Part shown: positions 1 through 47,027 of the stretch, in pieces
How the letters are laid out: each line of letters starts with the position of its first letter
Numbering within the stretch: the stretch's first letter is position 1
Assembly: GCA_019695335.1 (NCBI GenBank)
Contig: JAIBAF010000024.1
Coordinates: forward strand, 1-47,027
Direction of reading: 5' to 3'
Length of the DNA: 47,027 bases
Source of the DNA: a bacterium
Lineage (GTDB): Bacteria > CLD3 > SB21
Program-made: the position numbers and the translations under genes
The notes under the pieces: model-generated
The model's input: the letters and a program-made list of their open reading frames with translations, nothing else
Database searches by the model: none
Told to the model about the DNA's origin: nothing

Positions 1-59
1 TCATCCTGTGCGGCTAAAGACACGGCGGCAAACAGGAAAATTAAAATTTTGAAGTTCAT
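1..59 (-). CDS. Secreted protein, N-terminal fragment only
   Basis: The reverse complement gives an ATG at 59-57 followed by MNFKILIFLFAAVSLAAQD and then the window edge. This is a classic Sec signal peptide: a Lys near the N-terminus, a hydrophobic core and a small-residue AxA-like end (SLAAQ). The product is therefore probably exported to the periplasm or outer membrane. No clear Shine-Dalgarno is seen before the ATG. Nothing of the mature protein is visible, so no function can be given. It is divergent from the HIRAN gene at 286. Confidence 0.6.
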   Translation of the reverse strand, partial: MNFKILIFLFAAVSLAAQD

Positions 60-197
60 GGAACCAGGTTTGTATAAGTCTTGGGTCTGAGGTAGATAAG
101 TTTAACGAAGAAGGGAATTGGAAGCAACGGGGAAATTACAATCAGCCTGTGTTCAGTATGCAATAATAAGCCATAGATTGCGCAACAAAAATATAAC

Positions 198-226
198 TTG
201 ATTTACCCTGCCGGAGGTGCTATCTT
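198..226 (+). promoter_or_regulatory. Candidate sigma70-like promoter for the 286-3756 run
   Basis: A TTGATT element (198-203) and a TATCTT element (221-226) are separated by exactly 17 bases, upstream of a gene with a strong GGAGG ribosome site at 273-277. The remainder of 60-285 shows nothing else recognisable. Assigned by eye only. Confidence 0.4.
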
Positions 227-285
227 TTATTAATCCATTCTGCTTCGTTTACGGATTTATTTTTTAATTTTTTTGGAGGAGCTGA

Positions 286-1419
286 ATGAAATCTAAGCTG
301 CCCCACCTAAAAATTCCCGTCGTTCGTTATTATCTGGTGCATCTTTATACTGAATTTTCTTTACAATCTTCCCCCTTTACTAACATTTTTGCCTCTTTTG
401 CTCAAACCGAATATTCGCAGCTTTTTCTGACGGAAGTGTCTACTTTCCAGCAGAAAGAAACGAAAAAAACGCATCGGTTTAACAGCAAGTCCAGTTTGCC
501 GCTGGATCAATTTGAGACCGTCGATACGTTTACGATTGAATTGGATAACCAGTCTTTTCTTGAAATGGTCGTATTGGAATATAAAGATCTTCCGGGCGAT
601 TCGGTTTTGGCCGACTTATCGGAGGAATTGATTGAATCGTTTGAGATCATTTATTTATTCGCCAAAGGCGCGATTTATCCCGGTATTCATCGGCTTGAAA
701 TGCTGATCGATAGTGGCATTACGGCGATGGTTCCGGTGCGTGAATTTTTATCCCGCGTTCTCCCGGACAAACTGAAAATCAATATTCTGGCTGAATACCA
801 GTTAATGAATTTTGATGAAAAGCCTGAAGACTATATCGATTTCAATCTCATCTGGTTTTTAGGCAAAATGGATTTGCCCAGCGTTGATAAATTTTTGCAG
901 GAAGAAGAATTAAGGCAGGAACAGGAGCCATTTCTCGAAAATGCAGAGGAGGAAAAGGATTCTCCGGAACAGCCGATCGACGATTCTTCCGAACCATGGA
1001 AGGAAGACGACGAAGCGGAGTTTTCTGAAAGCGAATCGGAACCCGATCCTGTTGATCGCACGATCAAAATCGAGTTGGAAAACGAACTTAAAAAATTCTA
1101 TCTCGCCGAAATGCGTTTTTTTACACGCGTAGTTGGAGTTCGGCATTATGATATTAATCTAGACGATTTATCCGAAAGCTCACGCGTGATGCTCGTTCCG
1201 GAGCCCGGCAATCCGCACGATCCTTTTGCCGTATCGGTTCAAACCGCCGAAGGCAAGATGATCGGATACCTCAAAAAAGAACTTTCCGAAATCATGTACG
1301 ACGAAATCCGTAAAGGCGTTTTATACCGCGCCACGGTAGCGAAAGTGCTGCCGGAGATGCTCGATTCCAATTCGCGCGTCAACCTGATGATCGAAAAAGT
1401 CATGTATCATTTTAATTGA
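286..1419 (+). CDS. HIRAN-domain protein with acidic linker
   Basis: A 377-residue protein preceded by a strong GGAGG site (273-277). The C-terminal part (about residues 277-355) reads as a HIRAN domain: a strand reading RVVGVRHYD, then LVPEPGNPHDPFAVSV, then GYLKKEL. This matches the family pattern of GV..Y, an EP.NP.DP.A core and GY.....L. HIRAN domains bind DNA ends or modified DNA, and in bacteria occur alone or with nucleases and helicases. Residues about 205-262 form a highly acidic, low-complexity linker. The N-terminal 200 residues are not recognised, and no helicase or nuclease motif is visible. It is followed after 24 bases by the glutaminase gene, so co-transcription is likely. Confidence 0.7.
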   Translation: MKSKLPHLKIPVVRYYLVHLYTEFSLQSSPFTNIFASFAQTEYSQLFLTEVSTFQQKETKKTHRFNSKSSLPLDQFETVDTFTIELDNQSFLEMVVLEYKDLPGDSVLADLSEELIESFEIIYLFAKGAIYPGIHRLEMLIDSGITAMVPVREFLSRVLPDKLKINILAEYQLMNFDEKPEDYIDFNLIWFLGKMDLPSVDKFLQEEELRQEQEPFLENAEEEKDSPEQPIDDSSEPWKEDDEAEFSESESEPDPVDRTIKIELENELKKFYLAEMRFFTRVVGVRHYDINLDDLSESSRVMLVPEPGNPHDPFAVSVQTAEGKMIGYLKKELSEIMYDEIRKGVLYRATVAKVLPEMLDSNSRVNLMIEKVMYHFN

Positions 1420-1443
1420 TTCCCCACCTATTATAATTTTTCC

Positions 1444-2361
1444 ATGCAAGACATTTTATTGAATGCGGTTGAATATGCCCGGACTTTTATCCGTCGTGGA
1501 AAAGTGGCCACGTATATTCCTGAATTAGCCAAAGCGAATCCGGATCATTTGGGCGTTTGTGTACACATGGCTGACGGGCAAACGTATACGGCCGGCGACG
1601 TGACGGTCCCGTTTACCATTCAAAGCATTTCAAAAATTTTTTCGTTGACGTATGTGATCAACCACTTTGGACAGAAAAAATTATTGAATCACGTTGGTCT
1701 CGAACCGAGCGGCAATCCTTTTTATTCACTGGTACAATTGGAATACGAAGATGGAAAGCCGAGAAATCCTTTTATTAACGCCGGCGCCATAGCCGTAACA
1801 AGCCTGATCGAGGGTTCAACGGCGCCAGAAAAATTTAATCATTTGCTCGAATTTGTAAAAAAAATTTCAAACCATTCGGATCTTTCGATGGACGAAACTG
1901 TTTACCGCTCGGAATATCAGACCAGTCATCGTAACCGTGCGGTCGGACATTTTATGAAGCATTTCGACAAAATCGACGGTGACGTCGATGCGGCTGTTGA
2001 TGCATACTTCCGGCAATGTTCGATCGTGATGACGTGTGAGCAGTTGGCACAAGCGTGTGTGTTCCTTGCCAACGACGGCAAAAGCAGCAGTTCCGATCAA
2101 ATCGTTACGACGACGGATACGGTAAAATTTGTTAATGCTATGATGACAATGTGCGGCCTTTATGACGGGTCGGGAGCTTTTGCAAGCCGCGTCGGTTTGC
2201 CGGGAAAAAGCGGCGTTGGCGGCGGTATTGTAGCGATCGTTCCGGGTGAAATGGCCATAGCGGTGTTCGGACCGGCACTCGACGAAAAAGGAAACAGTCT
2301 CGGCGGCATTAAAATTCTCGAAAATCTATCGCATGATTTAAGTTTATCCGTTTTCGGATAA
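1444..2361 (+). CDS. glsA: Glutaminase
   Basis: 305 residues, the usual length of the serine-dependent bacterial glutaminases, which share the beta-lactamase fold and hydrolyse L-glutamine to glutamate and ammonia (EC 3.5.1.2) in the cytoplasm. The catalytic SxxK motif is seen as QSISKIFSL (Ser61, Lys64). The family signatures NPFINAGAIAV and PGKSGVGGGIVA are both present, the second being the KSG-like triad near the C-terminus. There is no signal peptide. The ATG has no strong ribosome site, which fits translation following the HIRAN gene 24 bases upstream. The next gene starts 21 bases downstream. Identification is confident; a physiological role such as acid resistance or nitrogen scavenging is not shown by the context. 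Confidence 0.93.
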   Translation: MQDILLNAVEYARTFIRRGKVATYIPELAKANPDHLGVCVHMADGQTYTAGDVTVPFTIQSISKIFSLTYVINHFGQKKLLNHVGLEPSGNPFYSLVQLEYEDGKPRNPFINAGAIAVTSLIEGSTAPEKFNHLLEFVKKISNHSDLSMDETVYRSEYQTSHRNRAVGHFMKHFDKIDGDVDAAVDAYFRQCSIVMTCEQLAQACVFLANDGKSSSSDQIVTTTDTVKFVNAMMTMCGLYDGSGAFASRVGLPGKSGVGGGIVAIVPGEMAIAVFGPALDEKGNSLGGIKILENLSHDLSLSVFG

Positions 2362-2382
2362 AAAGTGGGTGCCTGATTTATC

Positions 2383-3756
2383 ATGAAATTTCAATCTATC
2401 GGCGGCGCAAAACATATCGGAGCCAACTCACATTTTCTTCAGCTTGATCGCATCGGAATGTTACTTGACGCCGGGATGCATCCCGTTCGTTATGGTTATG
2501 AATCTCTTCCTTCATTCGATCATGTTCGCGATCACCTGATTGATGCGATTCTGGTTACCCACTGTCATCTTGATCATATAGGCGCCTTGCCGATGGCCAT
2601 TAAAAATTTTCCGCATTCACGCATTTTCATGACGTATGCTTCGAGTTTTCTGTATTCCACGTTGTTGCATAATACCGTGACGGTCATGAAGCTGCTCAAA
2701 GAAGAAAAAGACATTCTTGAATATCCGCTATATTCTCATGAAGATGTTGATCTTGTTTCATACATCGTGCAAGGAATGAAATTTGACAAATCTTTTAAAA
2801 TTTACGGCCACGAAAACACGCATGACGGGATCGAAGGAAAATGGTATCCGGCCGGGCATACGCTTGGAGCGGGAGGATTGTATTTGCATGGGCGCGAAGG
2901 ACGCGTTTTTTATACCGGTGACACATCAGCGTCCAATCAATTTTTAATTCGTGGAGCGATCAACCCGAAAGATCCGGTTGACGTACTGATCTCGGAATGC
3001 ACGCTTGGCGCCAATGAAGAAGCGGAGTCCATCAAACGAAAACAGGAAGTTCAGTCGCTAATAAAAATTCTTAATGAAACATTCGATAAAAAAGGTTCCG
3101 TATTGATCCCGGCGTTTGCACTGGGAAAAACGCAGGAAATGCTTTGGCTGGTCAATAATTTGAAACAACGAAAGCTTATTCCTGACGCCGATATTTATGT
3201 TTCAGGAATGGGACGCGCTATTGCACGGATTTATGATTTGACGATTGAGTACAGTCATCGTGTCGACGACCAATATTTTTTCGATGATGTAGAATTTAAT
3301 GTGATCGATCAACAAGACATTTTGTCTCACGGGTTATGGCTGAAGAGGCCTTCGGTTATTATTGCAAGTTCAGGCATGATGCACGAGAACACGCCATCCT
3401 ATTGGCTCGCTTATAAGATGATGCGTGAACAGCAGCACACGATTTGTTTTGTTGGATATACCAGTCCGGATTCTGCCGCGCATGTCGTTGCTCATAGTAA
3501 AAAACACGAATCAATCACTTTACCAGGACTCACCGAACCGGTACCGAGAAATTGCCGGATTGAACGCGTGCACTTCAGCGGGCATTCTACCCGACAGGAA
3601 ATCTTAAAAATGATTCAGGATATCAATCCGAAGAAATTAGTGCTGGTGCATGGTGGAAATGATACGGCTTTGGAATGGATGCAAGAACAAGTAAAAGATT
3701 GGAATGCTAAAACTGAAGTGTTTTTACCGGAAATTGGGGAAACTGTGAAATTATGA
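2383..3756 (+). CDS. MBL-fold / beta-CASP metallohydrolase (CPSF/YSH1-like)
   Basis: A 457-residue metallo-beta-lactamase fold protein. The signature THCHLDHIGALP supplies His60, His62, Asp64 and His65. Further metal ligands are seen in PAGHTLGAGG and YTGDTS, and ISECTLG follows as is typical of the CPSF73-like group. The C-terminal part has the beta-CASP features VHFSGHSTRQE and LVHGG. Members of this group (COG1236) are nucleases acting on RNA or DNA. No KH domain is present, so it is not an RNase J. It is the third gene of the HIRAN-glsA-MBL run and converges on the next gene with a 16-base gap. RNA processing is inferred from the family only. Confidence 0.85.
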   Translation: MKFQSIGGAKHIGANSHFLQLDRIGMLLDAGMHPVRYGYESLPSFDHVRDHLIDAILVTHCHLDHIGALPMAIKNFPHSRIFMTYASSFLYSTLLHNTVTVMKLLKEEKDILEYPLYSHEDVDLVSYIVQGMKFDKSFKIYGHENTHDGIEGKWYPAGHTLGAGGLYLHGREGRVFYTGDTSASNQFLIRGAINPKDPVDVLISECTLGANEEAESIKRKQEVQSLIKILNETFDKKGSVLIPAFALGKTQEMLWLVNNLKQRKLIPDADIYVSGMGRAIARIYDLTIEYSHRVDDQYFFDDVEFNVIDQQDILSHGLWLKRPSVIIASSGMMHENTPSYWLAYKMMREQQHTICFVGYTSPDSAAHVVAHSKKHESITLPGLTEPVPRNCRIERVHFSGHSTRQEILKMIQDINPKKLVLVHGGNDTALEWMQEQVKDWNAKTEVFLPEIGETVKL

Positions 3757-3772
3757 AAAATGTTTTTAAGGT

Positions 3773-4546
3773 TTATTCAAATTCAAAAATTTTTCTGGAA
3801 TTACCTAAATCTTTAGCTGCCGGAGTTAGTCGCGCATTTTTAGGAACCCAAATTTTTTTCTTCGCCCGAATGGCCTTCCACACGTGAGCCTCCGTAATCA
3901 AGACAAATTGATTATTTCCTTTCAAAGTCAAATCTAGGTCTAAAAACCTGGATGGTAATTTTTCAACGGTTGAAGTTGGAGACTCTGCCGCTTTTGCAGA
4001 CAACGAGGAAACCACATACACCAGGTCATTTTCTTTAAGTAAAGCGCCGGCGGCTTCCTCTTTACTCAAAATACAATATCCTTTTTCAAGAGTTGATGCT
4101 ACGCGGACATCACCAAAAATAGTTGGTCTTGACGTGTTCGCTGCCACGAAAACTGTTTTGGAAGAATCCAGACCGAGAGATTTTGATTCTTCACCGTTTA
4201 GGAACAGTGTGCGTGGAATAAGTTGAAGCTTTCCTGAGAAATTAATTTCTTTGCCTCGTGAAATAAGTTTGATTGCAAGCCGCAAAAATTGAACATCTTT
4301 GGAATTGATAATAGTCGAAGCGTCGATTTTAAGCTTTTCAGAATCAGTTGGCGTCAACTCAAGCCGGTCTTCGTCGGAAGCTATAATTTTATCGATGGTA
4401 ATTGATGCGCTACCGTGTTGAATAACGGCGTTTTCGCCGAAAAGATTTTTCATTTCTCCAAAAAGATCGGAATAGTCTTTACGATTCAGATACAAGTGCG
4501 AATCGATGAGTCGAACCTGAAAATACCGCACGGGCAGACCTGACAC
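3773..4546 (-). CDS. Degenerate PduL-like protein with extra C-terminal module
   Basis: A 257-residue protein that aligns by eye with phosphate propanoyltransferase PduL along most of its length. SHLYLNRKDYSDLFG (16-30) matches PduL RHIHLxxxDYxxLF, LELTPTDSEKLKI (62-74) matches VEISxTDAxxLGI, and residues 110-134 match the region holding the second HIHM motif. KGYCILSKEEAAGA (155-168) matches HIDTDEANAA. The zinc and phosphate-site histidines are mostly gone: HIHL has become HLYL, HIHM has become TLFL, and HxD has become YCI. The tail TEAHVWKAIRAKKKIWVP (219-236), then LTPAAKDLG, resembles a module of microcompartment-associated proteins. The start is a GTG without a ribosome site; a second GTG at 4531 has a better AGG-rich leader. 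It is probably not an active phosphotransacylase. No shell-protein gene is visible. Confidence 0.55.
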   Translation of the reverse strand: MSGLPVRYFQVRLIDSHLYLNRKDYSDLFGEMKNLFGENAVIQHGSASITIDKIIASDEDRLELTPTDSEKLKIDASTIINSKDVQFLRLAIKLISRGKEINFSGKLQLIPRTLFLNGEESKSLGLDSSKTVFVAANTSRPTIFGDVRVASTLEKGYCILSKEEAAGALLKENDLVYVVSSLSAKAAESPTSTVEKLPSRFLDLDLTLKGNNQFVLITEAHVWKAIRAKKKIWVPKNARLTPAAKDLGNSRKIFEFE

Positions 4547-4573
4547 AGGTTGGATTTAACATTAAATTTGACT

Positions 4574-4602
4574 ATTTTACCAAAAAATTTGTCAGTATTC
4601 AA
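4574..4602 (-). promoter_or_regulatory. Candidate promoter of the PduL-like gene
   Basis: On the minus strand, TTGAAT (4602-4597) and TAAAAT (4579-4574) lie 17 bases apart. This would start transcription about 20 bases before the GTG at 4546. The 68-base gap to rluD is very AT-rich and must also serve the plus strand, where no equally good element was found. Confidence 0.4.
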
Positions 4603-4614
4603 TTATCTTTTTAA

Positions 4615-5568
4615 ATGCGTAGAACTCAAATCATCGTAGCGGCGAACCAGCGAACGGAACGTTTGGATGCTTTTCTCTCGCGGCAAATTGAGAATATTTC
4701 ACGCTCTCGCGTGCAGCAATTGATCGACTTGCACATGATCCTTGTCAACAAAAAGGTTGTAGCTAAATCGTATAAGATCCGGCCAAAAGATGTGATCGAT
4801 GTGACCTTGCCGCTTCCTGAAAAAGTAGAAGCACAAGCGGAGGATATTCCAATAAAAATAATTTATGAAGACAACGATATTTTGATTGTGAACAAATCGG
4901 CCGGCATGGTCGTGCATCCGGCGTTTTCGAATTATACCGGAACGTTGGTGAATGCGCTGCTGCATCACATTAAAGATTTGTCGGGAATAAATGGTGAGTT
5001 GCGGCCGGGCATCGTTCATCGCATTGACAAAGACACAAGCGGATTGCTGCTGGTGGCCAAACACGATAAAGCCCATCGCTATTTAAGCAGTTTATTTCGT
5101 GCGCATAAAATCGATCGGGAATATTGGGCAATTGTCTGGGGAAAATTAAAACACAAAAAAGGAAAGATTGAAGGCGCTATCGGACGGAGCACCAAAGACC
5201 GAAAAAAATTTGCGGTAACTTCAGATGGCAAACACGCGGTTACGCATTATGAAGTTATCGATGCATATGATTTTTTGAGTTTAATCCGTTTACATCTGGA
5301 AACAGGCCGGACGCATCAGATCAGAGTTCACATGGCTCATCTCGGACATCCGGTTTTTGGCGATAAAACGTACGGCGGTGATAATGTAAATTTATCCGGC
5401 GCAGAAAAAAAGAAACGGCAAATGGCTGAGAATCTTTTATCATTGATGCCGCGCCAGGCTTTGCATGCAAAAACATTAGGATTCATGCATCCCACGACGC
5501 GTAAACATGTATCGTTCGATTCGGAATTGCCGGAAGATTTCAAAAATACTCTTAAAAAGTTGAAATAA
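4615..5568 (+). CDS. rluD: Ribosomal large subunit pseudouridine synthase, RluD type
   Basis: 317 residues, close to the 325 typical of RluD/RluA-family enzymes that isomerise uridines in 23S rRNA. An N-terminal S4 RNA-binding domain (about residues 15-75, RLDAFLSRQ...SRSRVQQLID) precedes the catalytic domain. The catalytic signature HRIDKDTSGLLLVAK is present, with Asp138 as the predicted nucleophile. ETGRTHQIRVHMAHLGHPVFGD and the late LHAKTLGF motif complete the family pattern. The S4 plus RluA-like architecture points to RluD rather than RluA, but the target positions cannot be read from sequence. It converges with the DinB-like gene 5 bases away. Confidence 0.9.
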   Translation: MRRTQIIVAANQRTERLDAFLSRQIENISRSRVQQLIDLHMILVNKKVVAKSYKIRPKDVIDVTLPLPEKVEAQAEDIPIKIIYEDNDILIVNKSAGMVVHPAFSNYTGTLVNALLHHIKDLSGINGELRPGIVHRIDKDTSGLLLVAKHDKAHRYLSSLFRAHKIDREYWAIVWGKLKHKKGKIEGAIGRSTKDRKKFAVTSDGKHAVTHYEVIDAYDFLSLIRLHLETGRTHQIRVHMAHLGHPVFGDKTYGGDNVNLSGAEKKKRQMAENLLSLMPRQALHAKTLGFMHPTTRKHVSFDSELPEDFKNTLKKLK

Positions 5569-5573
5569 TTTTT

Positions 5574-6071
5574 CTATCGTAATTGTGTTGTCCACTTTTC
5601 TCTCTGTCTCGGATCGGCTCCTGAAAATATCTGATTCAAATGGTGTTGCAAATGACGAACATAATCTTCAGCGATGAATTGCAATGTCGCCGGCGACGGA
5701 TATCCCATATCGCATGTGTTATTTAATTTGGTTTTGTCAATATGAGCGATTACATGTGCAAGATGATGGTTATAGTAATACCAGGTATTAATAATGTCTT
5801 CCCATTGTTTGTCTTTATAGTGCTGAGCTTTGACCCAATGTTCTTGAGTATATCGAAATTCTCCTAAATCTTTAACTTCCTGCATGCGGACAAACCGTTG
5901 GTGATTATTAGCTGCCGAATCGATCAAATGTCCCAAAATTTCTTTAATCGACCATTTGTCGTTGTAAAGCTTTTCAGATGCTTGTAATTCAGTTATCGCC
6001 AGCAGTTTTGGTCTGGCTTCATTCAAGACTTGTAATAAATTTTTTGAAACGTTGTACATAGATTCTCTCAC
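5574..6071 (-). CDS. DinB-like / DUF664-type four-helix protein
   Basis: A 165-residue helical protein with the DinB-superfamily pattern: an early LLAITELQASEKLYNDKWSI segment, then EILGHLIDSAANNHQRFVRM and a C-terminal YVRHLQHHLNQIF helix. The spaced histidines (GHLID, HH near the end) fit the three-histidine metal site of these bundles. Members include thiol-dependent S-transferases and stress-associated proteins of unknown reaction. The start is the ATG of MRESMYNV, but the second ATG four codons later is also possible. Nothing in the context specifies a substrate. Confidence 0.75.
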   Translation of the reverse strand: MRESMYNVSKNLLQVLNEARPKLLAITELQASEKLYNDKWSIKEILGHLIDSAANNHQRFVRMQEVKDLGEFRYTQEHWVKAQHYKDKQWEDIINTWYYYNHHLAHVIAHIDKTKLNNTCDMGYPSPATLQFIAEDYVRHLQHHLNQIFSGADPRQREKWTTQLR

Positions 6072-6151
6072 TTTTATAGTCTGATCAAAAATACATCAGG
6101 CATGATTTTAAATGCAACTTTTTTTGTAAGCGAAGACATAAAAAAATGCCG

Positions 6152-6179
6152 TTGAAATCGCACGAAATATCGCTATATT
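6152..6179 (+). promoter_or_regulatory. Candidate promoter for the 662-residue protein gene
   Basis: TTGAAA (6152-6157) and TATATT (6174-6179) are separated by 16 bases, ending 36 bases before the ATG at 6216. It lies in a 144-base gap between divergent genes. Confidence 0.45.
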
Positions 6180-6215
6180 AAAATATCTCCGTCATTAAGA
6201 GCACTGACCCTTGCT

Positions 6216-8204
6216 ATGACAACATCAAAAAACTCTGAGTTAGAGAAGATCGAAGAGCTTCTCCAACTCGACATACGCAATAAGCCCAACGATCATTTTA
6301 TAAAAACGTTCCTTCGCCAGATCGAACCGCTTTCAACGTCTATCCACAAAACTTTCCGTACCAATCTCAGCAGTGCATTGATTGAGCGTGAAGGCGCTCA
6401 GAAAGGCCATCTTAAAATCGAAGCAATGATGCAAATGCTCGATTTTAGCAAGTTTCAGGTTTGGTTAACTGAAAACGGCATTTCTGACAAATCGGCGCGT
6501 AATATTATCGAAGGCCTTCAAATTCGGTCAACCGAAGAAACCGGCCGAATTATTCACAGCGAAAGTTATCATGATTATGAGCGTAAAGAAATTTCCGAAA
6601 TGTTGATGGAAACGGATATCGGCGAAGAAGATGCGGCTACGTTTATCGAGGTTGTTGAAAACACAGAATTGAGCGTCGGCGAGATCATTCATCGCGTTTT
6701 CAAATTGAATTATATAGCTGAGAATGCTGCTCGTCAAGAAGCGCTTCGCGGTCGAATGAATCTCAAAGAAATAGTGGTACTCTATCTCCATACGGTTTTA
6801 CAGGTGGTTATCAGCGAGTACGGCCTCGATGAAGAGATGATTTTAGAAATCAGCAACCGCATCGCTTTGTCCAACAACATGAAACGTCAATTCATGATCG
6901 TGCAGCAACTTGAACGTTATTTCTTCGGACTTACAACGCATGATATGCACGAAAAAGGCAAAGATTTCTGGATTCGGCTGATCAATGAATATGAACTTAA
7001 AATTGCGCTCGAACAATATATCACACAGGACAAAGTCGAAAAATCGGATATGGAAATTGCTGAACTTTACACGGAAGCTCATCACTTATTTGACGACGTC
7101 AGCGAGCTGAAAGACGAAACTCTGGCAATCATATCGATTACTTACCGTTTGGACAATCCTGAAGAGCGCGGGCATAGTGCCGAGGAATTGTTGGCCATTA
7201 TCGATCAGATAAAATTGCTGACCAAAGAATTTTCCCCGCTGATGATTCTCACACGAGACATTTTTTCATTTTTCGAAATTCTCGGTGAATGCGATCACAA
7301 CAATCGTTTTTTCAGAGAAACGATCCTGAAATTCCGGCTTCGCTTAAAAAAACTGGCCGATGCCAAAGAAAAATCCGGAGACCGTATTACGTTGGCCAAT
7401 CTTGTTTTAACGTATTTGTATTCGCGCCTCGATGCGTATTTAGATGAATATGACGTCAATGAAGAAAGCGTATTAGAGGGTATACGCAATCGCCTTTCTC
7501 AATGCAATGATTTTGAGCGGCAATTTGCCATCGTTGATTTGATTGAAGACCATATTTTTTCAAATCCCGGACTGCTTCAGATTGTCGACGGCAATTACTG
7601 GCCGGAACTGATCAATACGTTTGAGCTCAACATTATTTTGGAAATTTACGTGCGGCGTGGATACCTGGTTGCAGAAAATGACAGCATGACTAAAAATCAA
7701 ATGCTGGATCACGTACAATCGCGCATCAACAGCATCGATGATATTGTCGTAAAAAGCCTGACAGTCACGTTTTTGACGGCGCAATTATCCGCACTTCTTG
7801 ATCAGTCAAAAGAAAATCGATTAACCATTACAGAAGTTTCCAAAACCATTGATCATCTTCGCAGCGATGCGTCGATGGCCGCAAAACAGCTTCAGCTACA
7901 AAGTCATATAAAACGCGAATTGTTAAGCGTACTGACGGAACGTGTTTTTCGTTTGGAAACAATTCAAAAAGCCTTCGATGGCCAAAGCAGCGATCTGATA
8001 AGCCGTTTGGACGAAGTGACGGTTGGATTCAGAACGCGCCGTGATAATTTAATCGAAGGTAAAATGGATCCGAAAGTTCTTGAAGAAGATATCCGTCAAT
8101 ATCTTAACGATACGCGCGTGGTGGGATTGATCGAAGACGCAGAAAAAGAATACAAAGAACAACTGCAATCACATTCCCGCGAAAAAAGCTCCTCAAAGCA
8201 TTAA
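6216..8204 (+). CDS. Large helical protein with internal duplication, function unknown
   Basis: A 662-residue soluble protein without signal peptide or membrane segment, rich in Leu, Glu and Ile and predicted almost entirely helical. Two copies of a module of about 90 residues are recognisable, at about 181-270 and 389-480. Both read [VL]LxYL...L..Y..DEY/SEYG.[DN]EE..LE.I.NR[LI]..[CN]N..[EK]RQF.IV..[LI]E..[FI]F, then FW/YWxxLIN.[FY]EL.I.LE.Y[IV]. A coiled-coil-like tail ends the protein. It shares its last 4 bases, tail to tail, with the phosphatase gene. No known domain was recognised. The expressed length and the conservation between modules argue for a real gene. Confidence 0.75.
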   Translation: MTTSKNSELEKIEELLQLDIRNKPNDHFIKTFLRQIEPLSTSIHKTFRTNLSSALIEREGAQKGHLKIEAMMQMLDFSKFQVWLTENGISDKSARNIIEGLQIRSTEETGRIIHSESYHDYERKEISEMLMETDIGEEDAATFIEVVENTELSVGEIIHRVFKLNYIAENAARQEALRGRMNLKEIVVLYLHTVLQVVISEYGLDEEMILEISNRIALSNNMKRQFMIVQQLERYFFGLTTHDMHEKGKDFWIRLINEYELKIALEQYITQDKVEKSDMEIAELYTEAHHLFDDVSELKDETLAIISITYRLDNPEERGHSAEELLAIIDQIKLLTKEFSPLMILTRDIFSFFEILGECDHNNRFFRETILKFRLRLKKLADAKEKSGDRITLANLVLTYLYSRLDAYLDEYDVNEESVLEGIRNRLSQCNDFERQFAIVDLIEDHIFSNPGLLQIVDGNYWPELINTFELNIILEIYVRRGYLVAENDSMTKNQMLDHVQSRINSIDDIVVKSLTVTFLTAQLSALLDQSKENRLTITEVSKTIDHLRSDASMAAKQLQLQSHIKRELLSVLTERVFRLETIQKAFDGQSSDLISRLDEVTVGFRTRRDNLIEGKMDPKVLEEDIRQYLNDTRVVGLIEDAEKEYKEQLQSHSREKSSSKH

Positions 8205-10573
8205 TTTTCTATCATCCGTAAACATAACGTATTTCCGGTGTCGCTGCGATGGACGGACCAATCGTAAACCAGCTTCTGCATTACATGCAATCCCCATCCA
8301 CCCGCTTTCTGCTCTCCGTTTAATTTTTTATGCATTTCCGGTTTTTCAATTTTTGACCACTCGAAACCTTTGCCATAATCGTGAATTTTGACTTCGATAA
8401 ATTTTTCCGTATAAAAAATACCGATGTCAACCGACCGTGATGAATTATACTGATTACCGTGTTTTACGGCATTTACTACTGCTTCACGAACAGCAATTTT
8501 AAAGTCATTAATTTTTGTTTCAGAAAATCCCGATCTTTCCATGCGTTTGCCAATATCATCGATCAAGGCTTTTTCCGCGTCAGGAGCGCTTTCGATTTTT
8601 ACATAATGTTTTTGGATAGGATAATGGCGTAACAATACGACAGCGATATCATCTGAAAGCCGTTGTCCGTCAATAAAATGCGTTTGCATTTCTGATAACA
8701 ATTGCTGTGAAGAACGGATAAAAAAATCTTCCTGTAATAAGGGAGTGATCGCCGATTCCAGATTCTCCAGGCCATCGGAATGAAATAATAATGTGTCGTT
8801 CGGCTGCAGATCAAATTCTACTTCCTGGAAATCGCCGAGCCAGCGTGGCATGCCCATTGCCCGGCCGGAAATATTAAGTATACTGGGATTTCCGTCCCGC
8901 ACAAGAACAGGATTTTCTAATCCGGCATTGATAATGCGAATGTGACCGTTTTGAGTGTCGAGAACGGCAAACTGCATTGCAACGGTTCGCGTGCGTTGAT
9001 CCCGAACATGAAACAACAAGTCTTCAATGATGTGAAAATATTTACTCAGATTCTGTTCGTGAAATGACAACGACTTCAACTGAATCTCGGTCACACCTTT
9101 GACAAGAGCGGCGTAAAACGATGCGCTAATGCCTTTTCCGGCAGCGTCGATCAACAAAATGCCGGCGTGGTGTTCATCAATCTCGAAATAATCGAAATAA
9201 TCGCCTCCAACTTGGTGAGCCAGTATCAATCGTCCGTAGATATCAAACCCTGATGTCAACAAAGCATCATGAGGCGTAAGCCCTAATTGAATTTTATGCG
9301 CTGCTTGCAGTTGCTGATCCAGCTCCGATTGCGTATAAACTAATCGCTCATTGGCCGTGTTCAATTCACTCATTTTTTCTTTTAGCGTATTAACCATCGT
9401 GCGAACCGAAGCGGCTAAGTCATTAATTTCATCTGTTTCGGAAGCGCTTCCGATCGGATGGTCGATTTCTCCGCGAGAGATAATGCCGGCATCCATGCTC
9501 AATTTTGAAACGGGGAGCAAGATGCTTTTAGTCAAATAAAGTGATAATAATAATCCGCTCAAAAGACCGAGTACTCCGCACAAAATGACTACTTTGGTTA
9601 ATTCCCCATCGGCAATCAAAAGGCCGGGAAATGCCTGATCAAGCGTTTGAACACTGACCGTTTGCCATGGAATGGATTGAAGATTGTGCCTTGTAATGAA
9701 TGTCCTATCGTCAGTTTCTGTATAACCGGTTTCAGTAAAGTCGCGAAAATCCCGACTGCTATTATCGGCAATATTGGAATAAAGAACTTCGTTTTTTCTA
9801 ACAATATAAAAACGTGTGTTCGATGTGATTTCTTTAACGCGCTTAGTAAGATCTTCCAATTTTAAATTCATCAAAATATACCATAGCGTACTATCCGGGG
9901 AAGTAAATGGAACGATCAATTTAACTGAAACTAATTGAGTTTCAACGTTTTGTCCCAACGATACATTGACGGAAGGCTCAGTATATTGAGTTATTGTGAC
10001 GGTTTTAAAATCCGAACGTTCGAGGTAATCGTAGTTGACAGGAACGCCAAAACGGCTAAAACCTTCAGAGTTGAGTAGGTAGATTGAAATAAAATCCGTC
10101 GGATGATTATAATAAAATTCATTAATCAGTGTATTGTATCCTGGCGGCTCGCTCACTAAAAGGCGATCACGCAGAACATTGGCCCATTGCAGTCGCTCGG
10201 CAAAATATTGATCGATGGTTTTATTGTACGATTCGAGAACCCGAAGATTATTTTTCAGGTCGAATTGTCTGATAACCGATTGATTAAAAGCGTAAAAAAA
10301 GAAGCCGGTGAGAAGAAATGTAAACGCAAGTCCGGTAATAATGTAGGCCGTGACACGCTTAGCGATGCGGGAAGCTTTGGAAAAATTAAGTGTAAATATA
10401 GCGGTAAGAAAAAATACTGCCATCAAAAAACCGCCGATAAAAAGAATACGGTCTTTGACGACCCATTGATAAAAAAAATAAAGAGCAATTAAACCGATAG
10501 CAAAAGGCAAAAGGATTTCGGCCCGTCGTCGGTCGGAATATAATTTGAAAAGCAGTTCCTTGAATTTTTCCAT
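8201..10573 (-). CDS. Membrane PP2C/SpoIIE serine phosphatase with C-terminal RsbW-like ATPase
   Basis: 790 residues. Three hydrophobic segments occupy about 20-98, a probable extracytoplasmic sensor about 100-320, and another membrane helix about 320-345 is followed by a HAMP region (SLYLTKSILLPVSKL onward) and a coiled coil. The SpoIIE/RsbU phosphatase domain covers about 425-640, with GGDYFDYFEID (metal Asp near 454), LIDAAGKGISA and LLFHSDGLEN. The last 140 residues form an HATPase_c_2 domain (FKIAVREAVVNAVKHGNQYN, then KIHDYGKGF and GGWGLHVMQKL), as in anti-sigma kinases of the RsbW type. The protein therefore combines sensor, phosphatase and kinase-like modules of a partner-switching pathway. 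No STAS anti-sigma antagonist or sigma factor lies nearby, so partners are unknown. Confidence 0.88.
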   Translation of the reverse strand: MEKFKELLFKLYSDRRRAEILLPFAIGLIALYFFYQWVVKDRILFIGGFLMAVFFLTAIFTLNFSKASRIAKRVTAYIITGLAFTFLLTGFFFYAFNQSVIRQFDLKNNLRVLESYNKTIDQYFAERLQWANVLRDRLLVSEPPGYNTLINEFYYNHPTDFISIYLLNSEGFSRFGVPVNYDYLERSDFKTVTITQYTEPSVNVSLGQNVETQLVSVKLIVPFTSPDSTLWYILMNLKLEDLTKRVKEITSNTRFYIVRKNEVLYSNIADNSSRDFRDFTETGYTETDDRTFITRHNLQSIPWQTVSVQTLDQAFPGLLIADGELTKVVILCGVLGLLSGLLLSLYLTKSILLPVSKLSMDAGIISRGEIDHPIGSASETDEINDLAASVRTMVNTLKEKMSELNTANERLVYTQSELDQQLQAAHKIQLGLTPHDALLTSGFDIYGRLILAHQVGGDYFDYFEIDEHHAGILLIDAAGKGISASFYAALVKGVTEIQLKSLSFHEQNLSKYFHIIEDLLFHVRDQRTRTVAMQFAVLDTQNGHIRIINAGLENPVLVRDGNPSILNISGRAMGMPRWLGDFQEVEFDLQPNDTLLFHSDGLENLESAITPLLQEDFFIRSSQQLLSEMQTHFIDGQRLSDDIAVVLLRHYPIQKHYVKIESAPDAEKALIDDIGKRMERSGFSETKINDFKIAVREAVVNAVKHGNQYNSSRSVDIGIFYTEKFIEVKIHDYGKGFEWSKIEKPEMHKKLNGEQKAGGWGLHVMQKLVYDWSVHRSDTGNTLCLRMIEN

Positions 10574-10665
10574 GAAGAGTTTGATTGGCGGTGGATGTTC
10601 GTTATGAAATTAATCAAACCCTATCAGGAATGCAACTGCTGATCAAAGAAGAATAGTATTATAAG

Positions 10666-12030
10666 TTATAATGAGTTGATGAATTGCAGCAACGCCGAGC
10701 GTTGTTCTTTCGTCAAATGTTTAAAAATCGAAACTGATTCCTGCGCTTCACCACCGTGCCATAGTATTGCTTCTTCAATATTACGCGCACGGCCATCATG
10801 TAGAAAGTAAGTGTGTCCATTCACAACCTCGCTTAATCCGATTCCCCACAGTGGCGGTGTGCGCCATTCACGCCCGTTGGCCAAAAAGTCACTTCGATTA
10901 TCGGCTAAACCTTCTCCCATATCATGTAATAACATATCGGTATAGGGATAAATAACTTGGTTTGAAACTTCCGGCACGCCATTCAGATTATTTGTTCTAA
11001 ACGGAGCAACATGACAGTTTTGGCAAAGCGCTTGTTCGAATAATTTCTTTCCCTCACGAACGGATTGATCATTTTGATTGCGTGGAGCCGGCACGCCTAA
11101 AGTTTGCGTGTAAAAGGTCACGGCGGCAATTGTCAAAGAATCGATTTCAGGATCATCGGGAAGCGTATCATTGTTTGTTTGGCCAAAAGAATTCTCAAGC
11201 GGATGAACGTATGAAGTAATACCCATATCTTGTTGATACGCCGTAGCATTTTGCTGTAATAGATTTGGCTGATTGGCTTTCCATCCGAAACGGCCTAAAG
11301 AATTTTTTTGGTTTACGATATCCCACACATAATTCGGCCGTCCTGAAATCCCGTCCTGATCGGTATCGTTCTCATCCGCCAAATCAAGAATATCCGATTC
11401 GGATATAGCTTCTAATAAACCCAGGCCAAAAACGGATCGCGCAAATCGTGGCGATAACAGAAAATTTGATGGCAAATTAGTATAGGTTTGTGTGACGGTA
11501 TAGGCCGGTTGCAATAGTGAATAAGGATTTCCATCCGGATAAAGACTGTCAATTTCTGTATAATTCACCGTTACATTTCCTTCTGCGATAAAGCCTTCGA
11601 CAGAACGAACCTGCAATTGGCCTCCGAAACCATCAATCCCTACTGGTCCCCCGTGTTCGTCTGAGCCGGGTATACTCAATCGAAATAATAATGAACCGGT
11701 ACTTCCTTCTACAAACGGAAGGCCGCGACCGTCGCGCACATGACAATTGATACAAGAAGTATTGTTAAAGACAGGTCCAAGTCCGCCATTTACGCCTGCA
11801 GGCGCTGTGACAAAAATTTGTTCGAATGCCGCATCACCGTCCGCGTGCTGTTCAATCCCGATCCCGGAAAGATTGGGAGACGGGGTTGAATACGCATTGC
11901 TGCCGCTTACGAAAACGGTGGTAGCACCGCCCGCTAAATCCGGTGAACCGTCCGCATCTGAATCATTGGTTTCGCAGCCAAAAATAAAAACCAACAGCAC
12001 GCAGGAAGCGAGTTCAAATTTGAATTTCAT
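10666..12030 (-). CDS. Di-heme oxidoreductase-family lipoprotein (DUF1111/thiol oxidoreductase-like)
   Basis: A 454-residue exported lipoprotein: the signal peptide ends at FIFGC with lipid-attachment Cys19. Two c-type heme motifs are present, TSCINCH (Cys93, Cys96, His97) and ALCQNCH (Cys336, Cys339, His340). The pattern NTSCINCHVRDGRG...PFVEGS and a C-terminal THxPxLWGIG-like WRTPPLWGIGLSEVVNG...LHDGRARNIEEAILWHGGEA is characteristic of the di-heme 'thiol oxidoreductase' family related to bacterial cytochrome c peroxidases. The family is regularly found next to imelysin genes in iron-responsive clusters, and may act in iron redox chemistry in the periplasm. Its ATG overlaps the imelysin stop (ATGA), which indicates translational coupling. 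It is the last gene of the iron operon. Confidence 0.88.
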   Translation of the reverse strand: MKFKFELASCVLLVFIFGCETNDSDADGSPDLAGGATTVFVSGSNAYSTPSPNLSGIGIEQHADGDAAFEQIFVTAPAGVNGGLGPVFNNTSCINCHVRDGRGLPFVEGSTGSLLFRLSIPGSDEHGGPVGIDGFGGQLQVRSVEGFIAEGNVTVNYTEIDSLYPDGNPYSLLQPAYTVTQTYTNLPSNFLLSPRFARSVFGLGLLEAISESDILDLADENDTDQDGISGRPNYVWDIVNQKNSLGRFGWKANQPNLLQQNATAYQQDMGITSYVHPLENSFGQTNNDTLPDDPEIDSLTIAAVTFYTQTLGVPAPRNQNDQSVREGKKLFEQALCQNCHVAPFRTNNLNGVPEVSNQVIYPYTDMLLHDMGEGLADNRSDFLANGREWRTPPLWGIGLSEVVNGHTYFLHDGRARNIEEAILWHGGEAQESVSIFKHLTKEQRSALLQFINSL

Positions 12031-13103
12031 TGTACCCTGTCAATAATTGGTTGAATTTCTGATTCTAAGGTTTGTTGAATGGCTCGGACTGCATTTTGCG
12101 CTGCTTCAATCGACGAACGATTGTTGGTAATAGCATCGGTAAAGGTTCCGTTCGTTCCGCCGATCGCACCGATGAGTTCAATGGCTTCATCCAATTCGTC
12201 TTTCAAATGTTCATCCAAATTAGCGTCGACTTGATTGATTAAATGTGAAATTCCCACAAGGTTTCCTGTTCCCAGTCCCGTATATTCTCCTAAATAAAGA
12301 TTGCGAATACTGCGAATATTATTTTGAAAATCGGCCTTTGAATTATTACTGAAACGTGATTCTTCCAAGGTTACATCGCTTTGGGCAAACGGATCCTGAA
12401 TTTTACCGTTTGCAACTTCATCGGCAATCGCAATCATTCCTTGCAAGATTTCCTGCAATGCAGCTTTATGGCTAATGTATAAACTGGAAGGGCTTCCGGC
12501 ATTTTTTAATTGCGAAGTGTAATTTTCGCCCGATGGAGCCCAGCTCATTGCAAGATCGTGTGTTTCTGATTTAAAACTCTGGACGCATGCAACAAGATAA
12601 TCAAACTCGCGCGTGGTAAATGACCCAAGGGTTTTCGGAGTAGCTTCATCCCCAAATAGCAAATATTCAATGGTATGAAATCCTTTAAGAGTGCCTTCAA
12701 GTCCATTAATATATGATTCATTCAAAGTTGCACTTCCGGCCAGAACATTGTCAAGGTCGACAACATTGACAGGCCAACTGTCGATATCAGGATCGATGCC
12801 TTTTGTGTCAACCGGACCGAAAAGGAATCCTTCCGACATTTCCCATGGAGCCCGCGCCGCGACCCATGCTGAACGAGCGGCTTCGAGATGTGGCTCGGTG
12901 GGATCGGAGGACAAAGTTTGAACACTGGTCAACAGCAAACCAGCTTTGGTATCAAGATCTTCGTAAGTTTGCAAAATCACTGAATCGGCAACATTAGCCA
13001 GCAAAGCCGTGGCGTCATATTCAATCGGAGGAAGTGAATCATCATTGCCGCAACTCGTTATCAACAAGAATGCAGACGTCAACATAAAAAACCGCTTCAT
13101 CAT
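12027..13103 (-). CDS. Imelysin-family (M75) iron-associated lipoprotein
   Basis: 358 residues from the chosen start. The reading frame extends to 13145, but an AAAGGAG site (13116-13110) sits 6 bases before the ATG at 13103-13101, so MMKRFFML is taken as the N-terminus. The signal peptide ends with the lipobox LITSC (Cys18). The hallmark GxHxxE motif of the imelysin/EfeO fold is seen in LKGFHTIEYLLFGDE, and the protein is otherwise helical. Despite the peptidase label (M75), imelysins are best known as iron-regulated periplasmic or surface proteins of iron uptake. It lies 31 bases after the porin gene and overlaps the di-heme lipoprotein by ATGA, as in known imelysin-di-heme clusters. Confidence 0.87.
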   Translation of the reverse strand: MMKRFFMLTSAFLLITSCGNDDSLPPIEYDATALLANVADSVILQTYEDLDTKAGLLLTSVQTLSSDPTEPHLEAARSAWVAARAPWEMSEGFLFGPVDTKGIDPDIDSWPVNVVDLDNVLAGSATLNESYINGLEGTLKGFHTIEYLLFGDEATPKTLGSFTTREFDYLVACVQSFKSETHDLAMSWAPSGENYTSQLKNAGSPSSLYISHKAALQEILQGMIAIADEVANGKIQDPFAQSDVTLEESRFSNNSKADFQNNIRSIRNLYLGEYTGLGTGNLVGISHLINQVDANLDEHLKDELDEAIELIGAIGGTNGTFTDAITNNRSSIEAAQNAVRAIQQTLESEIQPIIDRVQ

Positions 13104-13134
13104 AACAAGCTCCTTTGATATTTTGCATGGAGAA

Positions 13135-14358
13135 CTAAAATTCAAATCCCATTCCTAATGAAAAAGTATTCTCATTTTGAGAGATTCCCAATTTGCGCAT
13201 TGAATATTGTGTTTTGAAAACGATATATTTTTTCAACGGTTGATAATTCAATCCCGCCGTGTATACTTTCCGCTCCCAGCGCGGATTATTAAAAATATTG
13301 CCGGAAGTTTTATACATTGTGTCATAAAACTCATAGCGTCCAAATAAAATCAATTCGCTGTCAGTCGGATGTTCGCCTCCTACATAATGCAGAAAATCAA
13401 ATAGCTCCAATCCTGCTTCGATGTAATAGCCTAATGCTTGGCTTCCGATAGGTGAGCGTTTGACATTGAGATTGTTGGATAAATTGCGATTGGCTTCTGA
13501 AATTTTATCGGCATTTTCCAAATGGCCCAGAATGACCATGGATCGAAAAATAACCGGCTCATATTCAAGCGCAACATGGGATTCGATTATACTCACATGC
13601 CCGTCGACCGTAATATCCGGTTTAGGGCGATTATGAGTGGAATTTCCGTAATACGCAGAAACGCCGATAAGATTTTCTGTGCCCCAGGCATAGTCCAATC
13701 GTCCATTGATGGCCATATCCTCGGCATTTACATTTTCAAAACGCAGTTGTTGTCCGCGAACAATCCATGAAGACGAGCTGAACCCGGTTGCATCAAGGCC
13801 ATTGACCAGCGAGAAAGTATATTTCCAATTTTGTGCCAGGCTGCCGAAAATCTGGATCCCGTTTTCATACCAATTCGTCGGGATGATCGACGATTCGGTT
13901 TCATTGCGGGTAGTCGTAAAATATTCGGACGGTTCGTCAAGTTGTGAATTAAGTCCTATCGGAAGCTTAAATCGTCCAATACGGAAATTCAAATACGGTC
14001 TGTACTGATAAACAAAATTCATTTGCTCTAATTTAACTTCGCCGCCTTTTTCAATTTCAGTTTCAAATTCACCGAATTCTTCAAATTTATCAAACTCCAT
14101 TGTAACACCTGTTCCGCCGTGTTCGATTTCGATTTCGGATTCAATTTTCATGCGTTCATTTAATTTATAGGACGGATATAAAGTCAAACGCTCGAGATCA
14201 ATGACATTTCGCTTCTGCGGATCGGTTTGCCAGTCAAAAGCAAAATAATTCATCGTGCCATAGCCGCGCAGATGAAATTTTTTAATGTTAAAAGTTGAAT
14301 CGGTTTCAGAGGCATGTAAAACCAAAGGTGTGATACACAACAATAGCCAGCGGTACAT
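13135..14358 (-). CDS. Outer-membrane beta-barrel porin
   Basis: 407 residues with a signal peptide (MYRWLLLCITPLVLHA, cleavage predicted after LHA). The mature protein is a series of alternating amphipathic strands and ends in ...SLGMGFEF, the aromatic C-terminal signature used by the BAM machinery. Phrases such as FRIGRFKLPIGLNSQ, IGVSAYYGN and YYIEAGLELFDFLHYVGGEHPTDSELILFGRYEFYDTMY resemble phosphate-selective porin (OprO/OprP-like) and related Bacteroidota porins. The ribosome site AGGA lies 8 bases before the ATG. Sitting between the small proteins and imelysin, it probably supplies outer-membrane passage for the substrate of this iron operon. The ion specificity is inference. Confidence 0.8.
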   Translation of the reverse strand: MYRWLLLCITPLVLHASETDSTFNIKKFHLRGYGTMNYFAFDWQTDPQKRNVIDLERLTLYPSYKLNERMKIESEIEIEHGGTGVTMEFDKFEEFGEFETEIEKGGEVKLEQMNFVYQYRPYLNFRIGRFKLPIGLNSQLDEPSEYFTTTRNETESSIIPTNWYENGIQIFGSLAQNWKYTFSLVNGLDATGFSSSSWIVRGQQLRFENVNAEDMAINGRLDYAWGTENLIGVSAYYGNSTHNRPKPDITVDGHVSIIESHVALEYEPVIFRSMVILGHLENADKISEANRNLSNNLNVKRSPIGSQALGYYIEAGLELFDFLHYVGGEHPTDSELILFGRYEFYDTMYKTSGNIFNNPRWERKVYTAGLNYQPLKKYIVFKTQYSMRKLGISQNENTFSLGMGFEF

Positions 14359-14395
14359 GAATAAGTCCTGTGTAATATGAATGAAGGTTATTTAA

Positions 14396-14572
14396 TTACT
14401 CCAATATGGATTCATAAATCCGTGAATATTCGTCAGGATGACGTTTTACAGTTTTTAGATAAAGATTAACTTCTCTTCTTTTTAATTTATCGTTGTAAGT
14501 TCTGAGAGCAGCCAAAACCGGGCAATCTTTACATGCCTTTTTTTCTTCATAATTTTTACAACATTTTTTCAT
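14396..14572 (-). CDS. 58-residue cysteine-rich small protein
   Basis: A short gene starting at the ATG 14572-14570 and ending at the TAA 14398-14396. The protein begins MKKCCKNYEEKKACKDCP, so it has Cys4, Cys5, Cys14 and Cys17, followed by a basic helical tail (KRREVNLYLKTVKRHPDEY) that ends ESILE. There is no signal peptide. Its ATG overlaps the stop of the preceding 106-residue gene (ATGA), which strongly supports translation. The clustered cysteines suggest binding of iron, zinc or an iron-sulfur cluster in the cytoplasm. Membership of the iron operon makes iron handling or sensing plausible, but no known family was recognised. Confidence 0.65.
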   Translation of the reverse strand: MKKCCKNYEEKKACKDCPVLAALRTYNDKLKRREVNLYLKTVKRHPDEYSRIYESILE

Positions 14573-14889
14573 GATAGTAGTCCTTGCGATGCAACAGGCA
14601 TTACCGCTTCACCTTGTGCGATCAGGCTATTCAAGTGAAATAATTCTAGCCCGGTAAACGCGAGTTGAACGTTATTGGCCGATGTTTCCACAAAAATATT
14701 TTTGTTGGTTCTGTTGTTCGGATCCATCAGACCATATTTTCTGATGACTGCTTGACGAAAATGAGTAAATTCTACCGCTGTTAGCGAGAGTACGACCGTT
14801 CCAAAACCGATTTGCAGCCTGTGGCAAGTCTCACAATGTGCGACATAGCCGAAATCCGATTGTGCGAGTATGGTGTGTTTGCATTTCAT
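14569..14889 (-). CDS. 106-residue CxxC protein of the iron operon
   Basis: The frame is open to an ATG at 14907, but MKCKHTILAQSDFGYVAHC at 14889 is preferred. It lies 4 bases after the stop of the 36-residue gene, and the motif C-x-H...HCETCHRLQIGFG resembles the start of a family of small uncharacterised proteins common in Bacteroidota. Cys3, His5, Cys19 and Cys22 would make a zinc or iron ribbon. CETCH looks like a heme motif, but without a signal peptide it cannot be matured as a c-type cytochrome. The rest is an alpha/beta fold ending near EAVMPVASQGLLS. It overlaps the 58-residue gene by ATGA. Confidence 0.65.
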   Translation of the reverse strand: MKCKHTILAQSDFGYVAHCETCHRLQIGFGTVVLSLTAVEFTHFRQAVIRKYGLMDPNNRTNKNIFVETSANNVQLAFTGLELFHLNSLIAQGEAVMPVASQGLLS

Positions 14890-14893
14890 AACA

Positions 14894-15004
14894 TTATTCC
14901 ATTGCAAAAAACATTGGAATTAAAATAATAGCAAGCCAGATCAATCCTTTAATCAGAAAAAACAACAGGCCTATTAAACCTATTTTTTTAATCCATTCTG
15001 TCAT
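14894..15004 (-). CDS. 36-residue single-span membrane protein
   Basis: ATG at 15004-15002, TAA at 14896-14894. The product begins MTEWIKKIGLIGLLFFLIKG and continues with a hydrophobic stretch ending in IPMFFAME: one transmembrane helix of about 25 residues behind a short Lys-rich, Trp-containing N-terminus. The ATG overlaps the stop of the heme monooxygenase gene (TGATG), and the next gene follows 4 bases later, so translation within the operon is well supported. Function is unknown; a small membrane partner of a transporter or an assembly factor are possibilities. Confidence 0.6.
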   Translation of the reverse strand: MTEWIKKIGLIGLLFFLIKGLIWLAIILIPMFFAME

Positions 15005-15333
15005 CATCGCGTTAAAACTTCATAGGTTTTAAAGCTGGATTGCATCGGAGGAGTATCCCCGCGCTGAATCGCTTGTTTGATATCGTCGAATCCGCGCCGA
15101 TGACCTTCGATAAATTCCGGAGAAGAAGTCCATTGCTTAAAAGCATTTTCGTTTTCCCAAAAACTCACGATTAGGTAATCATCTCCATCTTTGCTCGGCT
15201 TCAGAACTTGCATATCAACGAATCCAGGCATACGATCAATAGCATGCGCCCGTGACTTAAAAAGCTCTTCGAATTTTTGTTTATAATTTTTTTGGCATGA
15301 AATGTAGTTAATCGCAACAAAATTATGGCTCAT
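15004..15333 (-). CDS. IsdG/HmoA-like heme-degrading monooxygenase (ABM domain)
   Basis: 109 residues, the length of the dimeric ABM-fold heme oxygenases. The catalytic triad of IsdG/IsdI (Asn7, Trp67, His77) appears to be kept: Asn9 in FVAINYIS, Trp68 in AFKQWTSSPEF and His78 in EGHRRGF. MPGFVDMQVLKPSKDGDDYLIVSFWE is the standard middle strand pattern. The enzyme would open heme in the cytoplasm and release iron. The ribosome site GAGGA lies 3 bases before the ATG. It is the first gene of the operon, directly behind the Fur-like palindrome array, so iron repression is expected. Some ABM proteins are not heme oxygenases; the triad and context favour heme here. Confidence 0.78.
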   Translation of the reverse strand: MSHNFVAINYISCQKNYKQKFEELFKSRAHAIDRMPGFVDMQVLKPSKDGDDYLIVSFWENENAFKQWTSSPEFIEGHRRGFDDIKQAIQRGDTPPMQSSFKTYEVLTR

Positions 15334-15369
15334 GAATCCTCGCGAATTAAAGGTTGAATAAATTACAAT

Positions 15370-15384
15370 TGAGACCCATTCTCA
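15370..15384. promoter_or_regulatory. Degenerate Fur-like box 1
   Basis: TGAGACCCATTCTCA matches the 7-1-7 palindrome TGAGAATnATTCTCA except for two bases in one half-site. It is the box closest to the heme monooxygenase gene, centre 15377. Confidence 0.5.
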
Positions 15385-15400
15385 TCTATAATTCCAAAAA

Positions 15401-15431
15401 TAATGCTCAAAATAAAACCTACTGAGCATTA
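15401..15431. repeat. Interleaved inverted repeat IR1 (GCTC family)
   Basis: Arms TAATGCTCA (15401-15409) and TGAGCATTA (15423-15431) are perfect 9-base complements around a 13-base AT-rich loop. The right arm runs directly into Fur-like box 2. Confidence 0.7.
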
Positions 15432-15449
15432 TTGAGAATAATTCTCAAT
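15431..15449. promoter_or_regulatory. Fur-like box 2, perfect 9-1-9 palindrome
   Basis: ATTGAGAATAATTCTCAAT is a perfect palindrome around position 15440. Its core TGAGAATnATTCTCA differs from the 7-1-7 Fur consensus TGATAATnATTATCA only at one symmetric position. A Fur-family repressor is the likely ligand; PerR, Zur or Irr-like relatives cannot be excluded. Confidence 0.75.
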
Positions 15450-15465
15450 TAAAAAGTTAAAAATT

Positions 15466-15484
15466 ATGCTCTGATTTAGAGCAT
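15466..15484. repeat. Interleaved inverted repeat IR2 (GCTC family)
   Basis: ATGCTCT (15466-15472) and AGAGCAT (15478-15484) are perfect arms around a 5-base loop. It lies between Fur-like boxes 2 and 3, echoing IR1 and IR3. Confidence 0.65.
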
Positions 15485-15500
15485 TTACAAAGAATAAATC

Positions 15501-15527
15501 AAGTATTGAGAATCATTCTCAATACTT
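15501..15527. promoter_or_regulatory. Fur-like box 3, perfect 13-1-13 palindrome
   Basis: The half-site AAGTATTGAGAAT is perfectly mirrored around position 15514, giving a 27-base palindrome containing the core TGAGAATCATTCTCA. It is the longest and most symmetric operator in the array. Confidence 0.78.
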
Positions 15528-15538
15528 AAACCAAAATT

Positions 15539-15562
15539 ACGCTCATTGATCTTAATGAGCGT
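15539..15562. repeat. Interleaved inverted repeat IR3 (GCTC family)
   Basis: ACGCTCATT (15539-15547) and AATGAGCGT (15554-15562) are perfect 9-base arms around a 6-base loop. It lies between Fur-like boxes 3 and 4. Confidence 0.7.
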
Positions 15563-15568
15563 TGAGTA

Positions 15569-15587
15569 ATTGAGAATAATTCTCAAT
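15569..15587. promoter_or_regulatory. Fur-like box 4, perfect 9-1-9 palindrome
   Basis: Identical in sequence to box 2 (ATTGAGAATAATTCTCAAT), centred on 15578. It is nearest the carB-like gene on the plus strand, so it could also influence that gene. The rest of the gap to 15790 is AT-rich and shows no clear promoter. Confidence 0.75.
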
Positions 15588-15790
15588 CAAAAGGACGTCG
15601 TAATTATATATATAAAAACCTGCTTTGTCAAGAATTTTCATGTGTGATGACAAAAATTTTACGAAGTTTTCACGCTATTTCTTTGAGAATTTTTGAAAAT
15701 CACTTGCTACAAAGAGCGTTTATTTGTAGTTTACAACCCGCCGTAAAGAGTTTATTTATAAGTCTTTCAATTCATAAAGGAGTTATTGGA

Positions 15791-17602
15791 GTGTCCACAT
15801 TCAGTCTCGATGTATTGAAGAAAAAAATTTCTCCTGAACTTTTACTCCAAGCCAAACAACTCGGTTATTCTGACAAACAATTAGCTTTTATTTGGAAAAC
15901 GGATGAACTAATAATTCGCGAATTGAGAAAATCGCACGGTGTTCGCCCGGTTTATAAAACAGTTGATACATGCGCGGCTGAATTTGAGTCAGAAACGCCC
16001 TATTTCTATTCGACGTACGAAATAGAAACTGAAAATATCGATTCCGGAAAACGAAAGATCATTATTTTGGGAGGGGGGCCCAATCGAATCGGCCAAGGAA
16101 TAGAATTTGATTATTGCTGTGTGCATGGCGTTTATGCTCTGCAGGAAGAGGGTTTTGAGGTGATCATGATCAACTGTAATCCCGAAACTGTGAGTACGGA
16201 CTACGATACATCCGACCGGCTGTTTTTTGAACCGCTTACATTCGAAGATGTGATGAATATCATCGAGGCTGAAAAACCTGAAGGTGTGATCGTTCAATTC
16301 GGCGGACAGACACCTTTGAAATTGGCGATCCCACTCATGAAAGCCGACGTAAAAATACTTGGGACGTCTCCGGAAAATATCGATGCGGCGGAGGACAGAA
16401 AAAAATTCGGTGCTTTACTTGAACGCCTGAAAATCCAATGTCCCGCATACGGTACGGTATCATCATTTGCAGAAGCGCGCGATATTGCAACCCGGATCGG
16501 CTATCCAGTTCTCGTCAGACCTTCGTATGTTTTGGGTGGACGGGCGATGGAAATCGTCTACGACGAAGAAGCGCTCGAACGCTACATGGTACATGCAATT
16601 AACGTATCGCCCGAACATCCGATATTGGTGGATAAATTTCTCGTGGATGCGGTCGAGTTTGACGTCGATGCATTGTGCGACGGTAAAGATGTTTTTATCG
16701 GCGGCGTGATGCAGCATATCGAAGAAGCCGGTATTCATTCGGGCGACAGTTCATGCGTATTGCCGCCTTATTCGGCGTCGCAAGACGTTGTCGATAAATT
16801 GCGTCAATTTACACGGCAACTTGCCAAAGAATTGAACGTGATCGGTCTAATTAACATTCAGTATGCTGTACAAAATGGCGACGTATATGTATTGGAGGTT
16901 AACCCTCGTGCATCACGTACAGTGCCGTTTGTCAGCAAAGCTATCGGTGTTCCGCTTGCTAAGATGGCAGCAAAAATCATGGTCGGGAAAACATTAAAAG
17001 AGCTTGGCCTTTCGAAGGAAATTGTTCCGGCTTATACATCTGTAAAAGACCCGGTTTTTCCTTTTAGTAAATTTCCGGGCATCCGAATGTATCTTGGGCC
17101 GGAAATGCGCTCGACCGGAGAAGTGATGGGTATTGCCGATACTTTTCCTAAAGCTTTGGCTAAAGCACATCTTGCAGCGGGTATGCAAATGCCGACAAGC
17201 GGAGGGGTTTTTATTACCGTCAATGACCGGGATAAATCGAAAATTGTCCCTATTGCCAAAGATCTGCAAAATCTTGGATTTGTTATCTACGCCACGGATG
17301 GGACTTCTAAAATTTTGAATGACAATGGTATTGACACAAAACACGTTTTTAAATTACAGGAAGGCCGCCCGCACGTTATTGACCGGATCAAAAACAAAGA
17401 AATTCAAATCGTTATCAATACTCCGACCGGTAAAGCTGCAAAACTTGACGAACGTTATATCGGGGAAGCGGCGATGCTGTATAAAATTCCGATGATCACT
17501 ACAATCCCGGGAGCCATCGGTTTGGTGAAAGGCATTCGGGCCATTGCCGAAGAAAAACTCTCGGTAACCAGTATTCAAGAATATCATACTAACCTCAGTT
17601 AA
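15791..17602 (+). CDS. carB: Carbamoyl-phosphate synthase large chain, C-terminal half (split CarB)
   Basis: The frame is open from 15644, but an AAAGGAG site (15776-15782) lies 8 bases before the in-frame GTG at 15791, giving 603 residues. Full CarB has about 1070. Present are the end of the oligomerisation domain (SPELLLQAKQLGYSD...GVRPVYKTVDTCAAEF), the second ATP-grasp synthetase unit (GGGPNRIGQGIEFDYCC, YPVLVRPSYVLGGRAMEIVYD, LEVNPRASRTVPFVSKA) and the MGS allosteric domain (GGVFITVNDRDKS...DGTSKIL). The N-terminal synthetase half is absent from the window. The clean start and ribosome site suggest a naturally split enzyme like CarB2 of some archaea and Aquifex, not a decayed gene. Role: carbamoyl phosphate for pyrimidines and arginine. 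Confidence 0.85.
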   Translation: MSTFSLDVLKKKISPELLLQAKQLGYSDKQLAFIWKTDELIIRELRKSHGVRPVYKTVDTCAAEFESETPYFYSTYEIETENIDSGKRKIIILGGGPNRIGQGIEFDYCCVHGVYALQEEGFEVIMINCNPETVSTDYDTSDRLFFEPLTFEDVMNIIEAEKPEGVIVQFGGQTPLKLAIPLMKADVKILGTSPENIDAAEDRKKFGALLERLKIQCPAYGTVSSFAEARDIATRIGYPVLVRPSYVLGGRAMEIVYDEEALERYMVHAINVSPEHPILVDKFLVDAVEFDVDALCDGKDVFIGGVMQHIEEAGIHSGDSSCVLPPYSASQDVVDKLRQFTRQLAKELNVIGLINIQYAVQNGDVYVLEVNPRASRTVPFVSKAIGVPLAKMAAKIMVGKTLKELGLSKEIVPAYTSVKDPVFPFSKFPGIRMYLGPEMRSTGEVMGIADTFPKALAKAHLAAGMQMPTSGGVFITVNDRDKSKIVPIAKDLQNLGFVIYATDGTSKILNDNGIDTKHVFKLQEGRPHVIDRIKNKEIQIVINTPTGKAAKLDERYIGEAAMLYKIPMITTIPGAIGLVKGIRAIAEEKLSVTSIQEYHTNLS

Positions 17603-17642
17603 TCCGTACTTTCAAATTCCGTCTATCAATTAAATTAAAATC

Positions 17643-18395
17643 ATGAAACACTATCTTATATCCGGCGCCGGATCAGGTATTGGTCGGGCTATTGCCGTTA
17701 AACTAGCTCAAAATGGGCATGCAGTAATTTTGTGCGGTCGTGATATTGCTAAGTTGCAAGCAACTCTCAAGGATTTACCTGAACCTGCACGGCATCAGGT
17801 ACTCGCTGTTGACGTACGTTCACCGGCAAGCCTGAATTCGGCTATTCAATCCTTTCCTAAAATCACGCTTGATGGAATAATAGCCAACGCAGGGGTCGGA
17901 GGAAAAAATACTTTTGGCATCAATGACCGATGGGATGAAATCATTTCAACAAATTTGACAGGAACCTACCAATTTGTAAACTCTTTTCTTCCTTTTTTAA
18001 GGAAAAGTCCTTCTGAATTCAAGCATGTGATCATTACATCATCAATCCTGGCACGACTAGGCGTTGCCGGTTATAGTGCGTATTGTGCGAGCAAATCAGG
18101 GCTGTTAGGGTTAATGCGGAGTTGGGCGGTGGAATGGGCTCCAGAAAAAATTCTGGTCAACGCAATTTGTCCCGGGTGGGTCAATACTAAAATGGCACAT
18201 GATGGAATTCAGGGGATTGCCGACGCTGTTGGTATTACAAAAAATGAAGCAATGGCCATGGCGATGAAACCTGTTCCGCTCGGTAAAATGACTGAACCTG
18301 AGGAAGTGGCCGATTTAATCGATTATCTTCTGCAGCAAAAAAGCATTACCGGACAGGCTCTGGACATTAATAACGGCGCTATTATGAATAGCTGA
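17643..18395 (+). CDS. SDR-family oxidoreductase (FabG-like)
   Basis: 250 residues, the classical SDR length. The Rossmann motif is SGAGSGIGRA (about 7-16), followed by DV at the cofactor edge and NAGVGG (81-87). The catalytic residues are Ser133/134 (ITSSI), Tyr147 and Lys151 (YSAYCASK). NAICPGWVNTKM and the ending TGQALDINNGAIM match the FabG-type consensus. CGRD after the second strand suggests preference for NADP(H). It starts 40 bases after carB, and no ribosome site stands out. It converges on the nuclease gene. The substrate cannot be inferred; 3-oxoacyl or secondary alcohol reduction is possible. Confidence 0.85.
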   Translation: MKHYLISGAGSGIGRAIAVKLAQNGHAVILCGRDIAKLQATLKDLPEPARHQVLAVDVRSPASLNSAIQSFPKITLDGIIANAGVGGKNTFGINDRWDEIISTNLTGTYQFVNSFLPFLRKSPSEFKHVIITSSILARLGVAGYSAYCASKSGLLGLMRSWAVEWAPEKILVNAICPGWVNTKMAHDGIQGIADAVGITKNEAMAMAMKPVPLGKMTEPEEVADLIDYLLQQKSITGQALDINNGAIMNS

Positions 18396-18406
18396 CAATA
18401 CCTTGA

Positions 18407-19984
18407 TCAGGATGTTGGGACAAGTTTATTGACCGGAATCAGCCGGATTCTATCACGATTGGTCCTGATAAAACGCTGAATCGTCTCTCTTTCATCTAGT
18501 AGAATCCAATCTTCGTCAGTTCGATCCGGCGGAATTGTCGTTGCCCATTCTTCCCAATTGACTCTGTCCGTATCTTGCGCCGTCAAAATGCCGGATAATA
18601 AGCCCTCATTGATCAAATAAGCCGCTTTTTCAAGTTCATCCACAAGAATAAGTTTTTCAGAATACATTTCCGGGATAGCCAACATCATCTTTTTAGTGCG
18701 CTTCAACGCGTTCTTCACTTCCTTCAAATCCGATTGTCGTGCTATTGCCGATTTCAAAAAATTATCGATGCTTTCTTTAGTATTAAGTTGCAAATAATTT
18801 TCAACCATAGTTGTTGCTGCATGTACTATCTGCTGATAATCTTCAGGTGTAATGGCTTCGCCGCAGGCGCCACAGCACTGATTAAGCTGATATGCAAAAC
18901 AAAAACCTTTATTCAAACGACGTTCCCTGAGCAATTCCGGGCACAGCTTAAAATGTCTGCGCACGCGTTCCAATACGTGCTCCAGTAAACGCACCGACCG
19001 GAAAGGTCCGACATACGTAGCATCGGCATTCCGGTGCTTCGCAATCAAAATTTTGGGATAGGCATCATCAGTGATTCTGAGATAAACATAGTTTTTTTTA
19101 TCGAGCTGTTGGATGTTAAACGGCGGTTGATGTTTTTTGATCAATCGTGATTCAAGGATCAGCGCTTCCAATTCCGTCCGGCATTCTACAAAGTCAAAGC
19201 GATGTGTACTGCGGAAGAGCCGTTTCTTTTTTGAAAGCTTATCTTCCCGCAAGTGCGAAAGAACACGTGAACGGATGTTCGTACTTTTACCGATATATAA
19301 AGGAAGATCGAAACGATCTTTGAAGAAATAAACGCCTTTGGTTGCAGGCAATTTAAAAATATCGTCTTCAAATTCTTCCAACCATTTTTCCTTCTTTTCG
19401 AACGACCGTTGATATTTGGAAAAAACTTCAGCCGCGTCGGGATGGCGCAAATAATGTTCAAAAATTTCGGCTGTAATTAATGCGTCACTGAGTGCTCGGT
19501 GACGGCCGTTCGCCGTTATTTCAAAACGTTCTGCAAGAGCATCAAGGTTGTAAAGACGGTGACCGGGATAAAGTTTGCGCCCCAATTTAACCGTGCAAAA
19601 ACGGTCCATGAAAAAACGGCGTCCGATTCGCTCGAACTCTGTTTTGATATAGCTGTAATCAAAACTAACGTTGTGTGCTACAAAAAAACTTTTCTGGAGC
19701 TTTCCGGCGATGGTTGCCTGAATATCGGCAAATACAGGCGCTTCGGCTAAGTCAGTATCACTTATTCCCGTCAGTTTAGTAATGAAACTCGGAACAGGAA
19801 TCGGTGGGCGTATAAAAGATTGAAATTGGTCGACTATAGCGCGGTTTTCGACTCTAACAATCGCGATTTCGATAATGTGGCCGATAGAATGGCTGTTACC
19901 TGTCGTCTCAACGTCAACGACTGAAAAAGGAGCATTCAGATCGAAAAGAGGAAAAAGATCGGGTATGTTAACCGACGAATTCAC
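18407..19984 (-). CDS. DnaQ-like 3'-5' exonuclease fused to GIY-YIG (UvrC/Cho-like) nuclease
   Basis: 525 residues. The N-terminal DEDDh exonuclease domain shows VVDVETTG (Asp24, Glu26), FVAHNVSFDYSYIKTEF and RHRALSDALITAEIF. From about residue 210 a GIY-YIG domain follows: TKGVYFFKDRFDLPLYIGKS, then NIRSRVLSHL. The part after it carries the UvrC-type Cys stretch FCFAYQLNQCCGACGEAITPEDY. The helix-hairpin-helix and second nuclease region of full UvrC are absent. This architecture is known for DNA-repair proteins annotated as epsilon-subunit/Cho fusions, expected to incise near lesions and trim DNA. The gene stands alone on its strand, 12 bases from the SDR stop. Confidence 0.88.
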   Translation of the reverse strand: MNSSVNIPDLFPLFDLNAPFSVVDVETTGNSHSIGHIIEIAIVRVENRAIVDQFQSFIRPPIPVPSFITKLTGISDTDLAEAPVFADIQATIAGKLQKSFFVAHNVSFDYSYIKTEFERIGRRFFMDRFCTVKLGRKLYPGHRLYNLDALAERFEITANGRHRALSDALITAEIFEHYLRHPDAAEVFSKYQRSFEKKEKWLEEFEDDIFKLPATKGVYFFKDRFDLPLYIGKSTNIRSRVLSHLREDKLSKKKRLFRSTHRFDFVECRTELEALILESRLIKKHQPPFNIQQLDKKNYVYLRITDDAYPKILIAKHRNADATYVGPFRSVRLLEHVLERVRRHFKLCPELLRERRLNKGFCFAYQLNQCCGACGEAITPEDYQQIVHAATTMVENYLQLNTKESIDNFLKSAIARQSDLKEVKNALKRTKKMMLAIPEMYSEKLILVDELEKAAYLINEGLLSGILTAQDTDRVNWEEWATTIPPDRTDEDWILLDERETIQRFIRTNRDRIRLIPVNKLVPTS

Positions 19985-20009
19985 AAGAAGTTTTTAAATA
20001 TTATTTCGG

Positions 20010-20873
20010 TTATTTCTTCTCATTTGAATAATCGTACACTCCCTTGCCGGCTTTCCGGCCGAGACGTCCGGCTTTGACGTACTGGATCATCAAAGGGCAC
20101 GGACGATATTTTTCACCCAATGACTTATGCAAATATTCCAAGATGCTCAACCGCGTATCAAGCCCGACGAGATCCACCATTTCAAACGGTCCCATCGGAT
20201 GATTCAATCCTAGTTTCAATGCCGTATCAATGTCCTTAGCTGATGCAATGCCTTCCTGCAGCATGTAAAAGGCTTCATTACCTATCATCGCATTGATGCG
20301 GCTGGTGATAAATCCGGGCGATTCTTTGATGGTCACGATCTCTTTACCCATTTTGAGCGATACTTCCTGCGTTATTCGGACCGTCGTTTCGTCAGTTTCG
20401 AGTGTTTTGATGATCTCGACTAGTTTCATTTTGTGAACCGGATTGAAAAAATGCATGCCGATGCAGCGTTGCGGACGATTGGTAACGGCCGCTATTTCGA
20501 TAATGCTGAGCGATGAAGTATTGGTTGCCAGGATGGTTTCAGGTTTGCAAGTTTTATCAAGTGTGGAAAAGATCTTAATTTTCAGATCAATTTTTTCCGG
20601 AACAGCTTCAATGATAAAATCGGCGTCTTGAATCGACGATTCAAGATCATCGTTAAAAGTTAATTTTGATAAAGTCGTTTCTTTGTCTTTAGCAGTCAAC
20701 TTACCTAACTCAATTCCTTTATCGAGGTTCTTGGTAATAGAAACCGATGCTTTATTTAAAATCTCTTTAGAAATATCGTTAAGAATGGTATCAAATCCAG
20801 CTTGCGCGGCAACATGCGCAATACCATTGCCCATAATGCCTGCGCCGATTACGGTAATTTTTTTTACACTCAT
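20010..20873 (-). CDS. 3-hydroxyacyl-CoA (3-hydroxybutyryl-CoA) dehydrogenase, copy 1
   Basis: 287 residues from the ATG at 20873, chosen because AAGGAG lies just before it and MSVKKITVIGAGIMGNGIA begins with the NAD-binding strand, as in the family. The upstream in-frame extension to 20927 contains a dispersed repeat, not protein-like sequence. Signatures: GAGIMGNG, ATNTSSLSI, GMHFFNPVHKMKLVEII (catalytic His in FFNPVH) and HPMGPFEMVDLVGLD. The enzyme interconverts acetoacetyl-CoA and 3-hydroxybutyryl-CoA or longer acyl chains, using NAD or NADP. A clear paralogue lies at 43351. A role in fatty-acid oxidation or butyrate-type metabolism is inferred from the family. Confidence 0.88.
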   Translation of the reverse strand: MSVKKITVIGAGIMGNGIAHVAAQAGFDTILNDISKEILNKASVSITKNLDKGIELGKLTAKDKETTLSKLTFNDDLESSIQDADFIIEAVPEKIDLKIKIFSTLDKTCKPETILATNTSSLSIIEIAAVTNRPQRCIGMHFFNPVHKMKLVEIIKTLETDETTVRITQEVSLKMGKEIVTIKESPGFITSRINAMIGNEAFYMLQEGIASAKDIDTALKLGLNHPMGPFEMVDLVGLDTRLSILEYLHKSLGEKYRPCPLMIQYVKAGRLGRKAGKGVYDYSNEKK

Positions 20874-20889
20874 AAACTCCTTAGAAATA

Positions 20890-20935
20890 AATAGAACGCG
20901 GATGATACCGATAAGACTGATTTTCATTGAATTAG
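20890..20935 (+). repeat. Dispersed GAT-rich repeat, copy A
   Basis: A block beginning ATAGAACGCGGATGATACCG (20891-20910) matches a block at 26307, without gaps, at 33 of 43 positions. Both copies are intergenic and hold GAT triplets at similar intervals. This copy fills most of the gap between the M28 peptidase and dehydrogenase genes. Confidence 0.5.
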
Positions 20936-20964
20936 AAAATCATTTAAGGCCGATAAATCCGTTT

Positions 20965-22551
20965 TTATAATTTTTTTAACCACTTCGGTTTCTCTTGAGT
21001 ATTCGCCACATCTAATGCCGATAAGAAAATGCATTGTGTCTGCAAACGCAGGAGATTGAAGCTGAAAGGAACTTTTCCAAGCTGGTCTGACGTTTTGTGA
21101 TAAAATTTTAAATATACATCGAAATCTTCTTTGGATTCGGTGCCTCCGCCGGGTGAAATCGATGGAATACCTTTGACAGAAAAATTATAATTATCGCTTC
21201 GTTGGAAGAAATTTTCCTGTGGAAATAAATCCGGCAAAGGCGTTAAGCCCACAAAACGTGCCCATTTCTGCATGGTCGCACCGAGCGTCGTATACTCGTC
21301 TCCGACTAACGTGATCGCTGAAGCTTTTTCGGATGTAGCAAACCCGACCACGTCCATGTTGATGTCCGCCACGGCTTTCGAGAGATCAATGGTGGGATTT
21401 TCTGAATAAAATTTAGATCCAAGCAATCCTTTTTCTTCCGCCGTACATGCTACAAATAAAATCGAACGTTTTGGTTTGACTTTCAATTTGGCAAAAGCTT
21501 CGGCCGTACTTAGCAAAGCGCTGGTTCCCGACGCATTATCCGTCGCGCCGTTATTGATCGAATCGCCGTCGACCGGTTTGGTAATTCCGATATGATCGAA
21601 ATGCGCCGATAAGATCACGTATTCATCCTTGTTATCGGTGCCTTCCAATAATCCAATCACATTAGGGCTGTCAAAATACCGGCGATTGCTTTTTACCGTA
21701 ATTTCAACCGTCGCATTCTTGATCGGACCGGTTTTCTGTTTAGGAAATGAAACCGAAACATCATCCCATTTCCAGCCCAAGCCTTCAACAAATTGTTTTG
21801 ACGCATCAGGATTCAGAATAGGAAAAAAGAAATCAGGGTTATCATTACTTGAATGAACATAATCACGATGCAGGTTGATCGTACGATGTCCGAGATAGTT
21901 GGACAGAAATTTATACGATCCGGCATGTTCCGGCGTGGCCAGAATTAAAGCGCCGGCTGCGCCAAGACGTTTGATCGCTTTCGATTTATGCGACAGCAAG
22001 GAGTATTTTGAATTTTTGTAGCCCATGAAATAACTGCTGTCGGCGGATATCGGTTCGCCTGCAAAAATCACAACGATTTTGTCTTTGACGTCCAGATCCT
22101 TGAAATCATCATAGTTATATTCAGGCGCCGTAATGCCGAAGCGCGCAAATACCAGTTCCTTTTTGATTACGGTGTCTGTCTGAGGATAGTTGTACAAAAG
22201 GAAATTGGAACTGAATTCGAATTGAACGGATTGCTTCGCATTCAATGTCAGTTTCGTTTCAGGCAGTACAGGCGCTGAAACCAATTTTACTGATTGAAAA
22301 TAAGAACCGCCGTCGCCTTTTGGCAGCAAGCCCAGTTTTTCAAATTCGCCGGCAATATAATTGGCCGCGATCAGATTACCCCGTTCACCGGCTTCGCGCC
22401 CTTCCAACAAATCGTCTTGTAAAAATGCCAAATGCGCTTTCAACGTGTTGGCTTGAATACTTTCCAACGCCATTTTTTCGTCATCAGAAAGTGGATTGTC
22501 TGAAAACGAAACTAGCAATAAACAAAAAAACACCCATCCATACTTTTTCAT
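20965..22551 (-). CDS. Secreted M28-family zinc aminopeptidase with PA-like insert
   Basis: 528 residues with an N-terminal signal peptide (MKKYGWVFFCLLLVSFS). The M28 metal-binding pattern is clear: LSAHFDHIG (His and Asp ligands), GATDNASGTSALL (bridging Asp), CTAEEKGLLGSKFYSEN (catalytic and ligand Glu), INMDVVGF (Asp) and a later RSDNYNFSVKGIPS. Between about 130 and 270 lies an insertion resembling the protease-associated (PA) domain. These enzymes remove N-terminal residues from peptides in the periplasm or outside the cell. The gene precedes the dehydrogenase on the same strand with a 91-base gap holding the repeat at 20890. Confidence 0.88.
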   Translation of the reverse strand: MKKYGWVFFCLLLVSFSDNPLSDDEKMALESIQANTLKAHLAFLQDDLLEGREAGERGNLIAANYIAGEFEKLGLLPKGDGGSYFQSVKLVSAPVLPETKLTLNAKQSVQFEFSSNFLLYNYPQTDTVIKKELVFARFGITAPEYNYDDFKDLDVKDKIVVIFAGEPISADSSYFMGYKNSKYSLLSHKSKAIKRLGAAGALILATPEHAGSYKFLSNYLGHRTINLHRDYVHSSNDNPDFFFPILNPDASKQFVEGLGWKWDDVSVSFPKQKTGPIKNATVEITVKSNRRYFDSPNVIGLLEGTDNKDEYVILSAHFDHIGITKPVDGDSINNGATDNASGTSALLSTAEAFAKLKVKPKRSILFVACTAEEKGLLGSKFYSENPTIDLSKAVADINMDVVGFATSEKASAITLVGDEYTTLGATMQKWARFVGLTPLPDLFPQENFFQRSDNYNFSVKGIPSISPGGGTESKEDFDVYLKFYHKTSDQLGKVPFSFNLLRLQTQCIFLSALDVANTQEKPKWLKKL

Positions 22552-22623
22552 AATAAAGCGCTTTCTCTATGAAACAGAATTATCTGCTTCACTGTTTTAG
22601 AAATGATGTTTTATGTAATTTAA

Positions 22624-25035
22624 CTAAAAGCCGATCAGTTTCTTTTCAGCATGCTGCTTTTCGATCCACTTGGCATAATCGCTGATTTCCTTGTACTGTC
22701 CTTTCGGATGCAGCCCGGCTTCTTCCAAAACTTTCTCTCCCGAACCGGTCGATAAATAATGGCCGTGACGAAAGGGATGCAACGTACGGCGCATTCCTTC
22801 TTCCGAACGAATCCATTGATACATGGTCGGTAGAGTGAAATCGGTCATACCCATTGCATGGTAACGGAATTTCTCCGGGAAAATCTTTTCCTGTTCATCC
22901 GCAGACAAAAGCCGGAACAATTCCGTGCTGGCAACATAATATACGTTCATATTCAACCCGTCTTGGTCCAATTTTTCAAGGACGCCGTTGACGAACATGC
23001 TGGCCACGCCGCAACCTTGCAGGACGAGTGTTCCGTGATAATGTTTCGCCGAAAGATCCGCTTTGCGGAATGCATAAACACCTTTGACGGCGCTGATTGC
23101 ATCAGGCATTTTTAATTTTTTTCGATCGATGATATTTTCAGCAGGACGCGTGACGAATGGTGCCAGCACCGCCGGACGCTTGAGCAAGCCTTCCATCAAA
23201 AGCGGCCAAACTTCCTCGGGTTCCCAAGGCGTCAGGGTGATCAATTTTCCTTTCGGGAAATCTTCCATGAGCAATTGCAGGCACTGTGGGTCGGCGTGAG
23301 TCGGGCCATCTTCACCGGTTTTCGGACCGGCGTGACCATTCACCATGATCCACGTACGGAAAGGTTCGCCCGTACGTTCCCAGTAATTTTGCTGGCCAAT
23401 GCAATGGCAGCGCGCGGCCGTATGTTCCATTGCAACGATGAAAGCGGCGTATGATGCGCTGATGCCGATATGATTGCGATAACTTGAAACGCCGGACATA
23501 AAAGCGCCCATAGCGTCTTCGCAAATTCCGCCGACTGCAACCAGGCGCGTCTTCGGATTAGTGACGGCGTTGAACATGCCTTCCGGGAAACCTTTATTGA
23601 CGCCGGCAATACTCGTCGATTCAAAAAGGTCTGCCGCGGTTGCGATCAATGCGCCACTCGTTTTTTTGTTGAGTACAGCCAATGCCTTGCCAAGCTGACC
23701 GCGAATCGTCGTCGAACTTCCAGTTTCCAGCTTCAATTCGTCCGGGATCACCGTCGATTTGTAAGTTCCGTCGTACAAATTTTCAAGATTTGGCGCATCT
23801 GAACGTTTCTTTAAATTACGTTTATGCAAGCGTTCTTTCGACGACTGAATTTTCGCCGAAGCCCATTTCGTCAATTCTGATTGTTTTTCGAGCGCGCCAC
23901 GAATGACGAGCAGAGTATCCCAGTAATATTTTTCAACATTCTCCGGCGATTTGTCACCGCTGAAACGCGGGAATTGCACGCCGTAACGCGTTTCGAACAT
24001 GCTGATATATTTGTAATATTCATCCGAGCAGAATTTATGTCCGGCGCCGTGCGAGGATTTACCGGTTATACCGTAATTCCACCCCTTCACTGTGCGATAA
24101 ACGATCGCCGTCGGAATTTTCGTATCGAGCGATAATGCGAGTTTTTGCGCATTGAGTATCTGTTTAAAATTATGTCCTTCCGGAACCCAGATCACGTTCC
24201 AGTCATTCAGGTACATCAGTTCTTTCGGATCCCACTGCACGTATTCGCCGCGTTTATCGTCTTCGGCGGTGGCGCGGTCGGAGTCGATAGTCGATTGATT
24301 CCAGTCGATGTGCATAATGACGTTGTGCAATTGCGCTGAAGCGGCGGCGGCGAGGGCTTCGTATACACGGCCTGGCGTCATACCACCCTCACCTTCGATC
24401 AAATGCGCAAGCGGCGGATCGTCCGGGTATATATCCAAAGCGCCGAAAGCAAGTCCGCACGCAGCCGGAACGCCCACACCACTCGGTCCTGTCGCGGTTT
24501 TTACAAAAGGAACGATACACGACGGATGCCCGTCGAGCGATACGGCTTTAAATTTTTCAAATAACGGCGTGCCTTGCGTATGGTTTTTACGAAAACCCAG
24601 CAAATCTTCCAGGCGCAATTGCCGTTTTTCAGCGGCCAGCAGCGACGGCGATGCAATGCGGATGAGTTCATTGCGTAATGCCCACATTCCGTAAAGTCCC
24701 ATTGCTTTGTGGCCTGCCGTGTAGCAGATCATGTCGTTTTCAAAAATATCCGGTTTTGAAAAATCATAGTCCATCGTCTGGTACAAAAGTCCTTCGACGA
24801 TACGGCCCGATGACAAGCTTCCGCCCGGGTGGCCGGACAACGGAACGAAATTATACAAAATCCCGACAATCGTCCGGTAAACCAGATCAAGTTCTTCAAA
24901 TTGTTTTATTTCATCTTCGGAAAACGCGGATCCTTTTTGTTGGATGATCTCATCGATATTGTAAAAAGCGGCTTTACGCGGACGAAGCCCGAAAGGCAGA
25001 GCCGAAGCGCCTTGAAAATCTGTTCTCGGTATCAT
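22624..25035 (-). CDS. Transketolase-family thiamine-diphosphate enzyme
   Basis: 803 residues from the ATG at 25035, which is preceded by AGGAG at a spacing of 7; the longer frame to 25065 lacks such a site. The N-terminal TPP domain has SGHPGGSLSS and the cofactor motif EGEGGMTPG...HIDWNQS. The middle pyrimidine-binding region reads AVGGICEDAMGAFMSGVS...YAAFIVAMEHTAAR and MVNGHAGPKTGEDGPTHADPQCLQLL, and a C-terminal transketolase domain ends the protein. It is longer than standard transketolase (about 660) and shows features shared with E1-type enzymes, so the exact reaction is uncertain. Pentose-phosphate transketolase is the default guess. The gene is isolated and divergent from the radical SAM gene. 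Confidence 0.8.
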   Translation of the reverse strand: MIPRTDFQGASALPFGLRPRKAAFYNIDEIIQQKGSAFSEDEIKQFEELDLVYRTIVGILYNFVPLSGHPGGSLSSGRIVEGLLYQTMDYDFSKPDIFENDMICYTAGHKAMGLYGMWALRNELIRIASPSLLAAEKRQLRLEDLLGFRKNHTQGTPLFEKFKAVSLDGHPSCIVPFVKTATGPSGVGVPAACGLAFGALDIYPDDPPLAHLIEGEGGMTPGRVYEALAAAASAQLHNVIMHIDWNQSTIDSDRATAEDDKRGEYVQWDPKELMYLNDWNVIWVPEGHNFKQILNAQKLALSLDTKIPTAIVYRTVKGWNYGITGKSSHGAGHKFCSDEYYKYISMFETRYGVQFPRFSGDKSPENVEKYYWDTLLVIRGALEKQSELTKWASAKIQSSKERLHKRNLKKRSDAPNLENLYDGTYKSTVIPDELKLETGSSTTIRGQLGKALAVLNKKTSGALIATAADLFESTSIAGVNKGFPEGMFNAVTNPKTRLVAVGGICEDAMGAFMSGVSSYRNHIGISASYAAFIVAMEHTAARCHCIGQQNYWERTGEPFRTWIMVNGHAGPKTGEDGPTHADPQCLQLLMEDFPKGKLITLTPWEPEEVWPLLMEGLLKRPAVLAPFVTRPAENIIDRKKLKMPDAISAVKGVYAFRKADLSAKHYHGTLVLQGCGVASMFVNGVLEKLDQDGLNMNVYYVASTELFRLLSADEQEKIFPEKFRYHAMGMTDFTLPTMYQWIRSEEGMRRTLHPFRHGHYLSTGSGEKVLEEAGLHPKGQYKEISDYAKWIEKQHAEKKLIGF

Positions 25036-25135
25036 GTCATTTCTCCTGATGCAGTCAGCATTCAATTTAAGTGTGTGCTTACGAAAGGTGTGTAAAAAAA
25101 CTTGCGTCTCTTCAAAAAACGTCTAATTTCAATCC

Positions 25136-26305
25136 ATGCCCATCCCCATCCAAAACAACAATGACGATCATCGTACCGTAGTTCCGACACATGAGGACGA
25201 TGCGTCCGAATATAATGATTTCGAATCAATCCCGCAAAAGCAATTTACCAAAACTACCAAAGGGCGTTCGGCCGGATTCAATCCTGCCAACCGTTTCGAC
25301 GAATTCCACTCCGAAAAAAGTCTTGACGATATTACCGACGAAGACGTCGATCCCGAAAAGAAAATTCCGTCCGAATATATCCGCGACACGACCAAATCAA
25401 TCCTGTCCAAAAACGATTCGCCGGACATACCCTTTACGTACAGCATCAATCCGTACCGCGGCTGTGAGCACGGCTGCATTTATTGTTACGCGCGGCCGTC
25501 GCATGAATATCTCGGCTATTCGTCGGGTCTGGATTTTGAAACGAAAATTTTAGTCAAATACGACGCGGCGCAATTGCTTGAAAAAGAATTCCGGAAATCC
25601 TCGTGGAGGCCTGAGCCGATCTGCGTTTCCGGTAATACGGATTGTTACCAGCCGGCCGAACGAAAACTCCAACTTACGCGTGGGCTTTTGAAAGTATTTC
25701 TGCGATATCAGAACCCCGTTCGTCTCATCACAAAAAACTTTCTGATCACGCGCGATCTGGATATTTTAAGCGAGCTCGCTAAACTGAATCTCGTCGGAGT
25801 AATGATTTCGATTACGACGCTCGACACCGAATTGGCACGGAAGATGGAACCGAGGACAGCATCTCCAACCAAACGATTTCACGCCATCGAATTACTGGCT
25901 AAAAACAATATTCCGGTCGGCGTAATGACGGCGCCGATGATCCCCGGCCTCAACGATCACGAGATGCCTGAAATTTTACGGCTGGCATCGGAAGCCGGCG
26001 CGACCAGTGCGGGCTATACGGTCGTCCGGCTCACATGGGCTTTGAAGGCGCTTTTCAAAGACTGGTTAGAAAGAACGTATCCGACCAAAAAGGAAAAAAT
26101 CATTCATGCGATCCAGGACACGCGCGACGGTAAATTGGCGTCAGCCGAATTTGGCAAACGTATGACCGGCGAAGGCGAAATGGCCGAACACATTGCTAAA
26201 GTCTTCAAAACGTTTACACATAAATACGGATTGAACAAAAAAATCGTTCGTCGGAAACCCGCGCCGTTCTTGCGCGGCGGGATTGAGCAATTTAATTTGT
26301 TTTGA
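25136..26305 (+). CDS. PA0069-family radical SAM protein
   Basis: 389 residues. The iron-sulfur motif CEHGCIYC (Cys110, Cys114, Cys117) follows YSINPYRG, and YARPSHEYLGYSSGLDFETKI is diagnostic of the PA0069/SplB-like group. Later motifs include CVSGNTDCYQPAERKLQLTRGLL, LITKNFLITRDLDIL and APMIPGLNDHEM. The protein lacks further fused domains, and its reaction is not known. The first 90 residues are polar and probably disordered. Its stop codon is followed at once by a copy of the dispersed repeat. Family assignment is confident. Confidence 0.88.
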   Translation: MPIPIQNNNDDHRTVVPTHEDDASEYNDFESIPQKQFTKTTKGRSAGFNPANRFDEFHSEKSLDDITDEDVDPEKKIPSEYIRDTTKSILSKNDSPDIPFTYSINPYRGCEHGCIYCYARPSHEYLGYSSGLDFETKILVKYDAAQLLEKEFRKSSWRPEPICVSGNTDCYQPAERKLQLTRGLLKVFLRYQNPVRLITKNFLITRDLDILSELAKLNLVGVMISITTLDTELARKMEPRTASPTKRFHAIELLAKNNIPVGVMTAPMIPGLNDHEMPEILRLASEAGATSAGYTVVRLTWALKALFKDWLERTYPTKKEKIIHAIQDTRDGKLASAEFGKRMTGEGEMAEHIAKVFKTFTHKYGLNKKIVRRKPAPFLRGGIEQFNLF

Positions 26306-26306
26306 A

Positions 26307-26350
26307 ATAGAACACAGATGACACTGATGAAACGGATTATCATGGATTTT
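26307..26350 (+). repeat. Dispersed GAT-rich repeat, copy B
   Basis: Starts ATAGAACACAGATGACACTG (26307-26326) and aligns without gaps with copy A at 20891 (33 of 43 identical by eye). It begins 2 bases after the stop codon of the radical SAM gene. Confidence 0.5.
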
Positions 26351-26357
26351 GAACGTC

Positions 26358-26415
26358 ACCCCGAACTTGGTTCGGGGTATGTAAAGAAAACAGATATGCT
26401 GAACCAAGTTCAGCA
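26358..26415. repeat. Pair of REP-like palindromes
   Basis: Two hairpins in one gap. The first has arms ACCCCGAAC (26358-26366) and GTTCGGGGT (26370-26378) with loop TTG. The second has arms TGCTGAAC (26397-26404) and GTTCAGCA (26408-26415) with loop CAA. The loops are complementary and both share the GAAC/GTTC inner stem. Similar short palindromes are scattered in many genomes of the FCB group. Neither is followed by a T tract, so they are not obvious terminators. Confidence 0.65.
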
Positions 26416-26457
26416 CAACACATAGACTTAAATTAAAAATTTAACATAGGACACACC

Positions 26458-27117
26458 ATGGAAACGACCGTGAATTGGGCCGAATCTTTCAAGCCGCTGA
26501 TCGAAAAATACAAAGGCCGTAAACACCCGCTTGAATACAAAAACCGTTATCAACTGGTGATCATGACGGTGCTGTCGGCGCAGGACAGCGATAAACATAT
26601 TAATCAAGTCGCAATCAAGTTTTTTGAAGCGTTCCCGTCGATGAAAGAGCTGTCCGAAGCGACGCCGGAACAATTATTGCCGTATCTCGACACGGTGCGT
26701 AATTTCGGCAACAAGATCAAATGGCTGATCTCGATGGCTCGCGCGATCCAGGATGACGCGAATATCCCGCACACGATGGAGAAACTGACGGAACTTTCGG
26801 GAATCGGGCGCAAGTCGGCGAGCGTTATCATTCGTGAATCAGGCGGACCGGCGGAGGGCATCATCGTCGATTTACATGTCGTGCGCGTCGCACCGCGGCT
26901 CGGAGCCGTTACCAGCGATAAACCCGACAAAATCGAAAAAGAACTCCTCAAGCTCATCCCTAAAGATGACTGGGGCGAGATCGGCATGGCCATTTCCTTT
27001 CTCGGTAGAGAAATCTGCCGCCCGACCAATCCTCACTGCGACGAATGCCCGATGGTCGGCGTGTGCAACTATTACCAAATCACGATCAGTAAGAAAAAAA
27101 AGAAACTCAAAAAATGA
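26458..27117 (+). CDS. nth: Endonuclease III, base-excision DNA glycosylase/AP lyase
   Basis: 219 residues, the usual size. The helix-hairpin-helix reads LSGIGRKSASVII with the catalytic Lys in GRKSA, and the HhH-GPD aspartate is in IIVDLHVVRVAPRLG. The C-terminal [4Fe-4S] ligands are spaced C-x6-C-x2-C-x5-C (Cys187, 194, 197, 203). The enzyme removes oxidised pyrimidines and cleaves the abasic site. A lysine-rich tail (KKKKKLKK) follows the cluster loop. No clear ribosome site precedes the ATG, although an AGGACAC stretch lies 7 bases upstream. Confidence 0.93.
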   Translation: METTVNWAESFKPLIEKYKGRKHPLEYKNRYQLVIMTVLSAQDSDKHINQVAIKFFEAFPSMKELSEATPEQLLPYLDTVRNFGNKIKWLISMARAIQDDANIPHTMEKLTELSGIGRKSASVIIRESGGPAEGIIVDLHVVRVAPRLGAVTSDKPDKIEKELLKLIPKDDWGEIGMAISFLGREICRPTNPHCDECPMVGVCNYYQITISKKKKKLKK

Positions 27118-27192
27118 TTACTGTCCAACAGTGGAAAACATGTTTTTTGTGTATTTCTGATAATGGTTTTCACTTAATGCAAAGTCACAGAG

Positions 27193-27423
27193 ATGTTTGA
27201 AATTAAAATTATGGATAGAATCGAGGTTACGTCGTCTGAGCTAAAATCGGTAGGGTACGATCAGGATCATAGTATATTGGAGGTAGAATTCCAAAAAGGG
27301 GGAATTTACCAATATTTCGATGTGCCGGCATATCAATATGACAGTTTGCTCACCGCCGAATCTTTGGGAAAATATTTCAACGCTAATATTCGATCCAATT
27401 ACCGATACTCCAGAATATCCTGA
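27193..27423 (+). CDS. KTSC-domain small protein
   Basis: 76 residues from the first ATG; a second ATG at codon 7 (MDRIEVTSSE) would give 70 and fits the domain start better, but no ribosome site decides between them. The KTSC pattern is complete: VTSSELKSVGYDQDHSILEVEFQKGGIYQYFDVP, then LLTAESLGKYFNANIRSNYRYSRI. The domain is named for a Lys-Thr-Ser-Cys stretch in fused relatives and is linked to nucleic-acid or lysyl-tRNA-synthetase-like proteins. Its function is unsettled. It stands alone downstream of nth. Confidence 0.78.
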   Translation: MFEIKIMDRIEVTSSELKSVGYDQDHSILEVEFQKGGIYQYFDVPAYQYDSLLTAESLGKYFNANIRSNYRYSRIS

Positions 27424-27490
27424 ATATTTTGACTCCTGTCCAACTAACAAAAACTTGTTATTTAAGGCAGAATAAAATATATTGATCACT

Positions 27491-28882
27491 ATGAAGTTAA
27501 GAGATATTTTTCATTCTCCGATGGCGTGGGCTATCGGTTTTTTTATCTTAACGGGGTGTGCCGGCACTACTGTTTCCAAAAAAACGGAAATCGAAAAACC
27601 GCCCTACAATCCTCTAGCATTGGAACGTTTTGTAGACGCTATTATCGATGACATGATCGGCGAATCCGAATCGGCGATAAATAACTACATTGAAGCGTTA
27701 CGGTATGACACTACGTCCAATGAAATTTATGCCTCGCTTGCCGGCAATTATATAGCACAAGGCAAATTGGAAAAAAGCTATGGTATAATCAATAAAGTTC
27801 TTTCCCGCGATGCGCATCATATCGAGTCGTTGGAATATCTTACGGAAATTTATATCAAATGGCACGATTATCCGCGAGCAATCAGTGCCCTTGAACAAAT
27901 CACCAAGCTTGATGTAACCAATATCGATGCCCGTTATCGATTGATTGCGCTGATGGAATTTCAAGGCAAAACTCTTGAAGCTGCTAAGTATTATGAAGAA
28001 TTGATTGCCATCCTTGGCCCTAACGCATTGCTGTCGTCCAAGCTTGGTGATTTGTACATGAAGAACAAGATGTATGACAAAGCCGTTAAAGTTTATTCTC
28101 AGGCATCGCAGAACGAGCCCAATAATATTTTTTTACTGGACGCGCTTGCGCAGTCTTACGTTTTCAATAGAGATGTTCCAAACGCAATTGCTACGTATGA
28201 GGTTTTAGTCAAAATTAAAGAAGACGATTTAGTGCATGCTCGCATCGGAAGTCTGGCTCTGCAAACCGCGGACTATCCCAAGGCGCTTCAACATTTCAAA
28301 AAAGCGGAGATTTCGTTTCCCGCCAGCTCAGATATTAAACGCTCTCTGGGTTTCACATTATATCAACTTCAGCGAAAAAAAGAAGCGGTTGAATATCTTG
28401 AAAAAGCGGTAGAATTCAACGGCATAGACGTATTTTCAATGAGCATCTTATCGCAATTGTATCAGGAAAATAAAGAGTTTGAAAAATCGGACGCCATGTT
28501 TGACCGCATTCTGGTTATTGATACCGGCAATGAAGCCATTCTGAATAACTATAGTTACAGTCTCGCAGTGCGCGGCGTCAAATTGGATAAAGCGCTTGAA
28601 ATGATTCAAAAAGCTCTGTCCAAAGCGCCTCACAATTCTCATTACCTCGATACGATCGGATGGATATACTATCAATTGGGTCAATATGATCAAGCGCTAA
28701 AATTTGTCAATCAATCCTACAAAATCGACGATTCGAGCTGGGAAGTTGCCGACCATTTGGGCGATATTTACTGGAAATTGAAAAAAACAACCGAAGCCAA
28801 ATCGTTTTGGGAAAAAGCATTGGAGATCAATAAAGATCAACCGCAAATTTTAAAAAAAATTCAATCACTCACTATAGAATAA
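27491..28882 (+). CDS. Tetratricopeptide-repeat lipoprotein
   Basis: 463 residues from the ATG at 27491; an in-frame TTG at 27482 is possible, but neither has a ribosome site. A signal peptide ends at the lipobox ILTGC (Cys23). The rest is a superhelix of about ten TPR units with the usual A-x3-A/Y-x-L..AL spacing, for example YPRAISALEQITKLDVTNIDARYRL and YDKAVKVYSQASQNEPNN. Such envelope lipoproteins act as scaffolds for protein complexes. It is followed after 13 bases by the DUF4292-like lipoprotein gene, a pairing that is common in Bacteroidota-related genomes, so the two may cooperate at the outer membrane. Confidence 0.85.
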   Translation: MKLRDIFHSPMAWAIGFFILTGCAGTTVSKKTEIEKPPYNPLALERFVDAIIDDMIGESESAINNYIEALRYDTTSNEIYASLAGNYIAQGKLEKSYGIINKVLSRDAHHIESLEYLTEIYIKWHDYPRAISALEQITKLDVTNIDARYRLIALMEFQGKTLEAAKYYEELIAILGPNALLSSKLGDLYMKNKMYDKAVKVYSQASQNEPNNIFLLDALAQSYVFNRDVPNAIATYEVLVKIKEDDLVHARIGSLALQTADYPKALQHFKKAEISFPASSDIKRSLGFTLYQLQRKKEAVEYLEKAVEFNGIDVFSMSILSQLYQENKEFEKSDAMFDRILVIDTGNEAILNNYSYSLAVRGVKLDKALEMIQKALSKAPHNSHYLDTIGWIYYQLGQYDQALKFVNQSYKIDDSSWEVADHLGDIYWKLKKTTEAKSFWEKALEINKDQPQILKKIQSLTIE

Positions 28883-28895
28883 GGCTAAACATACC

Positions 28896-29687
28896 TTGCT
28901 GAAAAAATTTTGTTTATTGTTTTTGGTTGTTGTTCTTTTACAAAGCTGCTCTTCAACCGGGACCGTGCGACGCGAAAAAGCTTCAATTCACGACATTACA
29001 CCGCTTGAAATCGTCAAAAAAAATAACGCTTATACGGAACGGTTACGGTACATGAAAGCGGTCAGCACGTTGACGCTCGAGTCACCAAAGTCATCCAATC
29101 AATTTAGCGCGCAGATCGCCATTCGGTATCCCGATTCGGTTTACATTAAAATCGAAGGTATTCTGGGTGTGGACGGCTTAAAAGCATCTCTCAATAAAGA
29201 CACCTATGTTTTATATAATATTATTAATAAATACGTCATTAAAGGTAAGACCAGTACCGACGCTATTCGCAAAACTTTTGACTACGATGTGAGCTTCGAA
29301 GAAATGGTCGAATTGCTGCTGGGATTGGTTCCGATCAAGCAGTCGGAATTAAAACAGTTAACGCAATTTGATGTGGACAGCAGTTACTATGTCATGATTT
29401 TTGCTAACGGATCGGGCACAAAAAAAATATGGATCGATCCGTACGCTGATTTTGCAGTGAGTCGAATCAATTACTACGACGCTTCCGGTGAATTGATATT
29501 AGAAAAAGAGTTTACCCGTTTTGAAAAAATAAGCGGCTTTTATTTTCCAAGATACGTTCGTGTGGTCCGTCCGAAAGAAAAGGATTTGTTGAGCCTTTAC
29601 TTCGATTTACGAACGATCAATAAATCATTTAGCAGCAGCATATTCGAAATCCGCTATCCCAAAAACATCGATCTATACACACAGTAA
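28896..29687 (+). CDS. DUF4292-like (LolB-type fold) lipoprotein
   Basis: 263 residues starting with TTG (28896). The signal peptide MLKKFCLLFLVVVLLQSC has lipid-attachment Cys18. The pattern AQIAIRYPDSVYIKIEGILGVDGLKASLNKDTYVLYNIINKYVIKG, followed by LLGLVP, fits the DUF4292 family, whose fold is related to the LolA/LolB lipoprotein carriers. A role in outer-membrane lipoprotein placement is thus possible but unproven. A leader AAGG lies about 11 bases before the TTG. The glycosyltransferase gene starts 2 bases after the stop. Confidence 0.75.
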   Translation: MLKKFCLLFLVVVLLQSCSSTGTVRREKASIHDITPLEIVKKNNAYTERLRYMKAVSTLTLESPKSSNQFSAQIAIRYPDSVYIKIEGILGVDGLKASLNKDTYVLYNIINKYVIKGKTSTDAIRKTFDYDVSFEEMVELLLGLVPIKQSELKQLTQFDVDSSYYVMIFANGSGTKKIWIDPYADFAVSRINYYDASGELILEKEFTRFEKISGFYFPRYVRVVRPKEKDLLSLYFDLRTINKSFSSSIFEIRYPKNIDLYTQ

Positions 29688-29689
29688 TC

Positions 29690-30625
29690 ATGAATTCTAA
29701 TCCTGAAATCTCGATAGTAATTCCGCTTCTGAATGAAGAAGAGTCGTTGTCGGAACTGACAACGATGATTGCGGAAGTGATCGGAACCATGAAACGGTCG
29801 TATGAAATTTTATTTATCGACGACGGAAGTACGGACCGTTCTTTTGAAATCATCCGGCAACTGCAATCGCAAAACGCAAATGTGCGCGCTTTAAAATTCC
29901 GCAAAAATTTTGGTAAATCAGCCGCTCTGGCTGAAGGTTTTCGAAGGGTACGCGGCCGCTACGTGATTACGATGGATGCCGATTTGCAAGATGATCCGCG
30001 TGAAATTCCGAATCTGATAAAAAAGCTTGAAGAAGGATACGACTTGGTTTCAGGCTGGAAGAAAAAAAGATTCGATCCGATTGGAAAAACCGTTCCTTCG
30101 AAATTTTTTAACTTTGTGACCGGCTTGTTGACCGGCATCAAGCTTCACGATTTTAACTGCGGTCTCAAGGCTTATCGGAGCGAAGTGGTCAAAGATGTGA
30201 GCCTTTACGGAGAATTGCATCGCTATATTCCTGCGTTGGCGAAGTGGGAAGGTTACGGACGAATTACGGAAATTGTAGTGCAGCATCACCCGAGAAAATA
30301 CGGATATAGTAAATTCGGGATAGCTCGTTTCTTTCGCGGCTTTCTGGACCTTGTGACAGTACTGTTTTTGTCACGTTATGTGAAACGCCCTTTGCATTTT
30401 TTTGGTTTTATCGGCGTTTTTATCTTTCTGATCGGGCTTGGAATTAATAGCTACCTTTCCATCGATTGGTTTTTGGGTGTGCCGTTAGCCAATCGACCGA
30501 TGTTATTTCTGGGAATTTTGTTGATGCTGATCGGTTTTCAAATTTTAATGACCGGTTTGATCGGCGAAATGATCACGCACAATTCTCAAAAAACTCAAGA
30601 GCATCCGGTTCGAGAGGAAATATAG
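29690..30625 (+). CDS. Family 2 glycosyltransferase, polyprenyl-phosphate type (GtrB/DPM1-like)
   Basis: 311 residues. The GT-A fold shows ISIVIPLLNEEESL, FIDDGSTDRSF and TMDADLQDDPREI, with the metal-binding DxD in the last. DFNCGLKAYRSEV and HHPRKYGYSKFG are typical of the GtrB/ArnC/dolichol-phosphate-mannose synthase group. Two membrane helices lie near the C-terminus (about 233-255 and 262-292). The enzyme would transfer a sugar from a nucleotide donor to a polyprenyl phosphate at the cytoplasmic face, feeding an envelope glycan pathway. The sugar is unknown. It abuts smpB with no gap. Confidence 0.88.
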   Translation: MNSNPEISIVIPLLNEEESLSELTTMIAEVIGTMKRSYEILFIDDGSTDRSFEIIRQLQSQNANVRALKFRKNFGKSAALAEGFRRVRGRYVITMDADLQDDPREIPNLIKKLEEGYDLVSGWKKKRFDPIGKTVPSKFFNFVTGLLTGIKLHDFNCGLKAYRSEVVKDVSLYGELHRYIPALAKWEGYGRITEIVVQHHPRKYGYSKFGIARFFRGFLDLVTVLFLSRYVKRPLHFFGFIGVFIFLIGLGINSYLSIDWFLGVPLANRPMLFLGILLMLIGFQILMTGLIGEMITHNSQKTQEHPVREEI

Positions 30626-31105
30626 TTGTCCGTAACCATGGCTGAAAAAAAAAACGACATTAAGACGATCGCTACGAACCGGAAAGCACGGCACGAATTT
30701 GAAATCATCGATACGATTGAAGCAGGAATTGCGCTCGTTGGCAGTGAAGTCAAAGCTTTACGAGAAGGAAAAGTGAATATTCAAGACAGCCATGCTCGTA
30801 TAGAAAAAAATGAAGTATGGTTGTATCACGTTCATATTCCCGAATACAGACAAGCAAATTATAATAATCACGAAGAATACCGGCCACGAAAGCTCTTAAT
30901 TCACCGGCAACAAATCCGAAAGCTCCAACGTCAGGTGGATGAAAAAGGTATGACGCTGATTCCCCTTTCGATTTATTTCAACGAACGGAATCGGGTTAAA
31001 GTGCAATTAGCAGTCGCCCGAGGGAAAAAACTTCACGACAAACGCGAAAGCATAGCTAAACGGGATGCGGCTCGATCTTTGCAACGAGAATTTCGGAATC
31101 GATAA
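30626..31105 (+). CDS. smpB: tmRNA-binding protein SmpB
   Basis: 159 residues using the TTG at 30626, supported by GAGAGG 8 bases upstream; an ATG at 30638 is the alternative. The protein matches SmpB: ATNRKARHEFEI, EAGIALVGSEVKALREGKVNI, the conserved HIPEYRQAN..NHEEYRPRKLL stretch and a basic C-terminal tail (KKLHDKRESIAKRDAARSL) that enters the ribosomal decoding channel. It partners with tmRNA to rescue stalled ribosomes. No tmRNA gene was recognised in the window. It is the last gene of the run that starts at 27491. Confidence 0.94.
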   Translation: MSVTMAEKKNDIKTIATNRKARHEFEIIDTIEAGIALVGSEVKALREGKVNIQDSHARIEKNEVWLYHVHIPEYRQANYNNHEEYRPRKLLIHRQQIRKLQRQVDEKGMTLIPLSIYFNERNRVKVQLAVARGKKLHDKRESIAKRDAARSLQREFRNR

Positions 31106-31140
31106 AACTGCCAAAATAAAATGCGAATAGTTTCACTTTC

Positions 31141-31169
31141 TTGACTTCTCAAAAATCGAGCCTTATATT
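31141..31169 (+). promoter_or_regulatory. Strong candidate sigma70-like promoter for the CBS gene
   Basis: TTGACT (31141-31146) and TATATT (31164-31169) with an exact 17-base spacer, about 85 bases before the ATG at 31256. It is the closest match to the sigma70 consensus noticed in the window. Confidence 0.6.
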
Positions 31170-31255
31170 GTTTTCACCTTCTTGCTGATCCAATCTCGCA
31201 AAATCTTTTAATAATTTACCAAATAACGTCCAACCCAAGTATCTAGGAGGTTTGT

Positions 31256-31705
31256 ATGAAATCCGTAAGTGATATCATTTCCGGACGCGAACTTTATTCC
31301 ATTACAGTGGGAACGACTATCGAGCATGCTGTCAAATTCATGACGGAAAAAAATATTGGCGCTGTCGTAGTGGTTGACAATCAAAGCGACCGGCGTTTAC
31401 GCGGTATATTTTCCGAACGCGATTTGATGAAACGCGTCGTTCTTCCAGGGTTGGATATTCACAAAACACGCATCGATGAAGTTATGACCAAAAATGTAGC
31501 CGTTGGCAATGCTAAGGAAAGTCACGATGTGTGTTTGGAAACCATGAAGCGCATTGGCTCGCGTCACTTACCGATTGTCGACGGCGACCGTCTGATCGGA
31601 ATGGTCTCAATGCGTGACCTGCTTCAGGTCAATATCGACGAAAAAGAAGAAGAGATACGGATGATGAACGCCTATATTCATGATGTACCACAATCGGTCG
31701 TGTAA
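31256..31705 (+). CDS. Tandem CBS-domain protein
   Basis: 149 residues consisting almost only of two CBS motifs: residues about 8-60 (SITVGTTIEHAVKFMTEKNIGAVVVVD) and 72-130 (MTKNVAVGNAKESHDVCLETMKRIGSRHLPIVDGDRLIGMVSMRDLLQ). Paired CBS domains bind adenine nucleotides and act as energy or ligand sensors. A strong AGGAGG site lies 7 bases before the ATG. The stop overlaps the start of the DUF309 gene (TAATG), so the two are translationally coupled. No fused effector domain is visible, so the regulated partner is unknown. Confidence 0.88.
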   Translation: MKSVSDIISGRELYSITVGTTIEHAVKFMTEKNIGAVVVVDNQSDRRLRGIFSERDLMKRVVLPGLDIHKTRIDEVMTKNVAVGNAKESHDVCLETMKRIGSRHLPIVDGDRLIGMVSMRDLLQVNIDEKEEEIRMMNAYIHDVPQSVV

Positions 31706-32064
31706 TGGACACCGAACTGATTCAGTTGTTGTGGATGAAAGGTGTGAATCAATTTAATTCCGGCAAATTTTTTGAATGCCATGAAACACTGGAAGAAATT
31801 TGGGTTGGGCTTGAAGAAGGCGAGTCAAAAAGATTTATTCAGGGGATCATTCATTTAGCTGTCGGCCATTATCATCACGAGACCGGCAATCTGATCGGAA
31901 GAAATTTACAATATCGGAAAGCCTTTCAGAAATTACAGACCATCGATCAGATGAAAACGAGCTCTTTATTCAATTGTGATGTTCAGAAAATTCTTGATAT
32001 TTTAAATCAACAAATGGGGGAACGGATTTCAATTCCGTTTATCGCGTTGGAAGCAAAATCGTAA
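31705..32064 (+). CDS. DUF309-family protein
   Basis: 119 residues. LWMKGVNQFNSGKFFECHETLEEIWVG, then FIQGIIHLAVGHYHHETGNLIGRNLQYRKAFQKL is the DUF309 pattern, with the conserved HETLEE helix. The family is a small helical bundle of unknown biochemical role. It overlaps the CBS gene stop and, at its 3' end, overlaps the histidine kinase gene on the opposite strand by 26 bases. Confidence 0.85.
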   Translation: MDTELIQLLWMKGVNQFNSGKFFECHETLEEIWVGLEEGESKRFIQGIIHLAVGHYHHETGNLIGRNLQYRKAFQKLQTIDQMKTSSLFNCDVQKILDILNQQMGERISIPFIALEAKS

Positions 32065-33346
32065 AAGTCGATCCCTTGCCGACTACACTGTCGACGTGAA
32101 TATTGCCGTTGTTTTCAGCGACGAGACGGCTGCAGATCGAAAGGCCTAAACCGAGTCCTTCGGATTTAGTGGTATAAAAAGGATTGAATATTTTTTCGAG
32201 GTTTTCTGTCGGAATGCCATTGCCGGTGTCACTGACTTCGATGGCAACAAACTGTAAATTTTTATCAAAAATATCATCAGACCAATGCAGATTAGGACTG
32301 TCGCCGACAGTGGTCATGTAAGTTTTGACTTTGAGTTCTCCACCTTGCGGCATAGCCTGGATAGCATTAAGAAAAATATTCATCAGAACCTGCTCGACTT
32401 GGTGCATGTCGGCGTAAATTTTTGGAACAATGTCCGAGAATTCTTCTCTGAATGTAATTTTTTTCGAATTAAGTTGAGCGGCTAAAAGTAAATAGACGGC
32501 ATCGATGATCGATTCAATATCATGATATTCACGCGACGGTTTGACCGGTTTAGCGAATTTGAAAAAATCGGTCAAAAGATTGTTAACCCGGTCAATTTCC
32601 CTTACGATCCGTGTAACTAATTCGATTCGACGGTCACCCTCACCGAAGGATTCCTCCAAAACTTGCGCCGCTGTTTTAATACCTCCCAGCGGATTTCGCA
32701 CTTCATGCGCAATGCCTGTCGCCAATTCACCTAAAGTAGCCAAACGATCCATACGCTCGACTTGTCGGCGCATAATATTCATTTCAGTCAAATCGCGGAA
32801 AGTAATAATGACGCCGAGCTGCTCGTCGTGCTCGATGAGCGGCGACGTACTGAATCCGATCGGGATGACCGCTCCGGACTTCGCTACAAGTTTTACTTCT
32901 TTACTTTCAAAACGTTTATTTTGGATCAACATGAGGTCGATCAATTGGCCATTCGTCTGAGGTTCTGCAAAAATATCGACAAGATTCCGTCCAAGTAATT
33001 CTTCAATAGAATATCCGAGCGTTTTAGCTGCCTGGGCGTTGAGAAAGGTAATGCTGCCCGTCATATCCATACAGATAATGCAGCTGCTCATATTCTGAAT
33101 AATATTGCGATAAAATTTATAAACCCGCTCGATAAGCTTGTACTTATCATACAACGCAGCTTGCTCATCCAACCATTCTTTCGGAACGTTTTTCTTGAGT
33201 TCCGCAGTGGAAGGCGTTTTGGTATGAGTTTCTTCGGATTTTTGTTGTTGTTTGCGGAGGACGCGCTGATCGAGAGGAATAAGGTCGCTTAATTCCTTAT
33301 TGAGAATTTCAAACGCTTCTTTTTTTTCTTCGAATCTGCGGCTCAT
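32039..33346 (-). CDS. Cytoplasmic PAS-domain sensor histidine kinase (NtrB-like)
   Basis: 435 residues without membrane segments. A polar N-terminus with coiled-coil tendency precedes a PAS domain (about 78-190: SSCIICMDMTGSITFLN, then GYSIEELLGRNLVDIF). The HisKA box is ATGIAHEVRNPLGGIKTAAQ with phospho-acceptor His214. The ATPase domain shows QVLMNIFLNAIQAMPQGG (N box), EVSDTGNGIP (G1) and GLGLGLSICSRLV (G2). The layout matches soluble NtrB/AtoS-like kinases that pair with sigma54 activators. The NtrC-type regulator at 40492 is a plausible but unproven partner. It follows priA on the minus strand with a 15-base gap. Confidence 0.87.
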   Translation of the reverse strand: MSRRFEEKKEAFEILNKELSDLIPLDQRVLRKQQQKSEETHTKTPSTAELKKNVPKEWLDEQAALYDKYKLIERVYKFYRNIIQNMSSCIICMDMTGSITFLNAQAAKTLGYSIEELLGRNLVDIFAEPQTNGQLIDLMLIQNKRFESKEVKLVAKSGAVIPIGFSTSPLIEHDEQLGVIITFRDLTEMNIMRRQVERMDRLATLGELATGIAHEVRNPLGGIKTAAQVLEESFGEGDRRIELVTRIVREIDRVNNLLTDFFKFAKPVKPSREYHDIESIIDAVYLLLAAQLNSKKITFREEFSDIVPKIYADMHQVEQVLMNIFLNAIQAMPQGGELKVKTYMTTVGDSPNLHWSDDIFDKNLQFVAIEVSDTGNGIPTENLEKIFNPFYTTKSEGLGLGLSICSRLVAENNGNIHVDSVVGKGSTFTILLPTR

Positions 33347-33361
33347 GATTTGACAACTGAT

Positions 33362-35863
33362 TTAAAGTAAACTATGAGGATCCATTTCGATAACCACTTC
33401 TACTTTGGAATCCCGGCACGTTGCATTGTATAACAACAAAGTTTTTTTGATAACCTCTCTTGTTAGTACGCCGGAGCGATCTAGTTTTTTACTGGTTTTG
33501 ATCAGAATGTACCAACGAAAATAATTCCTGATTTTAAGAATCGGAGCGCCGGTGGGTCCCAAAATATCGAATTGATGCTGTGGCCACGCGTGTTTAGACG
33601 CCTCGTTGCGCAAAATATCGCAAAATTGCCGGCTATGGTCAACTACTTTTTTCTCATCAAGACTACGTAAAAGTATGGAAGTGAGACGAGTAAACGGCGG
33701 ATAATTCAATTCTTTGCGAAAGCCGATCTCTTCTTGATAAAATGAGAGGTAATCATGCATGCGCGCATGTTTGATCGCGGGACGGTTAGGATTGAAAGTT
33801 TGAATCACGACTTTCCCTAATTTATTTTTCCGCCCTGCGCGTCCGGCAACTTGAGTCAATAATTGAAACGTTCTTTCCGATGCGCGAAAGTCGGGCAGTA
33901 ATAAACTAGTATCGGCCGAAATGACGCCGACCACTGTTACGTTTTCAAAATCGAGGCCCTTCGCAACCATCTGCGTTCCCAAAAGTATTTGCGCTTCATT
34001 GGATCGGAATTTTTCTAAAATTCGTTCGTGAGACCCTTTTTGTGTTGTCGTATCGAGATCCATTCGGATGGTTTTTGTTTCAGGAAAAGTTTGCTTCAAA
34101 ACCTCTTCAACTTTTTGCGTACCGACACCGAGACTGGATAAAAACGAATTCGCACATTCCGGACATTGAGTAAGCGCAGCCTGTTTATGTCCGCAATAAT
34201 GACACAGTAGGATTTGGCGGGAAGCATGATACGTGAGCGTGATACTGCATCGCGGGCATTCGGCAACAAAACCGCATTGATAACATTCAATGAAGGTTGC
34301 AAACCCGCGCCGGTTTTGATACAAAATAACCTGATGATTTTTCTGAACGGCCTCGCGAATACGGTCCCGCAAAGGTTTGGAGAGAACCGGCTCCCAACCT
34401 TCAGTATGAATGAGTTTTTCCTTCCGTAAATCGACAATTTCGACCTCGGGTAAAGGTACGTCTTGAATACGTTTAGTCAGCTGCACCAGGCGGTATTTGT
34501 CCGTCTGAGCATTGTAAAACGATTCGATGCTGGGCGTTGCGGAGCCAAGAATGACCACCGAATGATTGAGCGTTGCCCTGATGATTGCAACGTCACGAGC
34601 ATGGTATTTAGGTGTAGAGTCGCTCTGTTTGTAAGTATTTTCATGTTCTTCGTCTACGACGATCAATCCTAGGTTTTTTAAAGGAGCAAAAATAGCGGAA
34701 CGAGCACCGATGACGATTTTAAAATCGCTCGTATGAATTTTTCGCCACGCATCGAATCGTTCACCCAACGACATACGGCTGTGCCAGACGGCAACTTGTT
34801 CACCAAAATGAGATTTAAATCGTTCAACGGCCTGCGGCGTAAGCGATATTTCCGGAACCAATACGATAGCGGTTTTTCCGGCTTCGAGAGTTTTTTTGAT
34901 CGCTTCAATATAGATCTGTGTTTTGCCGCTGCCGGTGATACCGTGAAGCAAAAAAGTTTGATACTTTGCTGCATGAATAGCTTCTGCAATTTTATGAGTG
35001 ATACTCTGTTGTTCGGCATTGAGGGTGATTGGGATTGGCGCGGCAAAAGGCCGGTCGTAAGGGTTACGCACTTTTTCTTTTTCAAAAATCTTGATCCATT
35101 TTTTTTCTTCAAGACTTTGCAGCGATCCGAGGGTTGAGTGCGTCGCTTTGAGCAAATCAGATTGTTTGATTTCGCGATCAGAAAGCTTAGATAAAAAACG
35201 TAAAATTTTGGCTTGTTTCGGCGAGCCTTTCAATAAAGCAAAGGTTGTCTGTATGCGTTCCGGTTCATCCACCAAAGCTTCGCTGAGTGTTACAAATTTT
35301 TCATAACGTACTGAAACATCGGCTTCGTCAATTTTTTCAGAATATTCGATAATGCCAAGGTGCTCCAATTCTTTTAAGCTTTTCGCAATGGCTTTGGTTT
35401 CAGTTTTTTTCTGTAATTGTTTAACAGTGAGATGTTTGTACACAAAAAGCGCTTTTAAAATACGCGCTTGCAAAGGCTTGCTTTTTCTAAGGGAAGCAAT
35501 TTCGAATTCGCCAATGTCTTTTTTGAGATTGATAACGATTTCGCTTTGTTTGTCCAATCGCGGTGGCAGCATGATATTCAATACTTGTCCTAATGGCGTC
35601 ATATAATACTCCGCCATCCATCTTGCCAGTTCAAGCAATTCATCAGAAAAAACAGGAAATGAGTCCAACATTTCTGTTAAAAAACTTGGATTGTTCACGT
35701 CAGATGAGTCGCTTAATTGAACAACAAAACCCGTAATCTTTTTTTTACCAAAAGGCGCCAATACTCGTGCACCGGCGCAAATTCGCGGCTGAAGATGATC
35801 CGGAATCCGATACGAAAAAAGTTTGTCGATAGGAACCGGAAAAGCGATGTGAGCAAAAAGCAT
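33362..35863 (-). CDS. priA: Primosomal replication restart helicase PriA
   Basis: 833 residues. The N-terminal DNA-binding region (VPIDKLFSYRIP, GARVLAPFGKKKITGFV) is followed by the helicase core: Walker A HGITGSGKTQIYIEAI, Walker B VDEEHENTYKQ, then DVAIIRATLNHSVVILGSATPSIES and the C-terminal LGTQMVAKGLDFENVTVVG and QVAGRAGR motifs. Eight cysteines in CYQCG..CPRC and CHYCG..CPEC form the zinc-binding loops. PriA reloads the replisome at stalled forks. The ATG has no strong ribosome site. Confidence 0.95.
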   Translation of the reverse strand: MLFAHIAFPVPIDKLFSYRIPDHLQPRICAGARVLAPFGKKKITGFVVQLSDSSDVNNPSFLTEMLDSFPVFSDELLELARWMAEYYMTPLGQVLNIMLPPRLDKQSEIVINLKKDIGEFEIASLRKSKPLQARILKALFVYKHLTVKQLQKKTETKAIAKSLKELEHLGIIEYSEKIDEADVSVRYEKFVTLSEALVDEPERIQTTFALLKGSPKQAKILRFLSKLSDREIKQSDLLKATHSTLGSLQSLEEKKWIKIFEKEKVRNPYDRPFAAPIPITLNAEQQSITHKIAEAIHAAKYQTFLLHGITGSGKTQIYIEAIKKTLEAGKTAIVLVPEISLTPQAVERFKSHFGEQVAVWHSRMSLGERFDAWRKIHTSDFKIVIGARSAIFAPLKNLGLIVVDEEHENTYKQSDSTPKYHARDVAIIRATLNHSVVILGSATPSIESFYNAQTDKYRLVQLTKRIQDVPLPEVEIVDLRKEKLIHTEGWEPVLSKPLRDRIREAVQKNHQVILYQNRRGFATFIECYQCGFVAECPRCSITLTYHASRQILLCHYCGHKQAALTQCPECANSFLSSLGVGTQKVEEVLKQTFPETKTIRMDLDTTTQKGSHERILEKFRSNEAQILLGTQMVAKGLDFENVTVVGVISADTSLLLPDFRASERTFQLLTQVAGRAGRKNKLGKVVIQTFNPNRPAIKHARMHDYLSFYQEEIGFRKELNYPPFTRLTSILLRSLDEKKVVDHSRQFCDILRNEASKHAWPQHQFDILGPTGAPILKIRNYFRWYILIKTSKKLDRSGVLTREVIKKTLLLYNATCRDSKVEVVIEMDPHSLL

Positions 35864-35924
35864 AATGAAAATTAACGATTATTGGTTATTCAGGGTGAAA
35901 TTACTAATTAAAGATTGAAACTCA

Positions 35925-35951
35925 AAACTCAAAAGTTTGACTTTTGAGTTT
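35925..35951. repeat. Palindrome upstream of ychF
   Basis: Arms AAACTCAAAAG (35925-35935) and CTTTTGAGTTT (35941-35951) are perfect 11-base complements around the loop TTTGA, followed three bases later by a run of T. It looks like an intrinsic terminator for the plus strand, but the preceding gene (priA) points away, so an operator is as likely. A possible -35 element TTGACT overlaps the loop. Confidence 0.5.
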
Positions 35952-36016
35952 GCGATTTTTTTTATACCTTTAGCCGCATTTGTACCATAAGTTATCTTAA
36001 CAAGGAAAATTCGAAT

Positions 36017-37111
36017 ATGCCTTTGAAATGTGGAATTGTGGGTCTGCCGAATGTGGGAAAGTCAACGATTTTTAATGCTTTGACGGCTGCCGGCGCTTTA
36101 GCGGCTAATTATCCGTTTGCTACGATCGAACCCAACGTCGGCGTTGTGACCGTACCGGATCATCGAATCGATCAATTGTCCGAATTATTTAAACCGAAAA
36201 AAACTTTATATACAACGGTAAATTTCGTCGACATAGCCGGATTAGTAAAAGGCGCAAATGAGGGCGAAGGTTTGGGAAATCAATTCCTGAGTCATATTCG
36301 CGAAGTCGATGCTATTGCACAGGTTGTTCGTTGTTTTGACGATTCCGACGTCGTGCACGTCGAAGGAAGCGTTGATCCGGAACGCGATATCGCGATTATC
36401 GATACAGAGCTGGTTTTAAAAGATATGGAAAGCGTGCAGAAACGGCTATCCCAGATTGAACGTACAGCTAAAACAGGCGATAAGGATGCCAAAGCGGCTT
36501 TAGAAGTTTTTAATAAAGTCAAAAAACAATTGGATGATGGGAAACCCGCTCGCCAATTGGGATTGGACGATCACGAACAAAAAGTAATAGCCGATTTATT
36601 TCTGTTGACCATGAAGCCGGTATTGTATATCTGCAATGTAAGTGAAAACGATGTTTTGATCGGTAATGCTTACGTTAAAAAAGTTCAGGAAATTGCTACA
36701 AAAGAGAATGCCCGCGTCGTTGTCATTTCCGGAAAGATCGAATCTGAAATTTCCGAATTGCCTGAAGCTGAGCGTAGGGGCTTTCTTGAAAGCCTGGGAC
36801 TGAAGGAGCCCGGTCTTCATACCCTGATACGCGAAACGTATCTGTTGCTTGATTTGGTAAGTTTTCTTACGGCGGGGCCGGACGAGGTTCGGGCGTGGAC
36901 AATTCATCGCGGAACTAAATGTCCACAAGCCGCCGGTGTGATTCACACGGATTTTGAACGCGGATTCATTTGCGCTGACGTGATCTGGTGGGAAGATTTG
37001 GTAAAAAATAAAACGGAACAAGCGTGCAAAGACAAGGGGCTTTTGAGGACGGAAGGTAAAGAATATGTTGTTCGCGACGGCGACGTCATGCATTTTAAAT
37101 TTAATGTGTAA
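36017..37111 (+). CDS. ychF: YchF-type GTPase/ATPase
   Basis: 364 residues, the standard YchF length. The P-loop is [15 protein letters not shown] (Lys15) and the switch region reads [30 protein letters not shown]. The fourth nucleotide motif is CNVSEND, replacing NKxD, which explains the family's ATP preference. A C-terminal TGS domain includes LISFLTAG-like [38 protein letters not shown]. YchF binds ribosomes and takes part in stress and redox responses. The aroB gene starts 2 bases after the stop. Confidence 0.95.
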
Positions 37112-37113
37112 TC

Positions 37114-38220
37114 ATGAATGATTTGCAGGTCAATTTAGGTAATCGCAGTTATCCGGTTTATTTCGATTCGGATCGTCTTGAAAAAATTCCGGAATTGATT
37201 GCGGCCAATTTTAATTTAAAAAGTTTTATAATTACGGATACCAATGTCGAAAAATTGTATCGGGCATCCGTCACAGCGTTATTTGAAAAAGTCCGTTGTG
37301 AACATGACTGGATTGTGGTACCTGCCGGTGAGCGGTATAAGGGCCTGATTACTACGGCCGATGTGGTTGGTGAACTCCTCAAAAAAGGTGCGCATCGTAA
37401 AAGCAGTTTAATTGCTTTCGGAGGCGGAATGGTGGGTGATCTGACCGGATTTGTAGCTGCGACGTACATGCGCGGAATTCCTTACGTGCACATTCCGACT
37501 ACGTTGTTAGCCATGGTGGATAGTTCCGTCGGAGGTAAAGTTGCGGTTAATCACCCGCTCGCCAAAAATGTGATCGGAGCGTTTTATCAACCGAAATTTG
37601 TTTTTGGAGATAGTAGTTTTTTGAGCACGTTGCCGAAACGTGAAATGGTTTGCGGGCTTGCAGAAATTATCAAATACGGCCTGATTGCCGAGCTTTCATT
37701 TTTTGAATGGCTGGAAACCAACTGGGAAAAAATCTTAAGTAACGATACCAAGTTTGTCCGGCAAGCCATATATACATCATGCATCATTAAATCAAAAATC
37801 GTCGAGAAAGACGAGTTTGATGCCGGGCCGCGCATGATTCTCAATTTTGGACACACCATTGGACATGCGCTGGAAAATTTAGGCGGATACGGTGCTATTA
37901 AACACGGCGAAGCGGTGTTATACGGAATGATCGCTGCGTCGTATTATTCAATGAAAATGAATTTTTTAAAGCAAGAGGACTATCGCAGGATCGAACGCAT
38001 TCTGACAACCGTCATTAAAAGCCATGAAGAAAAAACGATCAGCGAATTTATCAAAAAAACTTCTTGGAAGGATATTTTGGATAAAATGTTATCTGATAAA
38101 AAATCGACCGGTTCGATGAAATTGATTGTGTTAAAAGAAATCGGCCGCGCCGAAATTCACGCCGTGACGGATCAGTCTAAAGTAGAAGAAGCGTTTGAAC
38201 ACTTGAAGGCCTTACCATGA
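37114..38220 (+). CDS. aroB: 3-dehydroquinate synthase
   Basis: 368 residues, family length about 360. It closes the ring of DAHP to 3-dehydroquinate, the second step of the shikimate pathway, using NAD and a divalent metal. Signatures: AFGGGMVGDLTGFVAATYMRGI (NAD binding), PTTLLAMVDSSVGGKVAVNHPLAKN, LAEIIKYG and LNFGHTIGHALE with the metal-binding histidines. KHGEAVLYGM completes the site. Its stop overlaps the next gene by ATGA. Confidence 0.95.
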   Translation: MNDLQVNLGNRSYPVYFDSDRLEKIPELIAANFNLKSFIITDTNVEKLYRASVTALFEKVRCEHDWIVVPAGERYKGLITTADVVGELLKKGAHRKSSLIAFGGGMVGDLTGFVAATYMRGIPYVHIPTTLLAMVDSSVGGKVAVNHPLAKNVIGAFYQPKFVFGDSSFLSTLPKREMVCGLAEIIKYGLIAELSFFEWLETNWEKILSNDTKFVRQAIYTSCIIKSKIVEKDEFDAGPRMILNFGHTIGHALENLGGYGAIKHGEAVLYGMIAASYYSMKMNFLKQEDYRRIERILTTVIKSHEEKTISEFIKKTSWKDILDKMLSDKKSTGSMKLIVLKEIGRAEIHAVTDQSKVEEAFEHLKALP

Positions 38221-38855
38221 GTCATCCCGTTAAACTGCCTTTGTTTCCTCTTGGAGTGGTGTTATTTCCCGGAATGCCTTTACCGCTTCATATTTTTGAA
38301 GAACGTTATAAATTGATGATCGGCGAATGTTTAAAACAGAACGAGCCTTTTGGCGTTGTGTATTATACGGGGGAAAATTTTTATAAAATCGGATGTTCGT
38401 CCGAAATTCGCCGTGTGATGGAAACGTTCGATGACGGACGGATGAATATTCTTACGGAAGGCGTAAGACGTTTTTCGATCAGCCGTATTGTAAACGACAA
38501 ACCGTATCTCACCGGTTTGGTAGAATTTTTTGACGACGTGGATCACGATGATCCTGAAATGGAAGCTTTATCGAAGCGTGCCATAACATTATATAAAGAC
38601 GCTGTTCGCTTGACCGCTATTGACAAAGACGTGTCCATTCCTTCGATGAATTCAAAAGAACTTTCATTTTTAATTGCGGCGAGTTCGGGTTTTAGTTTAA
38701 ATGAAAAACAAGCGCTTCTTGAGATGCGCTCAACGAACGAACGATTGAAAAAGGCAACGTCGGCATTAAAACGTTTGATCGATCGTCACCAAACGACTAA
38801 AGAGATCGAAGGTATCATCAGCGGCAACGGCTATTTGCATAACAAAACGATTTGA
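38217..38855 (+). CDS. LON substrate-binding-domain protein
   Basis: 212 residues resembling the isolated N-terminal domain of Lon protease: LPLFPLGVVLFPGMPLPLHIFEERYKLMIGECL, then FGVVYYTG and a GRMNILTEGVRRFSI strand. The ATPase and protease domains are absent. Stand-alone LON-domain proteins are widespread and of unknown function, possibly recognising misfolded proteins. The ATG overlaps the aroB stop, so it is translationally coupled to aroB. Confidence 0.87.
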   Translation: MSHPVKLPLFPLGVVLFPGMPLPLHIFEERYKLMIGECLKQNEPFGVVYYTGENFYKIGCSSEIRRVMETFDDGRMNILTEGVRRFSISRIVNDKPYLTGLVEFFDDVDHDDPEMEALSKRAITLYKDAVRLTAIDKDVSIPSMNSKELSFLIAASSGFSLNEKQALLEMRSTNERLKKATSALKRLIDRHQTTKEIEGIISGNGYLHNKTI

Positions 38856-38878
38856 TATAAAAAAGGCTTTTAAAGTTT

Positions 38879-40468
38879 TTGAAAAGCGTATTATCGATTT
38901 TTAAATCACAGCAAGCAGGCGTTGCCGCACTTTTTGTGACGATCGCTACGTTGCTAAGTACCTTGTTAGGGCTTGTGCGCAATAAAGTCATGGCGCATTA
39001 TTTTGGTGCAAGCATCGACACGGATATTTACAACTACGGAACAACGATTCCGGATATGCTTCAGCAAGTTCTGATTATGGGCGTGACATCCTCGTCATTC
39101 ATTCCGATTTTTTCAGAATATTTAGCGCAAAAGAGCACCGATGACGCCAATAAAATGGCAAGCAGTTTTCTGAATATGACAATGGTTCTCTTTGCTGGAA
39201 TATGCGTGGTAGTGGGAATCTTTATGCCGCAAATTACCGATGTGTGGCTGAAGCCCGGATTAGCGGAAGATCAGAAAAACGGAATCGTTTTAATTGCACG
39301 GATCTTCTTAGCTACGCAAATTGCTTTCGCAGTGAGTAAAATCTACAGCGGGATTTTACAAACGCATAAACATTTTATCGCATACGCTTTGGCGCTATTG
39401 GTTTACAATCCGTCGATCATATTGGGAATCGTATTATTTCATGAAGAGTATGGTATTTATTCAGCCGCTTACGGTGCGTTAATCGGGAGCTGTTTGGTTG
39501 TCCTGGTTAATTGGATCGATATTCGCGGAACGGATTATCGTTATTCTTTTGAATGGAATTGGCACGACAAGGGAGCGAAACAGATTTATTTATTAGCCAT
39601 TCCAAATATTTTGAACATGGCTCTTTTACAATTGGTTTTTTTAGTGTATTCAAAAATTTCAATCAGCATGACGGAAGGCAGTTATTCAGCTTTTAAATAT
39701 GCGTTTGATTTTGAAAGTTTTCCGGTCAGCATTTTCGGAATTTCATTTGTGACGGCTATATTTCCTTTTTTAGCTGAAAATGCCAGTAAGAAAAACTTTG
39801 TTAATTATAATTACAATATTCAAAATTCCATTCGCCAAATATTGTATCTGACGCTTCCGGCTGGTGTCGGCATGGCGGTTTTATCGAATGAAATTATTGG
39901 ATTAGTTCTGGGCGGAGGAAAATTTGGTATAGAACAAACGAAGTTAACGGCGTCAATTCTTTTCTTTTTTGCTATGGTTGTTCCCCTCGAAAGCTTATGG
40001 TATTTATTTGCGCGCGCGTTTTATGCGATCAAAGATACTTGGACGCCATTCTGGTTTCGCTTGATCGGAACAACGATTAACTTAGTGATTAGTTATGTTT
40101 TTTCACAAATGATGGGCCCGACGGCATTTTCTCTGGGATTGTTGGTTGCATTTTCCATTCAAATTGTTCTTTTTGTTGTGGGATTGAAACGTAAAGTTCC
40201 GGAATTTGAATTGCGTAAGCCGGTTATGGATGCATCCAAGCTTCTGGCGTGTTCGTTGCTGATGGCGGTCGCCGTGGTTATTGTTAATTACACATTGACA
40301 AACGCGGAATGGATGCTTTCCAAATCATTACGAACACAGTATTTGACCCGTGCCGGTGTTGGGATTTCGGTCGGTATCGTCCTGTATCTTGGTTTGACTG
40401 TTGTTTTTAAATGCGCCGACTTTTCCGTACTGAACCGGGTGATGAATAGAGTTTTGAGGCGTGAATAA
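38879..40468 (+). CDS. murJ: Lipid II flippase MurJ (MviN)
   Basis: 529 residues with about 14 membrane helices. The N-terminus SQQAGVAALFVTIATLLSTLLGLVRNKVMAHYFGAS and the segment DIYNYGTTIPDMLQQVLIMGVTSSSFIPIFSEYL are strong MurJ matches. RAFYAIKDTWTPFWF and LLALPNI-like LAIPNILNMALL occur in the later half. It carries lipid-linked peptidoglycan precursors across the inner membrane. The start is TTG at 38879 with only a weak, distant AAAGG, and a later start cannot be excluded. It sits 23 bases after the LON gene and 23 before the regulator gene. Confidence 0.92.
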   Translation: MKSVLSIFKSQQAGVAALFVTIATLLSTLLGLVRNKVMAHYFGASIDTDIYNYGTTIPDMLQQVLIMGVTSSSFIPIFSEYLAQKSTDDANKMASSFLNMTMVLFAGICVVVGIFMPQITDVWLKPGLAEDQKNGIVLIARIFLATQIAFAVSKIYSGILQTHKHFIAYALALLVYNPSIILGIVLFHEEYGIYSAAYGALIGSCLVVLVNWIDIRGTDYRYSFEWNWHDKGAKQIYLLAIPNILNMALLQLVFLVYSKISISMTEGSYSAFKYAFDFESFPVSIFGISFVTAIFPFLAENASKKNFVNYNYNIQNSIRQILYLTLPAGVGMAVLSNEIIGLVLGGGKFGIEQTKLTASILFFFAMVVPLESLWYLFARAFYAIKDTWTPFWFRLIGTTINLVISYVFSQMMGPTAFSLGLLVAFSIQIVLFVVGLKRKVPEFELRKPVMDASKLLACSLLMAVAVVIVNYTLTNAEWMLSKSLRTQYLTRAGVGISVGIVLYLGLTVVFKCADFSVLNRVMNRVLRRE

Positions 40469-40491
40469 AATTACTTAAGAGGTGCAATCGC

Positions 40492-41856
40492 GTGGACTCG
40501 ATTCTGATTGTTGACGATGAAAAAAACATTCGCCGCTCATTAGAAATGATTTTGGGAGGAGAAGATTACAAAATTTTTTCCGCTGAAAACGGCAAAGAAG
40601 CGCTCGATATCATTCATGATCAGGCGATCGATCTTGTGTTTTTAGATTTATTAATGCCAGAAATAAACGGCATCGATGTGCTAAAACAAATCAAAGATTA
40701 TGAGCCGGAAGTCGTTGTGGTGATGATGTCGGGTCACGGAACGATTGAAAATGCCGTTGAAGCCGTAAAATTGGGCGCTTACGATTTTATAGAAAAGCCG
40801 CTAACCAAAGAAAAAGTCGTCATTACAGCTAAGAATGTTCTTGAAAAAATATCGCTTCGTTCTGAAAACCGTTCTTTGAGAAGTGAAATTTCTAAAAAAT
40901 TTGAAATGGTTGGACAAAGCGAGCCGATCATAGCCATAAAAAATCAGATTGAAAAAATTGCACCGACTACGGTGCGTGCACTGATTCTGGGAGAGAGCGG
41001 CACCGGGAAAGAACTGATTGCTCGTGCGATCCATGACCGAAGCCCGCGGAAAAACAAACCTTTTATTAAAGTTAATTGTGCTGCGATTCCTGAAGATTTG
41101 ATCGAGAGTGAATTTTTTGGCGCCGTCAAAGGCGCTTATACGGGATCCGTAGCCGATCGCGAAGGAAAATTTTCGCAGGCTCATACCGGAACGCTTTTTC
41201 TGGACGAAGTCGGTGATATGAGCCTGAAAGTACAGGCAAAAGTTCTACGTGTTTTGCAGGAAGGCGAATTCGAAAAAGTCGGCGGTACGAAAACGATAAA
41301 AGTCGATGTTCGCGTCATCGCGGCAACCAATAAAGACCTTAAAGCCGAAGTTGAAAGAAATACTTTTCGCGAAGATCTGTATTTCCGGCTGAATGTAGTT
41401 CCGATTTTCATGCCACCTTTGAGGGAAAGAAAAGACGACATTACGATTTTGTTAGATTATTTTTTAAAACAGGTCTGCGATGAGACCGGTTTGCGTCCAA
41501 AAAAATTTTCCGACGACGCTTTGGCGGCTTTGGTGCGCTATGCATGGCCGGGAAATATTCGAGAATTGAGAAACCTTGTTGAACGCGTAATGATTTTAAG
41601 TTCAGATGAAAAAATCGAAGTATCTGATTTGCCACAGGCCGTGCTTGAAAAAAATGTACCTGTCAAAAGTATTTCTTCCGGAAAGAGTTTAAAAAACATG
41701 AAGGAGGATGTTGAAAAAACGTACATTGTTCAGGCGTTGGAGCGGAACGGGTGGAATGTGACTAAGACGGCAGGAGAATTGGGCATCGAGCGCACAAACC
41801 TGCATAAGAAACTGAAATACTATAATATCTCGTCGGATAGCATTTCAGAAGAATAA
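40492..41856 (+). CDS. NtrC-family sigma54-dependent response regulator
   Basis: 454 residues with a GTG start preceded by AAGAGG. Receiver domain residues 1-120 carry Asp52 as phospho-acceptor (LVFLDLLMPEINGIDVL). The AAA+ domain shows Walker A GESGTGKE (167-174, Lys173), Walker B LFLDEVGDM, and the sigma54 contact loop GAYTGS at 214-219 in place of GAFTGA. A Fis-type helix-turn-helix ends the protein (VTKTAGELGIERTNLHKKLKYY). It should activate sigma54 promoters when phosphorylated. No cognate kinase lies next to it; the PAS kinase at 32039 is a candidate. Confidence 0.93.
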   Translation: MDSILIVDDEKNIRRSLEMILGGEDYKIFSAENGKEALDIIHDQAIDLVFLDLLMPEINGIDVLKQIKDYEPEVVVVMMSGHGTIENAVEAVKLGAYDFIEKPLTKEKVVITAKNVLEKISLRSENRSLRSEISKKFEMVGQSEPIIAIKNQIEKIAPTTVRALILGESGTGKELIARAIHDRSPRKNKPFIKVNCAAIPEDLIESEFFGAVKGAYTGSVADREGKFSQAHTGTLFLDEVGDMSLKVQAKVLRVLQEGEFEKVGGTKTIKVDVRVIAATNKDLKAEVERNTFREDLYFRLNVVPIFMPPLRERKDDITILLDYFLKQVCDETGLRPKKFSDDALAALVRYAWPGNIRELRNLVERVMILSSDEKIEVSDLPQAVLEKNVPVKSISSGKSLKNMKEDVEKTYIVQALERNGWNVTKTAGELGIERTNLHKKLKYYNISSDSISEE

Positions 41857-41958
41857 TTATTTGTAGAATTTGTGCATCATCAGGATTGTAAAACAAAAGA
41901 AAACAAAAACAGTCAGAAGAAGAGCTAATAGAAGTATTTCATTGGCAGAGTTGAGCAT
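41857..41958 (-). CDS. Possible 33-residue single-span membrane protein
   Basis: An antisense short frame in the gap after the regulator gene: ATG at 41958-41956, TAA at 41859-41857. The product begins MLNSANEILLLALLLTVFVF and continues hydrophobic to HKFYK, one membrane helix with a basic end. There is no good ribosome site, and AT-rich DNA readily yields such frames, so confidence is low. The rest of the 184-base gap shows nothing else. Confidence 0.25.
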   Translation of the reverse strand: MLNSANEILLLALLLTVFVFFCFTILMMHKFYK

Positions 41959-42040
41959 AATTACTTGTTACAATTTTGAATGAAAGAACCAGATGATGTG
42001 CAGTATTATACAATAAACTAAAATAAGCGGTCACATATTT

Positions 42041-43294
42041 ATGAAACTTCAATACTGTCTTAAGATAGTAGGTTTATTTTTTTTGGGTTGCTCAGCCGCT
42101 CCGCGTATGCGATCCGTCACGACGTCCGATGCTGTTCCGCAAGTAAAAGTTCTCCTGCGGCAAACCTCTCAAGCCGTTGCCGTATCGGCAAACATGGCTT
42201 TTGTAGTCAAAAGTGAAGACAATCAGGACATTACTTATGTGTCCGAAGGACAAAAGATTGAATTAAAGTGCGCGCAAAATAAAATAGAAATCTATGATGC
42301 GCAAGGAAAATCACTCGGAAAAGCGGCAACGGCTACATGTTCTGCAAAGTCGGATGAAATTCGGTTCTCGACCGGTGGCAACTCCTATCGTGGACTATTG
42401 GTAGCAACCGCAATCAATGGCGAAATGATATTAATCAATGCCTTAGATATGGAGTCTTACCTGATGGGCGTTGTTCGCAATGAGATCGGAAAATTACCGA
42501 TGGAGCAAATTGAAGCCGCTAAAGCGCAAGCGATTGCGGCACGGACGTATGCCGTCAAAAACCGAAATAAATATAAAACCTACGATTACGTAAGCGATGT
42601 AGGAGATCAGGTTTATCAAGGCGCATCCAGCGAGACAGATGTGAGTAATCAAGCCGTCATGGAAACAGCCGGACAGATTTTGCAGTACAATGATCAGCCA
42701 ATTAATGCCGTTTTCTTTTCGACTTGCGGTGGCATCACAGCCAATGCATTCGACGTGTGGAAAAATTCAGCCAACGTGCCATATTTGCGAAGCATTCAGA
42801 CAAGCTACAACGGAAAAAACTTTTGCATGGAATCTCCCTTATATCGATGGGAAATCAAATGGACAGGGGAAGAAATTGAGAACCTGATTAAAACCAATCT
42901 CCCGATAATTCTCAAAGATCAGATGCCCGGTGAAGATTTTTCAAAATTACAAAGCCAAAAGCTTTATAATCTTGCTGTTATTCAGCGTGATTCGAGCCAA
43001 AGGATTCAATCGATCAAAGTTGGTTTTACAAAAGATCAGTATACGGTTAGCGGCGAGCAGATCCGACGGATTCTTAAAGGTGAAAAATCGATATTGTATA
43101 GTTCGTTATTCAAAATCAGCATCGAACGGAATACCGACGGAACGATCATAAGCGTCACGGCTAAAGGGGCCGGCAACGGTCACGGCGTGGGTATGTGCCA
43201 GTGGTGCGCCCGAACAATGGCCAAAGACGGATATGGATTCCAGCAGATATTAGGATATTTTTATCGAGGGGCTGTGTTGAAGAAAATGTATTAA
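42041..43294 (+). CDS. SpoIID/LytB-domain lipoprotein
   Basis: 417 residues with a lipoprotein signal peptide (KIVGLFFLGC, Cys17). The SpoIID/LytB region covers about 120-410: NALDMESYLMGVVRNEIG, then AAKAQAIAARTYAVKNRNKYKTYDYVSDVGDQVYQG and STCGGITANAFDVW, ending NGHGVGMCQWCARTMAKDGYGFQQILGYFYRG. The family comprises peptidoglycan lytic transglycosylases, with the catalytic Glu expected in RNEIG. In a non-sporulating Gram-negative it probably trims cell-wall peptidoglycan. A strong terminator follows 8 bases after the stop. Confidence 0.9.
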   Translation: MKLQYCLKIVGLFFLGCSAAPRMRSVTTSDAVPQVKVLLRQTSQAVAVSANMAFVVKSEDNQDITYVSEGQKIELKCAQNKIEIYDAQGKSLGKAATATCSAKSDEIRFSTGGNSYRGLLVATAINGEMILINALDMESYLMGVVRNEIGKLPMEQIEAAKAQAIAARTYAVKNRNKYKTYDYVSDVGDQVYQGASSETDVSNQAVMETAGQILQYNDQPINAVFFSTCGGITANAFDVWKNSANVPYLRSIQTSYNGKNFCMESPLYRWEIKWTGEEIENLIKTNLPIILKDQMPGEDFSKLQSQKLYNLAVIQRDSSQRIQSIKVGFTKDQYTVSGEQIRRILKGEKSILYSSLFKISIERNTDGTIISVTAKGAGNGHGVGMCQWCARTMAKDGYGFQQILGYFYRGAVLKKMY

Positions 43295-43302
43295 AATAAA
43301 AA

Positions 43303-43328
43303 GGCGAGAAAAATTCTCGCCTTTTTTT
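43303..43328. terminator. Bidirectional intrinsic terminator
   Basis: Stem GGCGAGAA (43303-43310) and TTCTCGCC (43314-43321) with loop AAA, followed by seven T and preceded by a run of A. It can end transcription from both the SpoIID gene and the minus-strand dehydrogenase operon. Confidence 0.9.
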
Positions 43329-43350
43329 GTGAAACAGGTTTAAAAAAAAT

Positions 43351-44256
43351 TTACTTTATATAGCTCACGATTTCTTTGTTAACGACCGGTGTTCCTGACG
43401 AATAATCATAGAAACCTTTTCCGGATTTTTTACCGTAGAAGCCGGCCATAAACATCTTCCGCAATAATGGCGGACAAGAGTACATCGGTTCGCCGTATTC
43501 TTTGAACATAATTTCTGCGATGCGGTACGTCGTATCAATACCTACAAAATCCAATAACGTCAAAGGTCCCATCGGGTATCCGCAGCCCAGCATCATACCT
43601 TTATCGATATCTTCAATAGAAGCTGTTCCGTTTTGAACCGCACGAATCGCTCCCAAAAGGTATGGAACCAACAGAAAATTAACTACAAATCCTGAGTTAT
43701 CTTTAGCGCCAATAGGCGTTTTACCCAGAGCTTTTCCAAGTTCAAATGCAGTGTTGAAAGTTTCTTCCGATGTGCGCACGCCTTTGACAATTTCCACTAA
43801 TTTCATCACCGGTACGGGGTTAAAGAAATGCATGCCGCAGAAACGGTCCGGACGTTGAGTCGTCGCCGCCATTTCCGTAATCGTCAGACTGGATGTATTC
43901 GATGCAAAAATGGTATGGGAAGGACAAATTTTGTCCAGATAAGAATACATTTCGCCTTTGATCTTAATATCTTCCGTTACGGCTTCGATAATAACGTCAC
44001 AATTTTTGAGATCATCGAGGCTGGTTGAGCCACTTAGATTGGCTATCGTTTTATCTTTCTCTTCGGCCGTGATTTTTCCTTTAGCCGCGTTACGTTCAAG
44101 CTGCTTTTTGATATTGCCGATCCCTTTGTCGATCAGTTCCTGATTGATTTCGCGCGCAATCGTTTTAAAGCCTGACGCGGCAGCGACCTGTGCAATACCC
44201 GATCCCATCAGCCCGCATCCCAAGACGCCTATGGTTTTGATGTTTTTTACATCCAT
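43351..44256 (-). CDS. 3-hydroxyacyl-CoA (3-hydroxybutyryl-CoA) dehydrogenase, copy 2
   Basis: 301 residues with an AAGGAG site 8 bases before the ATG. The NAD-binding strand is IGVLGCGLMGSGIAQVAA. Family signatures follow: FASNTSSLTITEMA, GMHFFNPVPVMKLVEIV and GYPMGPLTLLDFVGIDT. In this copy the His-containing FFNPVH of copy 1 reads FFNPVPV, so the catalytic His must be taken from GMHFFNP. It is similar to, but clearly diverged from, the protein at 20010, suggesting different chain-length or cofactor use. It is the last gene of the minus-strand run from 46209. Confidence 0.88.
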   Translation of the reverse strand: MDVKNIKTIGVLGCGLMGSGIAQVAAASGFKTIAREINQELIDKGIGNIKKQLERNAAKGKITAEEKDKTIANLSGSTSLDDLKNCDVIIEAVTEDIKIKGEMYSYLDKICPSHTIFASNTSSLTITEMAATTQRPDRFCGMHFFNPVPVMKLVEIVKGVRTSEETFNTAFELGKALGKTPIGAKDNSGFVVNFLLVPYLLGAIRAVQNGTASIEDIDKGMMLGCGYPMGPLTLLDFVGIDTTYRIAEIMFKEYGEPMYSCPPLLRKMFMAGFYGKKSGKGFYDYSSGTPVVNKEIVSYIK

Positions 44257-44306
44257 GTGATTGATCTCCTTGGATTGATGTGTAATTATTTAAATGATAA
44301 AAACGA

Positions 44307-44831
44307 TTATTGTCCGGAAATAATAACGCGCGTCTGGATGACCCAGGCATCCAGGTATCCCACCGATTTTGCAAATTCTTTGATTTCGTCCGCAGCGGTT
44401 TTGTCGGTAAAATTGCCGATCCGAACTTTATAATATGGCTGTTCAAAATCAAGATAAACTTCTTCTGTAAATTTTTTTATCGCTTCGTCACGTTGAGCAA
44501 TGGCTTCGTAATAATCTTTGGTAGTAAATATTTGGATCCGATAGCCCATGGCGGACGATTCTTTATGATCATTTCCAAAATTCGGCTGGCTCATTTCCGA
44601 ATAGGGTTGGATACTCAAATCTTTTTGTTTAGGTTTGATCCTCCAACGATCGTCGAGTGAATAGGGATTGAAACTTTCATCTTGTTTTTTTTCTCCGCTT
44701 TCCTGCTTGTCTTTTACTATTTGATCATTCTTAACAGGTACGACCTGCTTTTGCTGAATTTTGCTGCTACCAGAGCAGGACAATACTAAAATCGAAACAA
44801 CGCAAACTAATGTCATATTGAAATATTTCAT
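44307..44831 (-). CDS. SPOR-domain lipoprotein
   Basis: 174 residues. The signal peptide MKYFNMTLVCVVSILVLSC has lipid-attachment Cys19. A charged linker (about 25-90) leads to a SPOR domain at about 95-170: GYRIQIFTTKDYYEAIAQRDEAIKKF, then YYKVRIGNFTDKTAADEI. SPOR domains bind denuded peptidoglycan glycans, often at the septum. The lipoprotein anchor suggests an outer-membrane location facing the wall. The ATG overlaps the stop of the HAD gene upstream (ATGA). Confidence 0.88.
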   Translation of the reverse strand: MKYFNMTLVCVVSILVLSCSGSSKIQQKQVVPVKNDQIVKDKQESGEKKQDESFNPYSLDDRWRIKPKQKDLSIQPYSEMSQPNFGNDHKESSAMGYRIQIFTTKDYYEAIAQRDEAIKKFTEEVYLDFEQPYYKVRIGNFTDKTAADEIKEFAKSVGYLDAWVIQTRVIISGQ

Positions 44832-45484
44832 GCTTCAATCCGGAGTACGGTTAATAACTCACTTAAACTTTTAATAACTTCGTTCACACCGTTTTGCAAT
44901 AATGTTTGGGCATCGGTCGTACCGCTTGTAACGCCGATCATCCTCAATCCGGCATTGCGAGCGGCCAAAACGTCAATAACGCTGTCACCGACATACAACG
45001 TATCGCCGACCGATCCTCCCATTCGATCAATCGCTTTAATGATACCCTCCGGATCAGGTTTAAGATTTTTAACATCTTCATAACCGATGATGACATCAAA
45101 CAAATCGTCCAATTGATTTTGCTGTAAAGTATCTTCGATCGTTGAACGGCGTTTAGTCGACACGATGCCAAGCGTATAGAAATTTTCATGTAAAATTTCA
45201 AGAATTTCTTCAACACCGGCAAGCATAAAAGTATTTTTAACCATCGTTCCGGTATCGGCATGATCCATGAAAAGCTGTTTACATTTTTGAATTACAGCCT
45301 GATCCTCAATGAACTGTCCAAAAGTATCTTCAAGAGAATGGCCAATCATCTTTCGTATAGCCGAAGGTTCTGCCGCTTTTGCTCCAACTTCCTTTAGTGC
45401 GTAATTGACGCAACGGATGATGCCTTCAGATGAATCGGCGAGCGTGTAATCAAAATCAAATAAAATTTGATGGATACCGTTCAT
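44828..45484 (-). CDS. HAD hydrolase, phosphoglycolate-phosphatase-like
   Basis: 218 residues, HAD subfamily IA. Motif I is LFDFDYTLADS (DxDxT), with a helical cap including VNYALKEVGAKAAEPSAIRKMIGHSLEDTF. Motif II is LGIVSTKRR, the motif III lysine is in DVKNLKPDPEGI, and motif IV is YVGDSVIDVLAARNAG. This layout is typical of Gph/PpaX-type phosphatases. The substrate may be 2-phosphoglycolate or pyrophosphate, but the sequence does not decide. It overlaps genes on both sides by ATGA. Confidence 0.87.
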   Translation of the reverse strand: MNGIHQILFDFDYTLADSSEGIIRCVNYALKEVGAKAAEPSAIRKMIGHSLEDTFGQFIEDQAVIQKCKQLFMDHADTGTMVKNTFMLAGVEEILEILHENFYTLGIVSTKRRSTIEDTLQQNQLDDLFDVIIGYEDVKNLKPDPEGIIKAIDRMGGSVGDTLYVGDSVIDVLAARNAGLRMIGVTSGTTDAQTLLQNGVNEVIKSLSELLTVLRIEA

Positions 45485-46209
45485 CGTTTGGCTTTTTTAA
45501 TCAACAAGTCCAATTCCGACAAAGTCGTCAATGTATAATCCGGTGAGATAGCTGATTTTTTTAATTTCGTGTTGTCCCGATTAATCCAGGCCGTCTTGAG
45601 GCCTACAGAGCCTGCGCCAACAACGTCTTTTTCGGGTTGATCGCCGACATATATAATATTGTTAGGTTTGAGATGTAAGTGATTAATTGCGGATTCGAAC
45701 ATGATCGAATGTGGCTTGCGCCAGCCGAAATCGGACGAAAAAAAAGCGAATTCAAAGTAATGCTTGATATTAAGCCGCTCAAGAACTTCCATGGAAAGAA
45801 TTCCCGGCATGTGGGTATTGGAAATCACAGCAAGGCGAATTTCATGTTCTTTTAAAAATTGCAGTGTAGGCATCGCATCGTGAAAAAGCATCTGGGCATT
45901 GATCAACGGTTGAAAAAAATTGCGGACCATCAACGGTAAATTCAGATCCTTGGGAATACGATAAAATTCAGTCATCGCATTAAAAATGGAAGCGATTGAA
46001 ATTTCCAAATTGGTTTTTTCAGCAATTTTTTTTTGCGGTTCATACAGACGGTAAAAAAGATCGCCCCAATCGTTTAGATTGATCCCAAGTTCCCGCTTTT
46101 TGAAAATACTGAGGTGATTTAAAAATCCTGCTTTCTCAAGCTTGGGCAAGTCGAGATTGTCCTGACGCAATAAAGTATTGCCGAGATCAAAAAGAATGGC
46201 TTGAATCAT
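45481..46209 (-). CDS. HAD-family hydrolase with DxG variant of motif I
   Basis: 242 residues. Motif I reads ILFDLGNTLL, so the first Asp is kept while the second, the general acid/base of phosphatases, is Gly; this variant is common in some HAD groups. Motif II is LAVISNTHMPG, the motif III lysine is in WRKPHSIMF and motif IV is YVGDQPEKDVVGAGSVG. The cap region is helical. The substrate is unknown. It is the first gene of the minus-strand run and overlaps the next HAD gene by ATGA. Confidence 0.83.
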   Translation of the reverse strand: MIQAILFDLGNTLLRQDNLDLPKLEKAGFLNHLSIFKKRELGINLNDWGDLFYRLYEPQKKIAEKTNLEISIASIFNAMTEFYRIPKDLNLPLMVRNFFQPLINAQMLFHDAMPTLQFLKEHEIRLAVISNTHMPGILSMEVLERLNIKHYFEFAFFSSDFGWRKPHSIMFESAINHLHLKPNNIIYVGDQPEKDVVGAGSVGLKTAWINRDNTKLKKSAISPDYTLTTLSELDLLIKKAKR

Positions 46210-46252
46210 GGTTGGGATAAAAATGAATCTGTCGATTGAAAAAACCCGAACG

Positions 46253-46281
46253 AATGTATTTAATCTCTAATCGAAATGCAA
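46253..46281 (-). promoter_or_regulatory. Candidate promoter of the HAD-SPOR-dehydrogenase run
   Basis: On the minus strand, TTGCAT (46281-46276) and TACATT (46258-46253) are 17 bases apart, about 45 bases before the ATG at 46209. Confidence 0.35.
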
Positions 46282-46463
46282 TTGAAAAGAAGCTATAAAG
46301 GGCCTCGAAAAGCAAGAAATGCTTTAAAGTTCATTGTGTTCAAAAATACAACACTTTTATAATTCAGCCTTTATTGTTTTTGCTAAAATAAGTTGTAAGT
46401 TGTTGAAAAATTTTACAAAAACATGACAAATATCATAGTTTTATTATGACGTAAATATTACAA

Positions 46464-46491
46464 TTGAAGTGTGAAAGATTTAACATATAAC
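46464..46491 (+). promoter_or_regulatory. Candidate promoter of the multiheme lipoprotein gene
   Basis: TTGAAG (46464-46469) and TATAAC (46486-46491), spacer 16 bases, about 50 bases before the ATG at 46541. The rest of the 331-base divergent gap is AT-rich and shows no other structure. Confidence 0.35.
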
Positions 46492-46540
46492 TAAATATCC
46501 TTTTTAAGAGCTGTTCTAATTTATGACTGCGGAGGTTGAT

Positions 46541-47027
46541 ATGAAAAATGTATTTCGATTAGCAGCGATGATGTTACCGATAGCTATCATTGCGCTACTT
46601 TTTGTAAGCAGCTGCGAGGGACCAAGAGGACCGGCGGGTGCGGACGGCCAAAATGGCCAAAATGGCCAAAACGGCGTCGATGCGAATGAAACGTGTAAAC
46701 AATGCCATAATCCTTTGCTTGTTGACAAAATTCAAGCTGAATATGAATTTTCGAAACACTCTTGGGGAGAAGCTGCATTTGAAGAAGCCGGCAATACAAG
46801 TTGTACGCCGTGCCATGCTGATCGCGGTTTCAAATATGTTGTTGAACACAATGTGCCAGCGACGTTTACGTTGAATGCGACGACACAAAAGTATTCCAAT
46901 GATTATGCAACGGTTCCGGGTGAATCGCTTGGATTAATCGATTGCGCTACTTGCCATAGTTCATTACACACAGAATACACACTGGACGACATTGTTTTCA
47001 CGAACACTGCTGCCGTTCCTATGACGA
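46541..47027 (+). CDS. Multiheme c-type lipoprotein with collagen-like linker (3' end beyond window)
   Basis: An open frame of 162 codons running off the window, with a strong GGAGG site (46531-46535) 5 bases before the ATG. The signal peptide MKNVFRLAAMMLPIAIIALL ends in a lipobox FVSSC (Cys25). Then comes a short Gly-X-Y stretch, GPRGPAGADGQNGQNGQNG, of collagen type. Three heme-binding motifs follow: CKQCH (52-56), CTPCH (88-92) and CATCH (135-139). Further hemes may lie downstream. The protein should be a membrane-anchored periplasmic or surface electron carrier. No known multiheme family could be assigned from this part. Confidence 0.82.
   Translation, partial: MKNVFRLAAMMLPIAIIALLFVSSCEGPRGPAGADGQNGQNGQNGVDANETCKQCHNPLLVDKIQAEYEFSKHSWGEAAFEEAGNTSCTPCHADRGFKYVVEHNVPATFTLNATTQKYSNDYATVPGESLGLIDCATCHSSLHTEYTLDDIVFTNTAAVPMT

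Follow-up and report, generated by a model that had tools for sequence, protein, structure and literature searches.

Serial Fur-type boxes alternating with terminator-like hairpins in the predicted leader of a leftward bacterial operon

In the stretch of 47,027 nucleotides analysed here (the window), a near-consensus promoter is followed by four Fur-type boxes and three hairpins that resemble weak terminators, arranged in alternation upstream of an operon that runs leftward. The most favoured interpretation, to which we give about as much credence as doubt, is that these elements would form a Fur-controlled 5' leader, in which serial operators block the polymerase at the places where weak terminators release it.

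The box array and its assignment to Fur

The four boxes located by the initial annotation were recovered by a motif search of the window, with their centres at 15377, 15440, 15514 and 15578 and intervals of 63, 74 and 64, as were its three palindromes (9-1-9, 13-1-13 and 9-1-9) and one degenerate copy. They are palindromic and are not assigned to a strand. The first in transcription order (ATTGAGAATAATTCTCAAT, 15569-15587), which the initial annotation had numbered box 4, is conserved in the related genomes G001, G004, G005 and G006. It is followed by box 3 at 15505-15523, which is the centre of the 13-1-13 palindrome, by box 2 at 15431-15449 and, last before the gene, by box 1 at 15370-15384, which reads TGAGACCCATTCTCA and has two mismatches. 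This last box is degenerate in the genome under study (G000) only, and both G001 and G003 carry TTGAGATTCAGTCTCAA at the equivalent site.

The exact 15-mer TGAGAATnATTCTCA occurs at 15433-15447, 15507-15521 and 15571-15585. Within the window it is confined to the array, and the genome-wide search that the initial annotation had suggested returned the same three copies and no other in 3.76 Mb. Two copies with one mismatch were found in the genome, both intragenic, as were the other copies that were inspected. When up to three mismatches are allowed, the window contains 13 matches, against 4.3 +/- 2.1 expected, and this number was reached in none of 100 shuffles. The box array is not the product of chance. 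The phasing, taken by itself, is a weaker argument: the probability that three intervals fall within 1 bp of whole turns is approximately 0.013, a post hoc value based on the 5 of 21 residues for which an integer lies no more than 1 bp from a multiple of 10.5.

Several lines of evidence connect the motif with Fur. The genome has one Fur-family gene (G000:C34), whose product has Fur proteins as its best PDB matches (E 1.7e-29). The three exact copies of TGAGAATnATTCTCA fit the 7-1-7 Fur consensus (TGANAAT-N-ATTNTCA), and the consensus for the bacterial family is TTGAGAnnnnnTCTCAA. In G000-G004 and G006, a single site that matches this relaxed motif lies directly upstream of feoA-feoB and faces a divergent IscA/HesB-like gene (the feo and iscA names come from a reading of the translations, without a family search); G005 also has a matching site. 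A reversed control pattern, searched alongside the relaxed motif in five genomes of the family, gave no match. Because there is a single Fur-family gene and the same motif stands beside feoAB, the assignment of the motif to Fur is well supported at the sequence level, which agrees with the initial description of these elements as Fur boxes, and Fur would be the protein that binds them.

The motif was also observed at two other places. At L098:3017-3033 (G000:C29:21316), TTGAGATTCTCTCTCAA lies directly upstream of a gene similar to the second one in the G004 array operon, and this gene is possibly a relocated member of the operon with its own Fur box. Two divergent genes for ABM-domain proteins in the distant genome G024 are separated by a single TGAGACTCAGTCTCA palindrome (L074:6640-6654); judging from this sequence, the motif accompanies this gene family beyond the bacterial family as well.

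The promoter and the leftward operon

The initial annotation gave an incomplete account of the array, in which the promoter, the three spacer hairpins and the leftward target were overlooked. The promoter, TTGACA-17-TATAAT, was found by a consensus scan at 15631-15603 on the minus strand, where it matches the consensus at 12 of 12 positions. It sits directly upstream of the first box on the operon strand, and its -35 hexamer is separated from this box by 46 nt in five of five species. Transcription would start near 15596. Since the next gene downstream of the promoter begins at 15333 (minus strand), all four boxes, which lie downstream of the consensus promoter, would be included in a transcribed leader of about 260 nt when counted from this predicted start site.

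All of the operon genes are on the minus strand. The first encodes an ABM-domain (HmoA-like) protein of 109 aa (15004-15333; Pfam PF03992, E 3.5e-19) and is followed by a small ORF of 37 aa from the ORF list, which overlaps its neighbor (14894-15007), and by genes for a DUF6686 protein (14569-14889; Pfam PF20391, E 1.6e-9), a porin-like protein (13135-14358; 32% identity, E 3.8e-34), an imelysin (Peptidase_M75, 12027-13109; Pfam PF09375, E 2.9e-63), and a di-haem oxidoreductase (DHOR, 10666-12030; Pfam PF06537, E 1.2e-108). We take these genes to be an iron- or haem-type set, and the leader would thus be that of an iron operon. In G001 and G004-G006, the gene that comes first after the array resembles that of the porin-like protein. 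The DUF6686 gene resembles, by eye only, the gene beside the Fur-box promoter in the operon of a sister family. The porin-imelysin-DHOR set (10666-14358) is found in G000, and imelysin is also found in genomes of the sister family. As a conserved target of the array, imelysin was rejected, since it is absent from the other six genomes of the family; its presence behind the conserved leader is, judging from this distribution, a lineage-specific gain or loss.

The initial annotation had drawn attention to the closeness of box 4 to the divergent carB-like gene. Regulation of carB by the array was rejected, because the promoter and the U-tracts point away from this gene and because, in genus g4, the array lies away from carB. 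The target of the array is the leftward operon, and carB, on the plus strand, is simply its neighbor. The carB frame itself (15791-17602) encodes, with 603 aa, the C-terminal half only. Elsewhere in G000 there is another carB-like frame, of about 490 aa (G000:C83:590-1759), and similar frames of about 500 aa occur in the other genomes of the family, while the sister family has a single protein of 1071-1092 aa. In the array-bearing family, carB therefore appears to be split.

Hairpins in the spacers and their conservation

An inverted repeat is present in each of the three spacers between the boxes, and on the operon strand a T-rich tract comes after it. All three hairpins are terminator-like and are read on the minus strand: H1 (15539-15562) consists of ACGCUCAUU-AAGAUC-AAUGAGCGU and then AAUUUUGG; H2 (15466-15484) of AUGCUCU-AAAUC-AGAGCAU and then AAUUUUUAAC; and H3 (15399-15433), the 5' end of which overlaps the edge of box 2, of AAUAAUGCUCA and UGAGCAUUAUU separated by 13 nt and followed by UUUGG. 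In a 700-bp region, a terminator scan identified three sites against 0.2 expected, all on the operon (minus) strand. These sites are H1, H2 and the box-3 palindrome; H3 was picked up by eye, as its 13-nt loop exceeds the limit of the scan. The stems of H1-H3 are short and GC-poor, and with energies of -6.4 to -12.9 kcal/mol and U-runs of mostly 4-8, the hairpins are predicted to be weak to moderate terminators. H2 is weak, with three GC pairs in the G000 stem and, in G005, an interrupted U-tract (AATTCTTAA), which suggests that termination there may be poor. For some hairpins, in particular H2 in G004 and G006, the opposite strand has a T-rich tail too.

A search of 386 genomes for two relaxed boxes separated by 33-63 bases gave matches only in this little-studied family, in six of its seven examined genomes; the seventh, G002, which is 85% complete, yielded no array. 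The alternation of boxes and hairpins was found in five family genomes and at two unrelated chromosomal positions. In g1 the array is beside carB; in g4 it is preceded by a gene identified from its sequence as aldehyde dehydrogenase-like and followed by a porin-FMN_bind-ApbE operon, which suggests that leader and operon stayed together through relocation. The array of G003 has three boxes, at intervals of 74/63, and is without recognisable terminators, which indicates that the boxes can work without them.

In the five hairpin-bearing genomes, H1-H3 and their U-tracts on the transcribed strand are conserved, with compensatory changes. An alignment of these genomes (A2) has 91.5% paired cells, compared with 28-55% when the partners are displaced by 1-3 columns. 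The covariation score was reached by 1 of 500 shuffles, a modest statistic given that the five sequences belong to two clades. Four pairs have changed on both sides, and as 86 of 500 shuffles reach that number, the count alone is unexceptional. The double changes in relatives are C-G to A-U and A-U to G-C in H1, and C-G to U-A in H3, for which G005 shows the intermediate U-G. Read on the operon strand, the wobble pairs that were seen are G-U, which favors an RNA of this strand. The arms of the boxes, TTGAGA/TCTCAA, are nearly invariant, as expected of a protein-DNA site; the stems covary, as expected of an RNA.

The hairpins could also act independently of Fur, as elements of RNA stability or pausing or as an attenuator that responds to another factor, with an alternation produced by tandem duplication of a box-hairpin unit. 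The units are indeed alike (GCTC..GAGC plus AAUUUU), as duplication would give, and the folding of the leader RNA has a z-score of -8.9, although this value is no proof of RNA structure, since palindromic boxes alone lower the energy. However, an Rfam search returned no family at the gathering score, and a conserved start codon with an SD-like sequence was sought and not found, on which ground attenuation by a leader peptide was rejected. Independent hairpins also fail to account for a distance that is fixed toward the next box and variable toward the preceding one. This explanation is unlikely.

That distance, counted between the last core C of the hairpin and the first T in the TGAGA box that follows, is 19 nt for H1 and 20 nt for both H2 and H3. 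It is constant in all five genomes (19-20 nt in 15/15 cases, a count that overstates independence because these genomes are effectively two clades, of 2 and 3 species). In the same spacers, lengths of 5-24 are found for the stretch from box to hairpin and of 15-23 for the hairpin core, and in the middle spacer of g4 the difference between species lies entirely in front of the hairpin. The fixed distance thus ties each hairpin to the box downstream.

The distances between boxes follow a looser rule. In transcription order, the intervals are 64/74/63 in G000, 63/74/63 in G001, 74/63 in G003, 62/71/64 in G004, 63/73/64 in G005, and 63/72/64 in G006. The outer ones thus remain at 62-64 in all six array genomes, even when their components change by five or six bases, and the middle one takes values of 74, 74, 74, 71, 73, and 72. 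The initial annotation had proposed that all intervals are whole helical turns and that the spacing should be kept in relatives while the spacer sequence drifts. The former holds in G000 (63/74/64) and not in G004, where the middle interval is up to 2.5 bp, or about 86 degrees, out of phase; because of this drift from 71 to 74, strict same-face helical phasing does not seem to be conserved among the genomes compared. The latter holds for the outer intervals and for G003, which keeps 74/63 with spacers no closer to those of G000 than shuffled sequence, and does not hold for the middle interval. From these comparisons, the hairpin-box constraint and the looser box-box constraint both seem to act.

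The main rival explanation gives the box-box constraint the leading role. Fur dimers bound to the four boxes (6, 7, and 6 turns apart) would cooperate in a nucleoprotein complex that wraps or compacts the promoter-proximal DNA, and the hairpins would be secondary. The narrow range of the outer intervals is consistent with such a complex, and so are the totals that are nearly preserved from different components (5+23+20 for spacer 3 in g1, 11+18+20 in g4) and the array of G003, which holds its spacing exactly with unalignable spacers and no hairpins. In addition, Fur of H. pylori compacts the arsR promoter through multiple operators (PMC5007355). Against this stands the drift of the middle interval, and the complex does not predict conserved, covarying RNA hairpins or a fixed distance from hairpin to box. 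As the main function of the array, compaction by Fur is possible but rather improbable; it may nevertheless coexist with terminator gating.

A proposed role for the leader and its relation to known systems

In the favored explanation, that of Fur operators coupled to termination, the near-consensus sigma-70 promoter would start an mRNA whose leader of about 260 nt comprises four Fur operators alternating with three weak terminators. When iron is present, Fur would occupy the boxes. At the first of these, about 10 nt beyond the predicted start, bound Fur would hinder initiation or escape. A polymerase that escapes would meet a Fur-bound box just after it has transcribed a hairpin and a U-rich tract, and would be stalled or slowed at a point where the terminator can release it. 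Intrinsic terminators are expected to release the polymerase 7-9 nt past the stem, and a polymerase at this point would stand just short of the next Fur box. Release at the terminators would also prevent the formation of a queue of polymerases that pushes Fur off. When iron is absent, Fur would leave the boxes, and some of the polymerases would read through the moderate terminators (-6 to -13 kcal/mol) into the operon. A more specific form of this proposal gives every repressor-bound operator a terminator of its own, placed 19-20 nt upstream, so that occupancy sets the efficiency of termination stepwise. It is put forward tentatively, as we think it somewhat more probably wrong than right.

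Terminators close behind a strong promoter with a Fur box at its start would also be compatible with an iron-starvation small RNA, similar to RyhB or IsrR. The Fur-repressed promoter would then mainly yield short terminated RNAs, with the operon expressed by read-through. Small RNAs controlled by Fur are known, such as the iron-repressed IsrR (PMC9410917). However, the loops and linkers differ between g1 and g4, so that a conserved seed is not apparent, nothing in Rfam attains the threshold, a first product of only some 50-60 nt would result, and the boxes continue far into the leader. We regard a small RNA as the least probable of the explanations considered.

Repressors that bind downstream of a promoter, including PurR, GalR, ArsR, CcpA, and CodY, act as roadblocks (PMC10310618). 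Fur does not figure in the list of roadblock proteins given in that review. A LacI roadblock at 102 bp reduced the very strong lambda pL promoter only 4-fold, as polymerases cooperate, and modeling indicates that single roadblocks fail on strong promoters (PMC4132739). The ability of polymerases from strong promoters to push through single roadblocks would provide a reason to add terminators, and the box-terminator design may be a natural answer to this failure. As predicted for the present leader, the operator of such systems lies downstream of the start and an elongating polymerase is expected to stop. They differ in that the stalled polymerase is released by Mfd or Rho, and the available portions of the two papers (PMC10310618, PMC4132739) describe no operator-paired terminator or serial array. 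Classic attenuators likewise place terminators between promoter and first gene, whereas here no leader peptide, antiterminator, or ligand aptamer was recognised and the regulator sites are DNA palindromes of a repressor.

The closest Fur-dependent parallel is the arsR promoter of H. pylori (PMC5007355). There too, several Fur operators extend over a long stretch that includes the start site, and iron-dependent repression through a higher-order complex has been proposed. In that promoter, the three operators, which are accompanied by NikR sites, span -154 to +40 and are located mainly ahead of and around the start; the four boxes described here are near-identical, all follow the promoter and are interspersed with terminator-like hairpins. 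The view of the initial annotation that the array is more elaborate than a usual Fur operator is supported, and in the open-access literature no matching paper was found on Fur roadblocks or on operators interleaved with terminators.

Among about 85,000 species, 11 stretches contain a pair of exact boxes separated by 35-65 bases, and several of these stretches adjoin Fur-family genes and genes for apparent metal-binding lipoproteins and ABC transporters. In some of them (L024, L030, and others), a promoter-like sequence lies between the two boxes, and in none of the 11 do boxes alternate with terminators. Four of the pairs, from Chloroflexi and Clostridia (L024, L028, L030, and L032), are exact copies of TGAGAATnATTCTCA 50-61 bases apart that adjoin such lipoprotein/ABC transporter genes, joined at some of the loci by a Fur-family gene; each is perhaps a Zur-type double operator. 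On a cyanobacterial contig (L027:367-435), two exact boxes 54 bases apart enclose a strong hairpin (GAGAATTGCTG..CAGCAATTCTC) that has no U-tract.

Roadblocks and intrinsic terminators are, as a rule, regarded as distinct means of halting the polymerase. If the proposal is correct, the leader would represent repressor-dependent intrinsic termination, a direct example of metal-repressor operators and terminators that cooperate in a fixed register. It would illustrate a way to silence a near-consensus promoter, with a very strong promoter shut tightly and a steep response to iron. In the sister family (G007 and G008), similar genes (for a small protein, a porin-like protein, and FMN-linked proteins) also follow a box just past a promoter-like sequence; this box stands alone, some tens of bases from the first start codon, without array, long leader, or hairpins. 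The array in one family and these single-box versions in its sister family may thus be viewed as an evolutionary series.
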